40,837 bases of DNA from positions 1 to 40,837 of the IMG/VR virus record IMGVR_UViG_3300035198_000095; one strand, 5' to 3'. The notes under the pieces are model-generated. The model had not been told where the DNA came from, ran no database searches, and saw nothing but the letters and a program-made list of their open reading frames with translations. How positions within the stretch are numbered: the stretch's first letter is position 1; each line of letters opens with the position of its first letter. The stretch is from a virus. Positions 1 through 40,837 of the stretch are shown one piece after another. A program made the translations under genes and the position numbers.

Positions 1-127
1 CATCCAAGCGCATCCAAGCGCATCCAAGCGCATCCAAGCGCAAAAAAAAGCCCGCTTTCGGAGCACGCTCCTACTTGCGGGCTTAAACAATCTAAGGCAA
101 GGTTGCGTTTGCGAGCCAATGGGCTCG
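1..127. repeat. Terminal direct repeat (circular contig overlap)
   Basis: Bases 1-127 are identical to 40711-40837. An exact 127-base terminal identity is most simply the k-mer overlap left when a circular graph is linearised, giving a unit of 40,710 bp. A real terminal repeat of this length is possible but less likely. The segment holds four copies of a decamer repeat, a terminator and a short hairpin (112-127). Confidence 0.9.
42..84 (-). terminator. Rho-independent terminator
   Basis: On the minus strand an 8-bp stem (AAGCCCGC/GCGGGCTT, 48-55 with 77-84) encloses an inner GGAG/CTCC pairing and is followed by a run of U (42-49). It closes the leftward early transcript after the gene ending at 137. 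A smaller hairpin (CGAGCC/GGCTCG, 112-127) lies between that gene and the terminator. The same element is seen again at 40752-40794. Confidence 0.85.
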
Positions 128-136
128 TGCTAATGG

Positions 137-370
137 TTAGCGGTTATTAAACTCTATATTTGCTTTGATTAAACGGGTGTTTTCTTCTATTGCTTGTTTT
201 AATTCTACCCTTAACTTCTTAATCAAGCAATTTCTGCGGTGGAGTTGGTCTTTGCACTCGTTTAATTTGCTTCGTAGTTGATAATAAGCATCTAATTCTT
301 TTTTTATTTCTGTCAATAAAGGGTCATAAATTACTTGAGTGCATACTGGACAAAAATTTCCATTTGTCAT
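137..370 (-). CDS. Small CxxC and coiled-coil protein, unknown
   Basis: 77 residues. The N-terminus carries one CPVC pair (residues 7-10), half of a zinc-binding set, followed by a charged helix with heptad-like spacing (about residues 20-70). The start has an upstream AAAGGAAAG site. It is the last gene of the leftward early transcript: the terminator follows about 50 bases later. The leader is long and contains direct repeats. No family recognised. Confidence 0.65.
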   Translation of the reverse strand: MTNGNFCPVCTQVIYDPLLTEIKKELDAYYQLRSKLNECKDQLHRRNCLIKKLRVELKQAIEENTRLIKANIEFNNR

Positions 371-675
371 CTTTTCTTTCCTTTCTGCAACCTACCAGCC
401 GAGTGCCTCCCAGCGCTATATTACTATGCTACAGTACTACTGTGCTACGCTATTGTACTACTATGTTATGTTATGCTACTGTGCTACGCTACTGTATGCA
501 TCACTGATTAGCCGTTTTTTAATCCCCTCTCGTTATCTCGGGACGCTGTGCCTCAGATTGTCAAAGAGCAACCTCTAATAGTATTATACCATCTAACCTT
601 AACTTTAGTCTTATATATCTATAACTATAACCTTATAACGCTTATGGTTAATATAATTTATACACTTCATACTTA
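371..675. other. Non-coding region with iteron-like repeats and promoter
   Basis: About 305 bases without a convincing gene. Roughly 420-500 holds degenerate direct repeats of a TAGCGTAGCACAGTAG unit (minus strand; two near-perfect 16-bp copies plus partial ones). It is followed by a CCCG...GGGG hairpin (about 525-545), the extended -10 motif at 582-593 and a very AT-rich stretch (600-675). A plus-strand ORF across it is a low-complexity artefact. Repeats next to AT-rich DNA could be an origin or a regulatory leader. Confidence 0.5.
582..593 (-). promoter_or_regulatory. Extended -10 promoter motif GATGGTATAATA
   Basis: The minus strand reads TGGTATAAT with no good -35 box. The same 12-mer recurs before other early genes. 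Here it would start a transcript with a leader of about 200 nt for the gene at 137-370. Confidence 0.6.
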
Positions 676-966
676 CTAATATATCGCCAAACCATTATAA
701 TAGTTACTTTCCTTTTCCTTCTCATCTTCCAAAAGATATAAACTTACTCCTCTCGGGTCTCCCTGGTGATAGACAAACAAACCAAGCCGAGAGGCCAAAT
801 CTTGCGCTTTCCTCTTTAGGCTTTCTTCTCTCTTTTCTTGGCGTGGAGTAAGTCCATAATTGCAGGCGTTTTCATCTAACGTATGCAAGCTTCGGCTTAT
901 TCTTCTTAACTCTTCAATTATGCTAAGCGTTTGCCTTAATTCCTGTAAGTTCTCAATCTTTCTCAT
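676..966 (-). CDS. Conserved small phage protein, unknown function
   Basis: 96 residues from the ATG at 966, which sits 8 nt after GGAGG; an in-frame GTG nine bases upstream overlaps the ribosome site and is less likely. The protein is helical and charged, with a conserved-looking centre (GLTPRQEKREE) and a C-terminal HQGDPRG motif. I have the impression that related small proteins occur in other phages, but I know no function. It ends in TAG followed directly by TAA. Promoter motif at 989-1000. Confidence 0.7.
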   Translation of the reverse strand: MRKIENLQELRQTLSIIEELRRISRSLHTLDENACNYGLTPRQEKREESLKRKAQDLASRLGLFVYHQGDPRGVSLYLLEDEKEKESNYYNGLAIY

Positions 967-988
967 TTTTCTCACCTCCCTCCCATCG

Positions 989-1000
989 TATTATACCATC
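989..1000 (-). promoter_or_regulatory. Extended -10 promoter motif GATGGTATAATA
   Basis: It lies over the stop codon of the upstream gene (its last codons read AAG ATG GTA TAA) and 15-20 bases before the ribosome site of the gene at 676-966. The predicted start gives a short leader. Confidence 0.6.
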
Positions 1001-1248
1001 TTGTTATCAAACTTCCTTAAAGAGCTTTGCGCAATATTCAAATCGTAAGACCTAAAGTTTAACTCTGCAAACTGTAAATGTAGGTCAAGAATATTAATCA
1101 CATATTGCAGGGTAGCCTTAATGGCTAAAGATATAACATCTGTCTTATCAGCGTATTCTTTTAGCCTTGCCTCATAACAACCCTTCAAATCCTGCGCAAA
1201 CTTCTCAACAGCAACAAACTCTTGATAACTTAACTCTTCCTTTATCAT
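991..1248 (-). CDS. Small helical protein, unknown
   Basis: 85 residues with a clear GGAGGTGAGAAG ribosome site before the ATG. The sequence is predicted helical, with an amphipathic centre (about residues 40-70) and a single Cys. No motif is recognised. Its last codons form the promoter motif for the next gene, and its own promoter motif is at 1283-1294. Confidence 0.65.
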   Translation of the reverse strand: MIKEELSYQEFVAVEKFAQDLKGCYEARLKEYADKTDVISLAIKATLQYVINILDLHLQFAELNFRSYDLNIAQSSLRKFDNKMV

Positions 1249-1279
1249 CTTCTCACCTCCTCAAACTTATAACCTCCAC

Positions 1280-1924
1280 TTATATTATACCATCCAGCAC
1301 CGCTATGGCTTGCGGTTTAGCCTTCTTAACTTTTTCTTTTGCCTGGCTCTCGGCTAAATGCTCAAATACAATCTCTTTTTTAGTCAAAAAGAGCAAAAAA
1401 CCGAATTTATTCTCTATAAATCTGGGCTCTAAAATACCCAAATATTGCGTATCATAGCCTTTAGAGACTACAACCGCACATAAGCCGATACTATCTGACT
1501 TATACAGATATTCGGCAAGTTTTAAGAGTTCGGCTTCTTCTTCGCTCCAGACCTCAAAGGTGCGTTCAATAAGAAAGTTCTCCTTAAATTCGTGAGGCAT
1601 AATCTTCTTTATAGTAATATGCTCTGTGCGCTCAAATGGCTTAACGGGGATTTCTTTATTGTTAACTACTTGATAAGCAATGATTTCGCCTTCGGCGCTC
1701 TTCTCTAAATCATCGGCTTTTCTCCATTCCAAATGTTTAGGCTCACCGATAAACTTACGCAGGACAATATCGCCTTTTTGGTCTTTAAATACAACTGGCT
1801 CAACTATATCTTTTGAGGTCATCCGCTTATACTTTATCGGAACTTCCAAAGTAAAATCTTTTAAACTCACTTCTAAAGTTGCCTTATAACCACTTGGTTT
1901 TTTAAGAATATCTTTGACTTGCAT
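1280..1924 (-). CDS. Possible Ku-like DNA end-binding protein
   Basis: 214 residues; ATG follows AAGGAGG by 6 nt and overlaps the end of the upstream gene. The N-terminal half is beta-rich (EVPIKYKRM near residue 30). Around residue 98 a KPFERTEHITIKKIMP stretch resembles the KPERTRTIEI segment of bacterial Ku, followed by a Ku-like order: a helix of the ALL-type, then VSKGYDTQYLGILEPR and a short strand. Ku bridges double-strand ends and recruits an ATP-dependent ligase, and a ligase lies at 2448-3227. The similarity is judged by eye and is weak. A different beta-barrel DNA-binding protein is possible. Confidence 0.4.
   Translation of the reverse strand: MQVKDILKKPSGYKATLEVSLKDFTLEVPIKYKRMTSKDIVEPVVFKDQKGDIVLRKFIGEPKHLEWRKADDLEKSAEGEIIAYQVVNNKEIPVKPFERTEHITIKKIMPHEFKENFLIERTFEVWSEEEAELLKLAEYLYKSDSIGLCAVVVSKGYDTQYLGILEPRFIENKFGFLLFLTKKEIVFEHLAESQAKEKVKKAKPQAIAVLDGII
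1283..1294 (-). promoter_or_regulatory. Extended -10 promoter motif GATGGTATAATA
   Basis: Encodes the last codons (Asp-Gly-Ile-Ile) of the upstream gene and lies about 35 bases before the start at 1248. Same 12-mer as at 582, 989 and 2397. Confidence 0.6.
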
Positions 1925-2123
1925 TGCGCACCTCCTTCTCGTATCTTTCCCATTCCTCTAATACCTCTTGAGCTTTTCTGCTCAACTCTTCAAATTTAAG
2001 TTCGTTATTCAAGTGTTTAGCTATCTCGTTTTTAAGTCTAATATATTCTCTCTCTTCTTCCTCTGTTTCTAATCCTAAAACACCTTCGTGGATAAAAATG
2101 TCTAAATCCTTAAATGCTCCCAT
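1902..2123 (-). CDS. Small acidic helical protein
   Basis: 73 residues, strong AAAGGAGG site before the ATG, very acidic and helical (EEEE run near residue 22). It overlaps the next gene by 23 bases, so the two are probably translated together. No family recognised. Confidence 0.65.
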   Translation of the reverse strand: MGAFKDLDIFIHEGVLGLETEEEEREYIRLKNEIAKHLNNELKFEELSRKAQEVLEEWERYEKEVRNASQRYS

Positions 2124-2137
2124 CTTTAACCTCCTTT

Positions 2138-2377
2138 CTAATCTTCATCGTAAAGTAATCCACATTGTAAGCATACAGTTTCCCAACCATCTGGCGGATA
2201 ACCAAAAGTCTTTACTTTTCCGCCACACAATACGCAAGGAGAACCTTCTTTATAGTTTGAGATTGCCTCTTGGTGAATTATATCAAGTGTGCCTCCACCT
2301 CTTTCATTGTAATCCCAATAATGTCCGTCAAATTCGCCCCAGCTTACAAACTCTTGCCCACAAACTAAACATCTCAT
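2138..2377 (-). CDS. Zinc-ribbon protein with two CxxC pairs
   Basis: 79 residues from the ATG at 2377 (8 nt after GGAGG). It has CLVC at the N-terminus, CVLC in the middle and CLQC near the C-terminus, enough for one or two zinc sites. The first pair with a following His resembles a C2H2-type unit. Likely a small nucleic-acid or protein-binding factor. It ends in TAG. Confidence 0.7.
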   Translation of the reverse strand: MRCLVCGQEFVSWGEFDGHYWDYNERGGGTLDIIHQEAISNYKEGSPCVLCGGKVKTFGYPPDGWETVCLQCGLLYDED

Positions 2378-2382
2378 CTTTC

Positions 2383-2469
2383 TCACCTCCTATTCTTATT
2401 ATACCATCCAGCAAAATAAATTGAGAGAAAATAAACCAAAATAAGTATTAGAATAATAAATCCAAGCAT
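2383..2469 (-). CDS. 28-residue single-span membrane micro-protein
   Basis: A 28-codon frame starts at the ATG at 2469, four bases after a perfect GGAGG, inside the 3' end of the ligase gene. About 20 residues are hydrophobic (Leu, Ile, Phe, Tyr), followed by a basic tail (NKNRR): a typical single membrane span with positive end. The stop overlaps the ribosome site of the next gene. The promoter motif at 2397-2408 is embedded in its coding sequence. Confidence 0.55.
   Translation of the reverse strand: MLGFIILILILVYFLSIYFAGWYNKNRR
2397..2408 (-). promoter_or_regulatory. Extended -10 promoter motif GATGGTATAATA
   Basis: 20 bases upstream of the start at 2377; overlaps the end of the 28-residue membrane ORF. 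Same 12-mer as at 582, 989 and 1283. Confidence 0.6.
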
Positions 2470-3227
2470 AAGTCCTCCTTTCGTAAATCTTCCCGCACTC
2501 TTTTTATTCTTGGGTGTCTTAAATGCACGCCTTCATTTCTGATTATACCCAGATGTTCAACCTCTACGATTATTTCAGGCTTAAAATAATAATGCTCTTT
2601 ATCTTCTCTTGTAATTTCTAAAGTTTCCAATTGCTTAACTAAATCCTTAAAGCCGTTCAAAGTGCAATGACCTAAAATTTGTCCATCCAGACCTACCGCA
2701 ACCGAGAATTTATCTTTTCTTAAAGCCAAGATAAGCAAATCCAGGCTCTTGTCAGGCTTGTATTTAATCCAACTTTCAGGCGTTTTACACATTATTGGCT
2801 TTATTACTGCGCCCTCATAGCCTTCTTTAACATATTGTTTAGCGTAATACTCAACTTCTTTATAAGAATAAGCAGTCATACCATCTGAAACATTAGGCAA
2901 AAATCTCAAACTTTGAATTTGTTGAATATAAGGTAAGTCGCTTTCCCAGATACCAAAAATCATATATTTAAGATTAGGGGAATTATTCTTTAAGTGTGGT
3001 AAAGCTTCATAAAAGTTAGAACGCCCATCTTTATAATAGAGTTCGCCAATAAGTTTTATATCTTTAGGCAAGTGAGCACAGAAAGGTAAATATCTTTGAG
3101 TTCCATAACGGTTGGTAAGGCAAATGCCGTCCCAGATGTTGAGCTCTCCATCGTATTTTCTTTCAACTCTTGCAGGAAGCTTTACTCTTGATAGGTCTTC
3201 TGATAAATGCGGGAATTTGATTTCCAT
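2448..3227 (-). CDS. ATP-dependent DNA ligase
   Basis: 259 residues from the ATG at 3227 (AAGGAG, 6 nt); longer frames upstream lack a ribosome site. The nucleotidyltransferase motifs are visible in order: motif I ERKYDG with the lysine that is adenylated, a GELYY motif (III), EGAVIKP (IV) and SWIKYKP (V). The C-terminal OB part ends in a VHLRHPRIKRVRED segment. It seals nicks in duplex DNA using ATP. The size fits minimal phage and accessory bacterial ligases. Its neighbour at 1280-1924 may be a Ku-like partner. A promoter motif lies just upstream. Confidence 0.88.
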   Translation of the reverse strand: MEIKFPHLSEDLSRVKLPARVERKYDGELNIWDGICLTNRYGTQRYLPFCAHLPKDIKLIGELYYKDGRSNFYEALPHLKNNSPNLKYMIFGIWESDLPYIQQIQSLRFLPNVSDGMTAYSYKEVEYYAKQYVKEGYEGAVIKPIMCKTPESWIKYKPDKSLDLLILALRKDKFSVAVGLDGQILGHCTLNGFKDLVKQLETLEITREDKEHYYFKPEIIVEVEHLGIIRNEGVHLRHPRIKRVREDLRKEDLCLDLLF

Positions 3228-3259
3228 TTTAATCTCCTTTTCATCTTCATCTCCATTAC

Positions 3260-3270
3260 TATTATACCAT
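3260..3270 (-). promoter_or_regulatory. Extended -10 promoter motif (ATGGTATAATA)
   Basis: TGGTATAAT on the minus strand about 33 bases before the ligase start; 11 of 12 bases match the recurrent motif. It overlaps the stop codon of the upstream small membrane ORF. Confidence 0.6.
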
Positions 3271-3411
3271 TTATTTTGCCACAAGAAGCAAAATTCCAAG
3301 AAAAATGCGAATAAATCTACCTAACTGCCAGAGAAATCTGGGCTCAAAAGCAAAACAAATTGATAAAATACCATCTGCGATTATAATTAAACCTATAATT
3401 TTTACTATCAT
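3271..3411 (-). CDS. 46-residue membrane protein
   Basis: ATG at 3411 has a GAGGAG site about 8 nt upstream, overlapping the end of the previous gene. The product has two hydrophobic segments (about residues 3-20 and 28-45) separated by a short polar loop with Arg, so a small hairpin membrane protein is likely. No family recognised; a regulatory or holin-like role cannot be told apart. Confidence 0.55.
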   Translation of the reverse strand: MIVKIIGLIIIADGILSICFAFEPRFLWQLGRFIRIFLGILLLVAK

Positions 3412-3412
3412 C

Positions 3413-3742
3413 TTATATCTCCTCTATGAGTTTTTTGATTTTTTGAGCAATATATTCATCAATATATTTTTGCTCTGGGGATAATTCATTGTAAGGTTTC
3501 TGGGCATTTTTATTATAACTAATTGGATGTAATTCTTCAATCGCTTCTAAATACCATTGGTGTAACTGTTCGCCATTTGGCAACTTCTCCAGCAACTCCT
3601 TCTTCCACGCCTCTTTTCTGACGGAGATTTCGGCTTCAATCTCGGCTTCAATTATAGATTTTAATCCTTTTCGGTCTCCTTTAGTTTGAAAACAATTTCC
3701 TTCTGAAACAAACCAATTAAACAGCTCCTTTATCTTACTCAT
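3413..3742 (-). CDS. Conserved hypothetical phage protein
   Basis: 109 residues. The second half (LHQWYLEAIEELHPISYNKNAQKPYNEL, then a final helix) is rich in aromatic residues and looks like a conserved small domain, but I know no function for it. Start overlaps the previous stop (ATGA), with a GGTAGGTGAG site. Part of a run of closely packed early genes. Confidence 0.65.
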   Translation of the reverse strand: MSKIKELFNWFVSEGNCFQTKGDRKGLKSIIEAEIEAEISVRKEAWKKELLEKLPNGEQLHQWYLEAIEELHPISYNKNAQKPYNELSPEQKYIDEYIAQKIKKLIEEI

Positions 3743-3948
3743 CGCTCACCTACCTTTTCTTCTTCCTCTCCAATTTGGTCATCTTTTATTTCTTCTAAAG
3801 CAAGAACTTTATAAGAACCGAATAAGTTATCCACTATCGGTGCAAAGCCGATGTTTATATCATATATTTCTTTTATGTAAGGTTTATACATTTTCCCTTG
3901 AATACAGATTATCTCGGGGAGTATCAATCTAACTTTGGGTAATATCAT
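3739..3948 (-). CDS. Hypothetical protein
   Basis: 69 residues, beta-rich N-terminal half (PKVRLILPEIICIQGKMY) and acidic tail. Ribosome site GGCAGGTGAG. Overlaps the next gene by ATGA, so translational coupling is likely. No motif recognised. Confidence 0.6.
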   Translation of the reverse strand: MILPKVRLILPEIICIQGKMYKPYIKEIYDINIGFAPIVDNLFGSYKVLALEEIKDDQIGEEEEKVGER

Positions 3949-3951
3949 CTC

Positions 3952-4152
3952 TCACCTGCCTTTCTCTATAAATTTATCTGCTAATAATCCTTCCAATTCA
4001 GAAATAATAGCCCCGCCAATAATATAAAGTTCCCCTATTGTAAAAATATTTGGATTTGGCGGCGATGGTTTTTTATATCCTTCTAAATTTCCAGTTTTCG
4101 CTTCATCATACTCACGAATATGTTTCTCAACTATATCTTTTATTATGCTCAT
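3952..4152 (-). CDS. Hypothetical protein
   Basis: 66 residues: a helix, a Pro-rich linker (PSPPNPN) and a second helix. ATG overlaps the stop of the gene at 4149-4304. No family recognised. Confidence 0.6.
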   Translation of the reverse strand: MSIIKDIVEKHIREYDEAKTGNLEGYKKPSPPNPNIFTIGELYIIGGAIISELEGLLADKFIEKGR

Positions 4153-4304
4153 CGCTCACCTACCTTTATTTTAATTTTTTTAACCTTAATATCTTCTCCA
4201 TAATGACCTTTTAAATCTTCAATAATTGTTTTTGCAACATCTTGACTATAAGCATAAAACTCTATAATAGGAATATTTTCTTCTGTAAGAATTAAGTATT
4301 TCAT
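4149..4304 (-). CDS. 51-residue hypothetical protein
   Basis: ATG at 4304 follows GGAGGTGAGAG. The product has a beta-alpha-beta appearance: a short strand, a helix (about residues 22-34) and a Lys-rich strand (KVKKIKIKV). The stop overlaps the next ATG (ATGA). This fits the packing of the surrounding operon. No known family. Confidence 0.6.
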   Translation of the reverse strand: MKYLILTEENIPIIEFYAYSQDVAKTIIEDLKGHYGEDIKVKKIKIKVGER

Positions 4305-4338
4305 CTCTCACCTCCTATCTCTTTGACTATAGCTTGGA

Positions 4339-4677
4339 CTAATTACTCTTCATAGTTTTACATTTCCTGCATATATAAACTCGTGGAGATAAAGAAATCA
4401 AATCCATTATATCTCCGCAATCTTCGCATTTAATAGTTTTAGGAGAACAAGAAGCAATAAGTTTTCCACATCTACTACAACTTGCTTCTACATAATTTTT
4501 AATGTCATCTGCACTATTAAATAATTTATGCCCCTTTATCTTACAAATGAATTTTCCAAAAGTATCTTGAAGAACATATCGTCTTCCCCATTTATCCCCT
4601 AAAATTCCACTCCTAAAAAATGCTTTGCGACCATAAGGATGAAATAAATCAAAACCTTGCCTACTTGCACTACCCAT
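4339..4677 (-). CDS. Zinc-ribbon protein with DUF1660-like core
   Basis: 112 residues. A FICKIKGHKL segment followed by CSRCGK resembles the small prophage DUF1660 domain. The C-terminus adds two more pairs (CEDC and CRKC). Up to three Cys pairs could bind zinc. Function unknown; a nucleic-acid-binding accessory role is a guess. Ribosome site AAAGGAGGG lies at the end of the overlapping upstream ORF. Confidence 0.65.
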   Translation of the reverse strand: MGSASRQGFDLFHPYGRKAFFRSGILGDKWGRRYVLQDTFGKFICKIKGHKLFNSADDIKNYVEASCSRCGKLIASCSPKTIKCEDCGDIMDLISLSPRVYICRKCKTMKSN

Positions 4678-4831
4678 TTTTTATCCCTCCTTTAAGTTCT
4701 TTTGCTTCATTTTTATTAATAGGATTATTGGGAATTATTCTTATTTTATAAGGTTGTCCAGATTTCAAAATCATTCTTACTGCGTTAGGTTCTAATCCTA
4801 ATTCCTTACAAACTCTATTGAAGGTTAACAT
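4670..4831 (-). CDS. 53-residue protein, possible helix-turn-helix
   Basis: ATG at 4831 lies inside the end of the upstream gene (out of frame), which suggests coupled translation; its own ribosome site is weak. The N-terminal half (NRVCKELGLEPNAVRMILKSGQPY) has the spacing of a helix-turn-helix; the C-terminus is Lys/Asn-rich. It ends in TAG within the next gene. A small DNA-binding protein is plausible but unproven. Confidence 0.5.
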   Translation of the reverse strand: MLTFNRVCKELGLEPNAVRMILKSGQPYKIRIIPNNPINKNEAKELKGGIKNG

Positions 4832-5268
4832 TTATTTATCTCTTTGGCTATGGCTTGGGCTAAGCTACAACCAAAAGAAATATTATAAACTGGTTCTGCT
4901 ACCTTTGCATAACCAAAATAATTCTTTATCACCTTTTCTATTTTATTTACATCTATCTTCTCCGCCATCTTCTTGGTATAGTAAGCAAGCCATTCGTTGT
5001 AACATTGATTATAGCCATCTGTAAATCCATTGCTATATTGTATGCCATATTGTTCTTCTATTTCTTGTTTGTAACCAATCTTCTTTGGCATCTCGGCGTC
5101 TTGGTATCTTCTTTGGAATTCTTTTTCAATTTCTGCTTCGGCGTGGTCTATACCTATTATTTTTAATCCTAAATCTTCTATTCTAATCAATTCTCTCTCT
5201 AATAAAACAGGAGGATTATTGCAAGTAATTCTTAAATTCTCTTCTAATATCTCCCTTATCTTATTCAT
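4825..5268 (-). CDS. Hypothetical protein
   Basis: 147 residues, mainly helical, with an aromatic and Gln-rich middle (about residues 75-100). Ribosome site GGCAGGTGAG. No motif recognised. It sits in the same tightly packed early operon as its neighbours. Confidence 0.6.
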   Translation of the reverse strand: MNKIREILEENLRITCNNPPVLLERELIRIEDLGLKIIGIDHAEAEIEKEFQRRYQDAEMPKKIGYKQEIEEQYGIQYSNGFTDGYNQCYNEWLAYYTKKMAEKIDVNKIEKVIKNYFGYAKVAEPVYNISFGCSLAQAIAKEINKC

Positions 5269-5283
5269 CTCTCACCTGCCTTT

Positions 5284-5484
5284 CTATTCGATTGGTCTTT
5301 CCCAACACCACTCAATTGGGGGTTCAGGTTCTTTAATATATACACTTCCTACAACTTCTAAAATGATAAAAGGCACTTGTTCTTGTTTGCACAATCTTTC
5401 TGCTTCGATTTTTGCTTCCTCAAGAGTATCGTGAAATTTGGTAAATTTCTTATTTATATCATCTCTAACAACTGCATATCTCAT
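5284..5484 (-). CDS. Small conserved hypothetical protein
   Basis: 66 residues with a strand-helix-strand pattern: a short N-terminal strand, a helix (LEEAKIEAERLC), then FIILEVVGSVYI and an acidic Pro/Trp-rich tail. Similar short proteins of this shape are common in phages. Strong GGAGGGGAGAG site. Ends in TAG. Confidence 0.6.
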   Translation of the reverse strand: MRYAVVRDDINKKFTKFHDTLEEAKIEAERLCKQEQVPFIILEVVGSVYIKEPEPPIEWCWERPIE

Positions 5485-5494
5485 CTCTCCCCTC

Positions 5495-5803
5495 CTATCT
5501 CTTTGGCTTCCACCTTATATCCCTTATATTACTCTTTAAATTATCCTTTATTAGTTGATTATTTGTTAATTTAGCATATTCTTTTGCTGATTCAATAATT
5601 CTTATAAGCAAATGTTTAAGACAAATATTTTGGTAATAATCAGTAAGTTTATCTTTATCACATAAAATAATTATTTGTTCTCCATCTTTACGAGATAAAA
5701 CTTCCTCTAATCTATCACGAAGTTTTTGCTTTTGGTCTTCTGTAAGTGGAAACTTTATTTTTACCATCTCTTTTTCCTTTTTTTGGCTATTTACTTTCAT
5801 CAT
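5495..5803 (-). CDS. Hypothetical protein
   Basis: 102 residues if started at 5803 (AGGTG site); an inner ATG 36 bases later also has a purine-rich site. The centre is helical and charged (EDQKQKLRDRLEEVL). No family recognised. The 74 bases upstream hold no gene; a TTGACA there lacks a matching -10. Confidence 0.55.
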   Translation of the reverse strand: MMKVNSQKKEKEMVKIKFPLTEDQKQKLRDRLEEVLSRKDGEQIIILCDKDKLTDYYQNICLKHLLIRIIESAKEYAKLTNNQLIKDNLKSNIRDIRWKPKR

Positions 5804-5877
5804 TTTTCACCTGCCTTTTCTTTCCTCATTTGGATTTGTCAACATAATTATTTTCTTTACAGCCCCACAGGTAATTA

Positions 5878-6675
5878 TTATTCTTTCTTCTTTTTTTTCG
5901 CAAAATACTCATCAATTTGTGCCTGAGTATAACAACCTCTTTTATCTTCGCCTTCTCTAAAATATTCACAATATGAACAATTCCAGTCATTAAATAAGTC
6001 AAAATCTCTTTCAGGGACAATATTAGTTTCTACGCACATTTGTAATGCTCTCCAACGCTTTAATATCTTCACTAATATTATACCATCTTTTTCTATCTCT
6101 TGTTTTGTAATTTTAAAGCCTGACCTAAATCCTGTATTATCCCTTGAGCCGTAAGGTAGAATGCAAGTATCTAAGCCTAAAACTGCTAAATAAACCAAAA
6201 TCTGAGGGAAGTTCTCTATCTTGGGTTTATCTTTAAGTGAATAACTAAAGGCAGTTCCGTAACCCGATTTACATTCAATAATTTCTCCTTTTTTAGTTAA
6301 ACCATCAATCCTGCCTGCAATAGGCAATCCCATAAGTTCAGTATAAAAGGGTATATTTCTGCCTTTAAGCAGCCCTTGAGACTCATACGCATCTAAAAAG
6401 GCGCTCTCAAATGCATCTCCTAATCTTGCAGAGAGCCAACTTCTGTAAACAATCTTATTCGTAGGGATAACCCCTTTCCATTTATAATACTGTTTGCGCA
6501 GGCAACTATCCCAGCCACCAATAATCTTACCATCCACTTTGCAAGAAGCACTGGATGGATAAAATGCGGTAGGCTGAATAAAGCGGTCTTGGAGTTTATG
6601 GATATATTGCTCTACTGGAGACCAAATGCTTTCATCTTTCATTTTTAATAACAAACCTTTCGGGAACTTTGGCAT
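5878..6675 (-). CDS. Cas4/RecB-like PD-(D/E)XK nuclease with Fe-S cysteines
   Basis: 265 residues; ATG at 6675 has GGAG 5 nt upstream and overlaps the previous gene. The nuclease core is visible: GRIDGL (Asp), then EIIECKSG (Glu-x-Lys) near residue 137 and a QILVYLAVLG (QxxxY) helix. One Cys before the core (WDSCLRKQ) and three near the C-terminus (CSYC...C) match the four-Cys cluster of Cas4/AddB-type enzymes. These resect DNA ends and act in recombination. With the resolvase-like gene upstream it forms a DNA-processing pair. It contains an exact copy of the GATGGTATAATA motif (6076-6087), possibly an internal promoter. Confidence 0.8.
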   Translation of the reverse strand: MPKFPKGLLLKMKDESIWSPVEQYIHKLQDRFIQPTAFYPSSASCKVDGKIIGGWDSCLRKQYYKWKGVIPTNKIVYRSWLSARLGDAFESAFLDAYESQGLLKGRNIPFYTELMGLPIAGRIDGLTKKGEIIECKSGYGTAFSYSLKDKPKIENFPQILVYLAVLGLDTCILPYGSRDNTGFRSGFKITKQEIEKDGIILVKILKRWRALQMCVETNIVPERDFDLFNDWNCSYCEYFREGEDKRGCYTQAQIDEYFAKKKKKE

Positions 6676-6958
6676 ATTTTCTCCAGAACCAGACCTCTAA
6701 TTGGGCTTGGTTAGGTAATTCTTCTCTAAATTTTTTTAACTTTATTGCGTCTGTAAAATTTACTCTTGCTTTTCCCGATTTAACTTGGATAAATAGAAAG
6801 ATAGGCTCATCTTGGCAAGGCATTCCTGTCTTTTTCCAAGCACAAATATCCGCACATCCGTGGCTTCCGCGGCTGGATAAACAACCGTAATTATATGTGC
6901 GGAGATAATCCATTGTCTTACGCTCGTAATAATATCCGATTTTATAAGGGGTAGTCAT
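6632..6958 (-). CDS. Holliday-junction-resolvase-like PD-(D/E)XK nuclease
   Basis: 108 residues. The pattern is YYYERKTMDYL (N-terminal Glu), SSRGSHGCADICAW (Gly-Ser-x-Gly...Asp) and FLFIQVKSGKA (the last with Gln-x-Lys). This is the layout of archaeal-type Hjc resolvases and related small nucleases. It would cleave branched DNA during replication or before packaging. The C-terminal part overlaps the next nuclease gene by 44 bases. There is no clear ribosome site. Confidence 0.65.
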   Translation of the reverse strand: MTTPYKIGYYYERKTMDYLRTYNYGCLSSRGSHGCADICAWKKTGMPCQDEPIFLFIQVKSGKARVNFTDAIKLKKFREELPNQAQLEVWFWRKYAKVPERFVIKNER

Positions 6959-7295
6959 TTATCTTTTCTTCTAACCTTTCCACACTTTCAGGCTCATCTT
7001 TAAGAACTTCCTTACAATGCTTTAGCCACTCTAATTGAGCCCAATTTTCCCAGTTAATACGAGAAGTTTTTTCCCAAAACGCTATAACTTCAGGTCTTTT
7101 CTTTAAAAACTCTTCTTTATCATAAGAGTGCTCATAAGCTTCAATAAGCTGAGATTTAACAGGTAAGGGCTGATAAGCGTAACTATCCAAAGTTTCTATT
7201 GTCCAGCGGGCGCATTCTTTCTCAAATTCACTTAAAGTAAGCTCTTTACACTCAAGTTTTTTAACAAGTTTTTTAAATAAATCTTGGCTTTCCAT
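6942..7295 (-). CDS. Hypothetical protein
   Basis: 117 residues, helical, Trp- and Glu-rich. No motif recognised. It overlaps the resolvase-like gene by 17 bases. The region before its ATG has no clear Shine-Dalgarno sequence. Confidence 0.6.
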   Translation of the reverse strand: MESQDLFKKLVKKLECKELTLSEFEKECARWTIETLDSYAYQPLPVKSQLIEAYEHSYDKEEFLKKRPEVIAFWEKTSRINWENWAQLEWLKHCKEVLKDEPESVERLEEKINDYPL

Positions 7296-7306
7296 TTTGC
7301 TTAGAA

Positions 7307-8092
7307 CTATTTAAAATAATTAGGATAATGCTTTACCACCGTAAAGATGTTCCAATTCGGGAACTTTACTTTACACTCCTTATAAGTCTGCATAATTGCA
7401 TACTTAACTTTTTCTACATCATTATTGGAGAGTTCCAAAAGTTCCCTGATACCCTTACGCATTTCAGTATAATGGCTCTTGCCTAAATTCTCCCTGCTCC
7501 AGTGTTTTAATTCAATATACATATCTTGAAGTTCTTTATATTGCGCGAGGGTGATTTTTTTAACTTCTTCTATTTCCGCTTGTTTACGGTAAGGTCGGCA
7601 GGTAAGCGCAAATCTTTGGTCTTTGGAGATAATCTTTAAAATTGTAAGGTTCTTCTGCATCCGCCACCAATCGCAGATACCCCATTCATCAGTAATTTCT
7701 TTAACAGGGATTTCTGGCTTTGGAGTTGTAAAGTCAATATATTTATTAACCAGTTTATGCCAGGAGATGTTCTTACCTTCAGGAACGGTTGCCCACATCT
7801 GCTTTAAGGTGGGGAATTTCTCTCTAAAAGCAATACAGCGCTCTAATTCACGGGAGGAAATTTTTACTTCTTCTGAGATACGTGACAAATCCAATGTCAC
7901 GCGTGTCGCTAATTCCGTCACGCGTGTCGCTAAATCTTTTAGTTCCTCTTTTGCCTTTACCAATCTATCTCCAATTTCCCACTTCATCTCAATTATATCA
8001 GAGCGAACCTTATAAACGCCCTCAGTGAGAATAGACTTTAAATCGTCAACTAACGCTTTATACCAGTCTTGAGTTTGAAGTTCTTGAGCCAT
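7307..8092 (-). CDS. Helical protein, N-terminus like DUF1016
   Basis: 261 residues. The first third (SDIIEMKWEIGDRLVKAKEEL, then ISSRELERCIAFREKFP) resembles the N-terminal domain of YhcG/DUF1016 proteins, which accompany nucleases; the nuclease part is missing. Residues about 53-66 contain the repeat LATRVTELATRVT, encoded by a pair of the 21-bp palindromic repeats also found at 17.9 and 33.5 kb, so this stretch may be a tolerated DNA element rather than a functional segment. No clear ribosome site. Confidence 0.5.
   Translation of the reverse strand: MAQELQTQDWYKALVDDLKSILTEGVYKVRSDIIEMKWEIGDRLVKAKEELKDLATRVTELATRVTLDLSRISEEVKISSRELERCIAFREKFPTLKQMWATVPEGKNISWHKLVNKYIDFTTPKPEIPVKEITDEWGICDWWRMQKNLTILKIISKDQRFALTCRPYRKQAEIEEVKKITLAQYKELQDMYIELKHWSRENLGKSHYTEMRKGIRELLELSNNDVEKVKYAIMQTYKECKVKFPNWNIFTVVKHYPNYFK
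7896..7934. repeat. Paired 21-bp palindromic repeat, locus 1 (in-gene)
   Basis: Two units of AGCGACACGCGTGACGGA(A/T)TT (minus strand), 21 bp apart, inside the gene at 7307-8092. Each unit centres on an imperfect palindrome CGaCACGCGTGaCG. Related pairs lie at 17928-17968 and 33543-33581. Confidence 0.8.
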
Positions 8093-8096
8093 TTTT

Positions 8097-8399
8097 TTAA
8101 GGGTTTAAATAAATAACCTTCTTCATCTGCCCTCTTACATTCTGGTCTGATATAGTCACAGTTGCGGATTTACCTACCCAATCTGTTGTCTCATCTCCAT
8201 AAACTTTGGCTAACGCATTCAAAGAAGTTTGATTTAAGGTTAAAAGTTTTGCTTTTCCTGAAGGAAGCTGAACCTTAAACTGAATTCTTGCCTTTCCCTC
8301 AAATTCCCGTGTAGTTCCCCCATCTAAAAAGATAATCTGCTCTCCACTCTGGACATCTACTCCTGCAACTACATAATTACTAAATTCGGAAACTCTCAT
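8097..8399 (-). CDS. OB-fold-like phage protein, possible ssDNA-binding
   Basis: 100 residues, beta-rich. A VSEFSNYVVAGVDVQ start and a C-terminal half with TLNQTSLNALAKVYGDETTDWVGKSATVTI resemble small phage OB-like proteins found next to recombination genes. A single-strand binding or recombination-mediator role fits the neighbours (nucleases, DUF1016-like protein) but is inferred. Good GGAGGTGA site. Confidence 0.5.
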   Translation of the reverse strand: MRVSEFSNYVVAGVDVQSGEQIIFLDGGTTREFEGKARIQFKVQLPSGKAKLLTLNQTSLNALAKVYGDETTDWVGKSATVTISDQNVRGQMKKVIYLNP

Positions 8400-8410
8400 T
8401 GTTCACCTCC

Positions 8411-8644
8411 TTATTTTCTAAATAACACCTCTTTTAGTGTTCTCAACGCATCTGCATATTCTTTGGCGCTAACCTGTGCGCTCCTATTCCAAAAGCCTTG
8501 AGATAATTCTTCGCACTTGGCTTTATCTTCAAAGACAAACCAATAAATTTTACTATTATTTTCAGATTTAAGCCCGATGAATTTACAACCTGTGGCATAA
8601 AGGAATGCGGCTTCGGGAAGGTCTTTAGTTTGGAAGGTGTTCAT
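8411..8644 (-). CDS. DUF5659-like small protein
   Basis: 77 residues. The start (FQTKDLPEAAFLYATGCKFIGL) followed by an aromatic strand (IYWFVFED) and an Ala-rich end helix fits the DUF5659 family of phage proteins. Function unknown. The A/T-rich leader contains no Shine-Dalgarno site. Confidence 0.65.
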   Translation of the reverse strand: MNTFQTKDLPEAAFLYATGCKFIGLKSENNSKIYWFVFEDKAKCEELSQGFWNRSAQVSAKEYADALRTLKEVLFRK

Positions 8645-8659
8645 ATTTTTTATTTTAAT

Positions 8660-8764
8660 TTATTTTAAAATTCTTCTTGCTCGTATAATGTGGATATTTG
8701 CAAGTTCTTTCATTAAATTCAATTTTTCGTCGGAGATTTTTATGTGGTAATCTTTATTCTTCAT
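8660..8764 (-). CDS. 34-residue protein, possible ribbon-helix-helix fragment
   Basis: ATG at 8764; the product starts KNKDYHIKISDEKLNLMKELA and ends in a basic helix (HIIRARRILK). The short strand followed by a helix resembles an Arc-type ribbon-helix-helix, though truncated. No clear ribosome site. A TTGACA at about 8838 has a poor -10 (TAAATA, 16 bp). Coding status is uncertain. Confidence 0.4.
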   Translation of the reverse strand: MKNKDYHIKISDEKLNLMKELANIHIIRARRILK

Positions 8765-8839
8765 TCTAAAGATAGAATTAGGTTATCTCAAATTTTTGAA
8801 AGAGCAATAGATTTTTATTTACCATTTTTTCTTGATTTG

Positions 8840-9106
8840 TCAAGAACTTTTCTTTCCGCTGCTTTCTAAATAATCCTGAGCCCTTTTATAACTTTCTTTT
8901 GTATAAATTTGCAAAAAAGGTTTCCCTTTGGGATTTCCTTTCACCAAGACATAATTTCCAACTTCTAAAAGAACTTTATCTTCTAAAAATTCCAGCAATT
9001 CTTTTCTGGCTTTTTGACGAATGGACTTAGCATAAGGTTTAGCTTTAGTAAAAGCACAAGAGATTAACTCCAAGAGCTTAGCTTCTTTAACAATTGAATT
9101 GTTCAA
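8840..9106 (-). CDS. Small basic protein, unknown
   Basis: 88 residues from a TTG start with an AAAAGGAAAA site. The first half is a Lys/Ala-rich helix, the second a beta segment (VGNYVLVKGNPKGKPFLQIYTKESY). No family recognised. It is the first gene after the structured RNA at 9225-9525. The leader contains short GTAAA-type tandem repeats (about 9125-9165). Confidence 0.55.
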   Translation of the reverse strand: MNNSIVKEAKLLELISCAFTKAKPYAKSIRQKARKELLEFLEDKVLLEVGNYVLVKGNPKGKPFLQIYTKESYKRAQDYLESSGKKSS

Positions 9107-9224
9107 TTTTCCTTTTATTTTTCTTTAAGTTACATTACTTTACTTACTTTACTTTACGTTAGTTACTTATAGTAAAGCAAAGCGTGTAAGGGTTTTTAAG
9201 AGAAATTCTCTTAGAGACCCTTTT

Positions 9225-9248
9225 AAAAACTTTAGCTGTATGCTAAAG
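9225..9248 (-). terminator. Rho-independent terminator of the structured RNA
   Basis: Minus strand: CTTTAGC-ATACA-GCTAAAG (7-bp stem, 5-nt loop) followed by five U. A second, longer hairpin follows at about 9187-9222. Confidence 0.8.
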
Positions 9249-9400
9249 AAAGAAACTTGCTTTTATCCGTCGCTTGATTATTTTATGTGGGAAGCCACGC
9301 CACATTACCTAAGACGGTTTATTCCCCGACACATCAGGGAGAGTCGCTTTGAAAACTAAGAAGCTATACAAAGCAAGCAGAGCTCAGGAACGTTTCTTTT

Positions 9401-9508
9401 TTAAAAGAAAAAGGCGAAACTCTCAAACCGAATACTGCCAATCGGTCTGAAGGCTTGCGCCTTCAATTTCGCCTTTAATCTATTACAGTATTCTATTTGA
9501 GAGTTCAT
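9401..9508 (-). CDS. Doubtful 35-residue leader ORF inside the structured RNA
   Basis: An ATG at 9508 follows AAGGAG by 7 nt and opens a 35-codon frame ending at TAA 9401-9403. Its sequence is constrained by the pairing arms of the pseudoknot and has a low-complexity end, so base pairing rather than coding may explain it. If it is translated, ribosomes would melt the pseudoknot, as in an attenuator. Confidence 0.25.
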   Translation of the reverse strand: MNSQIEYCNRLKAKLKAQAFRPIGSIRFESFAFFF

Positions 9509-9531
9509 TTCTATCTCCTTTTTCTAAATAA

Positions 9532-9560
9532 AGTATAAGCACAAAATTCTTATTTGTCAA
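9532..9560 (-). promoter_or_regulatory. Sigma-70-type promoter TTGACA-17-TATACT
   Basis: Perfect -35 (9555-9560), 17-bp spacer and TATACT (9532-9537) on the minus strand; predicted start about 9525. It overlaps the end of the Cys-rich peptide region and drives the structured RNA. Confidence 0.85.
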
Positions 9561-9568
9561 GTCTTTTT

Positions 9569-9736
9569 TTATTGGCAGACCGTGCAATAAGACCTACACC
9601 AATCCCAGCCCCAACCAAGATGTGTACAGTGAGAATAGCATTGCATATCTACGTGACAGTTCCAGAAATAATAAGCATAACAAATTCCTGTAAGTAAGAG
9701 ACAAAACAAGAAACTTATGAGCAGAACTTTCTTCAT
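9569..9736 (-). CDS. Secreted cysteine-rich peptide, 55 residues
   Basis: Start at 9736 (GGAGG, 5 nt), overlapping the stop of the ATP-grasp gene as ATGA. It begins MKK and a hydrophobic segment of about 16 residues ending near CYA, like a signal peptide or membrane anchor. The mature part of about 34 residues has six Cys in the order C-x5-C-x3-C-x9-C-x3-C-x2-C. The CxxxC-x9-CxxxC part matches the spacing of disulfide-linked helical hairpins. Aromatic and His residues are abundant. The target is unknown; tight coupling to the ATP-grasp gene suggests a shared function. Confidence 0.65.
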   Translation of the reverse strand: MKKVLLISFLFCLLLTGICYAYYFWNCHVDMQCYSHCTHLGWGWDWCRSYCTVCQ

Positions 9737-10986
9737 ACTAACCTCCATTTTAAGAGTTGCTGGTAATCCTTCTCCGCTTTTTTCCCGCAATCGGTTCTAA
9801 CTTGTAAATCATTTATCCCGAACTTCTCCACCCGATTTAAGAGATAATAAACTCTTTCTGAGGCGTCAAGAATATTATAACCTGAAGCAGTGATTATTGC
9901 TAATGCGTAATCCGTATCCGCACAGACTAAATTCCCTTCTTTATCAATCATCATATCTAATGGATGAATGTGATTAAAGTTTTTGATATTTTGAATTAAC
10001 CTATGAGGGATTTTCTTATTCTCTGGAACAAGACAGCGAACTGAGGCAGAAAAGGAAGTAGTATTTGTCCTTACTTTTTTAAGTTGTCCACGAGCGCAAT
10101 CAGAGATTATTTTACCAATATCATCTTCAACTAATTCAAGCATTGTATAGATGGCATCGATTCCAAAACGACTTGTGTACTCCAATCCAAAGGGCGTTCC
10201 ATTAAAATATATACAATTAATATCAAGCAAACCCATATAACCAGAGGTTCTTAAGAAAGGAGTTAATTTTTCTAAGGTCTTCTTAAAGATGGGGGTTTCT
10301 CTCTGTAGAGGCAAGACTTTGACTACATCGAGCATACAGCCTGTATTTTGCCCATAATCATCGTTCATAAAGCGCTTACGCTCAAGTGTAAGATTTGCCC
10401 ACCCATCTACCCAGTCCTGACCATTAAAGAGCCCTTCAGAAGAACATTCTATTCCTTCAATATAACTCTGGAGTTCAAATTCTATCTTTTTATGCATCTG
10501 CTTGCTTATTCCTTTTAAGAATTGAAGCATATCCAGCCAATTAGAAGAGACATAAGTTAAAGCGGTGGACATATTGCCTGAGGGCTTAAATACGAACTTT
10601 CCCTGCGTTTTTTCTACATAAGCAATTGCTTCTTTAAAAGATGTGAAGCTTACAGTCTTGGGAATCTTGATACCTGCGGTCTGCATTACAGAAGAACCGT
10701 ATACACGGTCTAATTCCAAAGAATCGGCTAATAGAGAGCCTCCAAAGACCAAATAACCCGCATTTTTAAGCTGGGTGGCTAATCTTCCTGAGCCAACCAT
10801 ATCAAAGCAAATGATTGCGTCTTTAGAGAGTTCTTTTCTCCAGTCATCGGTCTTCTCAATAAGTCCATCTCCGCAATGCTTTTTCTTGGGGTTTTGGATA
10901 TAGAAAAAGACCTCATTGCCTTCTTGATAAACTTTCATTGCCAGCGAAAGTGTATCTGCGTCCTTAGAAATCCATAAAAATTTCAT
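9733..10986 (-). CDS. ATP-grasp enzyme, PurD-like
   Basis: 417 residues. The N-terminal domain resembles the Rossmann-type domain of GARS/PurD (CFDMVGSGRLATQLKNAGYLVFGGS...LELDRVYGSSVMQTAGIKIPKT). The ATP-grasp part shows KFVFKPSG (near residue 130), a conserved acidic stretch (FELQSYIEGIECSSEG) and a late LDINCIYF...GLEYTSRFG metal/ATP site. Such enzymes join a carboxylate to an amine using ATP. Distant PurD homologues are known in phages without a defined role. Coupled to a Cys-rich peptide gene, so peptide modification is conceivable but not shown. No Shine-Dalgarno site is seen. Confidence 0.7.
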   Translation of the reverse strand: MKFLWISKDADTLSLAMKVYQEGNEVFFYIQNPKKKHCGDGLIEKTDDWRKELSKDAIICFDMVGSGRLATQLKNAGYLVFGGSLLADSLELDRVYGSSVMQTAGIKIPKTVSFTSFKEAIAYVEKTQGKFVFKPSGNMSTALTYVSSNWLDMLQFLKGISKQMHKKIEFELQSYIEGIECSSEGLFNGQDWVDGWANLTLERKRFMNDDYGQNTGCMLDVVKVLPLQRETPIFKKTLEKLTPFLRTSGYMGLLDINCIYFNGTPFGLEYTSRFGIDAIYTMLELVEDDIGKIISDCARGQLKKVRTNTTSFSASVRCLVPENKKIPHRLIQNIKNFNHIHPLDMMIDKEGNLVCADTDYALAIITASGYNILDASERVYYLLNRVEKFGINDLQVRTDCGKKAEKDYQQLLKWRLV

Positions 10987-11001
10987 ATTAGTATAAAAGA
11001 A

Positions 11002-11013
11002 GATGGTATAATA
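11002..11013 (+). promoter_or_regulatory. Plus-strand extended -10 promoter GATGGTATAATA
   Basis: The same 12-mer that precedes minus-strand early genes, here on the plus strand. TATAAT ends at 11012 and the ATG begins at 11019, so the predicted +1 falls on or next to the start codon. Confidence 0.65.
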
Positions 11014-11018
11014 ATATT

Positions 11019-11171
11019 ATGATTAGATATATTTGTCCTGTTTGTAACGCTAATTATAGTTTTGAAAGATTTCTGGATGAACCCAGATGTTCTTGTGGTT
11101 TTCCTCTTTTTATTCATCCAAAACAAAAACAAATTAAAACTAAAAAAAAATTAAAACTTAACTTCAGGTAA
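11019..11171 (+). CDS. 50-residue zinc-ribbon protein, leaderless, only plus-strand gene
   Basis: ATG at 11019, stop TAA at 11169-11171. The product has CPVC (residues 6-9) and CSC (24-26), a four-Cys zinc-ribbon set, then a Lys/Gln-rich basic tail. There is no ribosome site, but an extended -10 box ends six bases before the ATG, as expected for a leaderless mRNA. It converges with and overlaps the 3' end of the 1,433-residue gene by 21 bases. A small nucleic-acid-binding or transcription factor is plausible. It is the only gene I see on this strand. Confidence 0.6.
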   Translation: MIRYICPVCNANYSFERFLDEPRCSCGFPLFIHPKQKQIKTKKKLKLNFR

Positions 11172-14100
11172 ATCCAAATCTATTCCTAAATCTTCCGCTT
11201 TTTCTTTTTTAAACATTTTAAACGCCACACCCCCAGGAATTAGAAGAGCTCTTTGTCTTAAAACTTCATTCCAATATCTTTTCATATTCTTTTCATCATT
11301 GCTTAGGTATGCGCCAAAAAGATTGGATAAATTTATTATTAATTCATAAGGATAACTTGCTCCAATACGGAAGAATTCACCGATAACCTGCATAGGATAA
11401 CTTCTTTTTATATATTCACGAGTTTTTTCATCAAATAATGCTCCCCCTGTAACTAAGACAGATAAAACTAATAAATAAGATAATAATCCTAATCTATCTA
11501 TTGGTCTGATTCTATTTCCTAAAGTATCTTTACCTTCTACAGCCCGATATATCAACTCAGGCATAAATCCAGTTGCATAATAAACAGGCCAGGTCTTAAA
11601 CCACATCAACGCTTGAGTAGGAGTCTTCTGAGTCATAGCCATTGCAAATTCTTTTAAATAAGGATATTGCCCAACATAGGTAAAGTAATCTGCTCTGTAT
11701 AAATCGTCCCAGATTATTCCTGCTTTTGTGGCTTTATTAATTCCATCTATAATTTGCTGAGTCCCTCTTAAACTTGGACTTAAAAATGGCTTAATTTTAT
11801 TTCTAAATTCTGGATTTGTCTTATACCAATTAAGTATTCCAGCCAAAAAGTTTGTAGAAGTTGTGAGCCAATCCGCAGCTTGGTAAGCACCCATACTTAA
11901 ATTTGCTAAATTCTCAATAAAGGTTAAATTTTGTGGTTTTAAAGTTTCAAATGGATAACGTCCTTGTAAAACTCTACTATTATTTAATAGTTCTTTTGCT
12001 TCTTTAAATCTTAAAGAGGTAAGAGCACTTACAGTTGTATCTACGCCTGCTAATCCTACACCGTGAGTAATTTGTAAGAAGTTTAATCCCGCCAAAGGAA
12101 TATTAAATCCTATTGCCCCTAAATGAATTAATCTTCCAAAAAGTCTATTTATAGTTGCAGCGGGATTTCTTCCTAAGTCAATTCCTACGGTTTTAGCCAA
12201 TTTAGTTATAGGTTCAATTGTATTATTTATAGTAATATCTATTTCAGCAGGACGGTTTAAGATTTGATGTCTTAACCACCGTTCTATCCACGCTTGAGAT
12301 TCAGGTGGTAAAGTTCTTTTTCTTTTATAGATTTTATCTAATGCATCCATAAGATATGGATAACCACTTTCAGCGTAAATAGTAGCTAAAATTAAACGAT
12401 TAGGGTCAGTTTCATAAATACTTTCTATAGGAGCTAACCCCTTTTTTGCCCTTTCTTCATTTATCCAATTTCGTATTACTTCTGGGTCTTCTATTGTCCT
12501 TTCATAAATCATCGGAATCATCGTTCTTTTTGTAGGAGCAAATCTTATAACATTTAAAACTTCTGGGGGAATATCTCCGATAATTCCATCTCCTCTAATC
12601 TTTCTTAATCCATCTAAATAAGAACGGGCAATATTATTTAATCTTCTATGCAGATAATTCTCTACCTTCTCAATAGGTTTCATCCCCAATCTTTGCCGAA
12701 CCTCATTTATTGCTGTATGCATCTCTTGCGCTAAATTTTTCCACCAGATGACAAAAGGTTGCCACTGGGCAGGAGCAATTTCTCGTCCTTCAAGAACTCT
12801 TTGTAATTTAGGAAAATCTCCTTCTGGAATAGTATCCTGTCCCCAAACTAATGAGACTATTCTATGGAATTGATTTCTTCTTTCATCTCCTAAGAATTTT
12901 TTAAACATCAAGGCATCTGACATCCAGCGGGCTATTTCAGGAACTTTTAAATGTCTGGACAGAACTATATATTGAGAAGTAATATAGTCATAAAGTTTTG
13001 GCTTAGGCATTTTTCTTATTGCCTCAGCCATCTCTTCTGGTGAAAGGATTTCCTCAGGAGGACCTAAAGGATTTAAACTTTCTTTTAAAATTCTTTCATT
13101 TTCTTTAAATTCTTCTACATCTTTAGAATTCTCTAAAGCGATAGTTTTGTTAGTTTTATCTATTCTTAATCTTTTTAAAGCTTTTTCTGTCAAACTAAAT
13201 GGTCTTATATCAAAAGGTCTTTGTATGAATTCTCTGAATTTAAATCTTAAAATGTCGGAAACATTCCTTAAAATAGGTTGAAGTTGTTCTCCAAATTTTG
13301 AGCGTAAAGCAACTCCAGAATGCATTTGAAGATTTCTTAATAATCTTCTTGATTTCTCAATCGCAATAGGTTCTTGTTTAGAAAGTTCATTAAGTCCTAT
13401 AGTTTTTAGTCTTTCTACTTCTTGTCTTGAAATATTCAATTCTTGAGCAATTCTTACAGTTGAATAAGCAACTCTTTCTGGAGTAAAACCAAACGTCATT
13501 CTTATTACCTTTTGAACCTGAGGTTCTAATTGAGTAACAAAATCTTCCAATTGAGATTTAATTACATTCTCAGCAATAATATCAGGTTCAGTTCTTGGGT
13601 CTTGAATTAAATCTTGTAAGACCGTTTCCTCAGAACCTGCTACTGGCTCATAAAGACTTAAAGTTTGTTTTGCTCGCAAGACATTATTTAGAGTTTTCTT
13701 GGTCATTCCTATACTTTTAAGAATTCCAGCTTCTTCTTCAGGAGTTGGTTCTCTTCCTAATCTGGCTCTTAAACCTTCCATTGCTTGATTATATTTAGAT
13801 AAATCCTCTAATGCAGGACGTGGAATTTTTATGGGAGCTTTTAATTCTTGGACAATTGTTGAAATCTGAGGGGAGATAGAACCAATTAAATAAGTTTGTA
13901 GACTTCCTTTATCTGGAGACCAATTACCAACTTTTTCTACCATTCTTTTTGCAATTTCAGAAACTACGTCTGCTCTAAGTTCAGTTGGAATGTGATACAT
14001 TTTTGCAGCAATATTTGCAATATTATCTACTTGTTCTTTTAATACTTCTTCTCTTTTTGTTCCCACAAAAGGTTCTGTTAATTTTACTTCTGTAGGTTTA

Positions 14101-15452
14101 GATTGAAATGGAGGAAGATAAAGGTCTGCATCCATTTGTGGAGAAAAGTTCTTTATTGTTACTTTATCTTCTGCTGTTCTTAAAAATGGGGGAGTCTCTA
14201 ATATTCTTTGTATATTAGATGGTCTTGCAGGTAAACCTGAAGGAGTAAATAATAAAGGTGCTAAAGCAGGAGGTTTTTCCCCTAATATTACTCTTTCTTC
14301 AAAAGGTCGCTCCTGAAATTTTATACTTTCTTTTAACATATCATTTGCTGTTTTGAGAGGAACTGGAGTAACTGAACGAAGCCAGCTATTTGCGGTTCTT
14401 ACAGCATCTATCACAGGAGAACCTTTATATATATTTGATACAATATTTTGCGCATATTTACTTTGTATATCTTTTGGAAGTGTTGCCAAATTAACAGGCA
14501 TATCTTTAATCTGTAAAACATAAACAGGACTACCAGTCGCAAGAGTAAATCTATCTAATAAATTTAATTGGCGATTCATCTCATATGTAGTAATAACTCC
14601 TCGACGTCTTGCTTCCTTTATTATTTGCTGTTCTAAAAAATCTCCTGTTCTTGCTGCTCTATATTCTCTTGATACAATAGGTGCATCAATTGCCTCGAAA
14701 AATGCACCAAGAGCAGCATTAAGTCCTATATTTGTCAAGTCTTGTTTATCTATATGCCAATCTTTTAATAATTCCTGTCCTGCAGCCCAACCACCTCTTG
14801 CTAATGCGCCTGCTGCAATTCTGCCACGTGTAGTAAGCACACCGTGTGTTGCACCAAGTAAAGAACCAAATGCTGCTTCGCCCAAAGGATGAGTAATTGT
14901 TTCTTTGCTTGGCTCTTTTGCCATAATATCAATTATACCCCCTATTCCCCAAGTCGCTCCCACATCAGCTGCGTGTAGAAGAGATGGAGCGAGTTTAGGA
15001 AAAAGACTCCAAGGCCATTTTGCTAATTCAAACATTAAAGGAAGATATTTTTGAACGGTTAATTGGCGCACTGCTCCTAATTGTAATACTTTTCCTAACA
15101 TTGCCGCACCAGGATAAATCTCTCTTAATTTTTCTGTTCCTTCAGTTGGTAAAGCACCACCAAAGAATGAAGCAAGACGTCCTTGCCAAGAGGTTAATGG
15201 CTTGTGTGGCCAACCTCTTGATTTTAACTCGCTTATTTCAGCCATTTTTATTAGTTCGCTTTGTGTAGGAGGCCTAAGTTGTGCTGCAAGTTCAGGAGTA
15301 AGCGCTCGAATTTCAGGCACTTTTTTGTAACTTTCTAACTTTGCAGGGTCAAATTTTGGTATGGATGGTTGCGGTTGTATTGTAGATGTTTCAGGTATTG
15401 GAACTGTTAAAGTTTGTTTAAATTCTTCTAATTTTGTGGGGTCAAAAGGCAT
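11151..15452 (-). CDS. Large presumed virion protein with embedded sigma-70-like segment
   Basis: 1,433 residues; its ATG overlaps the previous stop (TAATG). Residues about 100-250 are hydrophobic and Gly/Ala-rich. Residues about 470-692 follow the order of sigma-70 regions 2-4: WSPDKGSLQTYL resembles the DPEKGFKFSTYA segment of region 2, then IKIPRPALEDL, LGREPTPEEEAG (region 3), SLYEPV...LIQDP, and a region 4 helix-turn-helix (AQELNISRQEVERLKTIGLNEL). The Trp pair of region 2.3 is missing. The C-terminal half is helical, with hydrophobic stretches near residue 1300. Position after the other internal proteins suggests a virion protein ejected with the DNA. A sigma-like role after entry is inference; the domain may also have been retained for structure. 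Confidence 0.75.
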   Translation of the reverse strand: MPFDPTKLEEFKQTLTVPIPETSTIQPQPSIPKFDPAKLESYKKVPEIRALTPELAAQLRPPTQSELIKMAEISELKSRGWPHKPLTSWQGRLASFFGGALPTEGTEKLREIYPGAAMLGKVLQLGAVRQLTVQKYLPLMFELAKWPWSLFPKLAPSLLHAADVGATWGIGGIIDIMAKEPSKETITHPLGEAAFGSLLGATHGVLTTRGRIAAGALARGGWAAGQELLKDWHIDKQDLTNIGLNAALGAFFEAIDAPIVSREYRAARTGDFLEQQIIKEARRRGVITTYEMNRQLNLLDRFTLATGSPVYVLQIKDMPVNLATLPKDIQSKYAQNIVSNIYKGSPVIDAVRTANSWLRSVTPVPLKTANDMLKESIKFQERPFEERVILGEKPPALAPLLFTPSGLPARPSNIQRILETPPFLRTAEDKVTIKNFSPQMDADLYLPPFQSKPTEVKLTEPFVGTKREEVLKEQVDNIANIAAKMYHIPTELRADVVSEIAKRMVEKVGNWSPDKGSLQTYLIGSISPQISTIVQELKAPIKIPRPALEDLSKYNQAMEGLRARLGREPTPEEEAGILKSIGMTKKTLNNVLRAKQTLSLYEPVAGSEETVLQDLIQDPRTEPDIIAENVIKSQLEDFVTQLEPQVQKVIRMTFGFTPERVAYSTVRIAQELNISRQEVERLKTIGLNELSKQEPIAIEKSRRLLRNLQMHSGVALRSKFGEQLQPILRNVSDILRFKFREFIQRPFDIRPFSLTEKALKRLRIDKTNKTIALENSKDVEEFKENERILKESLNPLGPPEEILSPEEMAEAIRKMPKPKLYDYITSQYIVLSRHLKVPEIARWMSDALMFKKFLGDERRNQFHRIVSLVWGQDTIPEGDFPKLQRVLEGREIAPAQWQPFVIWWKNLAQEMHTAINEVRQRLGMKPIEKVENYLHRRLNNIARSYLDGLRKIRGDGIIGDIPPEVLNVIRFAPTKRTMIPMIYERTIEDPEVIRNWINEERAKKGLAPIESIYETDPNRLILATIYAESGYPYLMDALDKIYKRKRTLPPESQAWIERWLRHQILNRPAEIDITINNTIEPITKLAKTVGIDLGRNPAATINRLFGRLIHLGAIGFNIPLAGLNFLQITHGVGLAGVDTTVSALTSLRFKEAKELLNNSRVLQGRYPFETLKPQNLTFIENLANLSMGAYQAADWLTTSTNFLAGILNWYKTNPEFRNKIKPFLSPSLRGTQQIIDGINKATKAGIIWDDLYRADYFTYVGQYPYLKEFAMAMTQKTPTQALMWFKTWPVYYATGFMPELIYRAVEGKDTLGNRIRPIDRLGLLSYLLVLSVLVTGGALFDEKTREYIKRSYPMQVIGEFFRIGASYPYELIINLSNLFGAYLSNDEKNMKRYWNEVLRQRALLIPGGVAFKMFKKEKAEDLGIDLDLPEVKF

Positions 15453-16417
15453 TAGTATCCTTCTTCTGCTAATTGGCGATAAATTTCATCTTCTGATAAT
15501 CCTTGTGCTGCCAATTCATTATATCTTTCTTCAACTGTAGATGTAGATGTTTTAGGTGTTGAAACTGAGACTTCAGGAATTTCTGGATATTTTCTCCCTC
15601 CGTAAACCCCAGGAAGCGGTCTCAAAAACCAAGGCGCACCATATATTCCTTTGGGTTGAGAAGGAAGTTTATCTATTTCTTTTCTTATATCTGGGTCACT
15701 TAAGTCAATCCAAGGATATTTTGTTTTTAACACACTTAATTTATAATAAGCTTCTTCTTTGTATTTAGGAGGATTTTGATATTCAGCAGTTTTAGTTGTC
15801 GGTAATCCACCTTTAAGAAAAGTTAAAGCTAATTGTTTTTGACTTGCTTTTTGTTGCTTTTGCAAAGGAGTCATTTTTTCTTCTTCTTTTTTCTCAGTTT
15901 TTAACCATCTTCCTGTTATAGGCTCATAAGTATAGCCTGGGATTTCACGAGGAATACCAGCAGCATACCTTGCTGCTTCTTCTCCAGTTAAGCCCAATTC
16001 TTGAGCTAACCTTTTTCTTGCGGCAATTTGAGCCGTTAATTCAGTTTCAGCAATTCGTGGTGCGTATTGTAATTTGGCTTCTAATTCTTGTTGCCAAGCA
16101 GGTGTGACTCTTTCAGGTAAAGTAGGCGCTCCTCTTGCTGGTCCTAATCCAAACCAGGTAGGCTGTCCTGCTAATTCCTGCCAAGCCTGCTGTATAGGAG
16201 CAGTTGCTTGTAACTGCGGATAATACTGGACTAATTGTAAGTATGCCTGCAATCTATTAGCCGCTTCTGTCTGCCTACGTTGACGCTCTGCTCCTATTTG
16301 CTCTACAAAAGGTGCTAATTGAAACTGTCTGGCTTTTGCTTGATAATATGGGTCATAAGCCTGTTGTAATAAGGAAAATTCCATTGCTTCTTGCGGTGTT
16401 CTAAATCCGTAAGCCAT
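15452..16417 (-). CDS. Presumed internal virion protein, Gln/Ala-rich
   Basis: 321 residues, strong AAGGAGG site. The N-terminal 170 residues are helical and rich in Gln, Ala and Tyr (QAYDPYYQAKARQFQLAPF). The C-terminal part is Pro- and Lys-rich, ending in an acidic helix (LSEDEIYRQLAEEGY). The composition fits ejection or internal core proteins of podoviruses. It lies between a glycine-zipper protein and the 1,433-residue protein, which matches the usual block of three internal proteins. No specific family recognised. Confidence 0.55.
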   Translation of the reverse strand: MAYGFRTPQEAMEFSLLQQAYDPYYQAKARQFQLAPFVEQIGAERQRRQTEAANRLQAYLQLVQYYPQLQATAPIQQAWQELAGQPTWFGLGPARGAPTLPERVTPAWQQELEAKLQYAPRIAETELTAQIAARKRLAQELGLTGEEAARYAAGIPREIPGYTYEPITGRWLKTEKKEEEKMTPLQKQQKASQKQLALTFLKGGLPTTKTAEYQNPPKYKEEAYYKLSVLKTKYPWIDLSDPDIRKEIDKLPSQPKGIYGAPWFLRPLPGVYGGRKYPEIPEVSVSTPKTSTSTVEERYNELAAQGLSEDEIYRQLAEEGY

Positions 16418-16428
16418 TTTTTACCTCC

Positions 16429-17475
16429 TTAATAAGGAGACCAAGTTGGAAAAGAAGAAGTCGGCATCCCTGGTAGAGTTTGCCAACCTGTAAAAGTTCC
16501 ACCTTGTCCACCAGTTATTCCACCCATTCTTGGAAAATACGGACTTAAATAATTCATCAATTGTAATCCTGCGCCAAGTTGTGAGGGTTCTCCACCTGCT
16601 AAAGTTCCTGCTGCTCCACCTAAAGTTCCACCTAAACCTGCTCCTAAAGCAGCGCCTGCTGGACCACCTAACATAAAGCCTAAAGCTCCACCACCTAAAG
16701 TTGCAATTGGTTGGGCAAATCTCGCAAATGGAGAGGCTTGACCTGGAGTATAGGTATAAGTCGGTAATCCTATTCCAGGAGTTGTCCCCATCTGTAAGGC
16801 TGTGGGCATAAACTGATAGGCTTCTCCACGCTGTCTTAACCATTCATTATAAGCCGCCTGTAATTGCGCTTGTTCTAATTCTCTGGGAAATGCACCTGCT
16901 GCCATTATTGCTTGGACTCTCTCTAAAGGCTCATAAGCTTCAGTTCTGGCTAATTGCATACCCATAGGAACTGCCGCCGCCATACGCTCTCTTTCTCTTA
17001 AAAGCTCATTTGCTCGGTATTGAGCCAAGCGGTTCATTGCATCTTTCACAACATCTTGTTCTCCTTGTGCTGCAGCCCCAGAATAAAATGTCCCCCGCAT
17101 TGCTAAGGCTCTTCTAAGTTGAGCCTGTGCCTCAGGGAGCTCTTCTTCCAAAACTGTTCTTCTTAGTTGTCGGTAAGCTTCAGTAGGTTCTTTTAAGTAT
17201 TCTCCGCCTAAAATCCTTTGTAATTCTGCTCTACTTGCGCCATAAAGCGGAGATTCTGTATAAGCAGGTGCACCAGTCCATTTCTGGAACATCTGATAAC
17301 CTAACTGTTCTTCAGGAGACATCTCGCTAACTAACTTTCCGCCATAAGCTTCGCCTAATCTACCTGCCCAGCCTCCTAATTGCCCCAAGAGCTGTTTGGT
17401 AATATCCTTTGCCTCAGGATAAGGCGGAGCGACTTCCTCAACACTGGGCTTCTTGGATTTGAACATTTTGCTCAT
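16429..17475 (-). CDS. Presumed DNA-ejection protein with glycine zipper
   Basis: 348 residues. After a charged N-terminus it is helical (residues about 90-220, Ala/Arg/Glu-rich). Residues about 265-300 form a glycine zipper (GGGALGFMLGG...GAALGAGLGG), a pattern typical of membrane-inserting segments. The C-terminus is Gly/Pro/aromatic-rich. In P22- and T7-like phages such proteins leave the capsid and form a channel for DNA. The start has a GAGGAGG site, but spaced about 13 nt away; the ATG nine bases later is farther still. Confidence 0.6.
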   Translation of the reverse strand: MSKMFKSKKPSVEEVAPPYPEAKDITKQLLGQLGGWAGRLGEAYGGKLVSEMSPEEQLGYQMFQKWTGAPAYTESPLYGASRAELQRILGGEYLKEPTEAYRQLRRTVLEEELPEAQAQLRRALAMRGTFYSGAAAQGEQDVVKDAMNRLAQYRANELLRERERMAAAVPMGMQLARTEAYEPLERVQAIMAAGAFPRELEQAQLQAAYNEWLRQRGEAYQFMPTALQMGTTPGIGLPTYTYTPGQASPFARFAQPIATLGGGALGFMLGGPAGAALGAGLGGTLGGAAGTLAGGEPSQLGAGLQLMNYLSPYFPRMGGITGGQGGTFTGWQTLPGMPTSSFPTWSPY

Positions 17476-17507
17476 AGTTTTTAAAAATCCTCCTCTCTAA
17501 AAATTCT

Positions 17508-17915
17508 TCAACCTACTCCTTTTTTTAAATAAACATCTGAACTTATAAACTTATATTTACGCTCATAAACCTTTGCTTTATCTTTTGGTACTAAAGTAGA
17601 AACCGTATCTATTTTATTAAGCCGAGCCCATTTCTCCACGAGCTCAAGGAGTTCTTTAGCTACCCCCTTAAGATGTGGTTCAACATAGCAAACATCAATA
17701 AAAACCTCTCTTTTTATATTGTAGATTATCTCCGCAAAGAGAAATGCGTCTATCTTGGTTTCGTTCAGATTAACCAATAATAAGCTCTCCTCATCTGCTA
17801 AACGGCTGACAATGTAGTTCATATAATCAGAGACAGAATAAGGCAAATCCTTTATCTTCTCTAAGAGTTCAGGTAAATATTTAATAAGTTTAAGGTCTTT
17901 AACAGGGATTATAAT
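17508..17915 (-). CDS. GNAT-like acetyltransferase, probable AUU start
   Basis: 135 residues if translation begins at ATT 17915, 6 nt after AAGGAG. No ATG, GTG or TTG lies in frame between the upstream TAG and a TTG at 17846, which has no usable ribosome site, yet the 23 codons before that TTG read like normal protein (PVKDLKLIKYLPELLEKIKD). The second half has the GNAT order: a strand (REVFIDVCYVEPHLKG) followed by a helix and VSTLVPKDKAKVYERKYKF. GNAT enzymes transfer acyl groups from CoA; similar proteins occur in phage tail regions. Substrate unknown. Confidence 0.6.
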   Translation of the reverse strand: MIIPVKDLKLIKYLPELLEKIKDLPYSVSDYMNYIVSRLADEESLLLVNLNETKIDAFLFAEIIYNIKREVFIDVCYVEPHLKGVAKELLELVEKWARLNKIDTVSTLVPKDKAKVYERKYKFISSDVYLKKGVG

Positions 17916-17927
17916 GGTAATCTCCTT

Positions 17928-17968
17928 CCGACACGTGTGTCGCTAAATCCGACACGTGTGTCGCTAAA
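17928..17968. repeat. Paired 21-bp palindromic repeat, locus 2 (intergenic)
   Basis: Two tandem 21-bp units, AGCGACACACGTGTCGGATTT-type on the minus strand, with inverted arms CGACAC/GTGTCG. They overlap the stop codon of the upstream gene and end at the ribosome site of the GNAT-like gene. Confidence 0.85.
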
Positions 17969-18308
17969 ATACTAAAATCTTAACACTATTACTCGCAGTT
18001 GTGCACCTAAGATAAATATATTGCGTAGTCCAAGCACTCGTTCCATTATAGAGCACTCCTCCATTTCCATTCTTCAAGACCACATATCCAAGGGGAACTC
18101 TGCTTAAATGGTGCGTTATCTGGTCTTGAGTATTTGCCGTTGCATTAGTTGTATATTCTATCTCTTCAGAGTTATTAAACGGAATTTCTTTTGCCTTCTG
18201 GTTAAAATCCAGCAAATACCTGGTAATATCCTCTGCCCAGCGCCTTAGCTGTGGGTCAACTGTAGGGCTCTCTGGGATGGGGGGAAGTATTAAGCTTGGA
18301 AGTTTAAT
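17964..18308 (-). CDS. Virion-associated protein, probable AUU start
   Basis: 114 residues from ATT at 18308, 6 nt after AAAGGAG. There is no canonical start in frame between the upstream TAA and a TTG at 18215, whose own site is poor. The 31 codons before that TTG encode a plausible Pro-rich start and helix (LPPIPESP...DPQLRRWAEDITRYL). The C-terminal half is beta-rich (VVLKNGNGGVLYNG...YLRCTTAS), as in small tail or head-fibre proteins. Located next to the gp10-like tail gene. Ends in TAG. No family named. Confidence 0.6.
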   Translation of the reverse strand: MKLPSLILPPIPESPTVDPQLRRWAEDITRYLLDFNQKAKEIPFNNSEEIEYTTNATANTQDQITHHLSRVPLGYVVLKNGNGGVLYNGTSAWTTQYIYLRCTTASNSVKILVF

Positions 18309-18449
18309 AGTGAACTCCTTTCTTTGGCATATTGTTCTACAATGCCCTTATTTTGGGGTTTTTAGCCCCGTAGCGCCCCGAATGCCTTTGAGTAAGTATC
18401 TATACTTACTTTTTGAAATCGCCTCTCTAAATTGAAATTTGAGCCATTT
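18309..18449 (-). other. Intergenic hairpins upstream of an AUU-start gene
   Basis: 140 bases with three inverted repeats on the minus strand: AGTAAGTAT-AG-ATACTTACT (9-bp arms), GGGG-CTAAAAA-CCCC, and ATTGT-AGA-ACAAT. None has a U-run. They could shape or protect the mRNA between the tail gene and the next gene. Confidence 0.45.
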
Positions 18450-20177
18450 TTATACACGCCCTGCGAACTCCCAGTATAAAACGAGCATTCTCAGCTTGAA
18501 CGTTTCTCCCGCAGTTGCGTTCCTAAACCTAAACCTTATCTTTTCTGAAGTCACCCTAAAATCTAACTTCTGATAATCAAACTCCGTAGTTAAGGTCAAA
18601 GTTCCTAAATTAGTCCAGTTATCGCCTTCATCAGTTGAATAATCAACAACTACAGAGTTCCCTGCTCCATAGACATCTAATCTTGACCAATACTTTCTTC
18701 TGGTGAAATCATTCATTGTAAAGTCTTTGGTTGTAAACCAGCCGTCAATTGCTACACCTGCTTCATTATTTACTGAATAATCCCACTCATAGATATAGCC
18801 AGAAGAATTCCCCAAAAGGTTAGTAGGAGATAAAGCAGTATAAACCCTATCATCCCACCTTGCAGTTTGGCTATCCCAAGTTCCTGACATACTATCCCAA
18901 GTTGAAGCAGATTGCTTGGAGTAATAGCCTGCTCTTGAGATATTTGTTCTTGAGTTCCTATACCAAGCCTTTCTGATATAGTTATAGACCCATTCTGTAT
19001 TTGGATAAGTAGAGCCAGTTGAAGGCACAAACAGATGATATTCATCTAATTCCTCAATTACTAAAGCGTGGCAATTTCCTATCTTTTCTGAATTCATTGT
19101 TGACATTAACTCATCTTTAATTGGCTCACCTATATCTTCAATAGTAATTCCATTAAAGGCATAAACATTATCCCAACCTAAAAATAAAAGTTCATCTCCT
19201 AAGTTCCCAATTGATGCTGGAGCAGGAGTGCCCACCCCTGAAACCTTTAAATCAAAGTTAAAGATTTCTGATGTTCCTACCAGATAACCCGAATAGATAG
19301 AGCGTTCCTTAAAGACAATTAATCTATCCCCTAAAAGTTCAAGTCCAGTGAGCCAGTCTACACCTTCTAATAAATCCTGATAACCTGAATTTCCACCTGT
19401 CCAGGTTTCTGGAGCGCCAGTATCACACCATTGCACTCTTTGTGGATAAGTTGTAGTTCCAGAATACACATAGCCCAAAACCAAATAGTCTTTATACTTT
19501 CTCATAAACTTTGCTTTGGGCGGACTTCCCCCCAAATCTGCCATAACTCCTGATGCTGTCCATTTCTTAATTGGCTGGACATAGTTGGTTGAGATAAATA
19601 AATCTGTCATTATCTCAGAATAGAATAAATCATCTTCATCTCCAGTATAGAGTTTCCTGATGCAATAACTCTGTCCTGAAGCAGATGCTCCTGCATAAAC
19701 CGCAGTTAAGGTAATCTGCGTATTTGAATCCACGCTTTGAATTGTATACCAAGTTGTAATTGAATTTGGATCAGTTGAGCCCACACCGAACTTATCACCT
19801 GCAGAAACATTACCAGACCAAGTTGTTCCTGTGCCTGTGACTACTGCTGAATTCAAAGTTACTGCAACTGTTCCTGTGGTATAGCAGTGAGTAATATATT
19901 TCCAAGTATTTGCACTTACATCATAGTAATAAGCATCATCCTGAGTAATAGCAATTAGCTTTTCTGTGCCATCAGTCTTATAGAATTGGTCTAATAACAT
20001 AACTGCACCATTTAAGGGCAGATTTGAGCCTTTAGCAGTATAGCCTTCAATCTTCTTAAGATTAGAGAACTTATCAATGTAGATATTCCTACAGTCGGTA
20101 AGTTCCATATCATTGATTAAAGTTCCTGCCAAGTTGTAGCGTAGACCTTTTAATGGGGCTAATGGTGTTGCTTGCAT
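18450..20177 (-). CDS. P22 gp10-like tail accessory (DNA stabilisation) protein
   Basis: 575 residues, almost entirely beta-rich, with repeated Trp/Gly/Asp turns. The N-terminus (LKGLRYNLAGTLINDMELTDCRNIYIDKFSNLKKIEGY) is of the kind seen in tail proteins that report gene-wide beta-propellers, and later blocks (RLIVFKERSIYSGYLVG, ELLFLGWDNVYAFNG) match P22 gp10-type tail factors. A bacterial Ig-like stretch (VTGTGTTWSG...) lies near residue 115. These proteins plug the portal tail after DNA packaging. The neighbours, a gp4-like adaptor and a fibre, agree. Assignment by pattern only. Confidence 0.6.
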   Translation of the reverse strand: MQATPLAPLKGLRYNLAGTLINDMELTDCRNIYIDKFSNLKKIEGYTAKGSNLPLNGAVMLLDQFYKTDGTEKLIAITQDDAYYYDVSANTWKYITHCYTTGTVAVTLNSAVVTGTGTTWSGNVSAGDKFGVGSTDPNSITTWYTIQSVDSNTQITLTAVYAGASASGQSYCIRKLYTGDEDDLFYSEIMTDLFISTNYVQPIKKWTASGVMADLGGSPPKAKFMRKYKDYLVLGYVYSGTTTYPQRVQWCDTGAPETWTGGNSGYQDLLEGVDWLTGLELLGDRLIVFKERSIYSGYLVGTSEIFNFDLKVSGVGTPAPASIGNLGDELLFLGWDNVYAFNGITIEDIGEPIKDELMSTMNSEKIGNCHALVIEELDEYHLFVPSTGSTYPNTEWVYNYIRKAWYRNSRTNISRAGYYSKQSASTWDSMSGTWDSQTARWDDRVYTALSPTNLLGNSSGYIYEWDYSVNNEAGVAIDGWFTTKDFTMNDFTRRKYWSRLDVYGAGNSVVVDYSTDEGDNWTNLGTLTLTTEFDYQKLDFRVTSEKIRFRFRNATAGETFKLRMLVLYWEFAGRV

Positions 20178-20202
20178 ATATCTCCTCTAAATTATTCTGA
20201 AG

Positions 20203-21054
20203 TTATTTTATAGCAAAGTAAAAATAAGTAGTCCCATTATTATTCATACCTAATAGTCCTGTATTAGTTCCTGTTCTAAATCCATTTGTTACTATTCCTT
20301 GAAACATCTCAGTGCTACTTAAGAAATTATGTATGCTATTAGCATCTTGATAATGAACTAAATAATTTCCTGTAATCGCATCTGCATAATGCGAAACATT
20401 GGCTCCTTGCGTTGTCACTGCAACCACTCGCACATATCTGGGGGTAAAACCCACATTTATATCTCTACTTGCAGCTCCATTTCCCGTGTAAGTTCCCACT
20501 ACTACCAATCCAGTTGATAACTTTGCATCGCTATCTAATTTAATTGGTTGATTTGCAGTAGGAGTAGCAGGAACATAACTAAATCCATCTACATACGCCT
20601 TTCTTGTTGCCTGATTATCAGTAGTCGGGTCAGAGGCGGGTAAGACTGGAATTGAGGTATTAAATGTCCATAGTCCAGTAGTAGTTTTATTTCCTGCAAT
20701 AGTCTGGTCGCCAGTTAATAAAACTGCCTCTGTAGAAGAAACATTTAATTTTCCACCCGTAGTTAACTGCTTCACGTTCCCAGACTCATCTTCCCAGAAG
20801 AGTTCTACAACAGCGCTCACATCCTTAAGATAAAGAAATCCACGATTAGCAACAGCAGTAGGGTCTGAAGTCTGGACTTCATTAAGGGTAATCTTCTTGT
20901 GATAACCATCTGTAGTCGTAGAATCATTCCAGATATGGTCTATTGCCATACGCTCACGGATATCAAGCTTTGTATTTCTTATCTCATCGTCTCCACCGCT
21001 AATTGAGTCTGTTCCTGCGGGGAGACTTTCATTCCAAGCTCTGGTCGCTGTCAT
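20203..21054 (-). CDS. Tail fibre or spike protein
   Basis: 283 residues. The N-terminal part (TATRAWNESLPAGTDSISGGDDEIRNTKLDIRERM) is a common start of short phage fibres and probably attaches to the tail. The middle carries typical fibre text (QTIAGNKTTTGLWTFNTSIPVLPASDPTTDNQATRKAYVDG). The C-terminal 100 residues are a beta-rich receptor-like tip ending in a MNNNGTTYFYFAIK strand. It would bind the host surface. Confidence 0.75.
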   Translation of the reverse strand: MTATRAWNESLPAGTDSISGGDDEIRNTKLDIRERMAIDHIWNDSTTTDGYHKKITLNEVQTSDPTAVANRGFLYLKDVSAVVELFWEDESGNVKQLTTGGKLNVSSTEAVLLTGDQTIAGNKTTTGLWTFNTSIPVLPASDPTTDNQATRKAYVDGFSYVPATPTANQPIKLDSDAKLSTGLVVVGTYTGNGAASRDINVGFTPRYVRVVAVTTQGANVSHYADAITGNYLVHYQDANSIHNFLSSTEMFQGIVTNGFRTGTNTGLLGMNNNGTTYFYFAIK

Positions 21055-21283
21055 AGTTCCTCCTTAAATCTTTAATTAAAGTTTCTAAATTTGTTAATCT
21101 GTTCTCCAGACGAAGTTCAAGTTGTTTATGATAATTTAGATGATTTTTCATATCGGTTTTTAAGTCTTTTATATCTGCATTCATAGAATTCAAGATAAAT
21201 AGAATAAGTCCGACTAAAAGAGGAGTAATAAAACTCAAGATAACTCCCACTCCGTTTAGGTTGTCTTTAGTCTTTGAGTTCAT
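21029..21283 (-). CDS. Membrane-anchored coiled-coil protein (XhlA-like)
   Basis: 84 residues: one hydrophobic span (about residues 12-31) followed by a charged coiled coil (MNADIKDLKTDMKNHLNYHK...ETLIKDLRR). This order resembles XhlA-type lysis accessory proteins or spanin-like adaptors. It overlaps the fibre gene by 26 bases and lies next to the holin candidate. Confidence 0.55.
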   Translation of the reverse strand: MNSKTKDNLNGVGVILSFITPLLVGLILFILNSMNADIKDLKTDMKNHLNYHKQLELRLENRLTNLETLIKDLRRNYDSDQSLE

Positions 21284-21284
21284 C

Positions 21285-21422
21285 TTACCAACGAAAAGAA
21301 ATTTTTATGCCGTGATAGTCAACGCCATCAGGCGTCCTAAATCGCCCAAACCTGGCATTGAGCAATATCTTCAACCACAAAGGCAATTCCCCTGTTTTTA
21401 AGTAATGTAAAGCAATTTTAAT
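21285..21422 (-). CDS. Small basic protein, AUU start or -1 frameshift product
   Basis: Codons from 21422 to TAA 21285-21287 encode a clear aromatic/basic protein (KIALHYLKTGELPLWLKILL then NARFGRFRTP...). There is no ATG, GTG or TTG before residue 12. The holin-like gene's stop overlaps the ATT as TAATT, the counterpart of the TAATG seen at 15452, with AAGG six bases before. The frame also stays open upstream, across a slippery A_AAT_TTA (21449-21455), so a -1 frameshift from the holin-like gene could make a fusion. Which one is used cannot be told. Confidence 0.5.
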   Translation of the reverse strand: MKIALHYLKTGELPLWLKILLNARFGRFRTPDGVDYHGIKISFRW

Positions 21423-21667
21423 TAACCACCTTGCGTGCCAGGGGATTTTAAATTTGGGTCGTTCTTATGCTTTAACCAGTTCAAAAAGGCAGTTACTAAA
21501 CCAATAGCAGAAGCCCCAAATAACTTCCATAATACTTCCTGTGTGCCTGGCTCTGGTTGAAATTGAGTTAAACCTTGAAGTAAAGCACCAACGAGCATAA
21601 CACCTATAGCTATTAGAGTTGATTTAATAAACTTTCCTATGGTTTTATTCCACTTCATTTTACTCAC
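21422..21667 (-). CDS. Putative holin, two membrane spans
   Basis: 81 residues. Two hydrophobic segments (about 14-34 and 46-64) flank a short polar loop (QFQPEPGTQE); the C-terminus is hydrophilic. Size, topology and the neighbouring coiled-coil membrane protein fit a class II holin that forms pores to release the muramidase. Alternatives are other small membrane proteins. Near its end the mRNA carries AAATTTA in the right phase for -1 slippage. Confidence 0.55.
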   Translation of the reverse strand: MSKMKWNKTIGKFIKSTLIAIGVMLVGALLQGLTQFQPEPGTQEVLWKLFGASAIGLVTAFLNWLKHKNDPNLKSPGTQGG

Positions 21668-21671
21668 CTCC

Positions 21672-21971
21672 TTATTGCCAATCTTTCTTTATTTCATTAA
21701 AAGCAAATATTTCCTGGTCTAATTTACGCTTTGCTTTGCTTTTCCAATTGCACTCCCGCCTTAAACAAATTATTTCATCATCTTTGCGTGCTAATAGTTT
21801 ATAACCACATTTGGGACAGCCCTCTTTATTTGTGCGCCTATCAGGAATAATCTCGCTTTCCGCCTCAAGCCAATCTCCTAACGCACAGCCTGGGACACCA
21901 TTCTCCTTGCGCCACTCGTAGATTTCATATGCTCTTTTCTCTATCTTTTCTTTAAGGTGCTTATCTATCAT
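21672..21971 (-). CDS. DUF2934-like and zinc-ribbon protein
   Basis: 99 residues. The N-terminal helix pair (IEKRAYEIYEWRKENGVPGCALGDWLEAESEI) matches the DUF2934 pattern. The second part has CPKCGYK and a later CLRRECNW, so a possible zinc ribbon. Function unknown; located between the adaptor and the lysis block. Confidence 0.65.
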   Translation of the reverse strand: MIDKHLKEKIEKRAYEIYEWRKENGVPGCALGDWLEAESEIIPDRRTNKEGCPKCGYKLLARKDDEIICLRRECNWKSKAKRKLDQEIFAFNEIKKDWQ

Positions 21972-21984
21972 TTAACTCTAACCT

Positions 21985-22608
21985 TTAACGCACACGAATT
22001 TTTAATCTGGGCGAGTAGAACGTATATCTACGCTTCCCTTCCCTACGCATAAGTTTTGCTAACTCATTATTAAACTTTGTTTCCCATTCTGCTGCCTTAT
22101 CTGACTGCTGGAAGTAATGAAATCCATCCGCAGTTGCTCCATCTATAAGCAGGTCTGCCCAGTAAGAACAGAGGTCATTTTCTTCAGATGCAGTATCAGT
22201 TAAATCTGCTAAATACTCGTAATACTTAAGTTTTAAAGTATATACCGCATCAGGAATAGGATAAAGCCAATACTTATCGTTCCAGACCCAGTAATTCGTA
22301 GGTTTTCCTGATTTATCTGTCTGGGTATAAGAGCGCTCTGCTTCTGAACCCACCCATTTAACTAAGTAATACTTGGTAGTTGAGCTTACCAACCACATAT
22401 GCAACTCATCTTTATATCTTGAAGGGAAAACATAACTTTGAGTAGAAGCAACTGTATTTACCGAATAATCTCCTTCCATAAAGGAGAAGTTATCCATTGA
22501 ACAAATCTGGTCCTGACGGTTGTTCAACCATTGCAGAACTAAAGTCGTGGTGGCGTCGCTTCTATTTAAATTGGCTTGCACCTGGTCTATGATTGCTGAT
22601 GAATTCAC
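21985..22608 (-). CDS. P22 gp4-like head-tail adaptor
   Basis: 207 residues. The N-terminal helices (IIDQVQANLNRSDATTTLVLQWLNNRQDQICSMDNFSFM) followed by beta strands with Tyr/Trp and a closing helical part (YWADLLIDGATADGFHYFQQSDKAAEWETKFNNELAKLM) match the gp4-type tail accessory factor. It binds the portal and extends the DNA channel. Its position before the muramidase and the gp10-like gene supports this. Confidence 0.65.
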   Translation of the reverse strand: MNSSAIIDQVQANLNRSDATTTLVLQWLNNRQDQICSMDNFSFMEGDYSVNTVASTQSYVFPSRYKDELHMWLVSSTTKYYLVKWVGSEAERSYTQTDKSGKPTNYWVWNDKYWLYPIPDAVYTLKLKYYEYLADLTDTASEENDLCSYWADLLIDGATADGFHYFQQSDKAAEWETKFNNELAKLMRREGKRRYTFYSPRLKIRVR

Positions 22609-23042
22609 CTTATCCTCCTTAAATATTCTTGAGCCCTAATCTTTCGAGAAGCAGGAATTTTTCTTCCTCGCTTATAACCTGTCGGACCTAAATTCCAAAT
22701 TTTTTGCAAAGTATCAAACATTTTTGGAATATCCAATTTAGGTGAATGTAAAAAATGCCAAAGAAGTAAATCTCCGTAACTATGAGCTGCAGGTTCATAA
22801 TAAGGAGAAGTAGGAGTAATTACCTCTCGCCAAGGGATATTCCTGAACTCTGGATAATATGTCTGGACATCTTTATAAGCTACAGGCGTTAAACCTAAAG
22901 CTCCATAACCTATTCTATCAGGATGAAGATAACTTGGTGGAACAAGCTTTCCTGATGTTTCTAATTCTGCTAAACCTGGTCTTAATAGAGACCAGAGTTC
23001 AGGAGTTAGATATTTATATTTCGGTTCTCTAAATTCATCCAT
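22605..23042 (-). CDS. SLT-type murein transglycosylase / lysozyme
   Basis: 145 residues. It has the lytic transglycosylase order: ETSG with the catalytic Glu (residue 28), RIGYGALGLTPVAYKDV (the G-A-x-G-L...P motif), a middle helix (YGDLLLWHFL), and NLGPTGYKRGRKI...YLRRI (the NAGP-type motif and terminal helix). Such enzymes cut the peptidoglycan glycan strand. I see no other lysis enzyme in the genome, so this is the endolysin candidate; a virion-bound role is equally possible because it overlaps the adaptor gene by four bases. Similarity is judged by motif only. Confidence 0.6.
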   Translation of the reverse strand: MDEFREPKYKYLTPELWSLLRPGLAELETSGKLVPPSYLHPDRIGYGALGLTPVAYKDVQTYYPEFRNIPWREVITPTSPYYEPAAHSYGDLLLWHFLHSPKLDIPKMFDTLQKIWNLGPTGYKRGRKIPASRKIRAQEYLRRIR

Positions 23043-23094
23043 AGTTTTACAATTGGCTCAGAGCGCCAAGCTGAAATGGTTATATCTTCTCTAT

Positions 23095-23226
23095 TTAATG
23101 TCCTGTTTTCATATGTAGAAGTCTCAGTGCTCTTTTTGCATTCTCTGGACTTTTGCATCTTTGCTTTATTTTCCAAGTTCCACCTTTCTTGTGGTAAATA
23201 ACACTACCTACTCTTTTATAGGGCAT
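23095..23226 (-). CDS. 43-residue basic protein
   Basis: ATG at 23226 follows AAAGGAGG by 4 nt, overlapping the end of the previous gene by 11 bases. The product has a strand-strand-helix layout (YKRVGSVIYHKKGGTWKIKQRC then KSPENAKRALRLLHM) and a high Lys/Arg content. Short proteins of this shape are known in phage genomes, but no function is recognised. Confidence 0.6.
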   Translation of the reverse strand: MPYKRVGSVIYHKKGGTWKIKQRCKSPENAKRALRLLHMKTGH

Positions 23227-23425
23227 TTTTCCTCCTTTTTTCACCAATAGGAATACCAATTGGGCCTCTCCCTCTACCTATCCCTAATCCTCTACCCATT
23301 CCTCTTGAACGAATTTTCCGTCCACCCATACCAGCTGCCCATCCTTCAGGTGTTCCAGGTTTTGCTCTTATATAATCTCTGGGGTTCTTTGCATAACCTC
23401 TTGCTCCTGGTTCTCTACACTTCAT
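23216..23425 (-). CDS. Gly/Arg-rich small protein, paralogue of the next
   Basis: 69 residues. It starts MKCREPGARGYAKN, almost the same as the neighbouring gene (MKCREAGARGYNPG). The second half is an RG-rich tract (GMGRGLGIGRGRGPIGIPIG) of low complexity. Very basic, so nucleic-acid contact is likely. ATGA overlap with the gene upstream. No known function. Confidence 0.55.
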   Translation of the reverse strand: MKCREPGARGYAKNPRDYIRAKPGTPEGWAAGMGGRKIRSRGMGRGLGIGRGRGPIGIPIGEKRRKNAL

Positions 23426-23655
23426 CTTTTCCTCCTTTTTTTAGAAATTGTTTTTACTTCTTTACTTCCCACATAGCGGATATGCTCTGCTTTGGTTCTT
23501 CCGCCTCTTGGACCTTCTCCCGCCATTTTCTGAACGTGAATATAAACTCCAGGACGAGGCTTAATTGTTCTCCACTCCCCTGCTTTTGCTGCTGGCTCGT
23601 TTCCAATTGCGTGCCCTGGGTTATAACCACGAGCACCTGCTTCTCTACACTTCAT
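23422..23655 (-). CDS. Basic small protein, paralogue of the previous
   Basis: 77 residues, same N-terminal motif with one change, then PAAKAGEWRTIKPRPGVYIHVQKMAGEGP and a basic tail (KKRRKR). The shared start and tandem order suggest duplication. Coupled by ATGA on both sides. Function unknown. Confidence 0.55.
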   Translation of the reverse strand: MKCREAGARGYNPGHAIGNEPAAKAGEWRTIKPRPGVYIHVQKMAGEGPRGGRTKAEHIRYVGSKEVKTISKKRRKR

Positions 23656-23807
23656 TGTTTATCACCTCCCGCTTTTGCTTCTTCCTCTGCCAGTTCCTTC
23701 AGCAATTTTTGCTTCTTTTCCTCTAATATTCTGAATTGCTGTTGCAAATTGTCTTGCTGTTTGAGAATATCAAAGATATCTGCTTTTAGATTTACCATAT
23801 CTGACAT
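23652..23807 (-). CDS. 51-residue coiled-coil protein
   Basis: ATG at 23807 with AAGGAGG upstream; the stop overlaps the next ATG. It is a single charged helix with heptad spacing, from residue 10 to 45 (ILKQQDNLQQQFRILEEKK). Such short coiled coils often serve as scaffolds or trimer stems. No family recognised. Confidence 0.6.
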   Translation of the reverse strand: MSDMVNLKADIFDILKQQDNLQQQFRILEEKKQKLLKELAEEEAKAGGDKQ

Positions 23808-23823
23808 ATTTCCTCCTTATCAA

Positions 23824-24024
23824 TCATAAAACTTCCTTTACTGATACTATCCCCAATTTCTCCGCCTCTAAAAGCAAGGCGTCAATCTGGGCGATTTCCT
23901 CCTGTATCCTTATCATATCATTTTGGAGACCCTTTTTTCTTTCCTGTAATTCTTCTATGTTATAGACTGTCTCTTGGGTTTCTATTTTGCTAAAAGTATT
24001 GTCGTCAATCTTTCTATAAGCCAT
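23824..24024 (-). CDS. 66-residue coiled-coil protein
   Basis: Start at 24024 (AAGGAGG, 6 nt); longer frames have no ribosome site. A short N-terminal strand segment (YRKIDDNTFSKIETQETVYNI) leads into a coiled coil (ELQERKKGLQNDMIRIQEEIAQIDALLLEAEKLG). This layout resembles short phage proteins near fibre genes. Function unknown. Confidence 0.6.
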   Translation of the reverse strand: MAYRKIDDNTFSKIETQETVYNIEELQERKKGLQNDMIRIQEEIAQIDALLLEAEKLGIVSVKEVL

Positions 24025-24038
24025 ATAAAACCTCCTTT

Positions 24039-25160
24039 TTAATGAACGACGCAAACAGTATCTGGGTCTCCGCCTGTCCTGTAAAAACTTCCCACCGCAA
24101 GCCCCCCAGCTACTGCTGCTGCATTATTAGCATAGACAGGAAGCCCTGTTACATTAAAAGTATAAGAAGCTAACGACCTTTTATTAAAAAATACTCCCGT
24201 CACTCCCGCATCGCTTCCCCATTGTAGACGCATCAGTTCATTGGCTTCTACGGGTATATTGGTGTTAATCCCATACATCCACTTATGAACGCCTATCGGA
24301 GAAATCACGCCTTGCTCTGGAGCGTTAAGCTGGGACATTGCCATATATTGAGAAGCAGCCGTTGCCTGCGTTTTCCAGCCCTGCGAATACCACGTAATCG
24401 GACCAGTATATTGGTCAAGCGAAGATGTGGCGGCAGTAGAATTAACAAGATAAAATACTTTCGGGACTACTTTTATGGTTTCTCCCACGCCAGAACAGCT
24501 AATCATAAATCCATTAGCAATATCCATATAAAATGGGTAGTCAGTCCAAGACCCCGCTCCGAACTTATAGGCATACTTAAAGGTTAAACTATCGGCACTG
24601 CCAGAAGGAGTAATATATTGAGCCCACTGATATTGCTGGTTAGTCGCTCCTTTGCCTTGTGCCGAAAGAATTAAAGCAGGCGAAAGGCGGAAGGTTGGCG
24701 AAGCACTTACATCGGTCGGGTTTCTTAAAAGCATTCCGATGCCAGCAAAAGTCCCTCCCGGCGTTGAGTCTGAAAACTCCCAAGTGTTGGCTGGTGTTGC
24801 CGTTCCAAAGCCAATCTTATCTGTGTATCCAGCCACATTTACCGCCAAAGTTGGACTATCAACTACAAGAGAGCCAAAAGTGCCGAGACCTGTGGTGGTA
24901 AGATTATAAGCCCCCAAATCCAAATCCCCTGTCAATGGGTCATTAGAGGCGTCAAGTTTGAGGTAGCGGGTATCTAAAGTAGTAAGACCTGCCAAATCTT
25001 GATATTCACCCACATTTTCAGAAAGTCTTAATTTATCTGTTATAGAACTATAAAATATTCTGGCGGTATCTAAAGGCGCAACTGGAGGCTCACTCATACC
25101 TTCCCATTGCTCTACATCAATTACATCAAAAGATTTTCCATCAATATAAATTTCTGCCAT
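24039..25160 (-). CDS. Receptor-binding tail fibre/spike protein
   Basis: 373 residues. N-terminal attachment part, then typical fibre repeats (TRYLKLDASNDPLTGDLDLGAYNLTTTGLGTFGSLVVD) and a beta-rich body. The end (GLPVYANNAAAVAGGLAVGSFYRTGGDPDTVCVVH) is a common closing motif of phage fibres and spike-like proteins. Preceded by a long coiled-coil gene; together these could form a fibre stem and tip. Confidence 0.75.
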   Translation of the reverse strand: MAEIYIDGKSFDVIDVEQWEGMSEPPVAPLDTARIFYSSITDKLRLSENVGEYQDLAGLTTLDTRYLKLDASNDPLTGDLDLGAYNLTTTGLGTFGSLVVDSPTLAVNVAGYTDKIGFGTATPANTWEFSDSTPGGTFAGIGMLLRNPTDVSASPTFRLSPALILSAQGKGATNQQYQWAQYITPSGSADSLTFKYAYKFGAGSWTDYPFYMDIANGFMISCSGVGETIKVVPKVFYLVNSTAATSSLDQYTGPITWYSQGWKTQATAASQYMAMSQLNAPEQGVISPIGVHKWMYGINTNIPVEANELMRLQWGSDAGVTGVFFNKRSLASYTFNVTGLPVYANNAAAVAGGLAVGSFYRTGGDPDTVCVVH

Positions 25161-26056
25161 TATACCTTCGTCTCCAATTTTTCTATCTCATCTTTAATTC
25201 CTTTATCAATAATAAGTTTCTGAACTTTTAATTCTCGCAACTGAATTCTTTTTTCTCTATCTTCTAATGCTTTTTCTCGGGAACTTAATTCCAATTCCTT
25301 ATTTTCTAAATCCTTTTTTTGAGCTTCCGAAGAAGCAAGTTGAGAATTTATCTGTGTTTCTTTCTTCTGTAGAGAAGCAATTTTTGAGCGCTCTTGCGCA
25401 ATTAAATCGTCTAATTCTTTTTGTTTAATAGCAACTTCTTGAATCTGTGCAGTAGGAAAGAGCAATTCTATCTCTTTTTGTTTTTGGATTAAAGCAGCTT
25501 TATCGGCTTCTAATAACTTTTTAGTGCGTTCATTTTCATTAAGTAGGTTCTTTAGCTTCTCATTGTGAAGTTCTGTCTCGTGTTTTAAGGAATTCAAGCT
25601 CTCAACCAAATTATCCGCAGCTGCTTTTTTCTCGGCGCTTGATTTTATGAGTTCATCGATTTGCTGAACTCTTAATACCAACGCTTCTTCTTTGGCTTTT
25701 AACTCTTCTTGCTTAGTATTCAAATATTCTTCAGTAGTTTTTAAGTTCTTTGTTAATAAAATTAACCTTGCTTCATCTTCTTCTATAAATCTTTTTTCTT
25801 GGGCTATTTTTTGCCACTCTTGGTCAAGCAAAAGTTTTTGTTGAGCTTTAAAAGAAGAAAAGTTATGTTCTTCTTCATCAAATTGTTTTTCCAATTCTTC
25901 AATCTGGGCAATTAAATCTTCTTTCTTTTTCTCTAACTCTCTCACCGCTAAAGTTGTCTTATCTAAAAGTTCAGCTTTGGTAGTAAGTTGATTTTGTAAT
26001 TGTTGTGATTGAAGCTGTAATTGTTTTATTTTTTGCTGTAATTCTTCAACTTCCAT
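25160..26056 (-). CDS. Long coiled-coil protein
   Basis: 298 residues, one nearly continuous coiled coil rich in Glu, Lys, Gln and Leu with clear heptads throughout, no Cys or Pro. Length would give a rod of about 40 nm if dimeric or trimeric. It lies between a beta-rich surface protein and the fibre gene (start/stop overlap at 25160), so a fibre stem is likely. Not similar to any named family by eye. Confidence 0.65.
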   Translation of the reverse strand: MEVEELQQKIKQLQLQSQQLQNQLTTKAELLDKTTLAVRELEKKKEDLIAQIEELEKQFDEEEHNFSSFKAQQKLLLDQEWQKIAQEKRFIEEDEARLILLTKNLKTTEEYLNTKQEELKAKEEALVLRVQQIDELIKSSAEKKAAADNLVESLNSLKHETELHNEKLKNLLNENERTKKLLEADKAALIQKQKEIELLFPTAQIQEVAIKQKELDDLIAQERSKIASLQKKETQINSQLASSEAQKKDLENKELELSSREKALEDREKRIQLRELKVQKLIIDKGIKDEIEKLETKV

Positions 26057-26065
26057 TATTCCCCC

Positions 26066-26416
26066 TTATTTTTGTTGCCCATAGGGTTCAGCAATTATAG
26101 TTACATAAACTATTCCTGTTGCACCCGCATTTGTGCAGGCAACCTTTACCTCATCTCCGTCCATAAAGATACAATCTCCTGAAGGTCTAAAGACATAGTT
26201 TTGAGCCGCACTTAAAGAAGTAGAATCTAAGACCACATCGTAATTTGAGCCTGTTCCATTGTCTAAAGTTACGGTTACGGTCTCGGTGATATTAGTGCTT
26301 GCTTTTAATAATACTTGGCAAAGCTTAAAATTAGTTCCAAAAGATGTAGTATAACTCAACGCTGCGCTTGCTAAATTCTGACTGGTATTAGCCCTTAAAT
26401 ACTGAACTTTTTCCAT
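26066..26416 (-). CDS. Beta-rich virion surface protein
   Basis: 116 residues from the ATG at 26416 (GGAGG, 6 nt). Beta strands predominate, with Thr/Ser-rich strand-turn patterns (ITETVTVTLDNGTGSNYDVVLDS) and a DGDEVKVACTNAGATGIVYVTIIAEP end. It looks like a fibre-tip or head-decoration domain. Confidence 0.55.
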   Translation of the reverse strand: MEKVQYLRANTSQNLASAALSYTTSFGTNFKLCQVLLKASTNITETVTVTLDNGTGSNYDVVLDSTSLSAAQNYVFRPSGDCIFMDGDEVKVACTNAGATGIVYVTIIAEPYGQQK

Positions 26417-26428
26417 TTCCAACCTCCT

Positions 26429-26626
26429 TTACTTAAAATAATGTTTAATTTCTTCTCTTGGTGCTTCTGCCTTCATTTCTTCAAATCCTAATTTATCTAC
26501 GCATCTCTTACAGACTAATATTCCAGGTGTCTGCGGGTCTTCAACTAATTCTTCAATTAAATATTTCTTTCCACAGCGGTCGCAATAATAGTTCGCTACG
26601 ACCTCCTTTAAGTCTTCTAACCCCAC
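26429..26626 (-). CDS. Zinc-ribbon protein
   Basis: 65 residues from a GTG start. CDRC (residues 15-18) and CKRC (residues 39-42) form one zinc-ribbon site, with an acidic C-terminus. It follows the interrupted GT9-like gene directly. A small accessory factor of unknown role. Confidence 0.6.
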   Translation of the reverse strand: MGLEDLKEVVANYYCDRCGKKYLIEELVEDPQTPGILVCKRCVDKLGFEEMKAEAPREEIKHYFK

Positions 26627-27529
26627 TTATACCACCGCCCTTTCTAAAGTCTTTGTATAAAGGACTTCTTTAAGTTTTGGTTTTATGCGATTAAAAATTC
26701 TATCAGGACTATCATAAGTAAATCCCAAATAATCCCGCCTTTCAATAGTTTCAGGGTCAGGATGAGACCAGATGAGTTCTCTTTGATGTTTAGGCCATAA
26801 AACTGCACAGGGCTTATTTAAAACATTTCTTATACAATTAAGCCCTGAAGAAAAGCCCACATAATAATCTAACCTGTCCAAAATCCTGATTGCGTCAGAA
26901 ATAGTTGTCTTGCCGACTAAATCTATCAAAGGAAAATCATCTTTGAGCATTCCTTTTATTTCTTGAATTGTATCTAAATCCCAATATCCGCCTAAAGCCA
27001 CAAATGTAAAATCAGGGAATTCTTTGTGGACTAATTGTAAGAATTCAACCCAAGTTTCGGGCATCCAAGCGTTCCAATTACGAATTCCTTGAATAGAAGC
27101 TGTATGGAAGCCAAAACTTGGGGAGTTAATATGAAATTTCAAGTTCTCATCTTTAAGATTAAACTTGAAGTGGTAATTCGGCTCTAAATCTGGAAGCCAA
27201 TCTTTTAAAGGTCTGCCTTGACCTAAATGTTCATTGCTTTCAATGTAGATAATATCGTCTCCAAATGCGTTCAGATAATCCTGCCAAGTCCTTAAAGGAT
27301 AAAATCTTCTTTCCATTAAGAGAATATCTTGGTATGTATGCTTTCCTATTTTTCCTTCGCAGTTCTCTAATAAATCGCAGAATTCTTTGGTGCGCTGGGG
27401 ATAGCAATCAGGAGAATAGACCTCCCAGTGAACGTCCTTAATGGTTGAGAGTTTTACCCAAGTCCAGACGAAATCACCGAGCTAAATGCCCGCAGGAACT
27501 GCTATTTTATAGCATTTCTTTTCGGGCAT
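26627..27529 (-). pseudogene. GT9-like glycosyltransferase interrupted by in-frame TAG
   Basis: The full frame runs from ATG 27529 (AAGGAGG, 9 nt) to 26627, 300 codons, with one TAG at codon 16 (27482-27484). The text before (KIAVPAGI) and after (LGDFVWTWVKLSTIKDVHW) belongs to one N-terminal domain of the heptosyltransferase-like family. Removing TAGCTC would restore AGIGDFVWT, so a 6-base insertion may have caused it. Later parts are intact (SDAIRILDRLDYYVGFSSGLNCIRNVLNKPCAVLWP, the typical sugar-nucleotide domain). TAG is a normal stop in many other genes here. Restart at ATG 27316 would lack the first domain. Could be readthrough, a recent mutation or an assembly variant. Confidence 0.65.
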
Positions 27530-27608
27530 TGCACACCACCTCCTTAAATACTTGGGTATCTATGATTAACTCATTAGGTAACCCAAGTAACTCAAATCCT
27601 TCAGCCAT
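27507..27608 (-). CDS. 33-residue small protein
   Basis: ATG at 27608 overlaps the end of the methyltransferase gene and the stop overlaps the start of the GT9-like gene. The text (GFELLGLPNELIIDTQVFKEVVCNARKEM) looks protein-like, with one strand and one helix, but the ribosome site is weak. Coupled translation between two enzymes is the likely context. Confidence 0.4.
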   Translation of the reverse strand: MAEGFELLGLPNELIIDTQVFKEVVCNARKEML

Positions 27609-28086
27609 TTTTAATAAACCACCAATCTCCCGAGTCAGAAAATAATTTTAAGTTGTTTGCATTAGCAAAATCTTGAACTGCTTTCTGAACTCTACTATCA
27701 CCAAAATCGTGTCCACAAAGGATACCATTGTGAATAACTTTAGGATAAGATTTTATAATATCAGACCTACAACCTTCCTCTGAATGGTCTGCATCTATAT
27801 AAATAAAATCAAAGCGATTATCAGGCAGATAATTTATTACTTCTTTAGAATCTCCAATTAACCAAATAGTTTTATCCTTATAAGGCATTAAAAAACAAAG
27901 AGCGTGAAAAAGAATAGCCCAACTTGCTCCCTCTTTATACATATCAATCAAATAAATTTTCTTTACTTGTCGCCATAAGTCCAATATTTCCATTGCGTGA
28001 TAACCGTGTTGAACTCCAATTTCTGCACAGATTATTTCTTCTTTATCTTTAAAATGTTCTTTTGCAAATTTTATAGAAGGTCTCAT
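27601..28086 (-). CDS. SAM-dependent methyltransferase
   Basis: 161 residues from the ATG at 28086 (GGAG, 6 nt; overlaps the upstream stop as ATGA). It has the class I fold: a SAM motif (ICAEIGVQHGYHAMEIL), an acidic strand end (KIYLIDMY), then FDFIYIDADHSEEGCRSDI and NGILCGHDFG. This pattern fits Methyltransf_24/CmcI-type sugar or small-molecule methyltransferases. With the neighbouring glycosyltransferases, methylation of a glycan is likely. Confidence 0.7.
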   Translation of the reverse strand: MRPSIKFAKEHFKDKEEIICAEIGVQHGYHAMEILDLWRQVKKIYLIDMYKEGASWAILFHALCFLMPYKDKTIWLIGDSKEVINYLPDNRFDFIYIDADHSEEGCRSDIIKSYPKVIHNGILCGHDFGDSRVQKAVQDFANANNLKLFSDSGDWWFIKNG

Positions 28087-28985
28087 ACAAATCTCCACTT
28101 AAATCCCATATCACAATACGCATTTTCTAATTTAGGTTGCCATATAGGTGCTACTTTATTAACTATTTTCTCTCTTATCTTGCTTTCTATTTCTTCAGGA
28201 TATGCGCCAAAGATTTCTTTACATCTTTCTCTGTTTCCTTGATATGGAGCATTAGGATAAAATTTTTTAGGTTGTGACATTGCTCCCAAATGATAAAAAG
28301 GGTCAGTAGGAAAAGTATAAATTATTTTATCTGTAAGAAGCCAAATCTTATAAGATAGTATCTGGTCAAAGGCGTGCCATCTTAAATCGTATCCGCCAAC
28401 TTCCTGCCAAACTGAACGTCTGATACAGCTTCCTTGACCGTGAGCAGTTATTCCTAATGAAGGCATAGTTGTAGTGCGGGCATCTAATTGGATTGGCTCA
28501 CCAGTAAACCAAGTATCAAATGGCTTATTATAAAAAGCCTCCCGAGCTTCTAATTCATCAGAAGGAAGAATTCCCACTTTAGCAAGGTCAGGATGAGCCT
28601 GATAATGAGTTAAGTAAATTGCTCCTGTCATTTCTGCAATATCCTCTCCGAACTCTAACCAACGGATTATATTCTTAAACGGGTCTCCAGCAGATAATTG
28701 GTCATCTTCTAATAAGAATACCCAATCTGTCTCGCAATTTTCCAAAGCCTTTTGCGCTGTCCCCGTAGAATTGCCCCATTTTTCCAAATGAATATGTTTC
28801 CAATCAGGATACTTCTCCATAATTTCGCATAAATCAAAATGATTTTTAGTGTTCGGACAGAAATCCTCTACAACGATTTTCTCCTTTATTTGGCTCAAAT
28901 CTGCGGTAGAAAAACTCTTTAAGAGATAATCTACACGCTTTGCTCCATTAAAAGTCATCACACAAATCCCATAACTGTATCTCAT
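28083..28985 (-). CDS. Family-2-like glycosyltransferase (GT-A fold)
   Basis: 300 residues. The N-terminus (YSYGICVMTFNGAKRVDYLLKSF) and the WVFLLEDDQL acidic motif (DxD-like, near residue 95) are GT-A hallmarks. A later HAFDQILSYKIWLL segment could carry the catalytic acid. It would transfer a sugar from a nucleotide donor. Coupled by ATGA to both neighbours. Confidence 0.65.
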   Translation of the reverse strand: MRYSYGICVMTFNGAKRVDYLLKSFSTADLSQIKEKIVVEDFCPNTKNHFDLCEIMEKYPDWKHIHLEKWGNSTGTAQKALENCETDWVFLLEDDQLSAGDPFKNIIRWLEFGEDIAEMTGAIYLTHYQAHPDLAKVGILPSDELEAREAFYNKPFDTWFTGEPIQLDARTTTMPSLGITAHGQGSCIRRSVWQEVGGYDLRWHAFDQILSYKIWLLTDKIIYTFPTDPFYHLGAMSQPKKFYPNAPYQGNRERCKEIFGAYPEEIESKIREKIVNKVAPIWQPKLENAYCDMGFKWRFV

Positions 28986-30277
28986 CGGAATAATAATTTA
29001 TACTGTTTGTTCTTATACCACTTATAGAATTTTAAACCAAATTTTCCTTCTGGCAAGTTCATTATTTGCCAGATAAATTTCCTCAAAAACGGATAGTTCA
29101 CAATCAAAGCAAAATAGCGCTGTAGATTTCTTAATTGCTTTTTTGCTGTAAAATTCAAGACCGTATTCTCAAAGAAGTTTTCTTTAAAATCATCTCTCCC
29201 ATCCCAGAACTCATTTTTATATGCATAATTAGAAAGTGGCAATCTGGGATATGGCTGAAAGATTGATGCCCAGGCAATTAGAGGCTTAATCTTAATATTT
29301 AAATCTAAAGTCTCTAACATCTGGCTTAAACTCTCTCCAGGCAATCCTAACATATTCTCTGTTCTTATCTTTAATTTATACTTCTTTAAGAGCTCCACAC
29401 CTTTAAGAATCTGCTCATCTGTCATTGGTCGGTTCAATAGATTTTTCCTTAAGTAATAATTTCCGCACTCAACTGCGAAGGTTACGCCTGAGCAACCTGC
29501 TTCTTTTAAAGCAGAAGCTTTCTCTTCAGTTAACAACTCAATTCTAATCTGACAATGAAAGGGAATTTTTACTTTTTCTTTGTAGAGAGAAAGAAGTTCA
29601 AAAAAATTAGGATTAGTTAAAAACTCATCATCTTGGAAGAAAATAAATCTGGTAGGATATTTCTTTAATCCTAAACACTCTTCAATTACATTTTCTGGTG
29701 AGCGGTATCGCACCCAATTCTGGCTTTGGTAAAATGAGCGGTAGAGAGAATTATAGCAGTAGTGACAGTTGAAGTGACAGCCCCGAGAAGTAATGACATT
29801 TTTAATAGGATTGTTTCTATTCTCTGGATACTTGTAAAGAAATTCCCTGTCAGGAAAAGGAATTCTGTCAATATTCTCCTCCAAAGTCCTAAAATTAACT
29901 ATCCTTTTGAATTTACGCCTCAGTTGCCAGTCATCCAAGAACTCCACAAAAGACTTCTCCGCTTCTCCACGCACAATCACATCTACTCCCCTCTCATTTA
30001 CAAACTCAGGAAAATAAGTTGGGTGTGCTCCACCAAAAACAGAAAGAACTGGTAAAACACTCTTTATATTACGAGCAATCTCTAAATAATGTCTGTGCTT
30101 ACCCGTAGTTACAGAAAAAGCGATGATGTGCGGATAAAACTTCTTAATGTCCTCAAAGTTTAGAACATCCGTCTTAATTAAATCAACATCGTGACCCTTT
30201 TTTTTAAGGACTGAAGCAAGATACGCTATCCCAAGTGACTCGACTTGGAACGGGTCAGTAATAAAAAGAATGCGCAT
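28982..30277 (-). CDS. Radical SAM protein with B12-binding-like domain
   Basis: 431 residues. Residues 1-140 have the cobalamin-binding Rossmann-like pattern (LGIAYLASVLKKKGHDVDLI, then IIAFSVTT, VFGGAHPTYFPE, VIVRGEAEKSF), though the DxHxxG motif is missing. Then SRGCHFNCHYCYN gives the Cx3Cx2C cluster motif, followed by a radical SAM barrel (FIFFQDDEFLTN, IRIELLTEEKASALKEAGCSGVTFAVECGN, LGLPGES). It makes a 5'-deoxyadenosyl radical; substrates in this family include methyl transfer to unactivated carbon and C-C rearrangements. Its cassette of two glycosyltransferases and a methyltransferase points to a modified glycan or lipid. Confidence 0.75.
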   Translation of the reverse strand: MRILFITDPFQVESLGIAYLASVLKKKGHDVDLIKTDVLNFEDIKKFYPHIIAFSVTTGKHRHYLEIARNIKSVLPVLSVFGGAHPTYFPEFVNERGVDVIVRGEAEKSFVEFLDDWQLRRKFKRIVNFRTLEENIDRIPFPDREFLYKYPENRNNPIKNVITSRGCHFNCHYCYNSLYRSFYQSQNWVRYRSPENVIEECLGLKKYPTRFIFFQDDEFLTNPNFFELLSLYKEKVKIPFHCQIRIELLTEEKASALKEAGCSGVTFAVECGNYYLRKNLLNRPMTDEQILKGVELLKKYKLKIRTENMLGLPGESLSQMLETLDLNIKIKPLIAWASIFQPYPRLPLSNYAYKNEFWDGRDDFKENFFENTVLNFTAKKQLRNLQRYFALIVNYPFLRKFIWQIMNLPEGKFGLKFYKWYKNKQYKLLFR

Positions 30278-30282
30278 ATCAT

Positions 30283-30525
30283 CTAAACAGCATTACCTGC
30301 GGTATCCTGTGTAGAAGAAGTAGGCGCAGTGCTTCCATATCTTAAAACACCGCTTGAATTTGGCCAATAGTAATATGTTGTAACTGCTCCATTACTGTCA
30401 GTTATATCTATTGCCAAAACTCCAAATTTACTTGCTGCTCCACCAGCCTTAATGTGTAAAAAACTAATACCACTATCATCGCCAATAGAAGTAACTCTTT
30501 CGGCTTGAGTATCCATTCTTGCCAT
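30283..30525 (-). CDS. Small beta-rich virion protein
   Basis: 80 residues, AAGGAGG site. Thr/Ser/Gly-rich beta strands (VTTYYYWPNSSGVLRYGSTAP) suggest a small head-decoration or fibre-tip protein. Directly follows the capsid gene, across a hairpin. Ends in TAG. Confidence 0.55.
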   Translation of the reverse strand: MARMDTQAERVTSIGDDSGISFLHIKAGGAASKFGVLAIDITDSNGAVTTYYYWPNSSGVLRYGSTAPTSSTQDTAGNAV

Positions 30526-30548
30526 ATTAACCTCCTTAAGTTTAATGA

Positions 30549-30575
30549 GATAGTTCTTTTAAAGAGAGAACTATC
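30549..30575 (-). other. Hairpin after the capsid gene
   Basis: GATAGTTCT / AGAACTATC (9-bp arms, 9-nt loop). An overlapping alternative hairpin (AGTTCTTTT / AAAAGAACT) shares its sequence. No U-run follows, so partial termination or mRNA protection rather than a full terminator. Confidence 0.5.
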
Positions 30576-30594
30576 AAAAGAACTCTTCACAACC

Positions 30595-33456
30595 TTACGC
30601 TCCTGGACTTCCAAATCAATCTGTTACTTAATGACTTGTTAATTAACAAGCGGATAGATATTTCTATCTATCTCTGCAAATCGCTTTGCAGTTCGGACTA
30701 TATCTTCATTGTCCCGTGTATTAGTCTCTACACCTTCCTCAAATATTGAGGCTTGGCTCGGGATTGTCTCAAAGAGATTTCCCCCGAATTTACGGAATAT
30801 GGGCATTTCTACCCCTCTAAAATCTGTCCAGCCCACCGAGAACCGAGTAAGAACCGAATAGAGAAAATCTTTGGTATTGAAATCTCTATCCGAGTCTGTC
30901 TCTAATTCCTGGCGATTGTAAAACACTAACCCGTGCTGTGCCTTGTCAGAAAGCAAGAAAAACGCATCGCTGTCCGTAAGTCTGTTCCACACAATCAACT
31001 GAAGTCCCTGGGTAGATAACCAGTTATCCGCTCTATTAGCAGTATCTGGTCTGCCTGCTGAACGCAGAAGTTCCCACGCTGTCCTTTCCAACTGCGGAGG
31101 AACTAATAGATATTTGGGCTCAATATTTAAGAGCTCATTTCTATCTCCTACAGTCAGTCTCATCGTATAGAGACATTCTTCTAAGGAACTGACTGATAAA
31201 TCAGCTGCTGTGGTAAGCTTGTTCTGTCCAGTGCCACCACCCGCTAAAGGATGGTCGGTATCAACAATTATGTTATCGTATCGGCTCTTTATCCGATACT
31301 TCTACTAATCGCTTAGTAGTTCCGACTATTTCATCACTTTCGTGTGGGGCGCTCGTGCAAACATTATTGCATAGAATATAAAAAGAACCATTATTATGGT
31401 AATTAACTTTCTTAATTCGCTTTTCTCTCTCAAGCTGAGTAAGTATATCATCTAACAAAATATAATTTTTTCTACTTTTGTTAAAATGATTACTTAACAA
31501 TTCAGACCTGGACATTTTACCTTTGCGATTTAATGAATTAAGAATAGCTTTAATTTTTATATTCCTTAGCTCAGTTTGTAGTCTGTGCACCTTCAATTCA
31601 ATTTCTTGAATTGCTTGGCTCAAGGTTATCTCAGAAAGATTTTCCTTGAATTTACCCCATTTTCTACTACCTCTGGAATTTAATTTTTTAAATAAGTTGC
31701 AAAATAAATCTTTAATCTCTGCTTTTAAACCAAAATTAGATATTCTATCATCGGGTTTAAAAAAAGAGAAATAAAGATTTATTAAATCAACTTGTCTTGC
31801 TTTAGTTTTAATGTAAGGTCTTAACATTGGAAGTAATCTTCTCAATGTATTAGCCGATACCATTAAAACCCATTTATCAGAATCATATAAATTAGCTTTT
31901 GACGCTTTATACAAAAGCCCGCCTATCAAAGATTGAATATAAACAAGCGTCTCATAATGTGTCATTGCAATGACAAGTCTTGCAGGATAACGATGGGAAG
32001 TTTTGGTAACACCTATCCAACCTTCACCATCAATTAAAGCTGCAATGTATCCTTTCTCTGCTTCTGATAAATTTTTCAATTCCATAGGTAAAGCTCCTTA
32101 ATTTAAGAGATATTGACTATCTCCACCTGACATCATATCCGTTCCCGTAGAAGCAAACCCGTTGTTGAAGACATTAGCACAGGCTGTATCCTTAAACCTG
32201 ACGACTGTATCTGCAAGGGCTGAAGGGAGACGCTTGATTACGTTGTAGAGGTCATCATCTTGCCAATCTGTTGCTTTATGACCTGTTAATTACAGGTGGA
32301 TAGATATTTCTATCTATCTCTGCAAGGTTTCCTTGCAGTTCAGAGCACATCTTCTTTTCTGGCCATCTTCCTTTATCGTGTTGCTCAAAAAAGTCAGACG
32401 TATGCTCGTTGAGGTTTTTATTAAATTTAGGTTTCCCAAATTTATTGAGGGATTGGATTTTATCTCTTAAACTTTTTTCATATTCTCCTTGAGGAGCTTT
32501 TGGTGGAAGAGTTTTGCGATACGCTATAAACTCTCGGATTATCTTTGCTTGCTCTTTCTTAATTACCAAATGTTCCTCAATTAAATTTAAGAGATTTTCC
32601 ATTCTTTTCATCCCCGCAATTCTTACAGAATAGCAAATTTTTCTACTTTCCAAAGGTTTTTTTGCCATTTTGTAACAGCCAATATTGAATTCTTTACAAA
32701 TTCTCATAAATTTTTCTATAAACGGCAATTCAGTATTGGCTATCATACAATAAGGGACGAAATACCAATAGTTATATCCACGCTTTGGTCTATTGTTCAA
32801 AACTAAAGTAAGTGTTCCCTCTCCTTCAATTGCGCAGACTAACCATCCTAAATCTAATAACCTTACCTGCTGATAGTCCATATATCCTCCTTATTTTTAC
32901 CTAAGAAGTAAAGTAGGCTCTTAGGATTTCCCAGCATATAGTCTAATTAAGAGACGTTCTCCATCTCTTTCGTAATTCTCGCCCCCAATGCATAAGTAAG
33001 ATGGGTAAAAGTCGTATCGAAACCAAGATATGGATCGTCATACGTTATACTCACACCCTCTTCTTTTTGCACTAAACTTCCAAAACCAGAGAAACCAGTT
33101 GTCTTCTCATACTTTCTATCAGAACCCCTGATATCAAAGATTTGAGCATAAACAGGCTGGATTTCTTTGTATTTCTGGAAGAGCACTTCCGTTATGTTAA
33201 CTGCATATTTCTATGCAGACCAGACTATATCATCCCTTTCGGGGAACGTGCATAGTCGTTACACCTTCCGATTTCTCGGCTCGGCTCGGGGTTGTCGTGA
33301 GTAAGTTCAATACTTACTTTTAGATTTTCTCCGAATTCTCGTTCTTTTCCTAAGTGACAATCCAACGCCGTTGGACTAACTATCACTTAGGGGACTGACT
33401 GCTCAATCCAAACCCACGTGCAGAAGGTCGTCGGCTGCAGCTCTAAGCAAAACCAT
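30595..33456 (-). CDS. Major capsid protein, five exons split by four group I introns
   Basis: Exons (minus strand): 33456-33406, 33189-32963, 32263-32106, 31264-30811, 30616-30595. Joined they give 912 bases, 303 codons plus stop, in frame at every junction. The product reads MVLLRAAADDLLHVGLDEVL..., then ITKEMQDDDLYN, SQYLFDTDHPLAGGGTG and RFSVGWTDFRGVFGSPGA, a continuous coat-protein text with the familiar LF-D-T-x-HPL and GWTD...GS endings of phage major head proteins. Each 5' splice site ends in U paired with G in a local P1 guide, and each intron ends in G. It forms the head shell; the scaffold and portal genes lie just upstream. SD AAGGAGG precedes the ATG at 33456. Confidence 0.85.
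30617..30810 (-). ncRNA. Group I intron 4, no endonuclease (194 nt)
   Basis: P1 pairs GGGU (exon end) with GCCC, U-G at the site. The core shows AATTCGGGGG...CAATCCCGAGCCAAGCC (P3-P4) and P7 as GACTA...TAGTC (GAAGATATAGTC), the textbook motif. Its 3' third is almost the same as that of intron 2. Without splicing the ribosome would run on and stop after 57 extra codons. Confidence 0.85.
31265..32105 (-). ncRNA. Group I intron 3 with LAGLIDADG gene (841 nt)
   Basis: P1 pairs CUCU (exon end) with the intron GGAG, with U-G at the splice site. The 3' part has GATGAAATAGTC (P7 3' strand), a hairpin, and the end ...ACATAATTG. The 5' P7 strand and P4 are less obvious than in the other introns, so the core may be degenerate or of another subtype. 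Splicing here joins TCT to TTGATACC and restores SQYLFDTDHPL. Confidence 0.7.
31273..32085 (-). CDS. LAGLIDADG homing endonuclease in intron 3
   Basis: 270 residues; GGAG site before the ATG 20 nt into the intron. LAGLIDADG helix GYIAALIDGEGWIGV near residue 12, then the usual saddle strands (YPARLVIAMTHYETLVYIQSLIGG). A second LAGLIDADG is not obvious. The frame extends to nine bases before the splice site. It is the larger of the two intron endonucleases. Confidence 0.8.
   Translation of the reverse strand: MELKNLSEAEKGYIAALIDGEGWIGVTKTSHRYPARLVIAMTHYETLVYIQSLIGGLLYKASKANLYDSDKWVLMVSANTLRRLLPMLRPYIKTKARQVDLINLYFSFFKPDDRISNFGLKAEIKDLFCNLFKKLNSRGSRKWGKFKENLSEITLSQAIQEIELKVHRLQTELRNIKIKAILNSLNRKGKMSRSELLSNHFNKSRKNYILLDDILTQLEREKRIKKVNYHNNGSFYILCNNVCTSAPHESDEIVGTTKRLVEVSDKEPIR
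32264..32962 (-). ncRNA. Group I intron 2 with LAGLIDADG gene (699 nt)
   Basis: P1 pairs GAGAU (exon end) with GUCUC, U-G at the site. P7 is GAGCA...TGCTC, differing from the other introns but still paired. The 3' part (TTGCAGAGATAGATAGAAAT...) is nearly identical to intron 4. The intron ends ...ACAGATTG. Confidence 0.8.
32276..32881 (-). CDS. LAGLIDADG homing endonuclease in intron 2
   Basis: 201 residues; strong AAGGAGG site. One LAGLIDADG-type helix is seen (LGWLVCAIEGEGTLTLV), so it probably acts as a dimer. Its reading frame runs almost to the intron end (12 nt before the splice site) and so through the ribozyme core, which encodes its last residues (LAEIDRNIYPPV). These enzymes cut intron-less copies of the host gene and spread the intron. 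Confidence 0.8.
   Translation of the reverse strand: MDYQQVRLLDLGWLVCAIEGEGTLTLVLNNRPKRGYNYWYFVPYCMIANTELPFIEKFMRICKEFNIGCYKMAKKPLESRKICYSVRIAGMKRMENLLNLIEEHLVIKKEQAKIIREFIAYRKTLPPKAPQGEYEKSLRDKIQSLNKFGKPKFNKNLNEHTSDFFEQHDKGRWPEKKMCSELQGNLAEIDRNIYPPVINRS
33190..33405 (-). ncRNA. Group I intron 1, no endonuclease (216 nt)
   Basis: P1 pairs GGAU at the 5' exon end with GUCC in the intron (U-G at the splice site). P2 is a long hairpin (CCTAAGTGA...TCACTTAGG). The core has ACAACCCCGAGCCGAGCC (P4 region) and P7 as GACTA...TAGTC (GATGATATAGTC). A final hairpin CTGCAT...ATGCAG (P9) precedes the terminal G. Host: capsid gene between exon 1 and exon 2. Confidence 0.85.
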
Positions 33457-33542
33457 TTTACACCTCCTTACACGTATTTGTCAAAGAACAACTAATCCTA
33501 TCTTTTTCGCTGAGTGAGTGCGAATTACACTCTTAACACAAT

Positions 33543-33581
33543 CCGTCACGCGTGACACTAAATCCGACACGCGTGACGCTT
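33543..33581. repeat. Paired 21-bp palindromic repeat, locus 3 (intergenic)
   Basis: Two 21-bp units on the minus strand (AGCGTCACGCGTGTCGGATTT and a second copy with GTCACGCGTGAC, a perfect 12-bp palindrome). They lie between the decoration-protein gene and the capsid gene, just after the stop codon at 33585. A GAGTG...CACTC hairpin follows. Confidence 0.85.
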
Positions 33582-33584
33582 AGA

Positions 33585-34055
33585 TTATGAAGTTCCAGAG
33601 TCCAATTGCGCATAACCCTCAAGAACTTCAACAATCAATCTTCCGTTTGTATCGCCTACTGCATCCTCTGGAGCAATATCATCAACAATGAACCTTTTGT
33701 TCGTGGTATCGCCCTTATCTACATAATGGATATTTGAGGCAACATACAAACCATATTTTTTCCCAACATCAGTATTAGCAGTTGTGGTTGAAGAACCTAC
33801 ATTGGTTACGTGCAGAGTAAACTGCTGACCTCTTTTGGCTAAACAAATTGCAATCGCCGTATTAGTTGTCCCAGTTGCATCTTGCAAAGCCATTCCCGCA
33901 ATCCCTGCCGCATCAGAACTACAAACTGCTACTCTTCCATCACTACCTACGTAGACAAATTCTCCTTTTTTAAAAGATTGGCTTGCTGCTTCGGGAAAAT
34001 ATCTCACTTCCCCAGGCAATGTTGGACGTCCTGCAACTACAGTAACGGTTGACAT
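33585..34055 (-). CDS. Head decoration or stabilisation protein
   Basis: 156 residues, beta-rich with Ala/Thr/Gly, including FKKGEFVYVGSDGRVAVCSSDAAGIAGMALQDATG, a pattern of capsid-decorating proteins that lie before the coat gene. No Cys-rich or enzymatic motif. Ribosome site GGGGG. Likely binds the assembled shell. Confidence 0.6.
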   Translation of the reverse strand: MSTVTVVAGRPTLPGEVRYFPEAASQSFKKGEFVYVGSDGRVAVCSSDAAGIAGMALQDATGTTNTAIAICLAKRGQQFTLHVTNVGSSTTTANTDVGKKYGLYVASNIHYVDKGDTTNKRFIVDDIAPEDAVGDTNGRLIVEVLEGYAQLDSGTS

Positions 34056-34065
34056 ATTTTACCCC

Positions 34066-34443
34066 CTATTCTAACTTTTCTGTTGACTCTGTAGGAACTC
34101 CTGCAATCCGACCTCTTTTATGCAATCCTCTTCTCATTAACTCTTCTTGACGTTTTCTAAACTCAAGTTCTTTATCTTTATGTTCTTTATGATGAGCATA
34201 TTCTTCAACTCCCAAAATGAGGTCTCCTACACGATAAGTTCCGTCTTCACGAGGCTTTAAGCCTGCTTGACGCACGATTTCTCCGTCAGCTATTTTATAG
34301 CCTTTTGCCTCCATAAGAGCGATATTCTCTGGAGTGTTACGGATAAAACGATAGTTTAGTTTAGGATTCTTATTAGGAATCTTTAAAAGAGACTGCCTTG
34401 TATAATCACGCATCTCTTTTACTATTTGGACTGTCTTTGCCAT
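34066..34443 (-). CDS. Conserved head-cluster protein
   Basis: 125 residues, strong AAAGGAG site. Core of mixed strands (NPKLNYRFIRNTPENIALMEAKGYKIADGE) with a charged C-terminal helix (HHKEHKDKELEFRKRQEELMRRG). Such proteins often lie between scaffold and decoration genes. No defined function; a head-assembly role is inferred from place. Confidence 0.55.
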   Translation of the reverse strand: MAKTVQIVKEMRDYTRQSLLKIPNKNPKLNYRFIRNTPENIALMEAKGYKIADGEIVRQAGLKPREDGTYRVGDLILGVEEYAHHKEHKDKELEFRKRQEELMRRGLHKRGRIAGVPTESTEKLE

Positions 34444-34470
34444 TTTTCTCCTTTCGCTTTGCTCTAATTA

Positions 34471-35235
34471 TTAGAGCCTTGCTTTATAACGACTTGTTCC
34501 TGGTTCTTGCTTGTATTCGCCTTCTTTTTTTACGAATTTATCTAAACGCTCAATCATTGCTTTTTCAGAAATTCCCAGTTTTTGAGCGAGTATTTTTCCT
34601 TGAACATCTAACTCTGCTTCTTCTTTAGCAGGCAGAGTTGCACCTGCTCCTTCTACTCCTTGAGAAGCAACTGCTCTGCGCTGTTCCTCAAAAGAAGATT
34701 GCTTTGCCTCTTGTCTTTTGATTCCCATATCTTCAGCTACCCGTGCGCAGGCATTAAGAACTCCTTCTGGGTCTTGATAAAGATGTGGGCGCTCATACAT
34801 AAAGTTTGCCACTCTTTTATAAAACTCAGAGCTTGGATTCTTTAAGTCTGGATATTTCGTCATTGCGTCTTGCTTAAATCTTTCCCGATAAAACACCTTG
34901 ATTGCCTCCTCAGACACATACTTAGGCAAATCCTTAAACAAGGTTTCTTTTTCCTTCTCCAGTATTTTCTTTACTGCCTTTGTTGGTTGCTGTAAAAATA
35001 AACTGTCGTAATCTTCTGTTGGCTCTTCTGGCTCTGGTGAAATTGGAGGCGGAGTTTGAAATCTGCTCATCTGCGCCATCATCTCCAAGTTCTGCTGACG
35101 CTGTTGCTCTAAAAGTTGCTCTGCTTCCTCTTTTTTTCTTTTTAATTCTTCTAATTCATTTTTCATCTTTTGTAATTCTTCGGGACTTAACGGTGTTTGT
35201 GATGTTTCTGGTTTCTTGGGCTCTTCTTGCGCCAT
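34471..35235 (-). CDS. Capsid scaffolding protein
   Basis: 254 residues, highly charged: an acidic Pro-rich start, a coiled coil (EELQKMKNELEELKRKKEEAEQLLEQQRQQ), then helices with DYDSLFLQQPTKAVKKIL and a basic end. No enzymatic motif. Position between portal and coat gene and the overall composition fit a scaffold that is removed during maturation. Confidence 0.65.
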   Translation of the reverse strand: MAQEEPKKPETSQTPLSPEELQKMKNELEELKRKKEEAEQLLEQQRQQNLEMMAQMSRFQTPPPISPEPEEPTEDYDSLFLQQPTKAVKKILEKEKETLFKDLPKYVSEEAIKVFYRERFKQDAMTKYPDLKNPSSEFYKRVANFMYERPHLYQDPEGVLNACARVAEDMGIKRQEAKQSSFEEQRRAVASQGVEGAGATLPAKEEAELDVQGKILAQKLGISEKAMIERLDKFVKKEGEYKQEPGTSRYKARL

Positions 35236-35236
35236 T

Positions 35237-35494
35237 TTATTCCTCCTTTTCCTCGCTCGGGGTAGCGAGGGAAGTTACCCCGTCTGATGCGATGTTTTTA
35301 GGTTCGCTTAACAATCTATATATAAACAGGGCGCTATCATAATAACCTTTGGCATAATCAATGGTGTCCCTGGTAGCTTGGTGAACTTTTTTATCTGCAT
35401 AGTTAAAATGCTCTTCTATCCTTTGAACAATCAGACCCCAACCTGGGTCAGAAATTATCGGTTTAATCTGATTAAATATTCTTTCGTTTATCAT
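35237..35494 (-). CDS. Hypothetical head-cluster protein
   Basis: 85 residues, helical; overlaps the portal stop (ATGA) and has a GGAGGGG site. A central RIEEHFNYADKKVHQATRDTIDYAKGYYDSALFIYRLL helix pair is seen. No family recognised; coupled to the portal, so a head role is likely. Confidence 0.55.
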   Translation of the reverse strand: MINERIFNQIKPIISDPGWGLIVQRIEEHFNYADKKVHQATRDTIDYAKGYYDSALFIYRLLSEPKNIASDGVTSLATPSEEKEE

Positions 35495-37398
35495 TCTTGC
35501 CCCTCCGCAGACATTTGCGGTTGTACTGGTAAACCCGTTTCAGGTGGAGCTTCAGGAGTTTCAGCCTCCCCTGGATAAAGCCCTGGGCTAACCATTTCTT
35601 CTGGTCTTGTAGGCGGAGCTCCTGCACCCATCTTCATCATCTGTTGTTGAAGCATTGCGATAACTTCTCTAAGTTTCACATCCGTCATCATTCTAATTAC
35701 TTCATCTGGAGGCAAAAATCTTTTGATATTACGCTTGCCAAAGGTATTAAATAATTCTTTTAAGAGTTCTAATTGCCCTGAAGGATATTCAGCCAAAAGC
35801 GGATGTTTGGAGGCTAAAGCATAAAGACCCATTGTATCTTCTCTTTCAGTTACTTTATTTCCTGTGGTTAAAGTTCCCAGGATTACAAAATCATAATCAC
35901 TTAATTGGTCTAAGGCAGAAAAGGCAGGAACAAACCTTGCGCTCTGCATCGTCTCATCAGGAATACGGATTTGTTTACCTAAAGGTTGATTTTGCCGATA
36001 AAGATGATAAATCCCTTTTAAACAATCTGAAAATATGTCCTGAAAAGAAGCGATACGGTCTTCGTGCTTGATATTTCCTTCAGAAATTATGGTTCTTACT
36101 TCGGTTGCGGTCTTTCGGGTTGGAAATTCTTTTCCCATATGCGGAGCAGATATTCCTGTCTGGCGTTCTACAAAAGTCATTAAAAGCATTACTATCCCTT
36201 CAGCAAGAGTAGAAGTTTGAGGAAAGGAAGCAATTCGCACATCATTTATATCATCAACAGGTATCATTGTCCCTGGTGCAAGTTTTACTTCTTCAGGCTT
36301 AAAAGAAGAACCAATCCGATAAAATCCCCAAGGAAGAATTTGTAAATAAGCGGAGTTAATTCCAAAATTAAAGATATTGTTGATTGCCTCCCGATAATAC
36401 TTGAGCATCTGCGGAATGCCCCGACCATAGAAAGAACCAGTCTCTTTATAGACAAATCTATAAAATGGGCGTCTTCCGTCAAAGAAGATGTCTCTTAAAT
36501 AATGACCTTTAAGATAAGTCCTTGTAGATGGGCATATCCAGAAAATACATTCTTCTTCCAGACCATCGTTATCCGCATCATAGCGCATATAACATTCTAA
36601 TATCTCAATTTGCTCTTCGGGAAGTTTGGTAATAACTTGCAATTTCTCTTCAGGGGTTTTTGCAGTTGCCTCTTTGGTTTCACGCAATCCCGCTTCAACT
36701 ATTTCAATCTTTTCTTTAGCATAAAATCCAATCTTAACTTTTTTCTTTAGCTCATCCAGAGAATACCAAATCCGATGGAAGAGCCAGGGAAGTTTTTGCA
36801 AATCTTTTCCCGCACCTTCAGGGACAATCACATTGGTTAAATCCACAACATCTAATTCGCCTTTTTCTTTTATCTCCTCAACTAAATCAGGGATTAAGAT
36901 TTCATCCACAGACGTATATTGGCGAGTTTCCTGCAAGGTTTTCTGCCAATATATTTTTGCTATACAAGTTCCGTATTCAACGGTATTCTGGGCAATATCA
37001 TCAATTTTTTTCTCAATATCTATATCCTCATCCAGAATAAAATTCATATTGTCAGTAACCCATTCCTTCTTCTCCTCGCCTTCTGGCGTAGTGGGAATTA
37101 AATTAAACATCGGCTTTGCACCGATAGTAGATAACTTAAATCTTGATTTAATATTATCTACAACCATTTCAATAATTCCCAAGTCAATATTACAGGCATC
37201 TGGCCAGGGCCAGGAAGTAGGAGTGACTTTAGATAGATAAATCTCGTGGCTCTCATTCCACTCTTTAAGTTTATTCTGATAAAATGCGGAGTTTATGGTA
37301 TTAGAATAAAGAGTGCAGATTTTGTTAACCAGCTCTTCTTCTCGCTCTCCAAGACTTATATTTTCAGGAATGAATAGATTTAAGGTTGCCTCAGGCAT
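35491..37398 (-). CDS. Portal protein (P22-like)
   Basis: 635 residues from the ATG at 37398 (GAGGAG, 5 nt); the longer frame upstream lacks a site. Core text is portal-like: a helical start (SNTINSAFYQNKLKEWNESHEIYLSKV), WPDACNIDLGIIEMVVDNIKSRF, FDGRRPFYRFVYKETGSFYGRGIPQMLKYYREAINNIFNF and a late helical crown with a Pro-rich tail. The dodecamer forms the DNA channel at one head vertex. Followed by the scaffold and coat genes. Confidence 0.8.
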   Translation of the reverse strand: MPEATLNLFIPENISLGEREEELVNKICTLYSNTINSAFYQNKLKEWNESHEIYLSKVTPTSWPWPDACNIDLGIIEMVVDNIKSRFKLSTIGAKPMFNLIPTTPEGEEKKEWVTDNMNFILDEDIDIEKKIDDIAQNTVEYGTCIAKIYWQKTLQETRQYTSVDEILIPDLVEEIKEKGELDVVDLTNVIVPEGAGKDLQKLPWLFHRIWYSLDELKKKVKIGFYAKEKIEIVEAGLRETKEATAKTPEEKLQVITKLPEEQIEILECYMRYDADNDGLEEECIFWICPSTRTYLKGHYLRDIFFDGRRPFYRFVYKETGSFYGRGIPQMLKYYREAINNIFNFGINSAYLQILPWGFYRIGSSFKPEEVKLAPGTMIPVDDINDVRIASFPQTSTLAEGIVMLLMTFVERQTGISAPHMGKEFPTRKTATEVRTIISEGNIKHEDRIASFQDIFSDCLKGIYHLYRQNQPLGKQIRIPDETMQSARFVPAFSALDQLSDYDFVILGTLTTGNKVTEREDTMGLYALASKHPLLAEYPSGQLELLKELFNTFGKRNIKRFLPPDEVIRMMTDVKLREVIAMLQQQMMKMGAGAPPTRPEEMVSPGLYPGEAETPEAPPETGLPVQPQMSAEGQE

Positions 37399-37405
37399 AT
37401 TCTCC

Positions 37406-37561
37406 TCAGATTTTAAACTTCGGTTTAATGGTTTTAGTCCCAACTCTAAAAACTGGCACCGCCATTTTCTTGAACTTAATCTTAAACTTCGTGCTGGGAA
37501 CTTTTATCTTTCTAAATCCAGGAATAGTTAAACTTGGTAAATTCGCTCTGAATACAGTCAT
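37406..37561 (-). CDS. 51-residue basic beta-rich protein
   Basis: ATG at 37561 with GAGGAG about 9 nt upstream. The product is Lys/Arg-rich and made of short strands (FRANLPSLTIPGFRKIKVPSTKFKIKF, VPVFRVGTKTIKPKFKI). The stop lies just before the portal start, so the two are coupled. Probably a small virion component. Confidence 0.55.
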   Translation of the reverse strand: MTVFRANLPSLTIPGFRKIKVPSTKFKIKFKKMAVPVFRVGTKTIKPKFKI

Positions 37562-37573
37562 CTTTTATCTCCT

Positions 37574-38080
37574 CTATTCCCAATATTTCTTTCTACTTTC
37601 AAATGGATAAAATAGATTTAGATAATTATTCAATAATAATTGAGGAAGCCAATTTTCTCCAGAAATCTCATAAAATCCAGTTGGTCTACCACCACCTATT
37701 CCCCAACCTCTACCTGGGACAAAACCACCTATTCCAGGTTCACCAGTAGAAGGAATTTCTTCTGCAGGTGGTCGTGTGCGACGAGGAGGAGTAGGTTCTT
37801 TCCCTCCTCTTCTGGCTTCTGGATGTTTTATAGGACGTGCGTAAAGAAATTTTGTTGTTAACTGTGGTATATTTCTTAATCCTAAATAACCTAAATAAGC
37901 TAACAACGCAAGTTCTCCTAAAGGAGTAGGTTCTGCTAAAGCTGCAGTAGTTAATCCAGCCATTAAAGGAGCAGAAGGATTTTTTAAACCTGCTAACATT
38001 GTTCCACCCCATTGCGGATTTCTCTTTTCAGGTGGAATGTTATACCATTCATCAGGATTAAATGGATTATATCCGTTCAT
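37574..38080 (-). CDS. Hypothetical protein with Ala/Leu segment
   Basis: 168 residues: acidic/aromatic start (YNPFNPDEWYNIPPEK), a hydrophobic Ala/Leu-rich stretch (residues about 35-70), a basic Pro-rich middle and a Gly/aromatic end. It overlaps the terminase stop as ATGA. Between terminase and portal, so perhaps a minor head protein; not recognised. Confidence 0.5.
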   Translation of the reverse strand: MNGYNPFNPDEWYNIPPEKRNPQWGGTMLAGLKNPSAPLMAGLTTAALAEPTPLGELALLAYLGYLGLRNIPQLTTKFLYARPIKHPEARRGGKEPTPPRRTRPPAEEIPSTGEPGIGGFVPGRGWGIGGGRPTGFYEISGENWLPQLLLNNYLNLFYPFESRKKYWE

Positions 38081-39372
38081 TTCTTAAACCTCCAGTTAGC
38101 CAGACGTTGGGGCAGATAATCTCTTCTTAAGACTGAAGCGTCCTTTACAGAAAATAATCCCACTGCAATATAACCCAACGAGTCTGTTAAGTGACAATAA
38201 TAAGAATCGTGTTCGGGCTCATCTTTGTTAACTTTGTAATGGTAGCCGCCCGATAATGCATCAATCAGGGTCTTACAGGATTTATCTATTAAAAGGCAGG
38301 GCTTTCCATCAGTTAACGTCGCCAGTCTTTTATTTATAATCTCTACTCTGGCAGCTACTGAGGAAGCCCTACTCAAAATGTTTATTCCGTGGTCTCTAAA
38401 GATTTCTGCGGTTGTTTTCTCGTTCTTATCTGACCTTTGCCTTGCAGCTGGGTCTCCGTAATAAATAAATTTTGAGACATAAGGAAATCTCTTATTCTGG
38501 AATTCAATGAGCCTGCGGGCAAATTCGTGAGCAGTTATATTCTCAGGTTGAAATTCCGCTAAGACTAACCACCTGTCTCTATCGTCTAATTGAGTAAATA
38601 AAGCCGCAGGATGAAAGAAACCAAAATCTAAGCCCACATACATCTCTTCTTCGGTTAAATAACGCAGGTCTTTTACGTGTAGGTCTTCCCTAAACTCCGA
38701 GAATACAGGTTGGCTCTCCAAAGAAAATCCCCACTCTCCCTCCAGATATTTTTTCCTCCAAGTTGGGGGATAATTCTTTTCTAAGCTCTCAATATAACCT
38801 TCAGGCAAGTTTTCTTTGTTTAGATAGGTTGAACCGTGAAATTCCTCAAAATCTTCTGTCCTTTGAGCAACAAAATATTTATAAAGCCAGTGGGTCACAT
38901 TCACGGGATTTGAGGTCAGGAATCCGCACTGGCGCACATTAGGATGTCTAAGCCTTCCGACTAAAGTTAAAAAAGTGAGTTCGTCAATTTCTGAAGCCTC
39001 GTCAATATAGAAAAATCCTAAATCTAATTTTATCTTATCAGGTGAATCCAATGACCTGAATACAATTTCTGAACCATTAAAAAGAATAAGTTGTCGGGAG
39101 AGTTTGTTAAAAGAACGTATCAATTCAGATGGACACACATCCTGAAAGAATGTGCGCATTGTCGTATCTTCTAACTCTGTGTAGGTGAGCCTTGAAATTA
39201 AACCTAAATTCCCTGGATATTCCAGAGAAAGCCGTAAAGCCTCCTGACAGCCACAATAGCTTTTACCCGCTCCAAATGCCCCTCTAAAAAGCCTAAATTT
39301 TTTCTGGCTCTGGTGGAACGCTTGCTGGACTGGATTGGGCTGGTAAGAGATTTCTATCGTCTTTACGCTCAT
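38077..39372 (-). CDS. Terminase large subunit
   Basis: 431 residues. ATPase: GAFGAGKS (Walker A, near residue 36), LGFFYIDEASEID (Walker B) and a TSNPVN coupling motif. Nuclease: GLDFGFF (first Asp), YYGDPAARQRSD and a late HLTDSLGYIAVG with the last Asp. It pumps DNA into the prohead and cuts concatemers. It overlaps the putative small subunit by 80 bases. Full length, all key residues seen. Confidence 0.9.
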   Translation of the reverse strand: MSVKTIEISYQPNPVQQAFHQSQKKFRLFRGAFGAGKSYCGCQEALRLSLEYPGNLGLISRLTYTELEDTTMRTFFQDVCPSELIRSFNKLSRQLILFNGSEIVFRSLDSPDKIKLDLGFFYIDEASEIDELTFLTLVGRLRHPNVRQCGFLTSNPVNVTHWLYKYFVAQRTEDFEEFHGSTYLNKENLPEGYIESLEKNYPPTWRKKYLEGEWGFSLESQPVFSEFREDLHVKDLRYLTEEEMYVGLDFGFFHPAALFTQLDDRDRWLVLAEFQPENITAHEFARRLIEFQNKRFPYVSKFIYYGDPAARQRSDKNEKTTAEIFRDHGINILSRASSVAARVEIINKRLATLTDGKPCLLIDKSCKTLIDALSGGYHYKVNKDEPEHDSYYCHLTDSLGYIAVGLFSVKDASVLRRDYLPQRLANWRFKK

Positions 39373-39796
39373 CTTTTATCTCATCCTTTTTTTCTGGTTC
39401 TTTAAGTCCGAGCTTATCTGGATATTTATAGACAATTTGAATATTAGTTGGTCCAGGTGGAAGTTCTTGAAGTTTGTGCTGTAAGCGGTCTAATTGAAAA
39501 GCTGCAGCAAGGGCGTGCTCTGGCTTAATTCCTTTTTCAAAATCAAAGTTCTCTAAGAATTGCCAATACCAATGCTCTCGGTTTCTTTTTTCCTCTAAGC
39601 CCATAATACGGGCGTGATGGATAATAACCTGATTAGAAGTAATTCCGTAGCATTTTATGATATGTCTGAAGGGATTACAGTGCAGATAATCTTCTTCGAT
39701 TTCTTTTCTTAAGGGATGGTTACAGATTTCGCAACGGGAGATGTGAAGGTTTCTGCGATGTCTTTTAGAAGGAACGTAGCCTTTCTTCTGGGTCAT
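39293..39796 (-). CDS. Putative terminase small subunit
   Basis: 167 residues, directly before and overlapping the large subunit. CEICNHPL is a possible zinc site; next to it a helix-turn-helix-like stretch (EEDYLHCNPFRHIIKCYGITSNQVIIHHARI); then a helical part and a Pro/Lys-rich tail. DNA recognition at the packaging site is the expected role. The only strong ribosome site precedes a 13-codon leader ORF whose ATG is 12 nt before this one, so translation may be coupled. Promoter at 39879-39908. Confidence 0.6.
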   Translation of the reverse strand: MTQKKGYVPSKRHRRNLHISRCEICNHPLRKEIEEDYLHCNPFRHIIKCYGITSNQVIIHHARIMGLEEKRNREHWYWQFLENFDFEKGIKPEHALAAAFQLDRLQHKLQELPPGPTNIQIVYKYPDKLGLKEPEKKDEIKDERKDDRNLLPAQSSPASVPPEPEKI

Positions 39797-39878
39797 TAAG
39801 TTTCATAGTTACTCTCCCTTTTGCTTAGTGCAGGTTTGCTTTTACAAGCATACTGCCTCTTTGGTAGAGTTCAATTAA

Positions 39879-39908
39879 AGTATAAGCATAAAAAAGCGGA
39901 TTTGTCAA
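39879..39908 (-). promoter_or_regulatory. Promoter TTGACA-18-TATACT for the terminase operon
   Basis: Perfect -35 (39903-39908) and TATACT (39879-39884), start near 39872, about 75 bases before the small terminase gene. Probably drives the late structural genes; no terminator is seen before 30.6 kb. Confidence 0.8.
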
Positions 39909-39915
39909 GAACTTT

Positions 39916-40314
39916 TTAAAATTCTGGTTTATAAATAATTTTATCTGGTAAAGCCAAAGCAAGATATTCTGCCTTTATATTATTATTTGGATAAAATAAT
40001 TTATTATCATATTTTCTTTCATAAGCCGTCCGAACTTCTATTTTTTTAATTCCACCATCTTTTAATACTAATAAATCACAACTACAAGAAGGGCTGAGTG
40101 GTCTGAAAACTTCATATCCCCTTTTTAATAAATCAACTGCAACTCTAAGTTCTTGTATTGCTCCTACTGTTCCTGTAGGTAAACCTTTCCACGCTGACCT
40201 TTTTCCTGTCCACTCAAACTGACATTTTTTACTACAAAATTTTCGATTTCTTCCCCCAAAACTTTCTTTTCCACAAATTACACATTTAAAAGGGAAATTC
40301 TTTCTTTTATACAT
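39916..40314 (-). CDS. Zinc-finger PD-(D/E)XK-like nuclease
   Basis: 132 residues from the ATG at 40314 (AGGAGG, 6 nt). The N-terminus has CVICGK and CSKKC (a zinc finger). The second part (GAIQELRVAVDLLKRGYEVFRPLS, CDLLVL, IKKIEVRTAY) follows the layout of small PD-(D/E)XK nucleases such as I-Ssp6803I-type homing enzymes, but Glu-x-Arg replaces the usual Glu-x-Lys. It stands alone between two promoters, as a mobile free-standing endonuclease would. Confidence 0.65.
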   Translation of the reverse strand: MYKRKNFPFKCVICGKESFGGRNRKFCSKKCQFEWTGKRSAWKGLPTGTVGAIQELRVAVDLLKRGYEVFRPLSPSCSCDLLVLKDGGIKKIEVRTAYERKYDNKLFYPNNNIKAEYLALALPDKIIYKPEF

Positions 40315-40334
40315 ATGACACCTCCTTTTTACTA

Positions 40335-40363
40335 AGAATAGCACTATTCTAAGGAAGTGTCAA
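40335..40363 (-). promoter_or_regulatory. Promoter TTGACA-17-TATTCT
   Basis: -35 at 40358-40363, -10 at 40335-40340; start near 40328, giving a leader of about 14 nt with the ribosome site for the nuclease at 39916-40314. Confidence 0.75.
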
Positions 40364-40385
40364 GAAAAAAGTAAAATAATACTAC

Positions 40386-40574
40386 TCAACAAACGTTCGT
40401 GTCTCTACGACCCGTTTCCTGCGTATTTTGAGGCATTGTAGAAACAGATGCCAAGTCAATTTTTGCTCTTTCTATTTTTGGTTCATAAAAAGGACAGCAA
40501 ACAACTTTAATAAATTCTGCCTGCTTACAGGCTTTTCTACACTCTAAACAAAGTGGATTGAGTTTTGCTTTCAT
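40386..40574 (-). CDS. 62-residue Cys-rich small protein
   Basis: From the ATG at 40574: CLECRKAC then CCPFYEP give five Cys, a possible zinc site; the C-terminus is polar. The predicted transcript starts about three bases before the ATG, so this is nearly leaderless, with only AGG in front. A longer frame from a TTG at 40613 would start inside the promoter and is unlikely. Confidence 0.55.
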   Translation of the reverse strand: MKAKLNPLCLECRKACKQAEFIKVVCCPFYEPKIERAKIDLASVSTMPQNTQETGRRDTNVC

Positions 40575-40583
40575 CCTGATTAA

Positions 40584-40613
40584 AGTATATACACAAAAAT
40601 AGCCATTTGTCAA
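40584..40613 (-). promoter_or_regulatory. Promoter TTGACA-18-TATACT
   Basis: -35 at 40608-40613, -10 at 40584-40589. Start near 40577. It lies about 80 bases after the decamer repeats in the direction of transcription. Confidence 0.75.
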
Positions 40614-40690
40614 GAAAAAATGCTAAAAACGCACTTTGTGTGGGGAGTGGATATATTTCTGCACTGTGCGCTCCGATGGTGCTATCCCCC

Positions 40691-40750
40691 CATCCAAGCG
40701 CATCCAAGCGCATCCAAGCGCATCCAAGCGCATCCAAGCGCATCCAAGCG
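40691..40750. repeat. Six perfect tandem copies of CATCCAAGCG
   Basis: A 10-bp unit is repeated six times without mismatch; bases 1-40 repeat the last four copies because of the circular overlap. The unit is 60% GC in an AT-rich genome. On the minus strand the array lies just after a terminator and before the promoter at 40584-40613, upstream of the terminase genes. The reading frames through it give only repetitive peptides. A role as packaging or replication site is possible but not shown. Confidence 0.9.
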
Positions 40751-40837
40751 CAAAAAAAAGCCCGCTTTCGGAGCACGCTCCTACTTGCGGGCTTAAACAA
40801 TCTAAGGCAAGGTTGCGTTTGCGAGCCAATGGGCTCG
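40711..40837. repeat. Second copy of the terminal repeat
   Basis: Identical to 1-127. It is the same locus read twice. In the circle, the gene ending at 137 is followed by the terminator and then by the decamer array at 40691-40750. Confidence 0.9.

What the first reader, a model, noticed from the sequence alone, without database searches (positions are those of the whole stretch)
9225..9525. Promoter-to-terminator RNA with a pseudoknot and a 15-bp closing helix
The pairing is too extensive for chance: an 18-position helix with one mismatch, an adjacent 7-bp pseudoknot pairing, a GCAA tetraloop hairpin, and a 3' domain closed by 7+8 bp with three inner hairpins. It has a perfect TTGACA-17-TATACT promoter and a U-run terminator. 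I cannot match it to tmRNA, RNase P, 6S, GOLLD/ROOL or group I RNAs from memory, so it may be an undescribed phage RNA (regulator, packaging RNA or decoy).
Basis: partly seen in the sequence, partly recalled or inferred. Interest (0 to 1): 0.8.

Follow-up and report, generated by a model that had tools for sequence, protein, structure and literature searches.

The report
Structured leader RNA in unknown phage
In the genome of an uncultured phage, a strong promoter is followed by a short messenger that folds back on itself and hides the start signal of a tiny 35-amino-acid gene; it is probably a control element at the head of the downstream genes, but it has no known relatives, so its function is unproven.

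Summary
On the minus strand, a promoter (9560-9532) belonging to this phage's own promoter family is followed at once by a 125-nt domain (9525-9401). That domain is the most over-stable stretch in the window (z -7.2; best of 408 windows). It holds a 19-position helix, a GCAA hairpin and a possible pseudoknot strand. The 3' "domain" (9400-9249) folds little better than chance, and the inner part of the claimed 15-bp closing helix is not predicted. The terminator is weak.

The promoter is also the only family promoter found ahead of the downstream genes 9106-676.

The best reading is a cis-acting leader or small mRNA whose ribosome site is masked, with a competing pseudoknot. The design resembles timP/hok-type toxin mRNAs or, less likely, HK022 put. 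A stand-alone regulatory RNA remains possible.

No Rfam family matches, and no relative was found in phages, plasmids, IMG/VR patterns or 35 full records of related phages. Covariation, the decisive test, could not be done. Interest is moderate.

The parts
9532..9560 (-). Promoter TTGACA-N17-TATACT with phage-specific extended motif (CTTGACAAAT ... TGCTTATACTTTA)
   Evidence: leave-one-out score 26.0 against 14.6 for the next untrained site and 17.4 for the best of 40 shuffles
9401..9525 (-). 5' structured domain of the transcript (nt 1-125 from an inferred start near 9525)
   Evidence: z = -7.2, 0 of 200 shuffles as stable; rank 1 of 408 windows
9515..9520 (-). Shine-Dalgarno AAGGAG, 6 nt before the ATG
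   Evidence: layout matches the promoter-SD-ATG at 40363
9401..9508 (-). 35-codon ORF MNSQIEYCNRLKAKLKAQAFRPIGSIRFESFAFFF, coincident with the strong domain
   Evidence: no Pfam hit, no significant tblastn hit in phages
9486..9504 (-). Helix S1, 5' arm (ACUCUCAAAUAGAAUACUG)
   Evidence: pairs with 9437-9419
9419..9437 (-). Helix S1, 3' arm (CAGUAUUCGGUUUGAGAGU)
9447..9466 (-). Hairpin with GCAA tetraloop in the S1 loop
   Evidence: chance of a 7-bp hairpin in the shuffled loop 0.007
9517..9525 (-). Helix H0, 5' arm (AGAAAAAGG), overlaps the SD
   Evidence: conditional chance 0.035
9406..9414 (-). Helix H0, 3' arm (CCUUUUUCU)
9467..9476 (-). Pseudoknot strand S2a (AAAGGCGAAA)
   Evidence: duplex -12.2 kcal/mol; conditional chance 0.006
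9410..9419 (-). Pseudoknot strand S2b (UUUCGCCUUU); overlaps H0 3' arm, so S2 and H0 exclude each other
   Evidence: sequence
9249..9400 (-). 3' stretch with predicted hairpins closed by 8 bp (9399-9392 with 9256-9249); weakly supported
   Evidence: z -1.2 to -2.2; inner closing helix not predicted
9230..9248 (-). Weak intrinsic-terminator-like hairpin, U-run 9229-9225
   Evidence: Carafa-type score -0.7
8840..9106 (-). First gene downstream (88 aa, TTG start), head of the gene run to 676
   Evidence: one weak PHROG match only, no Pfam match, no phage relatives

Best explanation
This is the 5' end of a phage transcript, not a free-standing ncRNA. A strong host-type promoter of the phage's own family (9560) starts an RNA that at once carries a ribosome-binding site and a 35-codon ORF. 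The ORF RNA folds on itself: S1 (19 positions) begins next to the start codon, and H0 pairs the Shine-Dalgarno region with a U-run near the ORF's end. H0 competes with a pseudoknot (S2) that would free the SD. The fold therefore holds the ORF silent or slow to translate, and opening it (by a ribosome loading before the 3' arm is made, a ligand, a protein or an RNA) would allow a burst of the peptide and/or change read-through past the weak hairpins at 9248-9190 into the downstream genes (9106 to 676). Shown by computation: promoter family, SD/ATG/ORF, S1, and SD pairing in the nested fold. Inferred: transcription start, translation, the H0/S2 switch and the effect on downstream genes.
For: The promoter belongs to a family of four in this genome, leave-one-out 26.0 against 14.6. 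It is the only family promoter found ahead of the downstream genes; the others are at 39908, 40363 and 40613. The promoter at 40363 has the same promoter-SD-ATG layout in front of a gene. SD-ATG pairs occur once on the whole plus strand, and many of those on the minus strand lie at gene starts. The strong fold (z -7.2) coincides with the ORF while the ORF-free 3' half is near chance. SD bases are mostly paired with probability near 1, and S2 (-12.2) and H0 (-11.1) use overlapping strands. Given S1, the S2, H0 and hairpin matches have chance 0.006, 0.035 and 0.007. The weak terminator would let RNA polymerase continue.
Against: No relatives, so neither the peptide nor the pairing has evolutionary support. 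The peptide is basic, without a clear membrane segment, and resembles nothing known. S1 begins just after the ATG, so even the pseudoknot form would resist initiation. A 19-position inverted repeat can arise by inverted duplication without selection on RNA, and similar repeats occur about 5 per Mb in related phages. No promoter for an antisense regulator is seen within the element.
Confidence: 0.45

Rival explanations
1. A stand-alone trans-acting regulatory or decoy RNA of about 300 nt from the 9560 promoter to the 9248-9230 terminator; the ORF is incidental.
For: Strong promoter immediately upstream, most over-stable fold in the window, about 290 nt without an ORF of note between 9400 and 9106, S1 so stable that translation should be very poor.
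Against: Weak terminator, 3' half near chance, well-placed SD+ATG whose ORF ends with the fold, no Rfam match, no relatives.
Confidence: 0.28
2. A put-like antitermination leader: the nascent fold binds host RNA polymerase in cis so that it reads through downstream terminators into the downstream genes.
For: Position: structured RNA directly after a family promoter, followed by terminator-like hairpins and then the gene run to 676. HK022 putL has this position and acts without a protein (PMC9378689).
Against: put is about 70 nt with two stem-loops and a triplex; here one long hairpin of about 120 nt, with an SD and ORF. The terminator it would overcome is weak.
Confidence: 0.1
3. The inverted repeat is not selected as RNA: it is the remnant of an inverted duplication, or a DNA site (protein-binding or recombination), inside a small gene.
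For: Long inverted repeats of equal quality occur about 5 per Mb in related phages for unrelated reasons. A 26-nt piece (9519-9494) also occurs in the capsid gene at 31149-31124 with 2 differences (0 of 1000 shuffles as good), so sequence shuffling within this genome is possible.
Against: Three further helices around S1, one crossing it, are unlikely by chance given S1. The promoter lies just upstream and the SD is in the fold.
Confidence: 0.15

Closest known systems
timP mRNA (timPR type I toxin-antitoxin; first annotated as the noncoding RNA RyfA), PMC11228461
   Same: Small structured mRNA mistaken for an ncRNA; RBS masked in one fold; a pseudoknot excludes that fold and is needed for translation.
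   Different: Here the pseudoknot partners lie inside the ORF, the peptide has no obvious membrane segment, no antisense RNA promoter is seen within the element, and there is no known sequence relation. Phage, not enterobacterial chromosome.
hok-type toxin mRNAs (fold-back inhibition)
   Same: Long-range pairing between the start region and a downstream segment makes the full-length RNA translation-poor (from general knowledge and the introduction of PMC11228461).
   Different: No hydrophobic toxin, no antisense RNA found, processing unknown.
HK022 put RNAs (antitermination in cis), PMC9378689
   Same: Structured RNA just after a phage early promoter and before terminators.
   Different: About 70 nt, two stem-loops with a triplex, and (from general knowledge) no SD or ORF. 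The architecture here is different.
GOLLD/ROOL and other large phage-associated ncRNAs
   Same: Phage-encoded structured RNA of unknown role.
   Different: Far larger (general knowledge); Rfam models for known families give no match here.

Membership tests
Any Rfam 15 family | Covariance-model score at or above the gathering cut-off | tested here: not met
   only a group I intron elsewhere (30851-30674); best within the element 22.3 bits against a cut-off of 70.
Type I toxin mRNA with masked RBS (timP/hok-like) | Small ORF with SD, SD paired in the full-length fold | tested here: met
   SD and 35-codon ORF; SD mostly paired, probability near 1, in the nested fold. This feature is not specific to toxin mRNAs.
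Type I toxin mRNA with masked RBS (timP/hok-like) | Small hydrophobic membrane toxin | tested here: not met
   Translation MNSQIEYCNRLKAKLKAQAFRPIGSIRFESFAFFF has no membrane-length hydrophobic run (by inspection).
Type I toxin mRNA with masked RBS (timP/hok-like) | Antisense antitoxin RNA | tested here: inconclusive
   No plus-strand promoter-like site in 9225-9525, but a consensus scan cannot exclude one, and a trans-encoded antitoxin was not sought.
HK022 put antitermination RNA | About 70 nt folded as two stem-loops | tested here: not met
   One long hairpin of about 120 nt predicted.
HK022 put antitermination RNA | Acts on RNA polymerase to read through terminators | not testable with these tools
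   Needs a transcription assay.
Stand-alone intrinsic-terminated sRNA | Strong intrinsic terminator at the 3' end | tested here: inconclusive
   Hairpin plus U5 present but weak: score -0.7 against 38.7 for the genome's strong terminator.
Conserved structured RNA (any) | Compensatory changes in relatives | not testable with these tools
   No relative found in the collections searched.

The most novel reading that the evidence does not exclude
An undescribed class of phage leader RNA in which a small ORF and a pseudoknotted self-complementary fold are the same sequence, so that ribosome passage and RNA folding form a switch at the entry of an operon.
Probability: 0.15. Interest if true: 0.65.

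Novelty: new variant of a known kind. Interest (0 to 1): 0.36.

Why it matters
If the reading is right, it adds a phage transcript whose first ORF is locked in its own fold, a compact control element outside the known Rfam families and a parallel in phages to the masked mRNAs of toxin systems. It also warns that structure-based 'ncRNA' calls should be checked for SD-led small ORFs. As a singleton in an uncultured phage its reach is limited until relatives appear.

Tried and rejected
Known RNA family: Rfam at gathering and at E<=10 gave nothing. tRNA/tmRNA: none. Group I intron: models hit only 30851-30674, 33382-33201 and 31657-31510 in the capsid gene, not this element. Nucleotide relatives in phages and plasmids: only chance-level hits.

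Relatives through neighbouring proteins: the ATP-grasp gene (9733-10986), the 261-aa gene (7307-8092) and terminase as single queries found none. ATP-grasp alignments found 80 loci of distant phages, none with the RNA by blastn or by a single-sequence covariance model on 35 records.

DNA patterns for S2a plus GCAA hairpin and for S1b/S2b found only unrelated sequence; the motif shared with the capsid gene is absent from viral contigs.

The capsid-shared motif as a meaningful target was considered. It beats 1000 shuffles, but about a tenth of windows in this genome have equal or better matches elsewhere in it, so it is left unexplained.

Leader-peptide attenuation (Phe-rich end ESFAFFF) was considered. 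The terminator is about 150 nt after the stop and no clear alternative pairing with its stem was seen by eye, so it was not pursued.

A whole-window fold control with 300-nt windows timed out and was replaced by 130-nt windows.

Full report
What is there. The window is an IMG/VR virus record of 40,837 bases with a 127-base direct terminal repeat, so it is probably a complete, circularly permuted or terminally redundant genome. Practically all genes run on the minus strand: terminase (39372-38077), portal, capsid, tail and a long 1433-aa protein lead to an ATP-grasp gene (10986-9733). A short Cys-rich ORF follows, then a gap of about 460 bases, then a run of small genes including a DUF5659 protein, a nuclease-like protein and a DNA-ligase-like protein. 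The finding lies in that gap, on the minus strand.

Promoter. TTGACA-17-TATACT at 9560-9532 is not just a consensus match. Three other minus-strand sites (40613, 40363, 39908) share its extended form. A matrix trained without 9560 scores it 26.0; the next untrained site in the window scores 14.6 on the minus and 14.9 on the plus strand, and the best of 40 shuffles 17.4. 39908 precedes the terminase genes and 40363 a small gene with the layout promoter-SD-ATG. 9560 has the same layout, and no other family promoter was found upstream of the gene run from 9106 to 676. That it is the promoter of this gene run is inference.

Fold. The 125 bases 9525-9401 fold at -46.1 kcal/mol against a shuffle mean of -23.5 (z -7.2), the most extreme of 408 windows on this strand (mean -0.4, sd 1.4). 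The main helix S1 is the best inverted repeat in the window. Holding S1 and shuffling the rest, the pseudoknot strand, the closing helix H0 and the tetraloop hairpin each arise rarely (0.006, 0.035, 0.007). The remaining 152 bases to the terminator give z -1.2 to -2.2. The terminator scores -0.7 against 38.7 for the genome's strong terminator at 40792.

The missed ORF. AAGGAG, six bases, then ATG at 9508 opens 35 codons that stop at 9401, where the strong fold stops. SD-ATG pairs occur once on the whole plus strand; on the minus strand many mark gene starts and others lie inside genes. In the nested fold the SD is mostly paired in H0 (probability near 1) and S1 begins just after the ATG. S2 (-12.2 kcal/mol as a duplex) and H0 (-11.1) need overlapping strands, so forming the pseudoknot would free the SD. 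This is the design described for timP mRNA, which was itself first filed as a noncoding RNA (PMC11228461). A resemblance in design is all that is claimed: the peptide is not a membrane toxin by inspection, and no antisense promoter was seen within the element.

Relatives. None was found: blastn in phages and plasmids, degenerate DNA patterns in IMG/VR and GTDB genomes, blastn on ATP-grasp loci, and a single-sequence covariance model on 35 records. These phages are distant (28-39% identity in the seven ATP-grasp proteins aligned), so absence there says little. The decisive test, covariation, is therefore open.

Weighing. A leader or small mRNA with a masked ribosome site explains promoter, SD, ORF, fold boundaries and weak terminator together (0.45). 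A stand-alone RNA explains the fold and the ORF-free 3' stretch but not the SD/ORF coincidence (0.28). A put-like cis antiterminator fits the position but not the architecture (0.10; PMC9378689). An inverted duplication or DNA site is the sober alternative (0.15), since repeats of this quality occur about 5 per Mb in related phages.

Verdict. A real, unusual fold in a plausible regulatory position, outside Rfam, without relatives and with an overlooked small ORF; moderately interesting, mechanism unproven.

Noticed in passing
33457-30600 (-): The major capsid gene (Phage_capsid_4 / Mu-like gpT when the exon pieces are read in order) appears to be split by about four group I introns: Rfam-type matches at 33382-33201, 31657-31510 and 30851-30674, and two LAGLIDADG-like ORFs (32881-32276, 32085-31273). 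The 3' ends of two inserts are 83% alike (about 32357-32264 and 30710-30617).
   Followed up: partly
9519-9494 and 31149-31124 (-): A 26-base stretch with 2 differences is shared by the start of the structured RNA and the capsid coding sequence (GGAGATAGAAATGARCTCTYAAATA); no shuffle of 1000 matched as well, function unknown.
   Followed up: partly
1-127 and 40711-40837: 127-base direct terminal repeat including a strong terminator and CATCCAAGCG tandem repeats (4.2 and 6.2 copies): the record is probably a complete genome.
   Followed up: partly
17968-17927, 7934-7898, about 33591-33550 (-): Scattered palindromic GTCACGCGTGTCGG-like repeats in three places, one of them inside a coding sequence (ATRVT repeats in the 261-aa DUF1016-like protein).
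   Followed up: no
9168-9114: AT-rich tandem GTAAA-type repeats just before the first gene of the downstream run; could be iterons or an operator.
   Followed up: no
28982-30277 (-): A B12-binding radical SAM protein encoded among the structural genes.
   Followed up: no
39873-39800 (-): The leader of the terminase operon also pairs its SD-like GGGAGAGU with an upstream ACUCU segment (z -1.9), a possible second SD-masking leader in the same phage.
   Followed up: partly
9733-10986 (-): ATP-grasp protein near the end of the structural gene run, with over 500 relatives in IMG/VR and often followed by a ~580-aa protein; function in these phages unknown.
   Followed up: partly
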